Assembly: GCA_018340375.1 (NCBI GenBank)
Contig: JAFFJZ010000020.1
Span: forward strand, 744,001-808,000
Reading direction: 5' to 3'
Source: Gonatopus flavifemur
Taxonomy: Eukaryota; Arthropoda; Insecta; Hymenoptera; Dryinidae
DNA: 64,000 bases
In this document: positions 1 to 64,000 of the stretch, in pieces
Layout: each line of letters starts with the position of its first letter
Numbering within the stretch: the stretch's first letter is position 1
Made by a program: the position numbers and the translations under genes
The notes under the pieces: model-generated
Databases searched by the model: none
What the model saw: only the letters and a program-made list of their open reading frames with translations
Told to the model about the DNA's origin: nothing

Positions 1-925
1 TTTCTGAGAAATATTGATGTAAGTATTTGAATAAAACTCATTCTCACTGCATCAACAAATTATGATTTTTTACATATTACAACAGCTATGACTGATTCAA
101 TAATTCATGTTGCACTGAATAATAGATTTTTTTAATACATATTAATTAAGAACTAACGATCACGCATTTCACGAAAATAATTAATTTTTATTTTTCAATT
201 CAAAGAAGTCAACCTCATATCCGTAAACTATATTTCAATTCTAAAATACAAACAGATTTGTTACATCTTCTTTCTCATTTATATCACCTGTAATTATGTG
301 TAAAAATTAATGAAAAACCTGTTCAGCTGTTTGAAAATCTTTATGCAATACGTGCTGTATGGGTACTGACATTTCCGATATCAAGTGTGAACAATAGTTT
401 ATTCATTTTAGAATTGAAAAATTCATTCTTCTCCATTTTATATATATTTTAGTAAGCACTTGTATAATTATTAGAGATGGTTTTACTCCACATTATCAAT
501 TAGTTCAACTTATTACATACTAATAAGTAGCTCACTAGTTTTGACCAACCAACGCTAGTTGGATTCAACTTATCAGTAATTGACCAGTACCTCGCTAGTT
601 TTTTGTGCTCAGTTTTTACCAGGGGTGATTTGATTTTACGATGAATTTCACTGATTCTTCCTTGAAAATTTCAGACTGTTTCATAGATTCAGTTCAAAGA
701 GATCTTACAGAAAAAATATTCACTCGAATGATAAGTTGGTATTTCTTGAAGCGTAATTTTCATCAATAACGCAAGCAATTCTCAAGATGCAAGGGAAATG
801 TTTCGCATTTCTTAAATTTCCATACATGATCTTTTCAATGATATTTACTTTTTGAATTCACTCATTACAGCAATGCGATAAGAATGATCCACACACCAAT
901 TATAAACCCTCTTCCTGCATGTCTC
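1..925. other. Intergenic, no gene seen
   Basis: AT-rich sequence with no coding signal that I recognise. Around 530-605 short words related to CTAGTT and TTCAACTTAT recur in both orientations, like the interior of the word-repeat elements described elsewhere in this window, but I cannot define ends. Confidence 0.5.
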
Positions 926-929
926 AATA

Positions 930-1060
930 AGAACATGGTCTATGGCTCAGTGGTGAATCTTTGGCTCCGACACCGAAAAGGCCCACGTTCGATTCAAACT
1001 GCAGAAGAAAAACTTTTTCCATCTTGCGAGATTTTATTATTTTTTTTTTCTTTCATATTC
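930..1060 (+). repeat. tRNA-derived SINE-like sequence
   Basis: A box-A-like TGGCTCAGTGG at 943-953 and a box-B-like GTTCGATTC at 987-995 lie 43 bp apart, the spacing of an internal RNA polymerase III promoter. The flanking bases do not pair as a full acceptor stem, so this is a tRNA-derived SINE head and not a working tRNA gene. A T-rich run near 1033-1052 could be the tail or a terminator. Confidence 0.55.
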
Positions 1061-1197
1061 AATTAGATATTGAATCAGCACCATTTTTTGGAGGGAGAAC
1101 CACCATATATGAGGGTTTTTAGAAGTGAAAACACCATGAACACGTGTTTATATATTTTTTGTCCTTGGCAAAAACTCCCAGATTTTATCTAAGAAAT

Positions 1198-1258
1198 AGT
1201 CTAGGAAAATACCTAAGAAAATGTCTAGGAAAAAGTCTAGGAAAAAGCTTAGGAAAAT
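1198..1258. repeat. Short tandem repeat, about 12-bp unit
   Basis: About five degenerate copies of GTCTAGGAAAAA follow one another, ending in an inverted TTTTTCCTA. It has the look of a small word-repeat element, but no terminal repeats were found. Confidence 0.6.
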
Positions 1259-1378
1259 TTTTCCTACGGGGTGTGCCTTTTTTCAATACTATGTTTTACC
1301 ATTGGAGTTATCGTACATATTGAACAAGTGATAATTAGATGCGCAAAGTGTAATTGCGCATTGATTTCATGTACATTA

Positions 1379-1600
1379 TGAAAATTCAATATGTACATTT
1401 ATGAATTTTCATAAACTGTGATGAATATCAAAAACGTTGTTTGGAATTTGAGAAATATGTGATTGATTTTCCAATATTCAAATAAATACAGAAATTCAAT
1501 ATCTACAGTTATGAATTTTCACAAACTGTAATGAATTTCAAAACTTTTGTTTGAAATTCATGAAATATGTGATTGATTTTCCAACATCCAAATATGGAAT
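1379..1600. repeat. Two tandem copies of a 112-bp unit
   Basis: Two diverged copies starting near 1379 and 1491 share AATTCAATATSTACA, TATGAATTTTCAYAAACTGT and ATATGTGATTGATTTTCCAA in the same order. No coding potential. Confidence 0.7.
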
Positions 1601-1689
1601 AAAATTCATATAGCGCCCTTGAAAATTAATGTACTTTTTTCTACGAACGTATATTAAATTCACAAACATTTTTAACAGTGTATACTTTC

Positions 1690-2778
1690 AATCACTTGCC
1701 AGGATATGATGTGATAAGAAATTCGTGTGTTGACGTAATGCATGATTTGTTGGAAGGTGTATGTCAATATGACTCATCCTCCACCACTTCATATATGTAG
1801 AAAAAACATTTTCACTTATTGAATTCAATATTCTTATAAGAAGCGATTCTTATAAGAATATCCATTTGATAAAAATTAAAAAAATAAGCCGGTTGGAGTA
1901 TCTGAAAGTCATTTGAAGAATAAGCGAATTTAATGTCTGCAGCCGAAACTTTATGTTCAGTACGACACTTGATCCCATATGGCAATGCATATTGGCAACT
2001 ACTAATTATTTTGCAACGAATCGTTGCCATCACAACAAGTCAAGTCCTTCATCCAAGCATACACTATTTATTAGAGGCTGAAATAGGGGAATATTTGGAA
2101 ATACGTTTGGAATTATTTGACATTAATTTATCACCAAAACACCATTTTCTTATACATCACTCAAGTATAATGGAAAAAGAAGGGCCTTTGTGGAATGTGA
2201 GCGGAATGAGATTTGAAAGAAAACACCGTGAAGGCACAATTGCTGCACGTTCAGCGATCAGTCGTATCAACGTATGTCCTACCATGGTCCTTCGAAATCA
2301 GTTGAAACTGAATTATTCTCTTTTAGCACAAAATAAGCCGTCTACGTCGATTTTGTATGGTCCGCGACGAATAGAAAACCTTGAGGATTTAACACATAAT
2401 ATCCACTCTGATTTAAGGGATGATTATAACATCAATACATTGATCACTATAAAATGGATGATATTGAATAACATGGAAATCAAACGCGATAATGTTATTG
2501 TGATACCTTCAGAAGATGGCCTGATATTCCATTTTGTTTCTTGTTTAATATTCCAATCGGAGCAACAAATTTCAATAGTAACAAGGAAACTGATCAATTA
2601 TTATTTTGATGAACATTTTGGTGCTCACGAGGTGATTGACAACTTTTTTGCCCAGTGGATAAAACATTATTATACAATCAGACATACTTACATCGAAAAG
2701 TATAGTAATTATTCGTCAAATTCGATCGAAGAATGGCCATTTGTACATAATGAAAATGTGGATTTGATAAAGTATTAG
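1690..2778 (+). pseudogene. Broken transposon-encoded transposase
   Basis: Remnant of a transposase family common in insect genomes, which I associate (from memory, not tested) with CACTA/EnSpm-like or related cut-and-paste elements. The 5' part near 1690-1790 reads LPGYDVIRNSCVDVMHDLLE, matching the family's VDxMHDxLEG motif, then hits stops. The frame resumes at 1933 with MSAAETLCSVRHLIPYGNAY and stays open to the stop at 2778. It carries LSPKHHFLIHHSS and GPLWNVSGMRFERKH, the family's PKHHFLxHYP and MRFExKH motifs. Interior stops between about 1790 and 1930 and a missing N-terminus mean it cannot encode a full protein. The superfamily assignment is less certain than the transposon origin. 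Confidence 0.6.
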
Positions 2779-2789
2779 ATAGATTTTAT

Positions 2790-3128
2790 GAGATTCCGAT
2801 TCCATCATAAGAATTGGTTGCTTACTAACATTTTTTATGCTTAAAACATACACAACAAATCCATTATAATGATAGGAGAATTGCATAATATTCATCAATA
2901 ATAATGCGAATAAATCGATTTTTCGTTGCACTCCGTCTAAACGTTGTGAAATCAAACTTCGCTCATATGATATAATGATATCAATCACGATTTTTTCCAT
3001 TAGATGTGATATCGATATATGTATTCAAATATTTTACGTTGAGAGTTTTTTCCGTGTACTTCCTTATCTCACAAGGAGATAAATCACCTACTTTCCGTAA
3101 ATAAGCATGTCGATTTGCTACAATTATA
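2790..3128. other. Intergenic, nothing recognised
   Basis: AT-rich spacer between the broken transposase and the long-inverted-repeat element. The minus-strand reading frame here shows no family features and is probably a chance frame. Confidence 0.5.
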
Positions 3129-4251
3129 AGGGTAATTATGCAGATGTACTACCCCACCTCGAAGGTTTCTGGAACTCACTTATCTTATGTATTTTTTCGC
3201 GTAGATTACGAATCTGCATGTTAAAAGTGTCGCTCGTCCTCAGTTCCTGAGCTACAGTCACTTTTTGATGCTTTTTTTGCATCTTTTCGACATTACGTAG
3301 CTGACAGACCTGCGTGTCCTCTTATTTTCACCTACCTTATATACCTTTGTGCGCAGATCACGAATCTGCAACTTGAAATTGTCCCTCACCTGTAGTTTCC
3401 ACGTGACAGTCACTTTTTTGTACATTTTCTGCACTTTTTCTCTACCAGGCGAACAGGAATCCTACGGTCCATATGTTTTTTTTCTTCTTTTTTTATTCAA
3501 CAAAAAAACAACGCGTGCTCATCCACAATATGAAGCTGAAGCTGGCAGTCGTGCACAACCAGTTCCAATCAGTTTCTAGTGTGAACAAAGGTTTCACAAA
3601 GTTTAATAAAAAAAATTATAGCAATCGGCTGCTAGTTTCAGCTTCATACCCAGAATATATATAATTCTTCAAGTTCATGTAAGTGTTACTGAAAATCATA
3701 CTCAATTCCCTCAGGCTGGGGCATGGTATTGCTTATTTTCACGAGCGCCAACACAAAAATTGTAATAGCGAGCTCAGATTGGGTGAATTTTTTTTCCCCA
3801 AGCGAGAAAAGTGATTTTCACATGGGAGTCAAAATGAAAAAATAGTGCCCGAATTTGACACAGTCTAATGTCCATATATAAATTTCAATAATACTTATAT
3901 AAACTTGAAAAATTATATATAGCCCACATATATATATGATCCTTTTTTACCAGGGTTGTATTATAAGTTATCGTCTCTCGGTTTCCAGTAGTTCTACTTT
4001 ACAAATAAAATGGTTATCTTTGCAATTAAATCTCTCTCCATGTGTATGTAGTTCCGATGATTAATCAGCAAAGTTGGAATTACTCGCGATTTTATGCATA
4101 ATGAATGCAAATTCGAAGATTGGCGCATTGGAAGTGAAGCAAAGTATCTTCTCAACGTTTCCCACGATTTATTCATAATTCCGTGTAGCGTGTGCAAAAG
4201 TTAGGGTTGTTCATGAACATTCCAAAAGCACTTAAGTTCATGCATAACAAA

Positions 4252-4360
4252 CCCTAACAGCACAACAGTTCAGAATGAATTCGTAATGAATTATTTTGGG
4301 ACTATAAGAATTGATGAAGATTTCTTTAAGAATTCATTCTGAGCTGTGGTGCTGTTAGGG
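4252..4360. repeat. MITE, CCCTAACAGCAC termini
   Basis: A 109-bp palindromic element: CCCTAACAGCACAACAGTTC at the left and its near-complement ending GTGCTGTTAGGG at the right. It is the same size and layout as the element at 15023-15130, with related termini. Confidence 0.8.
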
Positions 4361-4825
4361 AATATACTTTCAAAATTAATTTTGCTGAAAGTAAACTGAA
4401 GTACCTTCTGCACATTATGCACGGTTTATTGAAAAGCCAATATAGTTTGTATACAGTTTGTATATAAGTATCCCAAAATTATGTGTAATTCTATTAGAGT
4501 TGACCATGAATGTTCAAAATTTATTTGATATCGTGCGTAATGAATACAATTTTGCCAATTATTATTATTATTATAATTCCACTAGAAATAAAGAAGAGTC
4601 ACCTCCCCAGATTATATACTATTTATTTATAATCCGGTATGGTTCGCATGTGGTTTCTATACAACTACCCAGGAATCGTATGTAAATCTGATGATTGATC
4701 GGCAACGTTCTAATTGTATCTGATTTCGTGGATAATAAATACAATTCCGAAAATTGGCTCAATAGAAATGAAGCAAAACTTTTTTTCCACATTACTATAA
4801 AATTAATGAGAATAGCTGAAAAGCA

Positions 4826-5270
4826 GGTTTGTCAGCCATGTAATGTCGAAAAGATGCAGAACAAGCACAAAAAAGTGACTGCAGCTCAAAAACTGAGGGC
4901 GAGCAACAATTTTAACATGCAGATTCGTAATCTACGCGAAAAAACACGTAAGGTGGATGAAAATAAAAGAACACGCAGGTTTGTCAGCCATGTAATGTCG
5001 AAAAGATGGAAAAAAGCACCAAAAAGTGACTGTCGCTCAAAAACTAAGGGCGAGCGACAATATTAACATGCAGATTCGTAATCTACGCGAAAAAACACGT
5101 AAGGTGGGTAAAAATAAAAGAACACGCAGGTTTGTCAGCCATGTAATGTCGAAAAGATGCAAAAAAGCACCAAAAAGTGACTGTTGCTCAAAATCTAAGG
5201 GCGAGCGACAATTTTAACATACAGATTCGTAATCTACGCGAGAAAATACATGAGATAGGTGAGTCTTAAA
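4826..5270 (+). repeat. Three 151-bp tandem units
   Basis: Direct repeats forming the right arm of the foldback element. They create overlapping 60-120-codon frames rich in Lys and Arg in more than one frame. These reflect the repeat and are not genes. Confidence 0.85.
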
Positions 5271-5310
5271 AGAATCGGAGGTGGGGTAGTACATTTGCAT
5301 AATTACCAAA

Positions 5311-5960
5311 ACTCGTTATAATGTTTTGATATTTTGTTGCATATTTTTGACGTTTTACTGCATATTTTGAGATTCTTTCATGCATATTTCGTACTTTTCT
5401 AGTTCTATTCATAATAATTCGTCAATGCTAGCTAGAGTGACAAATATTCAAAGACTGCGAAGAAAATGACTTATGTATGTATATGTATACAGCGGAGAAA
5501 ATTTTCTCCCAGATGACCTATTGTTTGAGAAAAAAGATTGAAAAAAATATAAGAACTTGATCCGATTTCAATAAAAGTTGAATGGTTTCTGTGGAAGGGT
5601 TTGAAGAAGGTCCCCTATAAATTTCAATACATTCATCCCAGAGATATCTCGAACACAGACAGACAGAGCGATGGACAGACAGACAAACAGACACCCAGCA
5701 ACCCCACGGAATATTAATCAGTATTGCATGAAATGGAAAACTGTCCAACTTTCAATTGGATTACTCAAATATTTTTCAGAAGATACATTCAGAGAGTACG
5801 ATAGCGGGTGCAATAGGCACTCTGTGCTGGGTATACTACATGCAACATGGTACGCACGCTGTGAGGCCATACTGCCAAGCACCGTAAAACTCCGTGCTTG
5901 TCTGCAGTACTTAGCGATGTGCCTACCTCGCGTTTTATCGTGCGTGCGCATGGTCCTTTG
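5311..5960. repeat. Dispersed repeat with GACA-rich tail
   Basis: The segment around 5440-5475 (TTCAAAGACTGCGAAGAAAA) recurs near 47612-47635, so it is a dispersed repeat. It runs into a GACA-type low-complexity tract at 5655-5695. No gene seen. Confidence 0.5.
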
Positions 5961-5963
5961 ACG

Positions 5964-6250
5964 TGCACCATGAAGAATAGAGGAAAGGAGTACGATCGCA
6001 GTACTTTTGAAGTGCCCCCGAAAACGTAGCCTAGATAGGCCTCGCAATTGGCGCTGTCGTACGTGTTCACCAGTATGTACTGCTGAGTAACCATGGAAAC
6101 GAAGTGTTTAACCAATTAGTCTCCGGTTCTTACTGTGGCGAGCGCCATCAAATGTGAAAAAATTGAAACTACCTAGAGCCCAATTTTCGGCCACTTTCCG
6201 TTGGAGAAAATTAACCCCGATCGTACTCCTTTTCTCTATTCTCCATGCCG
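5964..6250. repeat. Small inverted repeat
   Basis: About 36 bp at 5964-5999 containing GAATAGAGGAAAGGAGTACG is repeated in inverse near 6216-6250. Flanks are rich in GTGCACG-like words in both orientations. Function unknown. Confidence 0.55.
6087..6100. promoter_or_regulatory. Candidate RFX X-box palindrome
   Basis: GTAACCATGGAAAC fits the RFX-family X-box pattern GTNNCCATRGNAAC. No gene is evident nearby, so function is unproven. Confidence 0.3.
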
Positions 6251-6449
6251 TGCACACATGCACGACATCACGTTGTGCCCGCACTCCGTTTCAACGTGCT
6301 TGCACGCTGTTTTCAGGTGCACGAAAGAAAATCGAGCAGTCCCACATAGCGCAGACGATTCAGTAAACTTCCAGAATATTCTGCAACATTTGGCAGACAT
6401 TGCAACATTGCTAGAGTATCCTGTATATTTTACTGAGACATTTGTACTA

Positions 6450-7100
6450 TGCGGGGTAAAATAGGACTTTATACGGAGGAATTTCTCTCAGTGTGCTTTT
6501 TATAAAGGAATTCCAATCGTAAGTCTTATTTGTTAATTAAAGAAAGAACAGCAATGATGATAATAAATAATGCTTGAACTGAAAAGAAAGAAAACATTGC
6601 CCCACTTTCCCTCACTTGAGAAAATTAATCACATTTCACGTTCTAGTGACGGGACAGGTACTTATACCGTAAATTTTGTAAGGCTCTACCTCTTTTGGCG
6701 GTGCATAAGAATTCATCATTCCGAAACTGTGAATGGCGGTGTGCACTACTTATTCAATGCCAAATCTTACCGAACGATTACCTTTCTCCTTCCTGTTCGT
6801 GTATCTCGCGACTGACAAAGACTTTCATCCTCAGTTATTTTTTGGTCCGCGAATGAATATATCCAAATATTTCTTGTTTATATGCTTATTTTGAATACCA
6901 TGTAATATTTTCATGAACAATTTCATGCTTTCAGTTTTCTCATTTCGAAAACGTATTCAATTCATGCGTATTTCGAATCAAGGCAAGAAAAAAAGTCAAA
7001 TATAATAATTCTTATTTTTCAATACATAACTCCTGATGTTATATCGTGAGAATTCATTTGCATCTATCTTTCTACACGTTCGATAAAAATCGAATGATTC
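6450..7100. other. Intergenic, nothing recognised
   Basis: AT-rich spacer. Frames at 6570-6815 and nearby show no family features. Confidence 0.5.
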
Positions 7101-7500
7101 AAATCAACAAGAAGATGAACCAACGTAAGTACGTACGTGTGTACCAACGAGGGACTTACTTTCGCTTTGTTCGAAGCGATTTCCGAACACGAGAACTACA
7201 GTGCACATTCCACGAATGACGATGGTGGTTACTTACAACGAGAGAAGAGAAGAAAGAGAAAAGAACGCCGTCGCAGCCGTAGTGGTCGTTGCCGCTACCG
7301 CGACGGATTCTGTGCGATTGTACAAGTTCTAAAGAGACGAAATGATTGGCCGCGGCAGCCCGTTCTCCTCGTCTTCTTTTCATCGATGAAAGATCAGCCG
7401 ATGACGATGCTTGAATGGTCGAGGTCGAGGTGTCCGACGAACGACAAGGAGGAGAAGATAATCTGCGAGAACCTGGGGCAAAATTGTACTAGAGGACAGA
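7100..7500. other. CpG-rich island of unknown function
   Basis: Clearly richer in G+C and CpG than the flanks. It contains a 154-codon plus-strand frame (7137-7601) with an Arg-rich stretch, but the composition can explain that frame and I recognise no domain. A second, shorter CpG-richer patch at about 8380-8490 shares some words, including ATTGGC and GGAGGAGAA. The pair could be worn LTRs, or this could be a promoter-exon of a host gene. I cannot decide. Confidence 0.3.
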
Positions 7501-7970
7501 AAAAATCCGGATTCTTTTTTCTTGGACGAAAATGGAGACGATCACATCTCTCGCAAGAAAAATTATATTCTATGATCCCCGAAATTTTGACAATAAAATG
7601 ATTTTAACGATTTCAAAGAAAATCCGACCAACCATTGATGAACGATTATTGAATAAAGTTCTAGAATTCGTATTTTGTGGAGAATTCAAGAAAAGAACTG
7701 AACCGACGGCTTAATTCTCGCATAAATAACTGCTTCTATTCGAACAAAATTGTATTCATTGAAATATCAGCTGCATACTTTGCGGTTGGTACGTATTTTG
7801 CTTCAAAAATTGAAAATCAACTTTACCGCTCGAGGTCAACCGCAAGCTATCCAAGATCTCTTCAAACGGAATGGAATCTATGAATATTCACGGTTGAAAA
7901 AGAAAACTATGTTATTATAATATTCCACTGAAAAAATCGTATACTAGAATCAAGAATATTCCTCTAAAAT

Positions 7971-8092
7971 ATGGGGCTAGTACATGTTCCTCTGAGTTTT
8001 AAAGGATTGATGTGGGGGTTCCTCTGAACGTTAGAAGAATTATCACTGATATTAAGAGGAAAATGTACTAGGCTCATATTATAGAGTAGATT
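7971..8092. repeat. Hairpin MITE
   Basis: Arms of about 36 bp: CTCTAAAATATGGGGCTAGT at the left against ACTAGGCTCATATTATAGAG at the right, with further complementarity through CATGTTCCTCT. Confidence 0.7.
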
Positions 8093-8561
8093 CAAATTTT
8101 TAGAATATGATTTTTTGGGTGAATTCGATTTAATATTCAAATGTTATACCAGTATGAAGAAGCAAAATATGTGTTATTATTTGTACGACAAACCTCATCA
8201 ATTTTCCAATTTTCTAATTTTCTGAAGATGAGCAGACGTACGTACTTAATCCACATCGTGAGAAGAACAATTTACTCAACGTTCAGAAATTGTATTCCAT
8301 GAGAAAAAAGTTACGAATAACTATCGTCGACGATCGCTCCAAATTTCAAAGTTATATTTGTTTTACGGACATACATACGAGAACCAAAGAATAAACATCA
8401 TCGCGAACTCGTCTCATTCTACTTGTGGTCGCTTAGTGATTGGCTAATGGTTCTTGGACGATCGAGATCCACAAAAGGAGGAGAAAGAAAATCAGTATCA
8501 AAATTGATATTGAGAAATTTCACTGTGCTATTTTTCGTACGACAGTGAACAATACAATCTA
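8093..8561. other. Intergenic, nothing recognised
   Basis: No coding or structural signal beyond the CpG-richer patch near 8380-8490. Confidence 0.5.
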
Positions 8562-8690
8562 TAGGGGTGTGCGAGTAGTAATTTTTTGGAGTCGAGTCGA
8601 GTAATTGAAGTTTCGAGTTGGAAATTCACCGAGTACTCGAAAATTTTTCGAGTATCTGGTAAATTTTCGAGTACTCGAGAAGTATATAAT
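8562..8690 (+). mobile_element. Solo hAT-like terminus
   Basis: TAGGGGTGTGCGAGTA is almost identical to the terminus of the hAT derivative at 29714 and is followed by the same kind of subterminal repeats (CGAGTACTCGA words where the others have GGGTACCC). No partner end was found, so this looks like a truncated insertion. Confidence 0.6.
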
Positions 8691-8976
8691 AGGGTGGTCC
8701 TTATTTTTGAATTTTCGAAATTTCAAACGGGCGCCCCTCAAAAGTGTTACAAATCGGTTGAAATGAACCCTCCAAAAACATTTTTTGAAACAATCAATAT
8801 TTAGGGTATGCTCAATGACTTTGACATTCCTTCTGAAAGTGATGGTATGACATGGTCCTTCATTTTTCCAAACTATTATGTTTGGCTTGTATTCTGCGCA
8901 ATTCTGCAAAATATTATGGTGAATGACGAATACGAATAAATAACAACGTAATATTCTTCTTTCCGTAGGCAATAGA

Positions 8977-9581
8977 ATGGCCGCGGTAAATAGAAAGAGA
9001 AGAATATACTTGGTGGGTGCTGTAACCGACAAGTTTACTGGATCCAAACTGCCCTCCATACGTAATGTTCTGGCAGTTTACTTCTATGAGTTGGAAGAGG
9101 AGAGAAGAATAAAACGTAAGGCAGCAAAAACGACAATTGAGAAGTTGCTCATTTCTTGGAACAAAGCAAGGATTCCTGCCCGCGATGAACGAAGAGCAAG
9201 AAGTTGAAAGATCTAATACTGACTTGGGAAAATATTAAGAAGAATATGAATAGACAAACCAGTTCTGAAAAGCAGAAAGAGAAAGCCTTCACAGCAGAAT
9301 TCAACTATTCATTTGACGTAGCCCATGGTAATGCTCTAGGAATGATAAACATTCAATAGGACCGTGAATTCTTGATCGCTCAACGAAAGCCAGGAAGGCG
9401 AGGGCACATCATTCGAATTGATCAGGAGCTTGAAAAAAAGATGGCAAAGAAGAGGAAGAGAGATGAAGAAATAGAAAAAAAAAGAGAAAAAAGTCAACAA
9501 TGGGGAAGAAAAATGTCTGAACAGATTGTCTTAGAATCAACATCCTCCAACCAAACCAAACCAAACCAAACCAAACCTTAG
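8977..9581 (+). pseudogene. Degenerate ORF of a recurrent insect transposon family
   Basis: The frame opens at ATG 8977 just after a pyrimidine-rich CTTCTTTCCGTAG that resembles a splice acceptor. It encodes TGSKLPSIRNVLAVYFYELE followed by Lys-rich helices, stops at 9207, then continues in recognisable form (FDVAHGNALGMINI, stop, DREFLIAQRKPGRRG) to 9581. I recall the same order, a basic region, FDxAHxNAL, then a FLxxQRxPGRRG motif, in many unnamed insect proteins from mobile elements. Function unknown. At least two stops make this copy inactive. Confidence 0.5.
9549..9577. repeat. (CCAAA)n microsatellite
   Basis: About six CCAAA units at the end of the degenerate ORF. Confidence 0.9.
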
Positions 9582-9859
9582 TGCTCACCTTCTTATTCCC
9601 TCCGTTCCGATTTGCTTGAAATTTATATCATCAAATCACCACTCCACGAATTGAGTATGCCCAAAATTCCACGAAATTCGGATGATACGAACAAAGAAAG
9701 ACACGCTTCCAAAACATCGTCCAATAAGGCGGATCTCAAAAACAATTTTTTTACAGTTTTCACCCAATTGGGATGAAATTTGTATGGAAGCACTGTCGAA
9801 TCATAATTAAAACGTGGTACAAATTTCATGGCAATCGGATGATAGGAAGCGGAGATGTG

Positions 9860-10150
9860 AGCGGTCGCAGAATCACGATTTTCAAAAACGTATTCCGCAA
9901 TATTTTCAAAACACGTTATCCGATCGAGACCAAAATCAATGGGCTTCGTATCCTCTCCGAGACGAACATTTGAAAAAAAAAATTAATCAAATCAGTGCAT
10001 TCTGAGGAGAGTTATCGCACGCCAAACACAAAAATCACGATTTTCAGAAACATATTACGCGATATTTTCAAAACGTGTTATTCGATCGGAACCAGAACCA
10101 ATAGGCCTCGATGCGCCTCTGAGACGAAAATATTGAAAAACAATCATCCT
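9860..10150. repeat. Two tandem copies, about 161 bp
   Basis: Two diverged copies near 9870 and 10031 share ATCACGATTTTCARAAACRT, AATATTTTCAAAACRYGTTA and CTCTSMGACGAA. Small frames across them are side effects. Confidence 0.7.
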
Positions 10151-10264
10151 GATCTGGTGATCACGTTTTTTCGACGTTCTGAAGCGTTTGGCAGAAGTGG
10201 AATACGCCATGGATTTTTGACCCTATTGCAATACTTCCGTTTCCTTATATATAAGGAACGTGAA

Positions 10265-10985
10265 AGTAAAAATCACAGTGAAAACTTTTTTTATGGATAA
10301 GTTTGAGATATGAATATTTGAAGTTGAAAAAAATTTTTTTCCATCGTCGTTTCACTATTGAAGGTACATCTTAAGTCAGAAGCGATCAATCCAATTGTAG
10401 TAGGTGTCAAAATGGACCTGATCGAATTGCCAACAAATATCACCGTTACTACTGTTGATTACTCAAGTAGTTGAAGTGCAATGAATCGGAATATTTGGAA
10501 AAAATCCTGTTTTTCGACAAAACTGAAGATACAAATGTTACTTTTTCGCCAAGGAAGAATAAAAAGGGTGGAAATGAACCCCATACCAAATTTTCTACGT
10601 CAGATTCGTTCTCTTACGAAGAAAATGATGTATTTATGGAAGGGAATCTATGAAGAATTAACGAAGTTACGACGCTTCATGTACAAGTGTCAAAATCCAA
10701 CGTTTTCTTCATTCTGAGAGTTTGACTTTCCTCATAGCCTATACACAAATATTCATTCGATCGATTGCACTTTAACTACTTGAGTAATCAATAATAGTAA
10801 CGGTGATATTTGTTGGCAATTCGATCATGTGTAGTTTGACACCTACTGCAATGGGATTGATTGCTTCTGAGTTGAGATGTACCTTCAATAGTGAAACGAT
10901 GATGAAAATAATTTTTTTTCAACTTCAAAAATTCATATCTTGAAAACTTATCCACAACAAAAGTTTTTACTGTGATTTTTTAATT
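10265..10985. repeat. Foldback element, about 225-bp arms
   Basis: The left arm (about 10265-10492) and right arm (about 10755-10985) are inverted copies. Shared landmarks include AATATCACCGTTACTA, GGTACATCTYAA, TATTGAAGGTACATC and AATCACAGT. The 260-bp loop carries no recognised gene. Confidence 0.8.
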
Positions 10986-11039
10986 TAGAGAGCCAAAATG
11001 CATCAGAAAAAAATAGTCTCATCAAATGAAAAAAACGGC

Positions 11040-11208
11040 TGTAAGCTAGTGTTGAAGGTAAATAAAGAAAAAGCAGGCAAGATGCAGATATATTATACAT
11101 CTGTACATTATGTACCAACATGATCAATATTAATAGGTAGCGTCATAAGAAAATGTAGAGAAGACAGGAGCGTAGTGGATATTTAACAATTCCTTGCATC
11201 AGGTATAC
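11040..11208 (-). repeat. Dispersed repeat, left part
   Basis: The reverse complement matches 54181-54290 through ATATCCACTRCGCTCCTRTC and GACGCTACCTA. It continues at 12745-12790 (matching the complement of 54335-54360) on the other side of the 1.5-kb element, showing that the element inserted into it. Confidence 0.7.
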
Positions 11209-11210
11209 TA

Positions 11211-12742
11211 CCCTGGCGGAAACGTTACACCGTTTTTTTTGGGTGTAAATGGGGCGTGAGTGTAAATTGAGTGTAAAGTCGGTGGTATTTCGGTATTTTG
11301 GCGAATTCACACCCTGAAAACACGGTGTACTTGTGAATTTTTTACACCCAACAGTTACACCCAACAGTTAACCACACTCAATTTTTACCCATCGTACACC
11401 AACAAGAAATCCAAGAAATGAAGAGTATACCACCATAATTTCACCTTGTTTACACCGAGAAACATCCGTACTTGATGTCAATCGGAACATAGGTATACTG
11501 AATTCCCACTGAATTCACACCCATTTTACACTGAATCTCCACTGAGCAAACACCAAACAGAAGATTCGGAAAGTAGGAAATATCCACCCAATTTCACCTG
11601 GTTCACGACAAGAGATCTGTGCAGATGATTTTAATCAAAACACAGGTACACCGAAATCCCACTGAATCAACACCCAATCCACACTCAATATCAACTCATC
11701 GTATATCAACAAGAAATCGGAAAAATAAAGAGTTTACACCATAATTCCACTTTGTTTACACCGGAAAACATCTGTACTTGATGTGAATCGAAACAAAGGT
11801 CACCGAATTCACACCGAATTTACACTCACAGTATACGAAGAGCTATCTCACCCGATTCACACCAAGAAACAACCTCCAGTATTTTGTGGTCGGATACCGG
11901 AACATCGAGTGTCCACTGGATTGGAACCGATACACCGGCTTTCCATCAAATAACACTCAATTTTTACTGAAAGAAAAACGCTTGAACCCGTCTAACTCAG
12001 GGTACGCCGAGAAACCACCCAACGAATCCCTAGTCGGCATTCGGTTGCACCGAATTTCTACCGGATTCACACCGAATTTACACCCACAGTACGCCGAGAG
12101 CCATCTCACCCAATTTACACGGCCAAACAACCTCCAGTATTTTGTAGACGGGTACCAATACACCGATTTTCCACCAAATTAACACTCAATTTTCACTCCA
12201 AAAACCCCTGAGCATCTTCCACTCGGGGTACACTGAAAAACCACCCAACCAATCAGTCGGACCACGGATGCACCGAAATTCTACCAAATTCATACCGAAT
12301 TCACACCCACAGTACACCGAGAGCAGTGAAAATAGAGTGTCAATTCGGTGGGAACTCGGTGTATCGGTACTCAATGATAGAATGCTGGAGGTTGTTTCTG
12401 GGTGTAAATTGGGTGAGACTGCTCTTGTTGTACCGTGAGTGTAAATTTGGTGTGCATTCGGTAGAAATTCGGTATATCCGTATTCCAACTGGGGATTGGT
12501 TGGGTGGTTTTCTGGTGTACCCAGAGTGGCAAAGCTTTCGGTGTATTCTCAGTGAAAATAGAGTGTCAATTCGGTGCGAACTCGGGGTATCGTTACACAA
12601 CCATAGAATGCTGGAGGTTGTTTCTTGGTGTAAATTGGGTGAGACTGCTCTCGGTGTACTTTGGGTGTAAAATATGGTGTAAAAAATTCACAACTACACT
12701 CAAAAATCACGGTGTTTACACGGTGTAACATTTCCGCCAGGG
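11211..12742. mobile_element. 1.53-kb TA-flanked element built of GGTGTAAATT words
   Basis: Termini CCCTGGCGGAAACGTTACAC and GTGTAACATTTCCGCCAGGG are inverted repeats, flanked by TA at 11209-11210 and 12743-12744. The interior consists of AATTTACACC words in the left two thirds and GGTGTAAATT words in the right third. A roughly 240-bp block with CAACCTCCAGTATTTTGT occurs twice in the left (near 11870 and 12130) and inverted twice in the right (near 12385 and 12605). No transposase; ORFs here are side effects of the repeat. Confidence 0.85.
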
Positions 12743-13390
12743 TACCATCAGATTCTTCCAATAGAATCGCTGGTGGGTATATTCTTGAATATGTGTTACA
12801 AATGAAAACAATCTAATTCAACAGCCCATTTTTCTCCTCATTCAAACATGTATCCAATAATGAGAATTTGTGAAAGTAGAAATATGTGAGAATAGATATT
12901 TATCAACAGTGATATTCAGAAAAGAATTATCTGAAAATGAAGGTGATTGAGAATACAGATCTCTAATGGAAAGTGTCTAATTGAAAATGAGGTATTTAAG
13001 AGGAAGAATATTTCGGAGTATTATATATGTTTAGAATGATATTACAATTACAGATATTGTTTTTGAATGAATGAGAATCACCCTGCTTGATGCAGCTGGA
13101 TATAGAATTGATTCTAAAATATTCTCTTCAAAAGTTCGAACCCTCCAGTTGTTTTATTCAAGCTGAATTGTATTTCCATTCTTACTAACTTCTGTCTTCG
13201 GTTTTAATTACGTTTGTTCCAAAATAATTATATTCTTTAGGATCATCAACGTTGAATATTTTCATCTTCACATATTTTCACTTCTGCAGGTCTGTATTCC
13301 CAAATATGTGTCAAGAATGGAAGAAAATTTCATTCAACGGCAATTTTTTTCCTCTTAATATGTACTAGAAAATGAGGACCTGTTATATTA

Positions 13391-13508
13391 CAGGGTTGCT
13401 ACAGGTCAGGGAGATTCAACGGAATTGATCAATTCCACTGGTAGTCTATGAAATGTAAACGTATGATCCGCCGATTCCGTTGAATCTCCCTGACCTGTAG
13501 CAACCCTG
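13391..13508. repeat. 118-bp MITE with 35-bp perfect inverted ends
   Basis: Starts CAGGGTTGCTACAGGTCAGG and ends with its exact complement; the inverted match runs about 35 bp. TA at 13389-13390 and 13509-13510 marks the target duplication. The near-perfect arms suggest a young insertion. Confidence 0.9.
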
Positions 13509-13564
13509 TATTATATTCAACAATAAAGATCTGTTAGAGGACAAATATGTAGGAATATATATTT

Positions 13565-13661
13565 CCCAGATAACATTTTGCAGCGCTCCCCTAGGTTTGG
13601 GTGCAATGTGCGTGCAGAAGCTTATCCATGTGCGTCGCTTCGTGATAGCATGTTATCTGGG
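13565..13661. repeat. 97-bp MITE, CCCAGATAACA termini
   Basis: CCCAGATAACATTTTG at the left and CATGTTATCTGGG at the right are inverted ends. One of a set of elements sharing CCCAGNNARCA-type termini. Confidence 0.75.
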
Positions 13662-14004
13662 TCATGATCAGATATGGTATTGAAGAAAATAATTCTCTGA
13701 AAATAAACAGAAATAAAAATACGAATATTTCTTGAAAAATCAAGTACTTGAAATTAAGAAAATTTTGGAATATCATATATGTTATAAATGAGTTTAAAAT
13801 CATAAAAGTTGTTGTAGAATAACTATAAGTAGCCTGACTCGTGTGACTGAAGATACGATTTATTCTGAAATGATCTCTTCAATAGTTTCATCTCTCCTGT
13901 TGTTACATTCAAGCTGAATGATATTTCTATTCTCACAAACCTCTATTCTTTTGTATAATCATACTTGTTTCTTTCTTGTTTATTTGATTTATTGTTCTCA
14001 AATC

Positions 14005-14109
14005 ACAGATAACATGGAGTTCATAAAGAATCCTCAAAGAACTTCATTTGAGATCCAAAGTTTTCAAAAAGTCATTTAAGAATCAATCAATGAACTCTAT
14101 ATGCTACCT
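14005..14109. repeat. Palindromic MITE adjoining the next element
   Basis: AGATAACATGGAGTTCAT near 14007 pairs with ATGAACTCTATATGCTACCT near 14091-14109. It abuts the element beginning at 14110. Confidence 0.5.
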
Positions 14110-14864
14110 CCCAGGTAGCGCACGCACGTTCTGAGAATGTTCTGAGAATATACGTTGAGGATATTCGGATATTCTATGGAGATTCTTATTACGTGCGAAT
14201 ATATTCTACGCACATTCTCAGGATATTCCAATGAGACTGATTCAAATATTCTCAGAATATATTGCCACAAATATTGTGGGAATATTAGAAAAAAATGCTG
14301 CCAAAATGAGAATTCCCGTCAATATCAACTTCTGCGTGTCACCAAAAACTAGTTCACAATCAGTGTTTTCGATCATCAAACATCATCAATTGTTAGCAAT
14401 ACTATGAGTTCACATGGATGGATGAGGGACTTATGATCGCAACAGGCAATCGTAATATATACAGCATTGCTTGATTTTTTATTACACTTTTGAGGATTAT
14501 TCTTCACGCATGGCACTCTCAGAGAATATTTGCGATAGTAAAATGCACCTTCCATAAATTTATTATCACCCAAATACAAATGAAAATGACATATTATCTA
14601 AGGGTCTGTAGCCCGTCAAGAACATTATCCGTCATTACTGGATTCATGTCATCTTGCGCATGCACTGCTCATCAATCTGCCCACAAACTTTGTACGCCTA
14701 TTGTACGAACATTCCTAGAATATTCGGAACAGTCTCATTCAAATGTTCTAAGAATCTTATATAAATATTCACGAATCTTCTACGCTTTTTGTGAGGATAT
14801 TCCATGAAGTACATTTCACGGATGTTGTGAGAATATTCTCAGAACATTCTGTGTTACATGGGGT
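14110..14864. mobile_element. Word-repeat element, GAATATTCTCAGAAC words
   Basis: Left end CCCAGGTAGCGCACGC followed by GTTCTGAGAATGTTCTGAGA; right end TATTCTCAGAACATTC then GTGTTACATGGGG. The interior near both ends repeats GAATATTC/GTTCTGAGAAT words in both orientations; the middle is unrelated AT-rich DNA. No transposase. Confidence 0.7.
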
Positions 14865-15022
14865 GGGGTATCATCAGAGTCAAAAGACTTTATTTCTACG
14901 TATTCGCACTCTCTTTATTCGTGAATATGTATTGAGAATGAAAAACAATGTTATTCAACAACATATCTCTCTTATCCTTCTAATATATGTTTGAAATCAA
15001 GTACCTGTGAGAGTAGAAATAT

Positions 15023-15130
15023 CCCACACAGCACAACAGTCTCAGAAGAATTCTCAAAGAATTCATGAAGAACAAAATGAGTTCGATAAAAATTCTCCAT
15101 GAATTCTTCTGGGACTATGATGCTGCGTGG
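15023..15130. repeat. 108-bp MITE, CCCACACAGCAC termini
   Basis: CCCACACAGCACAACAGTCT at the left; ATGATGCTGCGTGG at the right, with GAATTCTT complementarity inside. Same plan as 4252-4360. It lies in copy C of the triplicated repeat. Confidence 0.75.
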
Positions 15131-15590
15131 AATGTAAGAATATATATTCATCATCGTTGATATTCAAGAGAAGGATTATCTGCAATCAAACAGAATTGAA
15201 AATACGGATATCAAATGAAAAAATAAGTATTTGAGAGTAAGGATATTTCGGAATATTATATACAGGGTGGTCCATTTGGAGTGATATAGTCAAATATCTC
15301 GGAAACTAGTGGAGATGGGAAAAAATGTTTCAGATAAAAAGCTTGGGGTTCCAAAGGGGAAGTATGATGCTGACCTTGAAAAATCCCTCAGAGGTCATTT
15401 CAAAGGTCATTTAGGAGTCAAGACGGTTTTTTGAAATGGGACTCCCATTTTTTTATCATGGCATGGGGAAGCTGGTTTCAAACCCTTTACGAGACACTGG
15501 TCATGGACTCCCTTCCGCCCATTGGGGTGCAAGGTATGGACCGTCGAAGTTATCGATGAACTACTCTTAGCGCTACCCAGGAACAACGTT

Positions 15591-17312
15591 GTGGACGTGG
15601 TAGTTCTCTGTTTCCTCCGGAGTGCTTGATTATCGTGAGTCCCCTTGCCTCTCACATGTGGAGTGCTTGATTATTGTGAGTCCCCTTGCCTCTCACATGA
15701 GAGGTGCTTGATACTGTTACAATGATTGCTCGAAGTTACCCCCCTCTGGATACATAATCCCAGTCTCCGCCGAAAATTTGTAACCGTCTTCAGAAACACT
15801 GATCCTGGTATGTTGGCACAAACAGTGCGGATGTGATCGATCATGTCCTCCCTCGTTGTTCATTGGGCCTTGAATACTTCGTCTTTCAGGAATCCCCACA
15901 AGAAAAAGTCGGGGGATGTCAAGTCGGGGGAGCGTGGAGGCTACGCAACTAGCCCACCTCGTCCAATCCACCTTCCCGGGAGGTGATGATCGAGGTATCC
16001 TCTCACGATCAATGCGTAATGGGTTGGTGCTCCATCTAGTTGGACCCACATCCTCTGCCTTGTTTGTAAATCCAGATCCTCAAGCAAGCCTGGTAAATGA
16101 TCCACCAGAAATTCCAGAGACATGAGGCCGTTCAAAGTGCCGTTGAAAAAATGTGGACCGCCTAAATAGCCATCGACGATCCCGCATCACACATTTACGT
16201 TCCAACGATGTTGGTTATCGATTGCTCGATACCAATGCGGATTAACATCCGACCAGTAATGAGAATTGTGCCTATTCAAATTCCCAGTGGTCTGAAAAGA
16301 TGCTTCGTCGAGGACATTACATAGTCGAAGAATGGAGGATCTCCAACCAGCCTTGCTCGTGCCCAGTTGCAGAATCTAATTCGAAGTCTCATGTCGTTTG
16401 CAGTGAGAGCTTGAATTAACGTAATGTGGTATGGTCGATATTTGACATGCTTCAAGATTCTCAAAACAGTAGTCCGGGGTATACCAGTTATTCGTGCCAA
16501 CGATCTGTTACTAACATGAGGGTCCAAGTGGATAAGTCCCAATATGGTGAGTGATCGGATATCATTCTCATCGTACCGGTGATGTCTTAGATCTCGCTGC
16601 AATACTCCTCGTCGAGCCCTCAATTCGAGTCGACGGATGGTCGTGGTGTGTGTGAAGCGGCGAACGGGATACCGATCCCGGTAAACTCTTGCGGCTTCGT
16701 TGTAATTATTATGACATGAGCCAAGCACAAGCATCATATCAACAATTTCAGAGGGTGGATAGTGATTCATTTCTTCGATTGAATCGAATGGAATGAATTG
16801 ATGAATGTAGATGATTGAATATGCAAAGGAGAAGAACGATTGTGATGGTCTCAATTTAGAATCAGCGTTTAAATGATCACGTATTTCCGTAATCATCCAC
16901 ATAACCAACCATAATAAACAGAAATTCGATGTTTCTGTTTGTTTATGTATCCTTGTTCATCGCTTTTCTCCGAAGATCGGGACTGATTTCAATGCAGATC
17001 AGAGTTACTTCATTGGAACAAAACCTAAACATAAACAAACGGGAAGACTGAGTCTCTGCTCATTATGGTTGGCAGTAATGTGTACGATTTATTACGATTA
17101 TTGTGTTTCAAATCGAATAAACTATTCCATTTGATTCAATGAAGGTTATAAATGAGTATCGACTCTCCAAAATTGTTGGAAGGGTGCTGGAAACATTGGA
17201 AGTATTGAAAATTATTGTAACAGCATCAAAGCACCCCTCATGTGAGAGGCGAGGGGACTCACGATAATCACGCAATCCGGAGGGAACAGAGAACTACCAC
17301 ATCCACGTCGCA
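15591..17312 (-). mobile_element. Tc1/mariner DD41D-type transposon
   Basis: Boundaries come from comparing the left terminal repeat with the uninterrupted right one: CAGGAACAACG and CGCACAGTGG are adjacent at 24040 but 1.7 kb apart here. The ends are inverted copies of TGGAYGTGGTAGTTCTCTGT, continuing through GTGAGTCCCCTTGCCTCTCA. The left terminal repeat has a partial duplication of about 50 bp near 15600-15700. Confidence 0.75.
15720..16770 (-). pseudogene. DD41D-type Tc1/mariner transposase, broken
   Basis: The ATG at 16770 begins MNHYPPSEIVDMMLVLGSCH, then two helix-turn-helix regions (TTTIRRLELRAR; PHVSNRSLARITGIPRTTV) and RPYHITLIQALT. The catalytic part is in other frames: LDEASF with the first acidic residue, MWVQLDGAPTHY with the second, and PPRSPDLTSPDFFLWGFLKD with the third. 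By my count 41 residues separate the second and third Asp, the DD41D (rosa/Visitor-type) spacing. A frameshift near 16300, in-frame stops and a stop after FKAQ make it inactive. Confidence 0.8.
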
Positions 17313-17905
17313 CAGTGGGGTCAAATGCCAAAAAGCTGGCCAAAACCCCAAAGATGAAGTAGGTAGTTGGGGATATTTGACCCTTGGGATAAGTAAGGTG
17401 ATGTCCCAAGTATTGGAATTCTGATATAAGAAGATCTGATCCCCTCCCCCTGCCCTTGTGTACCAGTTGCAAAATACCTTCCTTGAAGTATAATCCGCGT
17501 GATTGAAAGACAGTAAAATAACGAGCATGTTCAAAAAGACGCTGTGTCTCGAAAAATGAACCGATTCAACTTTTTCAAATTGGAGTCTATTACTGGAACT
17601 ATGTAGAATACACTGAAAATTGAGAGAATATCAATTTGATGAGTGGAAAATACTGACAGAGCAATGATTGGATGTAATTTCTATATCTATAAATGAGAAA
17701 ATGTGTTTGGTTTTTGAAGGAATAGTAGAGAATTACGCGAAATTACGTCGTTTAACTTATTGGAGGTGGTAGATGGGACTCTTACCTAAACATCAGAAGA
17801 AAAAACGGCTGCCCATGTCTGCCCCTAAGCAATTCCGCCATGTTTTTGTGCAGGAAATCACAAAAAATTAGACGGAGTGATGAGGAGTCCTTAGATCCGT
17901 CTGAA
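17313..17905. other. Inner part of the left terminal repeat and spacer
   Basis: Continues the left terminal repeat of the 9.5-kb element (GGGTCAAATGCCAAAAAGCT), then unique AT-rich DNA up to the 121-bp array. No gene seen. Confidence 0.6.
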
Positions 17906-17909
17906 ACTT

Positions 17910-18310
17910 GATATGCAAAAGTTTGTGGGGTCGCTGATTATGAATCCGTTGTTTTCATTTCGGAATTCAAAATGGCGGATCCAATATGGCGGACGAAAAT
18001 TGAAAGAGATCATCGGATTTTCTTCAAATTCGTTACCCAGGGGTTTTTGAGGTCGCTGATTACGAATCCGTTGTTTGAATTTCAAAATTCAAAATGGCGG
18101 ATCCAAAATGGCGGATGGAAATTGAAAAAATCATCGGATTGCCTTCAAACTCGGTACCCTGAGGTTTTCAAGGTCGCTGATTCCGAATCCGGTGTCTGAA
18201 TTCCGGAATTCAGAATGGCGGATCCAGTTTGGCAGAAAAAAATTGAAAAAATCATCAGATTTCCTTCAAACCCGGTATCCAGGGTTTTGTGGGGTCATTG
18301 ATTACGAATC
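17910..18310 (+). repeat. 121-bp satellite array, left, about 3.5 copies
   Basis: ATGGCGGATCC recurs at 17972, 18093 and 18214, an exact 121-bp step. Each unit holds CGCTGATTACGAATCCG, AATGGCGGATCCAATATGGC and ATCATCGGATT. The same unit occurs inverted at 23165-23985 and once at about 30870-30970. Confidence 0.9.
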
Positions 18311-18980
18311 AGTTGTCAAATTCCAAGAATCAAAGATAGCGTATCTAATATGGTAGACACAAAACTCAGAGTTCAGTAGATTCGCTTTGAATTTTATCTC
18401 AACGTTAGTATGTGTTTTATTTCCAGTGTACATTTGCTGCACGAGGAAAACTGTATGAGATTGATTACCATTCGTTTTTCTTCTCATCGCGGGCTTAGGG
18501 TACACAAAAGCCAGAAATCATTGATATTTAGGATGAATCATTATATTTACTATGAGTTGATGAATTCACTATGGGAAATGACAATAAAACTACCAACATT
18601 TAGTATTACTACGAATTTTCGGTAACTTCACTGCTAACATTCTTCAGCGATGCTCTTTTTCCCTAAAGTAACCGTCATTTTCCTAAATGTTTATAAATGT
18701 TATTCAAGTATTGATATCTCTTTTCTTTTCGTGAACTGAATCATGACTCGCGATTTGGTGATCGTTCTTATGTTAACCTATCGTTTCCATGGCAACTTAA
18801 ATAGTTGGTTGTAATCGGTCTGATTTCAAATGTTGCTTATCACAATTGTGCAATAGCTGTCACCGAATTCTTACTCTTGCTAGTAATCGTTACCGTAAAC
18901 TTTTTTCCGCGTGCAAGTTTGGAGCTTGGTGAATATTTTTCGTTTTTTTAAAATCATTCAATGTTAACATACAATTCCAA
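18311..18980. other. Spacer between array and RAG1-like gene
   Basis: AT-rich, presumably the upstream region of the gene. Contains an X-box-like palindrome at 18783. No other gene seen. Confidence 0.5.
18783..18796. promoter_or_regulatory. Candidate RFX X-box upstream of the RAG1-like gene
   Basis: GTTTCCATGGCAAC matches the X-box consensus and lies about 200 bp upstream of the first ATG. It may be a promoter element; no expression evidence is available from sequence. Confidence 0.35.
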
Positions 18981-19194
18981 ATGAGATGGATTCCGCTGCC
19001 ATAGGTGAGTGTTTCAACAACCTATATTTTCTTAGTAGTTTAATTTGAACAGTTGACTGCAAAAAAAAATTAGCTTAAGAGGGTTGAATCCAACCCAAGA
19101 AAATTAGGAAAATCTTTAGAAACACATGCGGTTTCTGTAGCGAATTTTATCGAATTCTACAACGTTTGTAGATTTCAAAGATGATTCAATATCT

Positions 19195-19911
19195 ATGACT
19201 CGGAGAGAGATGTACAATATTTTAAGGAGCAGTCCTCTATCTACGTTGGATGAAAAGTTCACTTTCCTTCAAGGAAAAATCATCGAGATAACGTGTTGTC
19301 CGGATAACAAAACTACAGAGATCTCTAACCTTTTATCTACTTTCAAATGTGTATTTAAAAAGAGATTGGAATCTTCTCAAAGGACCGAAGAACGATTTCT
19401 TAAAAATAATGAAGAATGGTTAAAACAAGAGGTAGTGTTTTGTACTTCCAGGAATCCCCATTATGTAACTGTTCACACGCAAGTGGGAAGACCTCTTGTT
19501 GGATTCAACGAATGTTCAGAAAGAACGAAACGTAGGAAAACGGAGAATATCAGAGTAAATACTCCTATCTCAGAGCTGTCTTACGTTACACAAATGTGTT
19601 TGAGAGCGTCTGGACAGATCGAAGCCGCAAAAATTGTAAAGGATGTTACATCTTCTGATCCTGAGCTTGCCAAAATGTATATGAAAGGTTATCAAACTTT
19701 CAAGCGAAATGAGCCAAAGATGTTGAATGATGAAGATGCTCTAGCTGTCCTAGTAGATGCCGAGCTCTCAAAACATCAGTATTGCTTATTGCGTGGAGCT
19801 GATCCGCAGAAATTTCCACCTTATAAAAAAATTCAACTGGCCAAACGCATGTGTTTCCCTGACGAGGAATTTATTCAAATAACAGAAACCTGCGCTGTTG
19901 TGCAAATTTAA
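19195..19911 (+). pseudogene. RAG1-like gene, N-terminal open segment
   Basis: A 238-codon open stretch upstream of the recombinase core. It has a Lys/Arg-rich patch (CSERTKRRKTEN, about residues 113-124), then LNDEDALAVLVDAELSKHQ and YCLLRGADPQKFPPYKKIQL. The pattern LSKxQYxxxR...YPPYxKxxxAK is one I remember from Transib-type proteins, where it precedes the catalytic core. The first ATG here is internal: in-frame homologous text (RKLGKSLETHAVSVANFIEF) starts about 19090 in the other frame. The TAA at 19909 is followed directly by further family-like text (LLDHTATRISKLQ), so the stop looks like a point mutation. Confidence 0.65.
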
Positions 19912-20012
19912 GCACTTCTTGATCACACAGCTACACGTATTTCAAAGCTACAGAATTCGGTTTTGTCAACTCTATCTGATGAAGAGTTACAAAACCTGGT
20001 ACTTATTTCCAA

Positions 20013-20390
20013 ATGGGGGTTGATGGGAGCTCTGGCCACTCCGCATACAAACAAGCATATCAAAGTTCGGAAGCTAGTGATTCCGCTGTGTTCATTACTT
20101 CACTTGTGCCTCTCCGCCTACACTGCAATTCAAAAATAATTTGGCAGAATCGAAGGCCATCATCAACCAGATTTTGTAGGCCAATCAAAATAGAGTTCGT
20201 GGAAGAATCAACTGAAGTTTCGGTTGCAGAGAAGCTACGGGTTGATAATGAAATAGGAAATCTGAGGGCTACTTCTTTCAGAACTGATGACAAACATGTT
20301 TCAGTGAAACATGAGATGATTTTTTCTATGGTGGACGGGAAGGTATGCAATGCCATAACTGAGACAACCTATACCCAGAAGTGCTATATA
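20013..20390 (+). pseudogene. RAG1-like core, 5' part up to the mariner
   Basis: The frame encodes VDGSSGHSAYKQAYQSS with the putative first catalytic Asp (codon 20022-20024), VFITSLVPLRL, then a beta-rich region ending FSMVDGKVCNAITETTYTQK and CYI at the mariner site. In RAG1 the equivalent stretch lies between D600 and the CxxC zinc motif. The codon preceding VDG in relatives is usually Cys or Gly; here it is Gly-Val. Confidence 0.65.
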
Positions 20391-21657
20391 CGAGGGTGGA
20401 TTGATAAGTTTCCGGCCTGACCAAGAAAAACAACGTTTTTAAGAATTTTTTTTTTTTATTTCTCAACATAATCTCCTCCAAGGCTGATACATTTCTCATA
20501 GCGGTGTTCTAGTCTAGTAATGCCATCTCTATAGACTGATTCGTCAAGCTCCTCAAAATACCCATTTACAGCTTCGATTACTTCTTCATTGTCCGCAAAT
20601 CTCTTACCGCCAAGCCATTTTTTGAGGTTAGGAAACAGATAATAGTCACTCGGGGCTAGGTCTAAGGAGTAGGGAGGGTGCGGCATTAATTCAAACTTCA
20701 GATCGTTGATTTTAGCCATCGCAACGATTGACGTGTGCGCTGGTGCGTTATCGTGATGAAACAAGATTTTTTTCTTCGCCAGATGAGGTCGTTTAATTTT
20801 CACTTCGTGGCTCAAACGTTGCAATAAGTCTGCGTAGTATTGACCAGTGATAGTTTTACCCTTTTTAAGGTAATCAATGTATATAATACCTCTTGCATCC
20901 CAAAAAACAGTAGCCATAACCTTGTTCGCCGAAAAAATTGTTTTTGCCTTCTTTGGAGTTGGTTCCCCTGGTCCAATCCACTGTTTAGACTGTTCTTTGG
21001 TTTCAGGAGTGTAGTGGTGGACCCAAGTTTCGTCAATGGTTACGAATCGACGCAAAAATTCGCTTGGATTACGCTTATACAACGCCAAATTGGCGGTAGA
21101 AATGTTCTTTCGAATCAATTTTTGGTCGACTGTTAGCAAACGCGGCACCCATCTTGCACAGAGCTTTTCCATATACAAATGTTGGTGCAAAATATTTTGT
21201 ACACGTTCATATGACATCTTACAGGTCTCAGCTATCTCACGAACTTTTAATCTGCGATCTTTCAGCACTATTTGATGGATTTTTTCGATCATATCTGGAG
21301 TTATGACCTCAATGGGGCGTCCTGAGCGAGGCTCATCAGAGGTGCTTACACGACCCTTTTTAAACTCGGAAACCCACTGCTTAACGGTTGAATATGATGG
21401 GGAGGATGTCCCCAGTGTTGAGTCCATCTCTTCTTTAATTTCCTTCGGCGTTAACCCCTTCAAATAAAAGCTTTTCCATTTTTACGAAAAACACAGAGGC
21501 GTCTTGGTCAGCGTGCTCTCAAAACTAAACTAACATGGCGATCGGACTGAAACTATAGCTACAAGCTATCTAAGGATGGTACTATAGAACGCCACCTCAA
21601 GGTAGGCCTAGTGGCGCCATCTCTTGGTCAGGCCGGAAACTTATCAATCCACCCTCG
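20391..21657 (-). mobile_element. mariner element 1, full length
   Basis: Inverted ends of 36 bp, identical, beginning CGAGGGTGGATTGATAAGTT and ending with its complement, flanked by TA (20389-20390 and 21658-21659). 1,267 bp, the usual size for mariner. It sits inside the CYIC codons of the RAG1-like gene. Confidence 0.95.
20456..21479 (-). pseudogene. mariner transposase (DD34D), near-intact
   Basis: The transposase cuts and pastes its own element. Open for 335 codons on the minus strand: an N-terminal helix-turn-helix region (SPSYSTVKQWVSEFKKG; RRLKVREIAETCKMSYERV), then the catalytic domain with VTIDETWVHHY, ILFHHDNAPAHT and LDLAPSDYYLFPNL. The three Asp are present with 34 residues between the second and third. 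The usual YSPDLAP is YSLDLAP. The natural ATG (MEKLLF, at 21477-21479) is one base out of frame with the rest, which otherwise opens at a TTG (21463). A one-base indel near 21465 therefore probably inactivates it. Confidence 0.9.
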
Positions 21658-22238
21658 TATGTGGTGCCACATTTAAGGAATTCAACAAAATTGATGATAT
21701 AGTATCCAGGCCGGTCAAAACCGAAAACCTCCAGTTTGGTTTGTCTTGTCTACACGGCTGGATACGATTTTTTGAGGGCCTCCTGCATTTGTCTTATAAG
21801 CTACCTATTCAGAAGTGGCAAGCACGAAAACAAGATAAAGCTTTGGTGGAAGAACGAAAAAAGGTTGTACAGAAAAGTTTTAAAGAAAAATGTGGCCTCA
21901 TTGTCGATGTTCCTAAGCCAGGGTTTGGGAACTCAAATGATGGGAATACCGCTAGGCGATCTTTCGCACAACCCGAAGTTTCTGCCGAAATCACAGGGGT
22001 GGATGTCAACCTAATACAACGACTTCATGTAGTATTAGCTACCGTTTTAAGAGGCCATGAAATAGACGTTGAACAAAATATATTGTCGCTACTACGCGAC
22101 AAAATATCCGTGGTACCCAATGTCACCTACGATGCACAAGTTTTTGATCCACGGACCTGAAATCATTGCATCTGCTCTTCTACCTATAGGCCAATTGACT
22201 GAGGAAGCACAAGAGGCTCGTAACAAAGATTTTAAAAG
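21658..22238 (+). pseudogene. RAG1-like core, 3' part after the mariner
   Basis: Begins at the second TA of the mariner. Counting the TA once restores the reading phase CYIC-GATF. It continues with FGLSCLHGWIRFFEGLLHLS, EERKKVVQKSFKEKCG, KPGFGNSNDGNTARRSF and EITGVDVNL. A +1 frameshift near 22108 moves to the frame reading KYPWYPMSPTMHKFLIHGPE, then LLPIGQLTEEAQEARNKDFK, ending at an AAAAG/GTGAAA splice donor at 22238/22239. Confidence 0.7.
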
Positions 22239-22714
22239 GTGAAAATGATGTATATCACTTAATAATAGTCTATATTTGTCACAGTGGACTCGACACTTTG
22301 AAGGGAAAAATTTGACTTCTCAAGTACTGCAATCAGTTTGATACATTGCACAATACGTTTTTGACTACTAGGCAAACTATATATTTATGGTAACCACGAG
22401 AATATATGTTCGCGAAGATTGTTTTGTTCTGGTAAGGAATTCGGGGAATTATGAATATTCATATACTTTTTTTTATTAATAAGCCACATTGTTCATCCTC
22501 TGGAAACATAAATTCATAGACTAGAAAACAATTTTGAGAATCAAGTAAACTTATGAATTAGAGGATTTATTCAAAACTTTATACTGATGACCCCAAAGTG
22601 CAGCTGCTTTTTGTTTTTCCTTGATTTTGCTTGTCATGTTGAGATCAAAAGCTTTAACGGTGTCGATGAATACATAATTATATTTAAATATCTTAACAAC
22701 ATTCATTTCCAAAG
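22239..22714 (+). other. Spliceosomal intron in the RAG1-like gene
   Basis: AAAAG/GTGAAA at the 5' side and TTCCAAAG/GTACCG at the 3' side. Joining restores DFK-RYRKHH in phase, and the two halves of the conserved motif meet exactly. The intron is AT-rich with a T-rich tract near 22465-22475. Confidence 0.75.
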
Positions 22715-22928
22715 GTACCGAAAGCATCACTCCAGGAAATGCAGTAGAGAAAAAACGAATGAAGACATTTTTAAATGGTTCCTTTTGAGTTCTGATCCAA
22801 TGTTATCGAGTAAAAGACAGTTGCCCAAGAAAAAACTAAAGTTTCTCCCTAGAGACGTGTTAAGCCTTGATAAAGACAACGTAACTTTCCCATTATCTTC
22901 CTCTCAGAGTGAAGAAGAAGAAGACTGA
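22715..22928 (+). pseudogene. RAG1-like gene, last exon
   Basis: Encodes RYRKHHSRKCSREKTNEDIF, LLSSDPMLSSKRQLPKKKLK and an acidic tail SSSQSEEEED before TGA. The basic RYRKHHSRK is at the place of RAG1 RRFRKMNARQSK. This exon is open. Confidence 0.65.
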
Positions 22929-23160
22929 TCTGAGTAAAAAAAGTGTGGCAAAAGTAAAAACCATTACGATTTCAGTTTTTTATATTATTGTATATATTGT
23001 GAATGTATATATCTTTCGATTTAACACATTTGATGTGTTAATATCATTCGATAATTATATTAATAATGATTCAATGTTGGAAATAATAATAATAATGATC
23101 ATAATAGGAACAACAAAATGGGCCGTTTAGTTCTTGTTTAATATTGAGTTATGAATGAAG
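22929..23160. other. Downstream of the RAG1-like gene
   Basis: Very AT-rich spacer to the right satellite array. No signal I would call a terminal repeat of a smaller, separate transposon. Confidence 0.5.
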
Positions 23161-23164
23161 TTTT

Positions 23165-23985
23165 GATTTTTGGCATCCGCCATCCTGAATTTCGGAATTC
23201 TGACAACGGATTCGTGATCAGCGATCCCGAAAACCCCTGGGTACCGAGTTTGAAGAAAATGCGATGATTTTCTTAATTTTTGTCCACCATATTGGATCCG
23301 CCATTCTGAATTTCAAAATTTTGACAACGGATTCGTAATTGGTGACCCCAAAAACTCCTGGATGCCGAGTTTGAAGAAAATCCGAAGATCTTCTTGATTT
23401 TATTTCACCATATTGGATCCGCCATTTTGAATTTCGAAATGCAGACAACGGATTTGTAATCAGCGACCCGAAAAATACGTGAGTAGCCAATTTTAAAAGA
23501 ATCCGATGATTTTTTCAATCTTCGTCCGCCATATTGGATTCGCCATTCTGAATTTGGGAACTCAGACAGCGGATTCGTAATCAGCGACCCCGAAAACCCC
23601 TGATCACCAAATTTGAAAAAAATCCGATGATTTCTTCCAATTTTCGTCCACCATATTGGATCCGCCATTTTGAATTCCGAAATGAGAACAACGGATCCGT
23701 AATCAGCGACCCCAAAAACCGTTGGGTACTCAATTTGAGGAGAATCCGATGATTTTTAAAATTTTCGTCCGCCATATTGGATTCGCCCGTTTGAATTTCG
23801 GAACTCAAACAGCAGATTCGTAATCAGCGACCCCAAAAACCCCTGATCATCAAGTTTGAAGAAAATCCGATGGTTTCTTTCAATTTTCGTCCGCCATATT
23901 GGATCCGCCATTTTGAATTTTGAAATTCTGACAACGGATTCGTAATCAGTGACCCCATCGATTTCCCGAGTACGAAGTCGCAAGC
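23165..23985 (-). repeat. 121-bp satellite array, right, seven copies
   Basis: CGCCATNYTG recurs at about 23177, 23298, 23419, 23540, 23661, 23782 and 23903, every 121 bp, in the orientation opposite to the 17.9-kb array. Each unit has two GCCATNTT-type words 16 bp apart. Overlapping 75-93-codon minus-strand frames are repeat side effects. Confidence 0.9.
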
Positions 23986-24325
23986 GAATTTGAGAGCCCC
24001 TCATAATTTTTTCCAGCTTTTTGGCATTTGGCCCCACTGTGCGTCGTTGTTCCTGGGTAGCGCTAAGAGTAGTTCATCAATAACTTCGACGGTCCATACC
24101 TTGCACCTCAATGAGCGAGAAGGGATCCATTACCAGTGTTTCGTAAAGGGTTTGGAACCAGCTTCCCCATGCCATGATAAAAAATGGGGGTCCTATTTAG
24201 AAAAACCATCTTGACCCCTAAATGACCTTCAAAATCATCTCTGAGGGATTTTTCAAAGTCAGCATCATGCTCCCCCTTTGGAACCCCTAACTTCTCATCT
24301 GGAACATTTTTTTCCATCTCCACTA

Positions 24326-24695
24326 CACGGAGAGAAAAAATTCGCTGACGCAGCAAATTGAGGTATTATATATAGGATAGCAAAAGTTTTTGCTGACCTG
24401 GCTAAAAATTTGCTAGAACAGCAATCGTGTTAGCTACGACAGCAATTTTTTAGCTGTGGCAGCAAGAAATGTTTGCTCCGCCAGCAAATTTTCAGTATTA
24501 TATACAGAATAGCAAACAAATTTTGCTGGGATAGCAAACATTTTTTGCTGCCACAGCTAAAAATTAGCTGTCGCAGCTAACAAGATTGCTGGAACAGTAA
24601 ATAGTTTGCCGTCACAGCAAAAAATCTGCTGCTCTGGCAAAAGGAACCCAGCAAAAGTAGATTTCGCTGCCACAGCGAATTCCTTTTTCTCCGTG
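24326..24695. repeat. TA-flanked MITE, CACGGAGAAAA ends, CAGCAA words
   Basis: CACGGAGAGAAAAAATTCGC at the left, GCGAATTCCTTTTTCTCCGTG-type complement at the right; TA at 24324-24325 and 24696-24697. The interior is more than a dozen TTGCTG/CAGCAA/TAGCTG words in both orientations. The empty site is seen in the other terminal repeat of the host element (AAACTAGTGGAG at 15307). Confidence 0.9.
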
Positions 24696-24751
24696 TAGTT
24701 TCCGAGATATTTGACTATATCACTTCAAATGGACCACCCTGTATCTGCATA

Positions 24752-26035
24752 CAGGTTGGTTGAAAAGTTCCTGCGCTCGAAATGAAAGAATACTTTTTTT
24801 GTGACGAAATATATTTTTTTATTCAATTTAATCTCCTAGAAGCTCAATACACTTGTTCCAATGATCTTCCAATAATTTCATCCCATCCTTATAATGGTTT
24901 TCCGGAAGCTCTGCAAAATAACCGTCTACGGCTGCTATGGCCTCTTCACTCGACGAAAAATGCTTCCCACGAAGGAATTGTTTGAGATTTCTGAAGAGAT
25001 AGTAGTCGCTAGGAGCCAAATCTGGCGAATACGGTGGATGTTCAAGCAATTCGTACTTGAGTTCTTCGAATTTAGCCATCGTCAAAACACTTTTGTGGGC
25101 AGGTGCCTTATCTTGATGAAAAATGATTTTTTTCTTCTTTAAACCAGGTCTCTTCTCACGAATTTCTTCATCCAGCTGATCCAAAAGGCTGCAGTAATAT
25201 TCGGAGTTTTACCTTTCTGAAGATAATCAATGAACAAAATTCCTTTTGCATCCCAAAAAACTGATGCCATAACCTTCTTCGCTAATCGTTGTGACTTCAC
25301 CTGCTTTGGAGCTGAACAACCAGCTTCAGTCCACTGTGAACGTTCTTGTTTCAATTCAGGATCATGGTGGTAGATCCAAGTCTTATCCATAGTTATAAAA
25401 CGACGCGAGAAGTCGGTTTTATTCTGCTTAAAACGCTCCGAATTACGCCGAGAAATTTGTTTTCGATCCAGTTTTTGTTGAATTGTTAACGTGTGCGGCA
25501 CTAACTTTCCAAACAGTTTTTTCATACGTAATTCTTCATGTAAAATATGGAGTACTCGTTCGTCTGAGATGCCTATGGCATTAGCAATTTCACGCTTAGT
25601 CAAACTTGGATCTTCACTAACCATATTATGTACATTCTCAATGATTTCTGCTGTGGTTGCAGTTTTTGGTCGTCCTTCGCGGGGATCGTCTTCAAGGCTA
25701 GTACGACCACGTGTAAATTCACCAGCCCAAAATTCAACGGTGCGTTTTGACGGTGAGGACTCCTTATACACTTCTAACAATTGTTCATAAATTTTCTTTG
25801 CTTTTGAACCCTTCAAAACAAAGAATCTAATGACTGCACGATATTCAATTTTTTCCATATTAAGAAAAATCAATGACACGTCAACTTCAAATGGCTTGTA
25901 AACAAAGAATGAATTGACAGAATGACTTGTAACTTTGCATGTGTTCTCAGGACAGATATACCAACTCGAGAAAAAAAAAGTTTCGAGCTAGCAGTGCTAT
26001 CTCTTGGTGAGCGCAGGAACTTTTCAACCAACCTG
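24752..26035 (-). mobile_element. mariner element 2, full length
   Basis: Inverted ends of 27 bp starting CAGGTTGGTTGAAAAGTTCC, identical at both ends, flanked by TA (24750-24751 and 26036-26037). 1,284 bp. It landed a few bases outside the right end of the 9.5-kb element. Confidence 0.95.
24828..25858 (-). pseudogene. mariner transposase (DD34D), frameshifted
   Basis: The ATG at 25858 starts MEKIEYRAVIRFFVLKGSKA, then paired helix-turn-helix regions (SPSKRTVEFWAGEF; LTKREIANAIGISDERVLHI), WVPxL replaced by KLVPHTLT, and the first catalytic Asp in TMDKTWIYHH (DE in relatives, DK here). A frameshift near 25,180-25,200 leads into the C-terminal frame with IIFHQDKAPAHK (normally HDNAPAH) and YSPDLAPSDYYLFRNL. 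The frameshift and the changes beside the first two Asp make activity very unlikely. Confidence 0.9.
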
Positions 26036-26345
26036 TATATATGTTATGAATGAGATTATCATCAAGATAATTATGCATATAGCATAGCTACACTCTGATG
26101 AAAATAGCCGTTAGAAACAGACAGAACCTGTATCTGAACCTGACGGAATCAATATGCGTTCTTCAAAAACACATATCGACTCCGTTGGATTCAGATATAG
26201 AGGTTCTGTCCGTTTTTGGCGAGCATTTTCATTAGGACAGCTTAGTCTGACTGAAGGGACTGAAAATGCGATTGACTCTAAAATGATCTCCTCAAAAGTT
26301 TGATGACTGTTCTTATTCTTCGAGCTGAATTATATTCCTATTCTC
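26036..26345. repeat. Right half of triplicated-repeat copy C
   Basis: TATGTTATGAATGAGAT continues the text interrupted at 15262, and GACTCTAAAATGATCTCCTC matches copies A and B near 13115 and 13870. This shows that about 10.8 kb was inserted in stages into one repeat copy. Confidence 0.65.
26095..26236. repeat. Hairpin MITE
   Basis: CTGATGAAAATAGCCG at the left and CGAGCATTTTCATTAG at the right, with GACAGAACCT and GACGGA/TCCGTTGG complementarity between; arms of about 55 bp with some mismatches. Confidence 0.75.
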
Positions 26346-26352
26346 ACCCTAT

Positions 26353-26573
26353 CCCAGATAGCACCAGAGTCTCAAAAAAGAGCTCTAGTTTGAAAGTAAA
26401 AAAAGGATTCATTGTGAGTACTTTGAATTCAAATTGAATTTTTCATGAACACCTTAGTATTCAGGAAGGATTTATGTTGCAAGTTTGGGAGTAATTTTCT
26501 GAAGGTTCAAATGTATTCATTTTGAATTCATTGGAGTTATATTGAATATGAATGATCATTCATGCTATTTGGG
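26353..26573. repeat. MITE, CCCAGATAGCACCA termini
   Basis: CCCAGATAGCACCAGAGTCT at the left, CATGCTATTTGGG at the right. Interior AT-rich with inverted TTTGAATTCA words. Confidence 0.65.
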
Positions 26574-27207
26574 TATGCTCCATAATTCCATTTCTGAAGT
26601 CCATAAAGGGGGAAAGTGCATTTTCAAAAGAATGCGCAATAAAATATGTTCATACTTCTGGATCTCCTCTACGATCAACTGGGACTGATAAATCCAGGAT
26701 TGAAAACACATCGGTGGAAAGGTAGACAATAGGGGCGCGCGGGTATTGGATTTTCTCGGGTCGGGTCGGGTATTTAATGCGAGTGTCGGCTTGGGTACCC
26801 GAAGTTCCCAATACTCGAATATCAGCGGGTTTCAATTTCCGAGTATGCTAAGATTGTAGGATTACCGAAACATCTCGGTATTCGAAATCAATGGGGTCAT
26901 TTAATTCTATCAAATTACTGAAGCTCTTGAATCTTCATAATAAGATAAGAGAAGATTTCTCTTATGCATTTGATTTGATAAATTTGTTGCAATAAATAAC
27001 CATTATTTTGCAATTGATGATTATTTTTATCGCCGCAATCATAGATATATTTACATTGCAATTCAATGAATCTTGAAATAATTCCTCCAACCAGACAAGA
27101 AAATCGAGAGCTTAAAAGATAATGGGACTTTATCAAAAGTTTGAACACATTTGTGGTTACCTTTTCCTATACTATTCTCCAAATGATAAAATCAGATTCC
27201 TATTATC

Positions 27208-27729
27208 TTAACATGGAAAAAAATAGACATCAATATAAAATGAGAAAACAAAGCAACCTTTTATTACTTGTGATGGAACTGAATGCAAGTTCTTCTCAAT
27301 TTTCGAATTCGCATGAAGGAAACATAATTCTTCAACATGTTTTGTGGGTAGTTTCGTACGCGTAGAACTAACAATGTTTCCCGCTGTTGAGAAAATTCTT
27401 TCACTTTTAACCTGAGTAGCAGGCAACATCATGTACAAGGGGACCAACTCAGCAATTTCAGGGTAACTATTAAGATTTTCTCTCCACCACGCTAAAGGAT
27501 TTGTAGTTGAAGACGACACCTTATGATTCATGTATTTATTTATTTTTTCATTAATGAGACCTTGCAAAGAATTTTCTTGCTCAGCCACATCATCAATATT
27601 GGCTAAGAATAAGAGAGAGCCTGTCAGACCTCTGCTTTCTTCCAATGTTGACGTTTGATGCTGAAGCTCCCATGAAATAGGCCCCTTAAGCTGGAAAATC
27701 ATACGAGCGTTTCGACGCCGCGTCAACAC
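27208..27729 (-). pseudogene. hAT transposase, C-terminal dimerisation region
   Basis: Encodes NPLAWWRENLNSYPEIAELV, LYMMLPATQVKSERIFSTAG and NIVSSTRTKLPTKHVEELCF followed by LHAN, the classic hAT C-terminal dimerisation signature. The frame ends at its own stop. Upstream transposase (DDE region, BED finger) is missing: 5' of it lies the 27690-27811 palindrome. A remnant, no catalytic residues. Confidence 0.85.
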
Positions 27730-27811
27730 TGGTTAAAAGAGGACAAGCTGTGGGATCTCTTGCTCCAACCAATGTTGACGCGGCGTCGAAACGCTCGCAT
27801 GAGTTTCCAGC
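27690..27811. repeat. Palindrome inside the hAT element
   Basis: CTGGAAAATCATACGAGCGT at the left is mirrored by ACGCTCGCATGAGTTTCCAG at the right, with GACGCCGCGTCAACAYTGGTT inside each arm (about 46 bp) and a 25-bp loop. It cuts the transposase frame. Confidence 0.8.
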
Positions 27812-27903
27812 CTTATACTAGAGGAAGCCAGTCAGTGAACATGGCCGCCCCATAGGTAGGAAGGAATAGCTGTCAACTATAAAAAAGAGAGGGTTGGGAT
27901 TCC

Positions 27904-28032
27904 TTCGACCGAAAAAGTTTTTGGCCGAAGGGACATGATTTGGCAATCGCTAGTCATCCCCTGGAGTTCTCTAGAAGCGATTAGCGGTTGTCAAATCATG
28001 TCGATTCGGCCGCAAACTTTTTTCAGCTGAAA
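27904..28032. repeat. Second palindrome inside the hAT element
   Basis: Arms of about 60 bp with mismatches: GACATGATTTGGCAATCGCT pairs with AGCGGTTGTCAAATCATGTC; outer parts pair through CGAAAAAGTTTTTGGCCGAA. 28035-28790 contains no gene that I recognise. Confidence 0.75.
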
Positions 28033-28791
28033 GACACCCCCTACATCGAAAAGAGAGGTGCATGTCTTTGTCTTTTAACGTAAAGAAAGACAAGGATGCT
28101 CACCTCACCATATTTATTCTCCCCTTTAGTAGTGTGACGCTCCCACTTGTTGACGTTTGGCTATGGCTCGCATCCTCTAGTATATCACGAACTGTTGCTC
28201 CACCGGACTTAAAACAGAATTGGAATAGGATTGAACCACGAGAAATAACCACTCAACAGACAGGTACATTTTCTACAAAAGAATGCTTGGATCGTGATGA
28301 GATAATTCCATTTCAATCCTGTTTTACTCACGCCTGGTGGAAACATAGTCACCATTGCCAGGTTTTTCCATTGGCTACTCCATTCAATGGGACCAATTCA
28401 TTGATAGATTCCCTTAGAAATCCCGCTAACCTGGCAACTCTGAGTATAATATCTTTATGTTTAAAGGTCTAGGCCATAGACATAGAGCATAGACTCCCTC
28501 CCTTCAACTTTGGTCCACACAGTGCACTAAAGGTGGGCCCTCAATACACCGAATTCTCTCCGCCAGAGATGAACTGCAGAGATTGCTAATGCAATGTTAA
28601 AATCGTGGTCCATATAACGTTTTTCTTTTTTGAAGAAAATCATAAGATTGGTTGAATTTGTCTTCTAAGTCAATCAGCATCGAAGGATAAATGAAAAACG
28701 TGATACCACCAATCAGAAACTGGACCATGGTTCTCCTACATCGTTAGCAATTTCTTCAACTCATCTCTGTTTTTGCATCGAATGCTCATTG

Positions 28792-28962
28792 TACAGAAAA
28801 TTCGTATTCCGAACGCTGATATACCGAAGGGTTATTATGCCGAATGTAATTGGTTGGATGAAAACTGCAATTTCTTGGGAATTCTAAAAGAATGACGGAT
28901 CTGATTGCTTACGGCATAACGGACTTCCGGTCTATTAGCGTTCGGAATATGAATTTTCAGTA
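28792..28962. repeat. Hairpin MITE near the hAT right end
   Basis: TACAGAAAATTCGTATTCCG at the left, inverted at the right as GGAATATGAATTTTCAGTA; CCGAACGCT and TTATGCCG also pair. Confidence 0.75.
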
Positions 28963-29229
28963 TAAAGTATGTTCTGTGCACATTTGAGAATTTTTTTGTT
29001 TGTATTTTTTCAAAACAGTCCCATCTGAACATTCTATGTATGATCACAGAATAAGTGCAGGATGTTTACAAAGTTCTTGTGCTACTCGGAAGTCGATTCA
29101 TTGCATCACATTCGAGTAGTTCAATACCATCAAGTGATTCGGGAAAGTCAAGTAACTCGATCGCATCGGGTAACCCGGTAAAATCGGGTACCCGAGTTTT
29201 TCGAGTACCCGCGCATTCCTAGTAGACAA

Positions 29230-29705
29230 TGAATTGTTCAAAATTATGAGCTGCTCTGAGCGCTCCGAGCTGCTTCCACCGTCAACTTATCGGTCAACAT
29301 ACCTCAATACCGTACATGAACTATGGTCAACGTACGCTCAATACCGTACATGAACTATGTCAAAACGATAGAAAAATGTGACAAGACTGGGACAAGCTTG
29401 TATGATCATTGGAAAATTCGCGTCCTTTGATATTTGAATCAATTTCGATTCCATTGTTGAATTATGCTCAAACTAAACTATAGTATGTGGGATTTATTAT
29501 GGCAGGAAGATCGGACCAGCCCTGGCCTGATGGTTATCCCCAAGTCTTCAGCCATTGTCAATTCAAAATTCAGTCAGTATTTATCAACATTGTGCCACTC
29601 ATGTGGGCAATATTGGCACAATTGCTCTCAACGAATGCTCGATTTTCACACTTGTGCCAAGCTTGTACTAAATGTGGTGACCATTTCAAGAATATTAACA
29701 AATGT
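29230..29705. repeat. Word-repeat DNA around GCAAGCTTG
   Basis: CTCAATACCGTACATGAACT is duplicated near 29302 and 29338. GGGACAAGCTTG (29390), GTGCCAAGCTTGTAC (29655) and, beyond the hAT, GGGGCAAGCTTGGG (30540) suggest a word-repeat element split by the 29714-30439 insertion. Confidence 0.45.
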
Positions 29706-29713
29706 ACCATGAC

Positions 29714-30439
29714 TAGGGGTGTGCGGGTAGCACTTTTTATCGGGTCGGGTTCGGGTATTTGTATTTCTTTTCGGGTCAGGTCGGGTCGGGTACCCGATTA
29801 AATCGGGTTTTCCAAGTTGGGTACCCGAATATGATAAAATCGATTGAATTTAATATTTTCAACTTCTATTCGAAGTTGCCGTTGCTGTTGATATTTTAAG
29901 GACAAATTGTCTTGAGCGATTGTAGGAATACGGGGATTTCATATGAATTCAATTCTAATATGAAGAATGCAATATGCACTACAAGTCTATTAGGGTTGTT
30001 ACTCCATGTAATTGATTATGCAGCGCATTAGGAAATCTCCAAATTGCTTCATGGAATGTTTATATTTATTTTTTGATTCAATTAAAAAGATATAATCACA
30101 TTTATATCTCATAAATAATATATTATCTATTTTCGTATTTAGTAACCACAATATAGATTCTTGAACATCAATGAAAATAAATATTCTTCTTATAAATATA
30201 ATTCTTCTTCCATATTTTTGAATTTGAATGGAGGAAGCACAACTCTTCCACATGTTTTGTCAGCAATCTTGATCGAGTTGCTGTCACAATATTTCCTGCT
30301 GAGGAAAACGTTTGCTATATTTGAATGACCCGAATGTAATCGGGTACCCGAAAAACTCGGGTAATTGAAAAACCCGACCCGACGGGTACCCGACCCGACC
30401 CGATAAAAACCCGATGACACGGGTACCCGCACACCCCTA
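29714..30439 (-). mobile_element. Non-autonomous hAT derivative, 726 bp
   Basis: Ends TAGGGGTGTGCGGGTA and TACCCGCACACCCCTA are perfect inverted repeats; ACCATGAC is duplicated at 29706-29713 and 30440-30447. Subterminal GGGTCGGGT/GGGTACCCG words as in the 26.7-kb hAT. It retains only the end of a transposase. Confidence 0.95.
30190..30325 (-). pseudogene. Remnant of hAT dimerisation motif
   Basis: On the minus strand, in two frames, it reads VFSSAGNIVTATRSRLLTKH then VEELCFLHSNSKIW, closely matching the C-terminus at 27208-27729. It shows that this element is an internal deletion of a relative of that hAT. Confidence 0.75.
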
Positions 30440-30589
30440 ACCATGACTGACTATCCATTAGGAACAAGAGGACAATCATGGAACAATATTGGGGCAATTA
30501 TTCTTCACGGAGGTTTGTTCCTGACACATGTGCCAACCTTGGGGCAAGCTTGGGTCCCTTTCAGTTTTGGCAATACCTGCATGGGTTGG

Positions 30590-30980
30590 ATAACCAAATG
30601 TACTTGACAGTTCATATTGATTTCACGTCTTTTTTTTCAGATGGGGTATATACTGTTGTATTGCATCGAAATTTTAAATGTGATAAAATTTCTGTTGAGC
30701 GTAGGTTTTTAGATTTTTTTGTCAATATTGATCGCACTTCATGTACTTGGAATTAGTTTTTGACTTTTTTTTGGAGTTTTTTTATTGGCTTACGTTGATA
30801 GGTCAGGAATTTGATACCTATAACGGGCCAAAAGAAATCTCCACATTTTTTGTGTTTTTTTGAACAATTTTTGGTCCGCCATATTGGACCCGTCATTCTG
30901 AATTTTTCATTTGTAATTCCGGATTCGTAATCAGCGACCCCAAAAACCCTTCAAAGGTGAGTTTGAAGCGAATCCACCAA
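30590..30980 (+). repeat. Dispersed repeat joined to a 121-bp satellite unit
   Basis: ACCAAATGTACTTGACAGTT to TGGAGTTTTTTTATTG at 30595-30790 recurs inverted at 47650-47850 and forward, shorter, at 52200-52340. It is followed at 30870-30970 by one reverse copy of the 121-bp unit (CGCCATATTGGACCCGTC). Confidence 0.75.
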
Positions 30981-32860
30981 GCCTCCGTTATGATAAAAGT
31001 GCATAACAACCAAGAGCAAAGAAACGTGCCGGTCGATGACGTTTTGCCAGTTGATGACGCAGAAATAATATATAAACTTTATAAGAAAAGGGGAGGTGTT
31101 GTCTTCCATTATGCAATCTGTCTACAGGGATATTTACTAGATAAACACGCTCAAACATTATTCAATATTTCTCAAGTTCACCTATCCATGAATCAAATCT
31201 AAATATTATTTGCCAGACGATTATTCGATGTCCTTCTCAAATTCACACTGAGAGCAGAGTATTGTGACGCCAAGTAAATTTCTTTATTTGATCATTTTTA
31301 GATATATTTTCTAACTGTTAATATATTTTGTAATACTTGAGAAACATTAGCGTTGTCTATAGAAGACCTGAAAATGAGTCACTTAACCATAAGCAAAGCA
31401 TTGATCTATAATAGCATGATCTAAACCACCCATAAATAAATACATCTCCAATTAACTAAAATAATTTTGGATGAACTATTTCATTGTTTCATCGCAAAAA
31501 ACAATAATCAGTAAGTGAACATTATATCTCTTCACATGGAATATAATTTCATTACCAGTTAATAAATGTTATTTGAGATAAATAGTTCCCCGTTGGATAC
31601 ATTTCTGTCTACTTATTACGTTTGGTCATGTCGAATTCGAATTCATTGACAGTTAATAAATCTGGTTTGGAACGAATAACATGTTGTTCAACACAAATAT
31701 GCCGTTTTATTCACATCGGAAGTATTAGTTTCAAGCTTGCGCAATACACGGGGAGCGTTACTCTGCGCTAGTTTGGCCGTTGGATCGCTATCAGTTTGAA
31801 AAGACCCAAGTTCAACTTTCAAAGTTTTGACAATGACCAGTAAATATTTTATACACTTTAGCTATGAAAGTTCAGTTAGAATTAAGCTACAGATTGATGA
31901 GTAACTCAGGGCTGAGAGATCAAATTGAGGGTCTGGATGCAATAACCGGGCGAGCGCTCTAACTCGTTTCAGGTTTGACACGGAAGACCAGCAGAACGAG
32001 AAAAAAAAAATTTGTCAGAATGAAAAATAAAAAATATAGCCTGTTAGAACTCATTGAGACACACGTTTTCCCCAGAAAAAATCTTTTCTATCATCAATAG
32101 TTTGTGAGATAAAAATTGAAAATTTTCCATTTCCTCAAAATCAATACAATTCAGATTATATATTGCGATTACTCGGTGAGAAGTCATGGGAATGACTTGA
32201 AATTTAGTATACGCCTTCATCATTGATCCCCAAAGACAACTAGTGAGTGAAAGTTGTCAAAATACTTCATCATTCAATGAATATTTGATAATAAACAAAT
32301 GCTTTCGAGAACACGCGCTTGCTAGGTTCCACGGAAAAAAGTGTCAAGGGAATTTTCGATTTGAGAAAACTCAAAGTGACAAAGTTGTTCATCGATGTTC
32401 GAAGAAGTTTTCCTGAAATTTTCAGATCAATCGAGTGAAAAATCTGGGAGTTATTGAACAATGTTTACGGTGCCGCGGCTCGCTTACCGTCACGGCAATG
32501 CTATGAAAGCCTGGATGCAATAACCGGGCGAGCGCTCGGACTGAGGTGAAAGTATTGTCCAAGCTGTGGGAAAGATACTGGGAGATAGGTCTTGGAAAAT
32601 CAATTCAAGTCTCTTGTTATGATTTTTTCCTATGATCGATAGTTTTTGAGAAAAAGGAATAAAAATTACTTATTGTTTTAGAACAAAAATCAATGTTTTT
32701 CAACATTGAACTCGTTCAGACTCTGTCATTTTTCAACGTATTGGGATGAATCTCACGTATTCTGATTCGTAAGACTTCCCCGAAGTCGACAATGTCGAAA
32801 AAATTTGTGAAAATTGATAAAAAATTCATAAATTTTTAATTCGGAGTGAAAACGACGTGT
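30981..32860. other. Intergenic with a short direct repeat
   Basis: No gene seen. A 27-bp identity, CTGGATGCAATAACCGGGCG continuing AGCGCTC, occurs at 31931 and 32510. Its complement (GAGCGCTCGCCCGGTTATTG) resembles the D-arm to anticodon part of a tRNA, so it may be a worn tRNA-derived repeat. Confidence 0.4.
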
Positions 32861-33165
32861 GCATGATTTGCATTAAGGGCTCATATACCCCTGCATGCGA
32901 TGAAAACCGAGTGAATTTCAAGAATTATTTTAAAGGTTATGTGATGGAAAAAAAATTAATGTTTGATTCCACACTTTTTAATCACTTCTCAACTATAAGA
33001 AGAAAAATATAAACAAATTTTTTTCCAACATTAACATTAGTTTTCAACAGCACGAATGGACTACTCATGGACATCATAGCGCCTCCTTGTCGGCATCATG
33101 ACTCTACTATCAATCATCCAATCTGCAAAAACGATGAAGCATCTCGAAAAGTAATGTAGTAGTTA

Positions 33166-33313
33166 TAGTCTGTCGAGGGGGATTTTTTCCCCAAAAATAA
33201 AGAAATTATAGTATTTCAAACTTTAATATTGAAAAAAAAACAAAAAAATCAGTGTTTAATAATTTATAACAAATTGTCCAATCAACAAATCAAAAAACCC
33301 CCTCGACAGACTA
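33166..33313. repeat. 148-bp MITE in the Mutator-like element
   Basis: TAGTCTGTCGAGGGGGATTT at the left and its complement at the right; TA at 33164-33165 and 33314-33315. Lies downstream of the transposase stop. Confidence 0.85.
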
Positions 33314-33451
33314 TAGAGGAAGTAATTAGCAACATTTCGGAAAAAAAAATGTAAAAATATCAAAAATTGACTGAGTTATCGTGCATACACTGTCTAAAAA
33401 CATACTTTTGAGAAAATCGCATTTAAAGTTTCTGGTAGAGACAACGTCAAC

Positions 33452-35287
33452 TTACGCCTGATCTCCCATTCCAGCTTCGTATTGTACACCTTCTTCCTCT
33501 TGCATCTTCGTGTTTTTTGAGGTTTTCTGCAATCTTTTGTTAATCCTAGCTCCTTTTGTGGATTGAATTGATTGTATCGTGGCGTATTTCAAACGGTTAG
33601 CATCTGCTCTTCGACAATAAGTATGCGCTTCGACTCCAATGCTAATTCCAAGTAATTCTAGCATTTGTAAATAACTGAAAGCTCCATCATTGAATGTAGA
33701 TACTGCAACGCTGGTTGCGATTCCTACAATTCTACGGCTTCCTGTCGTACACTTAGAAGCAAGTTTCCAAATTTTAGCATTAAGACTTTCATTCTCATTC
33801 TGAGTGAATCCAACCAAACACTCTTCTAATAAATCATCGCTACTCAATGCCTCGTAGATGGGTTTGATTGCCGTTTGTACTATCTCGGGTAATGGAGGCT
33901 TATGAACGAAAGTTGAACCTCCTGCCTTTGCCTTCTGCCAATCACACCAACTATTACTACTTGGAGGGCAGTAAAAATGCTGAGGGTTTTTATCAGTGGA
34001 TATTTTATGATAAAAGGTTGCACATATGGCTTTCTTCATATCCTCCAGAGAATATATATTGTTTCTTATCCCCAATCCATAGTAAATGGTTAGTTCATCT
34101 ATTAATTTTGCTGTTAATTTTCCTTTGCCACTGAGACTTGATCGTCGACGTTGATGCGATGTTCCAGGCTCGTTATTTAGTGAATTACTTTTCTGACTGT
34201 CACTAATCAATTTTCGAAGTCGTGAGCCCATACGTTTTTGAACGTGTCCGATACATTCTTTTTTTTTCATTCCTACGTTCTTGTAGGGTTTAGTTTTCGA
34301 GATCGCAGAGTATGTTTTTGAATCTCCATCTCCGATGTAATACTGATATCTCACACCAAGCAACTCTTCCGATCTCTGAAACATTGTTACTACGGCATCA
34401 GGCTCCATTTTTCCTGCGCTCCCGTTATGATTTGCAGAACACGATGCTTGATGTTCATTGAACCATAATTCATGCTCTGCAGTGCCCTTATCTTTTTCAT
34501 GGATTACACATTCTTGGCAGTAAGCACTTTCTACCTCAAAGTCAACCACTTTTCCAGTAAAATGTCCAATGAGTGTAGCTACACCGTAGAGAGATGAAAA
34601 TCCTCTTCTCATCCACGTGCCATCGCCAAATACAATTATTCCATCATTGGATAGTTCTAAATTATCCTGTTCTGCAGCTTCTGATAGTTCAATCGTAGCA
34701 GCAAGCTTCATTGATACTGCAGCAACAGTTTTCGCGGCTTCCTCGACATTACACATGATAGCATCATAGGTTTTTTGGGCAATACAAGTTGGCAGATCCA
34801 TGATACCACAAAACAGTTGCATGGCCTTCAATCCTTTTCCCAGGAGACGCATAGCGAATGCGAATCTTCTGTTTATTTCGTATGCTGATGAGTTGATCAG
34901 TGGAGATGAATGCACGCTGTTAATATTTTTTTTACACTTTGTACGAAATATATTAAGTTCAAACCCAAGTCCACGTTCACATGTTTTATCGAATCTTACG
35001 TCACCACCACATTCTCGGCAAACAAGACACTTAGCGATACCCAAAAAAATTGTAGCAAAATGAATGAAACAATAAGAAAATGTTTTATCACATGGAACCT
35101 CCACTGATTGCCCATGTAATTTTTTCGCAGCTGTACTTAGAAAATCATTTTCAGATTCTGTGGCTTTAGGAGGAGGTCTTTTCTTCTTGGCACGAAAATT
35201 GCGTTCATTTCTGGATCCTTTTCGATCGACGGAACGACGCTTTATGATTTTCCGAATTCGCAAGCTACCACACAAACTGTAAGACAC
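33452..35287 (-). CDS. Mutator-like transposase, open 611 codons
   Basis: Catalyses cut-and-paste transposition of Mutator-like elements. From the N-terminus: a basic region (RKIIKRRSVDRKGSRNERNF), a CLVCRECGG zinc-type motif at about 88-94, then the core with GDGTWMRRGFSSLYG (Asp about 222), YIGDGDSKTYSAI (Asp about 320) and FTQNENESLNAKIWK (Glu about 498-500), a plausible DDE triad, and KKKECIGHVQKRMG between the last two. The length and domain order fit the insect/cnidarian 'Mutator-like transposase' family. No in-frame ATG lies upstream: the frame opens at GTG after a TAA. GTCTTACAG/TTTGTG at about 35279 looks like a splice acceptor, so a first exon to the right is likely, with the 35324 MITE in the intron. 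The absence of stops suggests a young copy. Confidence 0.85.
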   Translation of the reverse strand: MSYSLCGSLRIRKIIKRRSVDRKGSRNERNFRAKKKRPPPKATESENDFLSTAAKKLHGQSVEVPCDKTFSYCFIHFATIFLGIAKCLVCRECGGDVRFDKTCERGLGFELNIFRTKCKKNINSVHSSPLINSSAYEINRRFAFAMRLLGKGLKAMQLFCGIMDLPTCIAQKTYDAIMCNVEEAAKTVAAVSMKLAATIELSEAAEQDNLELSNDGIIVFGDGTWMRRGFSSLYGVATLIGHFTGKVVDFEVESAYCQECVIHEKDKGTAEHELWFNEHQASCSANHNGSAGKMEPDAVVTMFQRSEELLGVRYQYYIGDGDSKTYSAISKTKPYKNVGMKKKECIGHVQKRMGSRLRKLISDSQKSNSLNNEPGTSHQRRRSSLSGKGKLTAKLIDELTIYYGLGIRNNIYSLEDMKKAICATFYHKISTDKNPQHFYCPPSSNSWCDWQKAKAGGSTFVHKPPLPEIVQTAIKPIYEALSSDDLLEECLVGFTQNENESLNAKIWKLASKCTTGSRRIVGIATSVAVSTFNDGAFSYLQMLELLGISIGVEAHTYCRRADANRLKYATIQSIQSTKGARINKRLQKTSKNTKMQEEEGVQYEAGMGDQA

Positions 35288-35323
35288 TTCTTAAAAAACA
35301 GTCTTGGGATTATTAGTTTCCTA

Positions 35324-35558
35324 CACGGAGAAAAATGATGTTGAAAATTTTACTACATTTACTTCGAGGTTAGTGCGGTAACTGGAATAGTATAATGTTT
35401 ACAACTGAATGTAGTAAAAAGTCGTGAAATTTGATGCAACTTCATATGATAAAGTATGAACTTTTACAACATTTAGTTGCAAACATTATACTATTCCATT
35501 TAACCGCAAAAATTTCGGAGTGAATGTTGTAATATTTGCAACATCATTTTTCTCCGTG
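35324..35558. repeat. TA-flanked MITE, CACGGAGAAAA ends, TTTACAACAT words
   Basis: CACGGAGAAAAATGATGTTG at the left and its exact complement at the right; TA at 35322-35323 and 35559-35560. Interior made of GTTGTAAA/TTTACAAC/ATAGTATAATGTT words in both orientations. Same terminus, different interior from 24326-24695. Confidence 0.9.
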
Positions 35559-35892
35559 TATCCAGATAGGACAAGAGTTCTCAAAGCCCTCATAATGGAT
35601 ACCATGAATACATAAAGAACTCTCTTATAACTCTTCTCCTACTAGAGTAAAAATCTCAACTTTCAACAAACCAAAGAGGTACGACACGCAATGGTCGAGA
35701 AAAACGCGGCAATTAGCTAGGAAACCGTCTCATTCCGATGTCCACTCACATTAATCGCTGTAACTTCGTAAAGGAGTGGAATTTTCTTATAATTTTCCTT
35801 TTGAAGAATTCTCAAAAGTATAGAGAATCAGAATCTGTAAGAAAAAAAAATCAATTTTTTGAAAATTCCAGGGGTATATGAGCCCTTAATGC

Positions 35893-36670
35893 TACAAAAT
35901 CGCACATTCCTTTCGTATACTTTTCAACACGTATTCGATTAAAATGGTTTTATGTATCGATGTTGAATGCATATAATTTTTCATCATCATGAACAAGAAA
36001 AATGAGAAATGAGAGAGGGGGTTGATGGACCAGGTTCCGTGTTCCATCCGATAAGAGGGCGCTTCAATGTTTACTATCGATGGAACCCCGGCCGTGAGCT
36101 CTCTCATCTTCTCTCTGGTTCCATCTGCTCTCAAAAGCTCACGTTTCTATATTATATCATCGGGAAGAAAATGTTTTCCACAAATAAGTTGTCGTGGACG
36201 AATATTATCCCTTCTCAATGCATTCTGCCATGATTTGACCATTCCCTCATTCTTGGGCATGTAAAAAAATGCAATTTTCCTGAATTGCTTCGATGATCAC
36301 CTGACGTAAAACCCAAAGCTATACATTTTGCCATTGTGTTTGCAACTCTCATCCATGAAAATGAAAGGATTGGACAATGACAGTAATCCGGTTAGAATGA
36401 TACCCAACGCCCCTGGTGGATATTTTGGGCCCTGATTAGGAGCAGGGTCACGATTCATGCGGAAGATGCGAGGGCCTGATCAGTATTGATCAAAACACGA
36501 CAAAACGGTACACCATTGTTGTTTATTAGGCTGGAGCGAATTTGATCAATGTTCGAATTCAAATATCTGATAATACGGAAAATGTGCCTTTCATCATCAG
36601 TAATTGGTGCGCAAAAGCCGATTTTTTAAGTCAGTTCCTTCTACTGCTCCAAACGTGTTGGAAAGTTGGA
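35893..36670. other. Intergenic, nothing recognised
   Basis: Small frames on both strands around 36000-36260 show no family features. No repeats identified. Confidence 0.45.
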
Positions 36671-36678
36671 AATTTTGT

Positions 36679-37104
36679 CAGTGCCGTCTTTGAGCATACG
36701 CGAGGTAGGCTCGGGCCTAGGGCCCCAGGCTGATAGGGGCCCCCAACTCTTTGGACTACCATTTTTCTTCAATTTGACAAAAAAAGGGATTCTTTGAGAG
36801 GTAAAATAATAAAAGAAGTGAGAAATGATACGAATTTTTTCTATTCACAAATAATTTTATTTCTTACTTTTTTAAGAGAAAAGTCAGTTATCACTGCTTC
36901 AACATCAATACAATCCAGTACATTAGATTCAATAAACATTAATGACAAACTATTTAATCTTTGTTCTGTCATTGTACTGCGAAGGTCATTCAATAAAAAT
37001 TTCCGAAAAAGAAATTTATATATATATATAAGCAAAAAGATTTCCTTACATGGGCCCCCAAGCATTCCGGGCCTCGGGCCCCTTGACTATGAAAGACGGC
37101 CCTG
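36679..37104 (-). mobile_element. Non-autonomous hAT (ZMYM/P52-like tail), 426 bp
   Basis: CAGTGCCGTCTTTGAG and GAAAGACGGCCCTG are inverted ends; AATTTTGT is duplicated at 36671-36678 and 37105-37112. The minus strand still reads STMTEQRLNSLSLMFIESNV then VEAVITDFSLKKVRNKI, the extreme C-terminus of a hAT transposase of the kind found in insect ZMYM-like elements. Confidence 0.85.
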
Positions 37105-38015
37105 AATTTTGTGAAATATACCAATTTTGATTGACTTTTTGAGATGAATATTAGGTGGTAACAAATTCCGTCGAAGTTCGAATTTAAGCATCTGATAGCA
37201 CGGATAATGTGTATTCCAACCTTGGTATTTAGTGTGCAAAAGTCCATTCCTTCCATTGTCACAAACCCTTGTTGCACACACCTAGATGCAATCGCCAAAA
37301 AAAATTCTTCTCCCTATAAATCTATGTTTTTGAGACTGCTTATTGGATATTTGAAGAAGACTCGAACATTTCTGCAGGTTTTTTGGGAAACTTTTGATTC
37401 GTCACAAATGTAATACATCCAGCGCCGGATTCAGAAATTTTGTTTCGCTCCCCAGTGAACATTTCTCCTCTCAACATTCTAAACATTCTTTATGTTCTCC
37501 CAATGATATCAGAAAGTTCTCTAATGCATCGATTTCTGAAATCTTTTCGATGCCTTTCTTGTGAGGATAGTATGCGATGAACCCAACTGGTAATGAGCCC
37601 GACTGGCGTCAGCCCGACTGCATTCAACCCGAACGACCTTAAACCCGAATGACAGTTGACCCGACTAATGATAAGAATCAGGGATGTAGAGGAAAAGTTT
37701 TGATCTTTTCGAGTTCGCATCGTAGGGCGAGCGCCCCTCGAAATTCATAATGGTGATCCGCTCGGGATAGGAGCAGGTAACAAGTACTAAGGATCGAATC
37801 CGAGTGAGAGTCGAAGCAGGTTCTAATACAATGAATCCGCTCCCGAGTTGTACCTGAGAGCGGTCGTATACTTTAGATCCTTGAGCGATCGAATCCTAAG
37901 ACCATGCGAGCGGCTCGAATCACGAGTTGAACTCTTCAACGAGTTGGGACTTCAACTCAACTCGGGAGTCGAGCCGAAGAGCGAGCGGATACTTTGACTC
38001 CTTAAGCGATCGAAT

Positions 38016-38700
38016 CGTTGAAAGATCGAAGGATTCGATCAAGAAGTTAAACTCCTGATCGAAAAAGAGTTTTACTCGTGTCAGAGGATAGTCCATCAGC
38101 TGAATATGAGAGTGCGTATGGAAATTATGTCCATGGGTTCTGTGGATGGGGGTCTGAATTTTTTTGGTCGTAGAATCCGAATTTGAAATCATTGTCGTAA
38201 GATTCGTGATCTGAACAATTCAATTGTTTATAACAAAACACGGGCTATAAATTCCCAAAAAGTCATCCAATAATCTAGATTCTCCGACCAATTACACTCA
38301 AACCGCCGTTGAAAGATCCAGTTCCGGCGACCTGATTATTTATTTAAAAAATGCATTCGAATAAACAATCGAGAAATCGAAAAAATAGTTCAGATAAAGT
38401 GTATTCTCCGATGAGAAATGAATAATTGTCGTCTGAACAATTTTCCGATAAAAACAATAGTTTGACCGTCGATGCGTTATAAACAATTCAATTGTTTATA
38501 ACAGAACACAGATCACGAATCTTACGACAATAGTTTCAAATTCGGATTCTACGACCAAAAAAATTCAGACTCCCATTCACAGAACCCACGGACCTAATTT
38601 CCATACGCACTCTCATATTCAGCTGATGGACTATTCTCTGACACGAGTAAAACTCCTTTTCGATCAGGAGTTCAACTCCTTGATCGAATCCTTCGCTCTT
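38016..38700. repeat. Inverted repeat, about 210-bp arms
   Basis: Left arm 38016-38235, right arm 38475-38700: GTCCATCAGCTGAATATGAG, TTGGTCGTAGAATCCGAATT and TTCAATTGTTTATAAC occur in both, inverted, with few mismatches. The loop is about 240 bp. Confidence 0.85.
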
Positions 38701-39090
38701 TCTACGATTCGATCGCTCAAGGAGTTGAAGTATGCGAGAGCCCGGAGGTTTAACTCCTCAAAAGAGTTGCTCGCTCGGGATCTAAAGTGTCCTCGCTCTT
38801 CGAGGGATCGCTCTTTGGAGTATCCAGCAGGTATGAATCCTCACACATTCAGATCGCAGAAAGAGCGATCTTTTGTGAGAGTTCAGGTAACCGGCTCTTC
38901 ATATGATTAGCTCTACATACGAGCAAACATACAGCACTTTTCGCAAATCCTCATCCCGCAGGTATCGAATACTCAAAGAGCCAGAAACCTTTTACTCATC
39001 GACCGAAAGTTCTTCTTACGATCGATACGTGTTTTGATCGCGAGCGATTCAGGAGTTATATTGCCGCTCGGATTTAATCCTCATCCCTGA

Positions 39091-39227
39091 TAAAAATATA
39101 ATTAAATAAAATGGAAAACTAATCGAAATCAAAGCGTAATTAACCTCCAATCTATACATCTTCACAGTAAAAGGTTGAATAAGCTTTGATTTCCATTAAT
39201 TCTTCATTTTATTTGATTATATTTTTA
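39091..39227. repeat. 137-bp hairpin
   Basis: TAAAAATATAATTAAATAAA at the left against TTTATTTGATTATATTTTTA at the right, plus CGAAATCAAAGC/GCTTTGATTTC. Nested inside the outer element of 37564-39336. Confidence 0.85.
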
Positions 39228-39500
39228 TAACTAGTCGGGTTAACTGTCATCCGAGTTTAAAGTTGTCGGGTTATAATCCGGTCGGGCTTAAGTGCCATTC
39301 GGGCTCATTACCAGTTGGGCTTAGCGCATACTACCTCTTGTGAGGTCTGGAAGTTATCAGAAAATGATCTAAGTTGATAAAGAGAGGGAAATTTTCGTCC
39401 CTGCAGAGCGAAAATAATCATTTTCCAATTTGACCTAAGCTCAAAGTAGGAATGATTGAAATATACTTGTGGAAAAATGAAACACAACTTATTGTGTAAC

Positions 39501-40394
39501 TTAGTGCTGGTCAGCTGAGCCGTGTGCCATTGATCGAAACAAGTGATAGTCCAAGGGAGCAACGTCTGGAGAATACGGCGGGTGGGGTAGGACTTCCCAT
39601 TTCAAAGTTCCCAAGTATGTCTTGACCACTTTCGCAACATGGGGTCGAGCATTGTCATGCTGTGAAATCACATTATCATGTCTCTCCTTATATTGCGGCC
39701 GTTTGTCTTTCGATGCTCGGCTCAAACGTTGCGTTCGATAACGATCGCCTGTGACTGTTTCGGTCGGTTTTAACAACTCATAATACACTACGCCGAGCTG
39801 GTCCCACCAAATACTGAGCATAACCTTGAAACCGTGAATATTCGGTTTGGCCGTCGACGTGGAAGGATGGCCGGGATATCCCCATGATTTTCTGCACTTG
39901 GGATTATCGTAATGAACCCATTTTTCGTCCCTAGTCACAATGCGATGCAGAAATCCCTTCCGTCTTTGCCTTGCAAGCAGCTGTTCACAAACACACAAAC
40001 GCCGTTCAACGTCTTCCGGCTTGAACTCGTACGGCACCCAATTTCCTTGTTTCTGAATCATTCCCATGACTTTCAGGCGTTTTGAAATGGCTGGTTGCCT
40101 CACTGTCAATGATCCTGCCAATTCTTGTTGTGTTTGACACGAGTCTTGATCAAGTAATGCCTCCAATTCTGCATCTTCGAAAACCTCCTCTCTTCCACCG
40201 TCATGCTGGTCTTCAACGTTAAAATCAGCGTTTTTGGAGCGTTGAAACCACTCTCGGCACGTTCTTTCACTAGTAGCAGCCTCACCATAGGTATTTGAGA
40301 GCATTCGATGAGCCTCAGCCGCAGATTTCTTCATATTAAAGCAGAAAATTAAAACCTCCCGCAAATGACGAGAATTTGGCTCGTGAGCTGACAT
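39501..40394 (-). pseudogene. mariner transposase 3 (DD34D), 3'-truncated
   Basis: The ATG at 40394 begins MSAHEPNSRHLREVLIFCFN, followed by the helix-turn-helix (AEAHRMLSNTYGEAATSERT; ISKRLKVMGMIQ), WVPYEF, TRDEKWVHYDNPK (first Asp), KPNIHGFKVMLSIWWDQLGV, ISQHDNARPHVAK (second Asp) and YSPDVAPLDYHLFRSMAHG (third Asp, 34 residues on). The frame stops right after SADQH; relatives continue about 50 residues. The region after FQRSKNADFNVEDQHDGG is otherwise standard. I could not find the terminal inverted repeats, so the element is probably truncated, at least at its 3' end near 39,500. Confidence 0.9.
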
Positions 40395-40569
40395 GTTTAA
40401 TCGAAAATAACTTTATGATGCGGACACAAATCGAATGATATTTCGATGGCGTTATGTATACGAATACCTAAACTCATTGTATGACATCTATGATCTATTT
40501 ATTTCAACTATCACTTACCGCCACAGGCATCTATTGCAAAACGGAGGAAGCAAAGTTATACACCTAATA

Positions 40570-40737
40570 TATTGAGGATATACTAGCATTTTGAGGTTAT
40601 ATACCAACCGTTCTCTTCAAAAGTACCAGACTTTCTATTATGCAATGTTATTATACTACCATTAACTCACAGAAAGTCTGGTACTCTCGAAGAGAATGTT
40701 GGGTATATAACTTCGAAATACAAGTATATCCTCAATA
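40570..40737. repeat. Hairpin MITE
   Basis: TATTGAGGATATACTAGCAT at the left, inverted at the right as AGTATATCCTCAATA; AAGTACCAGACTTTCT/AGAAAGTCTGGTACT pair perfectly in the middle. Arms about 63 bp. Confidence 0.85.
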
Positions 40738-40739
40738 TA

Positions 40740-41605
40740 CTAGCGAGTCCAATAACTTACAATATACAATCTGTCTCCGTACACGACAAAAATTGGTTGC
40801 GACTATAATGACACTGAAGTGAAGTTCCATCATTACCAAGTTTTTCTTAAGGGGAGGTTCTCATCTAGCGACCCCAAAATAAGGTGATTTTCTCGAATTT
40901 TTTTCATAAGAGGGGGTGAATAAACAACTCAGGGTTTTTCACACTTGTTAATTGAGTATTTGAGTATGTAAACAAATTTCTTTCAATAAAAAAGAATGGC
41001 ATAGAAGTTCTTGATACGTGCTGAAACTGTGACCACTTAAAAAAAAGCCATCAATCGGTCTGCATTGTAACACTTGCAAAGATTATTCAAAAATCAAAAA
41101 TTGAAAAACTTTTATGAAATGTATATTTTTTTCGGAGATTGTACCAATAAAACCAATAAAAAGTCTGGAATTGAAAAAATGACTGAGATACATACTTTCG
41201 ATAGCATTTTTAACTTTCCTTTTACTCTTCAAAGTGCTATAAAAAACAAAAGAACGGCAAATATCATATTCTCTTAGGTTGATCCTGTAATGAATCCAAT
41301 CAACTTTGAAATGAAGAAGGGAAAAGAGGGATCTATTCAGTAGTTTTTGAGATATCGTGCAGACGAACTTGAAAAACATGGTGTCGAGAAAAACGCCTTT
41401 GAAGTTTCTGGATACGAATCCTTTGACTTGAGAAAATTTTTTTCATGTACTCTAAAATCCATTCAATAAAGGTCAAATAACTCGAGTTCTTAATTTACTT
41501 CCTTCTTAAAAAAAAAAAACAATTCGAGAAAATCACCTTATTTCGAAATTCGTTTGTTGAGAACCTCCCCTTGATCTCAGTGATGGGGTACACTGAAACT
41601 TGTGA
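40740..41605. other. Intergenic, nothing recognised
   Basis: AT-rich. CGACCCCAAAATAAGGTGAT (40871) and ATCACCTTATTTCG (41532) are inverted, suggesting a worn element of about 0.7 kb without coding capacity. Confidence 0.45.
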
Positions 41606-41610
41606 AAATC

Positions 41611-41828
41611 GTCACCCAAGTAGCACGCAAGTACTCGTAGAGTACTATGGAAATGCCATTCGGCTATACCCATTTGGCACAGCTAAAAGATTCCATGGCA
41701 CGTTCATAGAACATTCATTTCCGTGAACGTACTACGGAGATACTTTGAACGTATTCAGCTGTACTAAATGCATGTGTTAAGAATATTGTATGATTCTTCT
41801 ATGTGCGTGGTTGTACTGCTTGGGTGAC
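41611..41828. repeat. MITE, GTCACCCAAGTAGCAC termini
   Basis: GTCACCCAAGTAGCAC at the left and GTACTGCTTGGGTGAC at the right. Interior words AGTACTCGTAGAGTACT, GAACGTACT and TACGGAGATAC in both orientations. Confidence 0.8.
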
Positions 41829-42145
41829 CAATTTGCCATGTAGCTACAAATTTTGCCGCTTCAGGAAACGAATGCAATTTATTGGGCCCTCAATGTCGGT
41901 TTATATTTGACCTATGTTGGAAAATCATATAAAATAATATAAAATAAAAATCATATAAGATATAAAAGCCTGAAATTTCTATATGGGTCCTGTATTGGAT
42001 CCTTACTGCCCGTGTAGAAATGTTTTACAAGCAATGATGGGGTACTGATTAATTTTCCATATTAATGTTGAGGCCCCAGTAGAGATCAGCGCCGTTTCGC
42101 ACGAGTAACCAGCTCAGCGGCAAGTATGTATTACACATACATGTA

Positions 42146-42178
<33 letters not shown>
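42146..42178. repeat. (TA)n microsatellite
   Basis: About 15 TA units. Confidence 0.95.
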
Positions 42179-42179
<1 letters not shown>

Positions 42180-42181
<2 letters not shown>

Positions 42182-43800
42182 TTTATATTGTTAGAAGCAT
42201 ATATGGTGAAATGGTACTGTAACTTCTTTCGTTTACCAAGATTGGGTTGTTTTTTAATTTTAATTTCCTGTATGCATTCGATGCTGTTCAGTGAATGCGG
42301 TTGAGAAAAAAATCGACATTTTTGAAATCAGGAGTCTACAAAGAAAGAAATTACATTGTGTTGCAACACAAGAATATATAATATTCTATATTTATGTTAC
42401 AATTCATAATTCAAATATCTTATTACTGCAATTACATTATCAACAGCATGATCTTTTCCTAACCGCGTATACATTTCCACATTGTTTATTCATCGATAAG
42501 GTACGTGGAGAAACCATCAAATTCTTTGGAATTGGAAAACTCGGTAACAAAAAATCAGATTCAAGTACTGTGCCATATACCTTCACGATTATTTACATTC
42601 TAAATCACTCGTTATAAGAATTGTATCCGTAACAATCAATTGCAAGATCTCAGCGAACAATCATAAGAATAGATCAGAATGAGATAAAAGTATGAGAGCT
42701 CGCACTATTCCATTCAAACGTAACACAGTCTCCGAGATACATGCATACTTATTTCCAGTCATTTGTCGATACAACATTCGATAGAAACTATCTACCCGTG
42801 GTGTAATTGTCAGTCACGTCTCTTGTCACAATCTCCTAGAATGGATCAAATTTTCTTCTATAGATATTCACGTTTGAGAGAATCTGACAAAAAATCATAT
42901 TCCTGTATCATCAGAAGATATCCTTGAAGGTAAATTTTTATCCTTGGCACATGGGCTGATCTTGAAATAGCTTTTGATTCATTTAATCCATCCTTGGACT
43001 CACGATCGCATTCTCGGTTGCCCATTGAGAGATAAGCCGAGGAGAACGAAAGTGAGTTGTTAAATGGGTCTACGAGTTGAATCGTATCGAATCCACGAAG
43101 CCCAATGGATGCCCTTGGCCTGCGATCGAGTGGTCTCGAATCCAGTCGGTGAATACACAAGCTTATAATTATTCAGACATCGCATTCGAGTTCCCCACCT
43201 ATGTGTGCCGAGTTGTGAATATATCACGTAAAATCGCTAGGTATTCAGATACAATAGAATCCGTGATGTTGGATGAACTTGGAAAAGATTTGAATCTTTT
43301 CTCGAATGTCCCTTCTTGCCGTCTACTAGGTAATGATGTTCAATAATTGCATATAATCTGTTGGAGGAATCAATTGAAATTTATTGTGGAGTAAGCGAAT
43401 CTTCATGTGGTTGTGCATTGTTTAATAGGGTGGGCCGAAAAACCCGAGCTTTCGAATTCCGGAATCTAATAGTGCGCAAAAGTTGCCTTGAAGGAATACA
43501 AATCGAGCTCAAAGAGAAAAATTCAAATCGGTCAAGATTTGGGTTAGCGTATCGAATGTGAAAATCCTCATTTTTCACAATTTTCGGAGATTAACATGTA
43601 TTTTCTTAAATATGTGTATATTTCACTATTCATTATCAAAAAAATAATAGTTGAGCATATAAATAGAGTAAATGTACATATATATTATATATACAATATA
43701 CACGCATTTCAAAAGTGCCTTGCCGGTGCAGCTCTTGTTCTCACCACATACATATTATTGAGTATGTACTTTTCTATTATCATTGAAAAGTAATCTCCTG
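42180..43800. other. Intergenic, no convincing gene
   Basis: Open frames at 42291-42617 (+), 43077-43346 (+) and 42858-43160 (-) show no motif that I recognise, and overlap on opposite strands. I would not annotate any as a gene. Confidence 0.4.
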
Positions 43801-43803
43801 CTC

Positions 43804-44371
43804 CTAAACAGGGAATTGTGCCTTGTTCGAGAACGAAGGCATACTTTTCCTGGACATGAAGGTGGCTCGGATAAAACCATTCCTATTCTTATACCCAACA
43901 ACTGTTTTTGCTGACTCTGTCACTAACTTGACACAGTGCTCAACTGATTGTGTATGACAAGGAAAGCCTTTGATATCCCAATCTGGGATAGATCTAGTTA
44001 CAATCAGCGAAGCTATGTGTTCAGTCGAGACATGACGTAGAAGGGGTGGCGAAGATGGTTTAGTGGAATTCCAGTCGATACATCGTGAATATTCCATCGC
44101 AGCAAAGTTAATTTTTGGAATCACGAAGTTACGAACTGGCTTCTTCTCATTCAGAGTTGATTCCCTTGCTTCAATTATTTTGTTCAGGCCAAGTTCTCTT
44201 ACATCTCTGCTCATATCCATTGCCATTGACAAAAGTCAGTTCTCCGGATGAGCAAAGTACGCATTTCGCTGAATAACAGGATCTATAATATCAAGGAGGT
44301 TTCTAGGTAAGTACCTTGAGGTTTCGATAACTCTGAACACGTGTTTAGGTGCATCTATAATAGAACTATTT
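43804..44371 (-). pseudogene. Fragment of an unnamed invertebrate transposon-associated protein
   Basis: The minus strand reads KHVFRVIETSRYLPRNLLDI, IDPVIQRNAYFAHPEN, then a TGA, then LLSMAMDMSRDVRELGLNKI, PKINFAAMEYSRCIDW, GFPCHTQSVEHCVKLVTESA and RDGFIRA-like NRNGFIRATFMSRKSMPSF to its stop. I recognise the order IDPVIQRNAxFxHPEN ... HTQxVERxVKLVTEA ... GFIRxxxxSRxxMPxF from many unnamed insect and cnidarian proteins in repeat contexts; its function is unknown to me. A single in-frame TGA near 44246 breaks it, and the N-terminus is missing. Confidence 0.5.
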
Positions 44372-44639
44372 TTCTATATGACAAACAATCTGAACAAACA
44401 AATGAATTTCACAACGCGGAATCATGACACAATCATTTGTAAAATTTCTGAGACTGCATCGACCTGAATCCAAGGCGCAGCGGACTCCTTTTCTTCCCGT
44501 CTCTTTTTTATCTTCCTCTTTTCTTCCTCCTACACATTGTTGTTTGATTGAACACAGCAACAAAGGCACGTTGACTGAATCAGAAAAAATTCCATGGCGT
44601 GATTCCCCACTCTCAACGGCCAAGAATTATCGCTTTTTC

Positions 44640-45060
44640 GAATAGAGCGATTCTGATGGAAAAAGTAGAGTCCACTTTCGGGAGTAATACGGAGATCACG
44701 CCTCGCATAAGCGGACACGCGAAAACTCGGCTTACAAATTGTAACTTCGAATAGTTTCGCGTTCTGTACCGAGTGTAATTTCCGCGCGAGTTCCACGTGC
44801 CGTAAATTCGGTCGAATTATTCTTCCCGGCCAAAGTCCCGCTTGGTAGCTCTCACCCTACAATTCCTTTGCACTCGAAATCTTTATTTCGAGTTAGTTTT
44901 AATAGAGTCAGTGCGTGCTCGTGAACCCAGGATTCGTCCTGACATCCTTCTCCCCACATTGGAACAAACATTCCTGGTAACCAACAACATCCCGTGTGCT
45001 GTCCTGGGATCAGCTCGTGCGGAAAGCATCGATCACATGGTCATCTAAAAGTAAGTTCTA
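44640..45060 (+). other. CpG-richer block, possible LTR/leader fragment
   Basis: G+C- and CpG-richer than the flanks. Contains an arthropod initiator-like TCAGTG at 44899, later TGGTAACCAACAACA (44976), which could be read as a primer-binding-like TGG start after an LTR, and CTAAAA/GTAAGT (45046), a good splice-donor match. No second LTR and no gag/pol seen. A host promoter-exon is an alternative. Confidence 0.25.
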
Positions 45061-45477
45061 GCACAAATTTATGTACATACTGAACACACGTACACACAAA
45101 CTCACACTTCTTGTATCATAAACCACCTCGATATTGACATCTGTAATTGTGAAATTGAAGATTCATTGATTCTATTCATTCATTCTATTTACTGTTGTTT
45201 CTTTGTAATATTCCACCTTTTCATTTTTGGAAGAATGAATATTTATGAATAGTAAGCCAAATTACACTAGGAATTGAATCTTTAGTTCATTTCTCTTCCT
45301 TTTCAACATTGTGCGAAACTCATTGAACTCAACTACGGGTGCCGCCTTGGAATTTTGTAATTTCTTGGCAAGCTCAAAACCCGAGCAGACCCACACATTC
45401 GATTCGGTCCATCGAATATGATTTTTATCATTTTGTATGGGCAAACACACGAGAGGGTACCTATAGTTGTCCCTATA

Positions 45478-45645
45478 GCTGTGGATTCATAAATAAATTC
45501 AACAGTTTTTCACACAAACATTTCCTCCAGTGGATTTTCAAACGAAGTTTGGAGAAAATCAAACCTCCTTGGTTCCTTAACCGAAACTTTGATTTTCTTG
45601 TTCTTGTGTAAAAAGAAACTAGCAATTTATCTGTGAATCCATAAA
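45478..45645. repeat. Hairpin MITE
   Basis: GCTGTGGATTCATAAATAAA at the left pairs with TTTATCTGTGAATCCATAA at the right; the inner parts GTTTTTCACACAA/TTGTGTAAAAAG also pair. Confidence 0.7.
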
Positions 45646-45825
45646 AAAATTTTACACGGTCATTCACAGTGAGGGTGTAAATGATCTACACAACTACGGA
45701 AATTCAGGATTCAGGAATCACTTAGCAAGTAAAGGGAAAAAATCTCTACTAATTTTTTAATAGCAACTGTTATCGTGAAACTACGATATAATCCTATAAA
45801 CAGGAGTACAATTCTTCTATCGTGA

Positions 45826-46415
45826 ATGACCTATGGAACAACGGGAATTTCAGTTTCAGGAACCACATACAAAAACCAGAGGGCTCCGCCCCTTGACTGC
45901 TTCGCTTCGCTCAGCAGTCCGACCCCCTTCAAAATTTGCTTCGCTCATTTTGAATGGATGGTAGCCCACATGTGCTCGCTTTTGAACAATTCAGATATCC
46001 GGGGATACATGGAAAGGCACTCATCGGTTTTTCACTCAATTGAGAAACTTTGTCAATGTAATATCCAGAAAGCCTGGAACTGACTGCCTGCCATCCTTTA
46101 TACCATCTCCAAATGATTCAGAAACATGTACCTGGAGAACTACAGAATTTCAACTGTCCTGGTAAAAATGAAGCCTGGAAGCGCGACGGAAGCGTAAGCT
46201 AAAAGACATTGAGGCGTGATAAGCGTAACGAAGAGTTATTTCGGCGTAATTTAGGAATGAATCGGAATATTTTCAGGCTTCATTTGTTTCAAAAGCTACT
46301 TTCTTCACTTTTGGATTCTCACTGGAGCGTGGTCGTCATAACGTCAAACCGCTCTTTGAGAGTCTTCGGATGCAGTACAGCTTACACGGGAAGATCGAAA
46401 TTCTTATTTTCTTTC
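45826..46415. other. Intergenic, nothing recognised
   Basis: A few words repeat (GGAACAACGGGAATTTCAG-like text also at 45690), but no gene or defined element. Confidence 0.4.
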
Positions 46416-46419
46416 AAGA

Positions 46420-47600
46420 TTGGAGCCCAGATTTTGATTCAGCACCCTGGAAAATCCCTAGAACCCATGTTACATATAACAATGTAATTTTGTTCATTGG
46501 AGCCAGAATCACTATATCCACGTGTGCCATATCGGATTCGCCATTTCGGAATCGGTTTTCGAGGTCAGATTTGGATTCCTCACCCTCCAAAACCCCTAGG
46601 ACCCATGTTCCATATGAATCTGTCCACAAATGCGAAGTTGACTGAATTCACGTCCGCCATATTAGATCCGCCATCTTGAATTCGTTTTCCGCCGTCAGAT
46701 TCGGATTCCTCACCCTCGAAAACCCCTAGGACCCATGTGTCATACAAATCTGTCCACAAATGCGAAGTTGACTGAATTCACGTCCGCCATATTAGATCCG
46801 CCATCTTGAATTCTTTTTCCGCCGTCAGATTCGGATTCCTCACCCTCGAAAACCCCTAGGACCCATGTGTCATACAAATCTGTCCACAAATGCGGAGTTG
46901 ACTGAATTCACGTCCGCCATGTTGGATCCGCCATCTGGAATCCGTTTTTCGACGTCAGATTCGAATTCCTCACCCTCCAAAACCCCGAGGACCCATGTTT
47001 CATATAAATCTGTCCACAAATGCGGAATTGACTCAATTCACGTCCGCCATCTTGGATTCACCATCTTGAATTCGTTTTTCGACGTCACATTCGTATTCTT
47101 CATCCTTCAAAATCCCTGGGACCCGTATTTCCCCAGCCAGCAAAGTGCTTCCGAATTCACGTTTCCGCTACTAGCAGTGCTAGTGGTAGCAACGTAGTAG
47201 CTTTTCCATTACCGTGAGACTGCATGCTACCATAACATATATATGATTCAATTTATAACGTAGCACTACCTCAGCACTACCAGTATTATCCTGGAGCGCT
47301 ACCACGTAGTGCTCCCAGTAAAAATACTACCAAGTCACTCCTATTTCCATACATAAATGAAGCCATATATGTACAGAAGATTTTTAACTGTATAAGTGAA
47401 TGGAGCACCACTGCCAGAAGCGCTACCTTGATTTTGTTGGCTGGGTCATGTAAATCTGCCCACAAATGCGAAGTCGACTGAATTCACGTCCGCCATGTTG
47501 GATCCGCTATCGTGAATTCGGGATTTGACCCCAGATTCGAATTTAGCACCCTTAAAAACCCCTAGGACCCATGTTTCATAATAATTCATCGATCCGAGCC
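46420..47600 (+). repeat. 130-bp satellite array, interrupted by a MITE
   Basis: GACCCATGT recurs at about 46472, 46600, 46730, 46860 and 46990 and, as GACCCGTAT, 47120: a 130-bp step. The array resumes at 47446. Each unit holds CACGTCCGCCATATTAGATC, CGCCATCTTGAATTCG and AACCCCTAGGACCCATG. The core CGTCCGCCATATTGGATCCG is shared with the 121-bp unit, so the two satellites look related. Confidence 0.9.
47132..47445. repeat. MITE, CCCAGCCAGCAAA termini, GTAGTGCT words
   Basis: CCCAGCCAGCAAAGTGCT at the left and TTTTGTTGGCTGGG at the right. The interior repeats AGCACTACC/GGTAGTGCT/GCTACCACGTAG words in both orientations. It interrupts the 130-bp array within one unit. Confidence 0.85.
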
Positions 47601-47649
47601 AAGATAACGAATCTTCAAAGACTGCGGAGAAAATGACGTATATATATAT

Positions 47650-47850
47650 CTCAATAAAAAAACTCCAAAAAAGTGAAACAATAACGCCAAGTACATGAAA
47701 GTGCCTCCAAAACTTACAAAAAGAAAAAACAAAATCTAAAAATACATTCTAAAGGGAAATTGTACTACATTCAAAATGTTGATGAAACACAATAGGATAT
47801 ATCTCATCTGGAAAAAGATGTGAAATCAATATGAGCTGCCAAGTACATTT
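47650..47850 (-). repeat. Dispersed repeat, inverted copy
   Basis: The reverse complement matches 30595-30790 through CCAAATGTACTTGGCAGCTC and TTTGGAGTTTTTTTATTGAG. Adjacent to the 130-bp satellite, as the 30.6-kb copy is adjacent to a 121-bp unit. Confidence 0.8.
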
Positions 47851-47859
47851 GGGTATTCA

Positions 47860-48230
47860 AATGGTATCACACTAAACAATGATTGTTGCCGTTATATAGA
47901 ACAGGATGTTGATACAACGAGGTGGCAACTGAGTAATTGCACATTCCAGCTTGTGGTGGTCATACAACAGTGGCTCTTTTGTAACCTCAACATAAGAACA
48001 TAACAATCACACATGTTATATCGATTCAATGGAATTCAAACATAACTTTGTGATGTAATAGCAGTAAGAAAGTTTTATTACAATGATATCACCTCAATAA
48101 AACTGTGTTTCGGAAGATGTAAACCATTTCTGGTATATTGTCACTTCAGTTTGTTCAAAATGTATTCAAAGTAATTCATGATCATTAAAAAGCAATATTG
48201 TATCGAATATCCAAACCAAACGTGTTGGTT
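47860..48230. other. Intergenic with a dispersed repeat
   Basis: AATGTATTCAAAGTAATTCA to TATCCAAACCA (48156-48218) recurs at 53831-53893. No gene. Confidence 0.6.
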
Positions 48231-48235
48231 GTTCC

Positions 48236-48406
48236 TGATTTTTCAATCAATGTCGATACGAAACACTTGGCGCGGCCGATAAAGATTTTAGTATATAACT
48301 TTCTGCTCACATGCATTCAACAAAGTCGTTTGAATACAATTAAGACTCAAAACTCATGTCATCGGCCGCGCCAAGGTTTCGTATCAACCTCAATTGAAAA
48401 ATCATG
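48236..48406. repeat. Hairpin MITE
   Basis: TGATTTTTCAATCAATGTCG and ACACTTGGCGCGGCCGAT at the left pair with ATCGGCCGCGCCAAGG and CAATTGAAAAATCATGA at the right; the loop is about 75 bp. Confidence 0.85.
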
Positions 48407-48409
48407 ACA

Positions 48410-49600
48410 TTCATATTCAAGTATTCTAAGTACCTACACAGTTTGTAGCTAGTTTTTACTCAAAATACCCAGGACCCACCGCGAGGAGGTAACTGCTTTC
48501 AGAGTCTGCTGACTTCGTCAGAAAAATTTTATCGGATCGGCTCCAGGTTTTACCCAGTTATTCTCTACTTTCTACTCAAAAAATAACTGTGTGAAACCTG
48601 GAACCGATCCGATAAAATTTTTCTGACGACGTCTGCCAAAAGAGCCCAAAAATCGTTCAAAAAGCATGTTCCTCTGGATTTACTCAACAGTTATTGATTT
48701 TTTAGAAAAACGTTTCAGATGAAAGTTTCAGGTCTCTAAAGCACATCTTCTATGTCTGTATAGTTTTTCCTGTCAGTCAACCGTTCTTCCAAAAAATTAA
48801 CAGAAATAGCAAAAAGTGGAAAAAATCAATTCAGCCAATATACGTTTAACGAAACGATATTATTCCAAATTGAACGATATGGATACGATACTCAGACTTG
48901 ACGATATTATCTAAAAACGGAACGATTTTTGTATGAACATCGTATCACATATTATTGCGTCCAACTTTATGTAGTACTCAGTATGTGTATGTTCTCACAG
49001 TTAATGGTTTTCACGGAAGGGTCATTCATTTTGATCCAAAAGTGAACATCTGCATTATTGGTGCTACAAGTTTATGAAATTTTGTGTCTTTCCTATAAAG
49101 TTTCCCATTGTATATACTTATTTTATGTTGTGATGAATAACTCATTGGGAATGTTTTTAGTCTTCTCATCTTTTTTTTTTTATTTTTCTCGACAGGGTTG
49201 GTTCGACGGGGAAAATTATAGGGACATAAAATGTGTATTTTTTAAAGATCTAAAACTTTCATCTCAAAAGTTTTCCTACAAAATCAATAACTGTTGAGTA
49301 AATCCAGAAAAACATGCTTTTTGAACGATTTTTGAGCTCTTTTGGCAGACTTCGTCAGAAAAATTTCATTGGATCGGCTCCAGGTTCCACACAGTTATTT
49401 TTTGAGTAGAAAGTAGAAAATAACTGGGTGAAACCTGGAGCCGATCCGATAAAATTTTTCTGACGAAGTCAGCAGACTCTGAAAGCAGTTACCTCCTTGC
49501 GGTGAGTCCTGGGTATTTTGAGTAAAAACTAGCTAAAAACTGTGTAGGTACTTAGAATACTTGAATATGAATTTCATGATTTTGCAATAACTTGCAGAAA
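48410..49600. mobile_element. Long-inverted-repeat element with hairpins inside each arm
   Basis: The left arm (48410-48740) and right arm (about 49255-49590) are inverted copies: ATTCAAGTATTCTAAGTACC against GGTACTTAGAATACTTGAAT, also CTTTCAGAGTCTGCTGACTT. Within each arm the stretch GTCAGAAAAATTTTATCGGA to TCCGATAAAATTTTTCTGAC is itself a palindrome. No coding capacity. Confidence 0.8.
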
Positions 49601-50297
49601 TAAATGACACAGTTCCCATGCGGTACTGTCCATGGAGTGATAAATAACTCATGGAAATGTTTTTAGTCTTCTCATCTTTTTTTTTATTTTTCTCGACAGG
49701 GTTGGTTCAACGGGGAAAATTATAAGGACATAAAATGTGTATTTTTCGAAGATCTGAAACTTTCATCTCAAAAGTTTTCCTACAAAATCAATAACTGTTG
49801 AGTAAATCCAGAAAAACATGCTTTTTGAACGATTTTTGAGCTCTTTTGGCAGACTTCGTCAGAAAAATTTCATTGGATCGGCTCCAGGTTCCACACAGTT
49901 ATTTTTTGAGTAGAAAGTAGAAAATAACTGGGTGAAACCTGGAGCCGATCCGATAAAATTTTTCTGACGAAGTCAGCAGACTCTGAAAGCAGTTACCTCC
50001 TTGCGGTGAGTCCTGGGTATTTTGAGTAAAAACTAGCTAAAAACTGTGTAGGTACTTAGAATACTTGAATATGAATTTCATGATTTTGCAATAACTTGCA
50101 GAAATAAATGACACAGTTCCCATGCGGTACTGTCCATGGAGTGATAAATAACTCATGGAAATGTTTTTAGTCTTCTCATCTTTTTTTTTATTTTTCTCGA
50201 CAGGGTTGGTTCAACGGGGAAAATTATAAGGACATAAAATGTGTATTTTTCGAAGATCTGAAACTTTCATCTGAAAAGTTTTCCTACAGAATCAATA
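49138..50297. repeat. Tandem duplication, 504-bp unit, 2.3 copies
   Basis: The right arm plus flank is repeated with a 504-507-bp period: ACTCATKGGAATGTTTTTAG at 49141, 49648 and 50152. Units 2 and 3 look almost identical, so the duplication is recent. The third copy breaks off at 50297 where the next element starts. Confidence 0.9.
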
Positions 50298-50953
50298 CTG
50301 GATTTATTTCGCATGTAATCACGTGACATGGGTTACTCCTGTGAATATATCACATAGATTACCTATGGAGGGATATTGCACGGGTTACCCATATGAGAAT
50401 TCCAAACACAACAAAAACTCACATGAACTTGAGACAATGAACTGTTATTTTACCATTGCTGTTTTACATTCACGTAAGTTTTTGGCCTGTTTGGTATCCT
50501 CGCAGCGGTAACCCGTGCAATATTTCCCCATGAGTAACCCATGTGATATATTCGCATGAGTGATCCATGAGACATTTGCACGAATAACCCATGTGATTCA
50601 CCATGATGAATGAGCAAGGTACATTAGGGTGTCAAGTGAATGATTGACATATTCGAACTCGATCAATATGAATGTAATCTACAATTGAGAGTCGATATGT
50701 ATTTCTGTTCTAAGTTCAATTAATTGTTTAAAATTTTAGTGTGATCTATTTCTCAATATTTTCGCTCATTAATCCATGTGAAGACGCATGTAACCCACTT
50801 GAGTCCCATACAACCCACTTAATTCCCATGCAAAGACCCACGTCATCCCATTGATCCACATGTGAAAACACATGCGACCCACTTCACTCCCATGCGAAGA
50901 ACCATGCGACCCACTCAATTCCCATAAAAAGACCCATGCGAACTAATTGGGAA
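50298..50953. mobile_element. Word-repeat element, CCCATGTG words
   Basis: TACTGGATTTATTTCGCATG at the left is echoed inverted by CATGCGAACTAATTGGGAAT ... CAGTA at the right. The interior is TAACCCATGTGATATATTCG, CACATGGGTTAC and CCCATGCGACCCACT words in both orientations. No transposase. Confidence 0.65.
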
Positions 50954-52142
50954 TTTACAGTAGGGTATTCTGATGAAAATGGAAGAATATTCAAATACCG
51001 TGTATTCGAAAATCCGGATGAAACCGATATGATTTCATGATTGTAAATCCAGACAGATACCATTCAAATTTTCATCTGCATCTACGGATGAGAACTGGGA
51101 GACTTCCCACCTTTATTCATTCGAATATCCGGATGAAATATACTGGATTTCATGGTTGGAAATCCAGATCAATACCATGAAAATTTTTGTCCGCAAGTGC
51201 AGATGAAAACAGAAAGACTTTTCACCTTGATTCATCCGGTTGAAACCGATATGATTCCATGATTGTAAATCCGGAGAGATACCATGGGATCCGCATATGC
51301 GGGTGGAAACAAAAAGACTTTCAGACTCCATTTATCCGACAATCCAAATGAAATCGATATGATTTGATGACTGTAAGTCCAGGTCAATATCATTAAAATT
51401 CTCCTTCGCGTATGCGGATGAAAACGGAAAAACACTCCAATGTACACATGTACTTGCTCAAGGTGATTATATGCGAAGTCGCGCAATAGCTCATTCGGTT
51501 AGGTCTTAGGCTTCAGACGGTAGGCCGGTAGGAATGTAAGTTCGAACCCTGTAGGTAGGATATGATTTTCTCTCAATTTACATGAGTGGACAAGGTTCCT
51601 CAACGATTTTCGAACAAGGATATGCGAATAAAGATCCTTGTACAGGGTGATTGCTTCCAGTATAATACTGGGATCCTCCAATTAATTTTTTTTGTCCACT
51701 GTAGTTCATCCGAAAATTCGGACAAAGTCGACAAAATTCAATGATTGGAGATGTTGATCAATACCACTGAAATTTTCATCCGCATTTCCAGTCGACAACA
51801 AAAAGGATTTCCATTTCATTTCGTTCGACAATACGGATGGAATCGGTACAATATCAAGTTGAGGATTTCGTATCAATACCATCAAAATTCTAATCCGCGT
51901 ATGCGGATGGGAACGGGAAGGCTTCCTCATTCACTCCATCTGGCAATACGTTTGAAATCGGTGATATTTTATGCTCAGAAATCCGTATCAATACCATCGA
52001 AGTTTATGTCCGCATTTCCAGTTCCAAACGGGAAAATAAATTCTCATTCTGTTTTCTTCCGTATTTTACGGGACAAAAACCGATATCAAGCGGAAAGGAA
52101 AAATTTTCTTTCCGTTTCTCTCCGTCATTTTTAGAAGGGTAC
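50954..52142. mobile_element. Word-repeat element, ATCCGGATGAAA words, about 115-bp units
   Basis: About seven diverged units of ATCCGGATGAAA, CGATATGATTTCATGATTGT, AAATCCAG and TTTTCATCCGCATATGCGGA follow one another at roughly 100-120-bp steps on both sides of a SINE. Termini (GGGTATTCTGATGAAAATGG and the complement of CCGTCATTTTTAGAAGGGTA) are imperfect inverted repeats beside TA. Confidence 0.65.
51478..51690 (+). repeat. tRNA-derived SINE with GGTA-rich spacer
   Basis: Box A TAGCTCATTCGG (51487-51498) and box B AGTTCGAACCC (51539-51549), 52 bp apart. Between them lies ACGGTAGGCCGGTAGGAATG; a further GTAGGTAGGAT follows box B. It interrupts the ATCCGGATGAAA array. This copy shows the short GGTA motif in the place where another copy carries the 3.6-kb expansion. 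Confidence 0.7.
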
Positions 52143-52197
52143 AGTTCAAACAAACTGAAGTTACAATATACCAAAAATCTTTCACATATCCTTTGGA

Positions 52198-52340
52198 TAA
52201 CCAATGTACTTAGTCGCTCATATTGATTCCATATCTTTTTTTTTCAAATAGAGCATGTCCTTTTATATCTCCTCGAAATTCCGAATGAAGTGAAATTTTC
52301 CTTTAGAATGTGTTTTGAGATTTTTTTTTGAAATTGAAAC
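52198..52340 (+). repeat. Dispersed repeat, third copy
   Basis: CCAATGTACTTAGTCGCTCA and TTTCCTTTAGAATGTGTTTT match the 30.6- and 47.7-kb copies. It follows a tandem array, as they do. Confidence 0.65.
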
Positions 52341-52467
52341 GATAATACAATGGGTGGGATTGAATTTCAAATATGAAAAATAATATTCACCTCTTTATTT
52401 TTACCAAGTGCGGAATTTTTAATGAATTCAAGAGGAAGAGACCACGTTCTTGGAAAATCTCCGAGCA

Positions 52468-53325
52468 TATTCAATTCAAAGTAATTTCTAAAGGTTTGGA
52501 GAGTCATGAAAACTGTTCAGAGACTTTGTGCGAATCCACACAGGAGTTTTCCAATCAACTGACCAGTATGAATGCAGTAAATCATGAAATATTTTCATTG
52601 AGAAACTTTGTACGAATTCATACAGTAGTTTTCAAATCAACTGACCAGTATGAAATGGCTATCGTTCAGGTGCTACACTGTAAAAAATCTTTCTTGTGAA
52701 GTACTCATATCTGAATTGGAAGGTCACAGTTTCTTTGTTGAAGGACTACGTTGAGCATAGAGAAAATAAATTTTTATTGTAAAAGGCTTACGCTCAACGT
52801 ACAAGAAATAAATTTTTTTTAGAGAAGTCCTACACTCAGCGTAGTGATATTACACAAGTTTAGAAATTATTCACGCTCTGCGTAGGTTATAAAGTTTTCC
52901 ACACTGAGCATGGGCAATTTACGAACTTTTGTGATATGACTTTCCAAAAGTCTGAGTGCAGGACTCTTCCAAAAAAAATGTATTTCTTCTATGTTGAGCA
53001 TAAGACTTCTACAATCAAAATTTATCTGTTCTATGCTGAACGTAGTACATCGACAAAAAAACTGTGATTTTCCAATTCAAATATGAGTAATTCTCAACAA
53101 AGATTTTTTACAGTATAGCGCCTGGATGCTAGCCATTTCATACTGGTCAGTTAATTTGAAACTACTGTATGAATTCGTACAAAGTTTCTAAATAAAAATT
53201 CTTCATGACTCACTGAATCATAATGGTCAGTTGATTTGAAAACTACTGTGTGGATTTGTACAAAGTTTTTAAAAATTTTTTATGACTTACTGAACCTTTA
53301 GAAATTACTTTGAACGGATTTGATC
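52468..53325. repeat. Foldback element, about 200-bp arms
   Basis: The left arm (52468-52673) and right arm (53118-53325) are inverted, each with two tandem subunits (CAACTGACCAGTATGAATG; CAACTGACCAGTATGAAATG). Its centre is occupied by a MITE. Confidence 0.85.
52676..53115. repeat. TA-flanked MITE, CACTGTAAAAAA ends, TACGTTGAGCATAG words
   Basis: CACTGTAAAAAATCTTTCTT at the left, AAAGATTTTTTACAGTA at the right, TA at 52674-52675 and 53116-53117. Arms also pair through TACTCATATYTGAATTGGAA. Interior words TACGTTGAGCATAG/CTACGCTGAGTGTAG in both orientations. Confidence 0.9.
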
Positions 53326-53339
53326 CATAATTACGATCC

Positions 53340-53640
53340 TTAAATCCCTATTGAACAGAATATGTTTGTTTTATTATCAACATATATTGGGAATAGAAAT
53401 TTGTGAGAATACAGATATTTAGGATTAATCATATTCATAAATAGACTTATTTGAGAACAGAAATAATTAGGAATAGAAATATTTGAGAGGAGAGGTATTT
53501 ACGAATAGAGATATTTGAACACAGACTGAATGGAGAATAGAGGAATATCTCTTTTCTCAAATATTTCTATTCCTATGCCTAAATAACTGTATTTCCAAAT
53601 ATTTTTACACTCGATAAGTCTATTCTTGAGGGTATCCCAT
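53340..53640. repeat. Word-repeat DNA, GAATAGARATATTT words
   Basis: Degenerate GAATAGAAATATTTGAGA words and their complement near 53520-53580. No defined ends. Confidence 0.45.
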
Positions 53641-53647
53641 TGGCCCC

Positions 53648-53815
53648 ACAGTTACTGAATCTCTCTACCCAAAATACTCGGAAATAATTCGATAAAATAG
53701 AAAAAATCAACCAACCAGACGCTGTATTGGTACGTAACAAGGTCTGGCTGGTTGATTTGTTCCATTTTATTGAATTGTCATAGAGTATTTTGGGTTGAGA
53801 GATTTAGTAACTCTA
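53648..53815. repeat. Hairpin MITE, about 75-bp arms
   Basis: AGTTACTGAATCTCTCTACC and CAAAATACTCGG at the left pair with GAGTATTTTGGGTTGAGAGA and TTTAGTAACT at the right; AAATCAACCAACCAGAC/GTCTGGCTGGTTGATTT close the stem. Confidence 0.85.
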
Positions 53816-54180
53816 GGATCCATGAAATGTTCAAAATGTATTCAAAGTGGTTCATGATCATTAAAAAGCAATGTTGTATCAAATATCCAAACCATTTAAT
53901 ATTCATGATATTTGAGAATTGAATCATTCCAAAACCAAGATAAGTAAAGATAAAAATGATGGTTCGTAAGAACACAAATATAATCCAGCTTGAATGGAAC
54001 AACTGAAAAGATGGAACTTCGAGAGAAAACATTCAGAATGAATTGTCACATCCAGTCACATCAGTCAAGTTGACTTGTAGTTGTTCTGTAGCAATTTCTA
54101 TAATCAGAATATTGTATCTGCACAATTTTCGTTGAGTTGATCCTAAACAGTCTCTCTAATCATTCGTCAATTGGTCAGTG

Positions 54181-54440
54181 GAATGCACCCGATGCAAAGA
54201 TTTGTGATATATCCACTGCGCTCCTATCTTTTCTGCATTTTCCTTCAACGCTACCTAATGATCATGGTAGGATTCAACGTACAGATGTATGGTACATCTG
54301 CATCCTTTTTGCTTTTTCTTCATCCACCTATGATTCTGTTGGAAGAATCTGATAGTGGTAATATTCAATGCAAGGGCTTGTATATCCGCTGCACTTCTGC
54401 CTTTTCTTCATTTTCCTATGACGCTGCCTAATGACTTGAA
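54181..54440 (+). repeat. Dispersed repeat, two tandem-like halves
   Basis: GATATATCCACTGCGCTCCT (54208) and GTATATCCGCTGCACTTCTG (54379) start two similar halves. The first matches the complement of 11130-11210. No gene. Confidence 0.65.
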
Positions 54441-54459
54441 CATTGTAGTACGTAACATA

Positions 54460-54945
54460 CCCAGACAGCACCACCAGTTCGTGAAGAATTCTTGAAGGAA
54501 ACATTTTGAACACCACAATTTTTGAAAGAATTCTGAAAGAACACCCCCAATCGTCATAAAGAATTCAACGAGACTCCTGAATGTACACCTGTTATGCGAC
54601 TGAGAATGAGAACATATGGAAGTTCAAAAAGAACACCTAATCCATCAAGGAGAATTCATAATAAGTACAATGCTGAATACATTTTGAACATGAATGAGTT
54701 CAAATTTGAATAGGGTATGATTCGAGTTTTGGATACATTTTGAGCACAAATCCCTGATGACAAAACCCGATAGAAAACGATAGAAAAGTTTTCTATTGTT
54801 TTGAATATGGACTTTGAATCGTAGTTGTATGAGATTTTATCCTGGATTCCCGATAGAGATTCTATGTCATCCTTTCGTGATTTTTTCATCTCAGTACCAT
54901 CGTTTTTTATCTTCGATTCCATATACGGACTCTATCAATTCCTTT
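54460..54945. repeat. CCCAGACAGCAC half-element and spacer
   Basis: CCCAGACAGCACCACCAGTT at 54460 resembles the termini of the CCCAGNNAGCAC elements, but no right end was found. The rest is AT-rich with AAAGAATTC words. Confidence 0.45.
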
Positions 54946-54949
54946 CTTC

Positions 54950-55180
54950 ATCTCCGAGATGTATGGCTATCGTTTCTTATGTAATATTTCGGATACCATT
55001 TCAATCATATCTTTTCGTGGTTTTCATCGTGATTTACTATCGTTTCGTATGTAAGATTTTGGATAAATTTTCGGTCGTATTTTTTCGAAGAATTCCCTGA
55101 TGTATCGCTATCGTTTCCTATGTGAAATTTCGGATGAAATTCTTACCATATCTTTTCGTGGAATTTCACCAAATTTACTT
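54950..55180. repeat. Three tandem copies, about 71-bp unit
   Basis: CTATCGTTTCKTATGTAAKAT recurs at about 54967, 55037 and 55108, each followed by TTYGGATRNNATTT and TTTTCGTGG. Confidence 0.75.
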
Positions 55181-55249
55181 TTATTGATTTATTCAAAGAT
55201 GATAAGAAAAATAACACCAAACTTCGCTTCACTATGTGTTGGTAGAAAG

Positions 55250-55400
55250 GCAATATGACATACATTAATCATTAGTGTCTGGAATAACTTTGTTGGCGAT
55301 GGTGAAAAGTTTGTAACCTAACGGGGAACCGAACCTGCTCTACCTACCTACCTAACCTACCGAAATCTGACACCTTGCCAACGTAGCTATTCCGCACTTT
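55250..55400 (-). repeat. tRNA-derived SINE with GGTA repeat, minus strand
   Basis: On the minus strand, box A TAGCTACGTTGG (complement of 55378-55389) and box B GGTTCGGTTCC (complement of 55325-55335), with CGGTAGGTTAGGTAGGTAGG between them. Same plan as the SINE at 51478 and the expanded one at 58600. Confidence 0.65.
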
Positions 55401-56215
55401 GAAATTCAGAGCTTATTTGATCAAGACATTTGCTAGTAAACAGTTCCACCAGTCCCTTGGCGGTTGTACCATGAAAGTTGACCCGTTACATTTAAACTAC
55501 ACATTCTTCGTACTTTGACATATCGGAATCATCGCGCTGGAAAATTGTCAAAATTCATTTCCGTAAAATATAAGTGATAAAATTGACAGTGCTTAGAAAA
55601 GTGATTTCGATAAACATAACATAAAGACATAACCCTACTTTTGGAATTGGTTTTTGTTTTGTATCTAATAAAACATAAAATTCTTCATAACAGTGATAAA
55701 TTAATGTGATTTTTGTGATAAGATTATATTTCGGTTTGAATTGATTATTTTGCGCTTTCCACTGAAAAATTATTCACATTATGTTATGTGTAAGAAGTGA
55801 ACTAGAAAATATTACAAGCTATGAATGTATCATCATGATTCTTCAAGTGTCCCTGTTTTTCATCAAAACCAAATCCCGAAGGAAACTGTTGTGAAATCAT
55901 GTTTATGGTATGTAAGAGTCACATAGATCTATTTCATTTAGATTAATCAAAGGAAAGAGCAGTCACGGTTTTTTGTAATGCTTCAAAGTGAAGTTCATGT
56001 ATCATTGGCATTCATTATTATTTTGCTCACATATATGTGAGCTTCTGATTAAGTTACCCTAACCACTTAAAGTGAAGTGAAGGGTTTTTTAATAAGTGAC
56101 GTGAAATGACTTCCTCACTCAAACAATGTGCATAATATAGAATGAACTGTAAGTTTGTTGGAATAAATTGTCTACGAATAAGTATGACTTGAATCGTTAA
56201 AGATATTATCTTACA
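55401..56215. other. Intergenic, nothing recognised
   Basis: AT-rich DNA without open frames or repeats that I can place. Confidence 0.5.
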
Positions 56216-56223
56216 CATATTTC

Positions 56224-56640
56224 GGAAGCGTAGTGAGTTTTCTTACTCTGATCAGAATGAACTACTGGCATGATGGATACTTAACTGTGATTCGCTTCTA
56301 AAGAGTATTTCTACATCACTTCATTGAACAATACATATATGTGGTTATAAATGGAGCCTAAGGGTTTTAGCAATAAAAAATCATCTGTCAAATTACAAGC
56401 ACAGGGAATTCCCTTCATTACCATAAATTAAATGCGACGTGAGAAATATTCAATTGATTTTCATTCTTACAAATTGACTGAATAATTTGTTCATATCTAA
56501 TTATTCATAAATACATGTATAGTTCAATGGAGTTATTTTCAAGTAATATTTGACAATCAATATCTCTTATAAGTATCTATCGTGCCAATGGTTCATGGTA
56601 GTCAGAGTAAAGAAAACTCACTGCGCTCCCAATATGTAAG
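56224..56640. mobile_element. TIR element containing one copy of a duplicated 330-bp segment
   Basis: GGAAGCGTAGTGAGTTTTCT with TACTCTG at the left, and CAGAGTAAAGAAAACTCACT with GCGCTCCC at the right, are inverted ends. The interior (56265-56600) recurs as a direct copy at 56838-57165 without these ends (ATGATGGATACTTRACTGTG, TATCTATCGTGCCAATRGTTCAT). Confidence 0.75.
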
Positions 56641-57159
56641 TCAATTTCTTTATCGACTGAAGTGTTGTGGATACCCACTTCTTATTCGCAAAGAATTCAT
56701 GTCAACCGAGTGGCTGGTCATTTCACTTCATACAGATTGTGGATCGAAGGAATAACATCACTTCATTCCACTTGATCACCTGAAAAATCATCAGAGGTTT
56801 ACAAAAGTGGTAGTGATAGTACATTCTTTCTGACAATTGGTATGATGGATACTTGACTGTGATTTGATTCCAAAAAATATTTGTACATAACTTCATTGAA
56901 TGATACATGTAGTTATAAATAGAGTTTGAGATTCTTACCGTTAGAAAGATCATCTCTCACATTACAAGCATAGGGAATTTCGTTCACTACCATACCTCAC
57001 ATGCAACAATATAAATATCCAATTGATTCTGATCCTTGCAAATGGACCTAATAATTCGTTCATATATAATTATTTATAACTACATGCATAGTTCAATGAA
57101 GTTATTTTTAAGTAATTTTGGACAATCTGTCCCTTATAAGTATCTATCGTGCCAATAGT

Positions 57160-57960
57160 TCATAGTAATTCACATGATTTGTGATAGAAAACAGGTATGT
57201 GGAATATCACATAAACTAAGATGAACTGTCTATCGTTCATTCCACATGAATCACGATTGCATAAATTTGTGATTGGCAATGATTAAACGTCCATCATAAG
57301 TTTCACATTACTTGTGATAGAAAACAGGTATGTGAAATATCACATAAACTACGATAGACTACATGGAGAAAAAGGAACAGTGATAATCACTGAGCGAATA
57401 GTAAAATATGGACAGACCAAGCTGTGCAATCATAAGAACTAACGGCTCAATCAAAATTACTATACGCTTGGTCAAACCAACAATACGTTCAGTTAAAATG
57501 ACAATGCGGTTGATTTTAGTGACCAAATGTTTGGTCCGTCCATATTTTACTATACCAGTTTTCTCCGTGTATCTATCATTCATTCCACATGCACCACGAC
57601 TGCTCAAGTTTGTGATTGGCAATGATTAAACGTCCATCATAAGTTTCACATTACTTGTGATAGCAAACAGATATGTGAAATATCACATGAACTACGATAG
57701 ACTGTCTATCGTTCATTCCACGTGCATCACGATTGCATAAATTCTTGATTGGCAACGATTAAACGTCCATCGTAAGCTTCACATTACTTGTGATAGAAAA
57801 TAGGTATGTGAAATATCACATAAACTACGATAGACTTCCCATCGTTCATTCCACCTCCAACACGATTGCTTAAGTTTGTGATCAACAACGATTGAATGTC
57901 TATCGTAAGTTTTACATTACATCCCATAGAAAACGGCTTTGTAAACATCATATAAGATAC
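57160..57960. repeat. 133-bp tandem array, about six units
   Basis: GATTGGCAAYGATTAAACGT recurs at 57271, 57614 and 57747 (57614-57271 equals 134 after subtracting the MITE), then degenerate at about 57880. Each unit contains TATGTGAAATATCACATRAA and the palindrome CGATAGACTGTCTATCG. Confidence 0.85.
57362..57569. repeat. TA-flanked MITE, CATGGAGAAAA/CTCCGTG ends
   Basis: CATGGAGAAAAAGGAACAGT at the left and TATACCAGTTTTCTCCGTG at the right; TA at 57360-57361 and 57570-57571. The interior contains TTGGTCAAACCAA and ACCAAATGTTTGGTCC words. Inserted at the centre of the array palindrome. Confidence 0.85.
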
Positions 57961-58069
57961 TATAAATTTCATATCGTTAATGTCATATAAGTCATGGGTA
58001 TGATCATAAAATACGATATGAAACGAAAAACTTCGTATCGTTTTCTAACGATTAAACCCAAGTATGATA

Positions 58070-58590
58070 CACGGAGAAAACTGGAATAGTGACGTTCACC
58101 ATTATCGTTTAGTGGAACCTTGTTTCGCTGAAAGCACTAAGCAATCAATTTATTCTACTAAATATAATTCAGTAAAGATTCGTGATTTCAACAAAACGGT
58201 GCAGTAGTCCATGTATGATCAATATTACGGATGATGTAGTTAGTTTGACTGACTCAATTGCCTTCACTATGCTGTTTAGTAATAATAACTATTTCATTCG
58301 CGCTCGAGCGGAGTGAACCGGAACGAGTCGAATATAACCGAATATACGAACTCTCCTCGCTTACCGACACTGTTTTGTTTATAAACGATTTTTTCTCTCA
58401 TGAATGTGTTAATGGCAGGAAAGGAGTTGATTATAACTCGTATATGGAATATGCCTATCATGATTCTCGTCTTGATAATCAACACTTCACAAAATCAATT
58501 TATTTAGAAAATCCAAAATTGTTTCAACAGTATCCTCTAATCATAAGTTCTCCAAACACTTATAAGAGATACGCAAAGCTAGGAAAATTA
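58070..58590. repeat. Left end of a CACGGAGAAAA-type element
   Basis: CACGGAGAAAACTGGAATAG next to TA (58068-58069) is the shared MITE terminus. Its right end may be the worn GGTCTGTCCATATTTCACTA near 62602-62620, which resembles the right end of 57362-57569. If so, the SINE and its repeat array lie inside this element. The 127-codon plus frame at 58258 shows no known motif. Confidence 0.5.
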
Positions 58591-58625
58591 TATGTTCAGT
58601 TTAGCTCAAGTGGTGTATACGCGTT

Positions 58626-58660
58626 AGGTGTAGGTAGGTAGGTAGGTAGGTAGGTAGGTA
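58626..58660 (+). repeat. (GGTA)n tract
   Basis: About eight GGTA units opening the composite array, mirrored by about three at 62187-62200. Confidence 0.95.
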
Positions 58661-58974
58661 GTGGGTGGGTGGGTGGAGTGGGTGGGTGGCAGTGGGTGGG
58701 TGGGTGGGTGGGTGGGTGGGTGGGTGGGTGGGTGGGTGGGTGGGTGGGTGGAGTGGGTGGGTGGGTGGGTGGGTGGGTGGAGTGGAGTGGGTGGGTGGGT
58801 GGGTGGTGGGTGGGTGGGTGGGTGGAGTGGAGTGGGTGGGTGGGTGGGTGGGTGGGTGGGTGGGTGGGTGGGTGGGTGGGTGGGTGGGTGGGTGGGTGGG
58901 TGGGTGGGTGGGTGGGTGGGTGGGTGGGTGGGTGGGTGGGTGGAGTGGAGTGGGTGGGTGGGTGGGGGTGGGTG
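58661..58974 (+). repeat. (GGGT)n tract
   Basis: About 314 bp of GGTG/GGGT units with GGAGT and GGTGG interruptions; the longest uninterrupted run is about 110 bp (58833-58943). Four or more consecutive GGGT units can form parallel G-quadruplexes. Confidence 0.95.
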
Positions 58975-62188
<3,214 letters not shown>

Positions 62189-62221
62189 TAGGTAGGTAGG
62201 ATGTTGAGGTTCGATTCCCGC

Positions 62222-62645
62222 TTTCAGCACCCTGAATGTCTTGTGCAATCGATGTTCGATGCTACAACTTCACGCTCACCTAAACAGTAATGAATGTCAA
62301 GCAATCAAAATTTTTGCTGCTTTGGGAAATCATTTCTAAAGACAACATTAACAACCTTCATAATATAACAAGAACTTTTTTATTGTTGAATCGAATTCAT
62401 ATTGTTGTTTAGTAAAAATTATCATGCCCATTCCGCGGAATAGATGATTTGTGTGGTGGAATTAATTATGCGACCATTCACTGTTTGGTACGAATAACAA
62501 TGCTTGGGTAATCGAATGAAATACAAGTTGAGTCAAATCAATTCGACTTGTTATGGTGACATGAACTGTATGTGCATTCGGTTTCTAATACTAAACATTT
62601 GGTCTGTCCATATTTCACTAAATCGTTAAGTCCGAGATACCATTG
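62222..62645. other. Spacer to the hAT, possibly right part of the 58070 element
   Basis: Includes AACATTTGGTCTGTCCATAT (62595), matching the MITE at 57362-57569. No gene. Confidence 0.45.
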
Positions 62646-62689
62646 GCAAGGGCGTATCCGGGATTTTTTTTGGGGGGTCCACGTTTGAT

Positions 62690-62749
62690 ATATACATATA
62701 TATATATATATATATTTATATGTGTATATGTGTATATATATATATATAG
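62690..62749. repeat. (TA)n-rich microsatellite
   Basis: TATATA runs with TATGTG interruptions just inside the hAT end. Confidence 0.9.
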
Positions 62750-63314
62750 GAAGAAAGAGAGAGCGTTTCATGAATCATTAATTCATATTATTATCACGAT
62801 TAGGAGAGTAACGAAACAAAGAATACAGAAGATCTGTTTATAAATACTTTGATACATTCATTAACTCATTAGAATGTCTCATATTTTAACAAATTTACAA
62901 AAACATAAGAAGGAACAGGTTTGTGATGAAGATAGAAAAGAGTTGGTTTGAAACCAATAGTATTACATTTTTAGAAGACTCCACAGTGTTAAAATATTTC
63001 ATACATGAGTACGAAAATCAATATCTCTTCTTTGAGATACAATTTATATTAATACTTTTAGTTCTTATGAATATTCAATTGATACAATCATTAATATTTT
63101 TGGGTCATTATATCAAGCATTAATGAATCTCCAACAGTATCTGAAAATTAGACATCAAATAAGGTAGCATAAAAGTTGATTCAAAGTTATATTATTGCAT
63201 TACTTGAATATGCCGAAGAGTTTAAATATTTGAAATCCAAAACATCTCATAAATCAATTTCACAGAATGGACATCTCATTTATAGGATACGATTTGTGTG
63301 AAGAATTTTAGGTG

Positions 63315-63998
63315 TTACAAAAGCAATAATCTCCGCGATTTTCGCGCCATTTCATCGAGCACCTGTTCTGGAGATATTGTTACTTTTCCATAATGAACCG
63401 AAAGTAAAGCAAGGGCAGTAAGTCGATCGGTTCCCATTTTATTTCTCAAAAAGTTTTTCACTCTCTTCATTGTTGAAAATGATCTTTCTGCACTGCACGT
63501 TGAAACTGGTATTGTTGCTAATACTCTTAAGAGATGATGAATCGTTGGAAAAAATGCTTGATCACAGTTATCAATTAAATCAGAAATACAATGTTCGCTC
63601 TTAGCGATACCAACTTCCTTTTCCCACTCCTGACACCAAATCAGACATTTTGCTTTCAACGCGGAAAAAGACGTTTCATTCTGAAAGTAAATTGTTAAAT
63701 TTTCCAACTTTTCCGAATATGTTGGCGATGAATGAGTTGGTTTGAAAATTTGAAATGCGGAGAAGATATCATTATTATTTTCAAATCTATTTCTCAGATG
63801 TGCGAGAAGGTCATCCATACAAGGAATAAAGATAGTTCTTCTGAAATATTCTTCTGCGTTTTCATGGGGATGATTGGCACGTTTAGTCTGTGCTTTTGTC
63901 ATTCTTGACAGTGTGATTTCATCATTGAATATCTGTTGATATTTATTGGATGCACCCTTGAATATAATTTTGAATTCTTCGTCAGCATTTTGTCTCAT
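63315..63998 (-). CDS. hAT transposase, P52rIPK-like, C-terminal 227 codons
   Basis: Cut-and-paste transposase of the hAT superfamily, of the type annotated in insects as '52 kDa repressor of the inhibitor of the protein kinase-like'. Visible: the C-terminal part of the catalytic region, with KRANHPHENAEEYFRRTIFI and MDDLLAHLRNRFENN, then the dimerisation domain LLRVLATIPVSTCSAERSFS, TMKRVKNFLRNKMGTDRLTA and LALLSVHYG. The frame is open to the window edge and ends at a normal stop (63315). The BED/THAP finger and first catalytic residues would lie beyond 64000. It looks intact as far as it goes. Confidence 0.85.
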   Translation of the reverse strand: MRQNADEEFKIIFKGASNKYQQIFNDEITLSRMTKAQTKRANHPHENAEEYFRRTIFIPCMDDLLAHLRNRFENNNDIFSAFQIFKPTHSSPTYSEKLENLTIYFQNETSFSALKAKCLIWCQEWEKEVGIAKSEHCISDLIDNCDQAFFPTIHHLLRVLATIPVSTCSAERSFSTMKRVKNFLRNKMGTDRLTALALLSVHYGKVTISPEQVLDEMARKSRRLLLL

Positions 63999-64000
63999 TT

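Follow-up and report, generated by a model that had tools for sequence, protein, structure and literature searches.

An inactive member of an abundant Transib-superfamily transposon in Gonatopus flavifemur

INTRODUCTION

What kind of gene carries RAG1-like motifs in Gonatopus flavifemur, and does it add to what is known of the origin of V(D)J recombination? We analyzed a window of 64,000 nucleotides (contig JAFFJZ010000020.1, positions 744,001-808,000, forward strand), in which an earlier note had described an insect transposon gene with a RAG1/Transib-type recombinase core and zinc site. We are practically certain that the window copy is an inactive member of a genome-abundant cut-and-paste DNA transposon of the Transib superfamily; a proposed mechanism is given below.

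RESULTS

A transposase gene in several frames

The bounds given for the gene, 18986-22928, were exact, with an ATG at the first position and a stop at the last. All of the RAG1-like motifs were located in the window in the order claimed. The first motif comparison used the residue numbers of mouse RAG1. The parts of the gene are as follows.

18986..19004, + strand: predicted first coding exon (MDSAAI plus one base), then a GT donor (in silico splicing)
19181..20031, + strand: N-terminal part of the transposase, GRP region (VGRPLV, 19483-19500) and first part of the core (homology and splicing)
20019..20390, + strand: RNase H part in a new frame, holding catalytic Asp codons one and two (20022, 20334) and the beginning of the C2 motif; VDGSSGHS at 20019-20042, CYI at 20382-20390
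20391..21657, - strand: mariner element, inserted at TA (duplicated at 20389-20390 and 21658-21659) inside the zinc motif
21660..22157, + strand: continuation of the transposase, with the second Cys of CYIC (codon at 21660), EERKKVVQKSF (21849-21881) and NDGNTARR (21936-21959)
22132..22238, + strand: another frame, with the HKFLIH zinc His pair (22135, 22150) and the catalytic Glu (22213); MHKFLIHGPEII at 22132-22167, EEAQEARNKDFKR at 22201-22239
22239..22714, + strand: predicted intron (GT...AG) between FKR and YRK
22715..22928, + strand: predicted last exon (YRKHHSRK...EEEED, stop); YRKHHSRK at 22716-22739

The gene is not open, and its motifs lie in different frames. The quoted motifs are all present, but two of them, CYIC and EEAQEARNKDFKRYRK, do not run unbroken in the DNA. 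Each is a composite across an intervening stretch: CYI is separated from the next Cys codon by the 1.27-kb mariner, and in EEAQEARNKDFKRYRK (NKDFKRYRK) the residues KR and YRK are split by the intron-like stretch 22239-22714.

The window copy cannot make a transposase. It carries a premature in-frame TAA at 19909-19911 and frame changes near 20016-20031 and between 22076 and 22087, and splicing by a simple rule gave a stop after 249 amino acids (aa). The nested mariner has ends identical over 36 bp (38 bp with the TA) and a 341-aa stop-to-stop open reading frame (ORF) with a Transposase_1 domain. This long open frame and the identical ends suggest that the mariner may be young. On the - strand at 24828-25987 lies another mariner-like transposase, which is broken and split between two frames.

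Homology to the Transib transposase

Three gene pieces were searched one by one against the sequences of solved structures. Each matched the transposase of Helicoverpa zea Transib (HzTransib): 19141-19908 with an E value of 7.3e-5, 19983-20417 with 2.1e-23, and 21612-22157 with 2.8e-31. These separate matches to one structure entry exclude a chance resemblance and place the window transposase as a homologue of a known Transib transposase. With the X-separated window protein as query, 7989 candidates were scored, and 734 of these proteins reached E <= 0.001. A species name was present for 12 of the 120 homologues listed, and all 12 named species are insects. One unnamed insect protein, LOC115890777 of Sitophilus oryzae, is homologous over the full length, covering 97% of the query at 54% identity; it is annotated with 711 aa, whereas the window copy is broken.

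A profile was built from 29 of the 120 listed proteins, picked to spread over the ranking. It matched HzTransib with E 4.7e-180 (603 bits), amphioxus RAG1L with 4e-12 (48 bits; two stretches, best single 2.2e-7) and RAG1 with 2.1e-9 or weaker (39 bits; two stretches, best single 7.1e-4). A predicted structure model matched the HzTransib and RAG1 fold; it shares the fold of the RAG1 core and of ProtoRAG RAG1L (PDB 5zdz, 3jbw, 6b40) over model residues 208-671. These profile and fold matches bear out the earlier proposal of a RAG1/Transib-type recombinase core with C2/H2 zinc residues. The Pfam domain PF26100, as precomputed, is common to RAG1 proteins and many of the listed Transib homologues. 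The weaker comparisons were a profile of all 120 listed homologues against 99 fish RAG1 sequences, which aligned 480 columns at a probability of only 54.8%, and the Pfam RAG1 model, whose cut-off of 25 bits was reached by none of five homologues tested (best 24.2 bits). Pfam searches with the four Transib pieces of the broken window copy yielded no match above cut-off.

The catalytic residues agree with this assignment. PMC6941560 gives a DDE triad of D126, D225 and E436, taken here as that of Hztransib, and these residues align with the homologue profile, shifted throughout by 17 positions according to a manual count. The triad has the RAG1/Transib arrangement and is conserved among the homologues, and its codons are still readable in the window. 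The Cys and His residues of the C2 and H2 motifs, which may jointly bind one zinc, are invariant in all 29 homologues aligned. The core, the triad and the zinc residues are like those of HzTransib (PDB 6pqn, 6pqx), and the order of catalytic and zinc residues equals that of RAG1 and RAG1L.

Because profile and fold reach RAG1 and RAG1L structures too, we considered a RAG1-like (RAGL) transposon or remnant on the RAG1 side, once paired with a RAG2-like gene. The bit scores above argue against it, the HzTransib match being far stronger, as do Foldseek identities of 41-44% to HzTransib versus 12-16% to RAG1/RAG1L. Moreover, the two-ended sibling copies described below, at 5.1-7.0 kb, leave little space beside their arrays for a second large gene. 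We regard such an origin as extremely improbable.

Ends, target duplications and host element

The Transib element in the window is 6.7 kb long; its ends are inverted repeats, and its target site is duplicated.

17306..17310: left target-site duplication, CGTCG
17311..17339, + strand: left terminal inverted repeat (TIR), 29 bp, first seven bases CACAGTG, differing from the right end at one base
24013..24041, - strand: right TIR
24042..24046: right target-site duplication, CGTCG

The TIR sequence, CACAGTGGGG[C/T]CAAATGCCAAAAAGCTGG, starts at 17311 and is repeated in inverted form from 24041; CGTCG adjoins each copy on its outer side. Both ends open with the CAC of an RSS-heptamer-like CACAGTG, and the 5-bp target duplication has the GC bias of Transib. 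The earlier note had the family right, but this element and the interruption by the mariner went unmentioned in it.

The Transib sits in the right arm of a long-TIR element at 15260-24744. The opposite arm represents the target without Transib, its pentamer differing at two bases. This host element has the TIR ATACAGGGTGGTCC... and arm stretches that are 90% and 98% alike; on the - strand it contains an ORF of 226 aa from stop to stop (16276-16956) with an HTH_24 match.

Nonamers of the RSS type were sought at the ends. The candidates were CCAAAACCC at the left end (22-bp spacer, 7/9), ACAAAATTA at the right end (spacer 22, 6/9) and CCAAAAAGC at both ends (10-bp spacer, 7/9). They were rejected: the best score was reached by 3653 and 977 of 10000 base shuffles, so that the best matches are no better than shuffles. 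Therefore, we make no 12/23 claim. The TIR begins with seven bases identical to the RSS consensus heptamer CACAGTG (PMC8289069), whereas the nonamer candidates bear out no 12/23 RSS structure of the kind in RAG1/RAG1L systems. The same paper describes 5-bp target duplications with GC bias in Transib and symmetric TIRs in most Transib families, those of Hztransib having little or no nonamer similarity; symmetric spacers of 20-22 bp in some Transibs are reported in PMC8355894.

Sibling copies in the genome

In the genome (636 Mb, 402 contigs), one transposase piece had at least 150 scored matches, the window included, out of 3480 candidates. We fetched 20 sibling copies, chosen mostly for long open frames. 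Using a TIR pattern that allowed up to 5 mismatches, both TIRs were located in 17, one in two and none in one. CACAGTG was exact at both ends in the window copy and in all 17 two-ended siblings. Their flanking pentamers were identical in 13 of 17, seven of these fitting CGNCG; the other four had unequal pentamers, differing by one base in two cases. Identity between the window copy and the 17 siblings was 96.3-97.8% over one stretch and 94.9-96.0% over a second, which was in two pieces in one copy. The simple splice rule fitted six of the 17, giving 682-689 aa in five and 632 aa in one; the remaining 11 presumably fall outside the rule through small sequence differences. This high-copy Transib family has probably been active recently.

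The predicted introns and the annotated full-length homologues in other insects could also indicate a host gene domesticated from Transib. For the window copy this is already refuted by the stop, the frame changes and the mariner, by its position inside TIRs with a target duplication and by the at least 149 other scored matches in the genome, and we give it next to no credence.

Subterminal arrays

Both ends of the element are followed inward by arrays of about 121-bp units.

17894..18363, + strand: left array, an inverted-repeat arm (TRF 17929-18316, 3.2 copies)
23170..23957, - strand: right array, in opposite orientation to the left (TRF, 6.5 copies)

All 20 fetched siblings carried a motif of the unit in both orientations, one to four times forward and two to nine times in reverse. 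Genome-wide, at least 40 places were scored (of 1862 candidates), and 21 of the 40 lay within about 4 kb of a listed transposase match (compared by hand). The remaining 19 could belong to copies past the 150 scored matches or to non-autonomous ones. Elsewhere in the window, a GTGG microsatellite (58661-58974) is followed by a 3.2-kb GCAG array, 99% regular and with 807 copies (58661-62200).

The N-terminal region

The N-terminal GRP region, possibly akin to the nonamer-binding domain (NBD) of RAG1, gave a 32-residue profile match to it (P 8.4e-4, probability 24%), and the score was reached by none of 200 column shuffles. This agrees weakly with PMC9435367 (2022), which describes an NBD equivalent with a conserved GRP in Transib. 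As that equivalent is already in print, we dropped the NBD-like N terminus as a new feature.

DISCUSSION

Beyond the homology, ends, target duplications, copy number and lesions, which were observed directly, we propose the following mechanism. Sibling copies can encode a DDE transposase of about 685 aa with an RNase H fold. By homology to HzTransib, this enzyme would bind ends of the CACAGTG type, introduce nicks at the heptamer and produce hairpins on the DNA that flanks the element, which it would excise and insert elsewhere with 5-bp GC-rich staggered cuts; the cleavage chemistry and the hairpin step are modeled on studied relatives. In this reading, the window copy entered one arm of the long-TIR element by cut-and-paste. 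Afterwards, it lost its function through point and indel changes and acquired the mariner insertion in the zinc motif, in either order.

Hztransib, as described in PMC1852546, measures 3518 bp, encodes 489 aa and has TIRs with 5-bp target duplications, features of the ends that are also found in the window family. In contrast to it, the siblings encode about 685 aa, with roughly 185 residues before the start of the match to the solved chain, and have two predicted introns and inverted 121-bp arrays in a length of 5.1-7.0 kb. The solved HzTransib chain is without the NBD-like N-terminal region. The arrays could conceivably be extra sites for transposase binding or end pairing, perhaps via this region, though we consider this unlikely. 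If true, it would be an end architecture that we did not find described for Transib in a limited literature search, which does not establish its absence from print.

The earlier note expected the relationship to be informative for the origin of V(D)J recombination. This expectation was not sustained: the family is the Transib superfamily, and its kinship with RAG1 is already in print. RAG1 and RSSs are held to derive from Transib or to share ancestry with it in PMC4411706 and PMC7204232, and PMC9435367 also treats the relation as established. Since this kinship, the target duplications, the TIRs and the NBD equivalent are published, the window element belongs to a known superfamily as an unexceptional, broken copy, and it does not connect Transib to V(D)J recombination in any new way. 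Structural work has been based on the shorter HzTransib; by contrast, the genome may offer as a resource a high-copy Transib family whose intact genes are full-length, with a CACAGTG end and an N-terminal GRP region.
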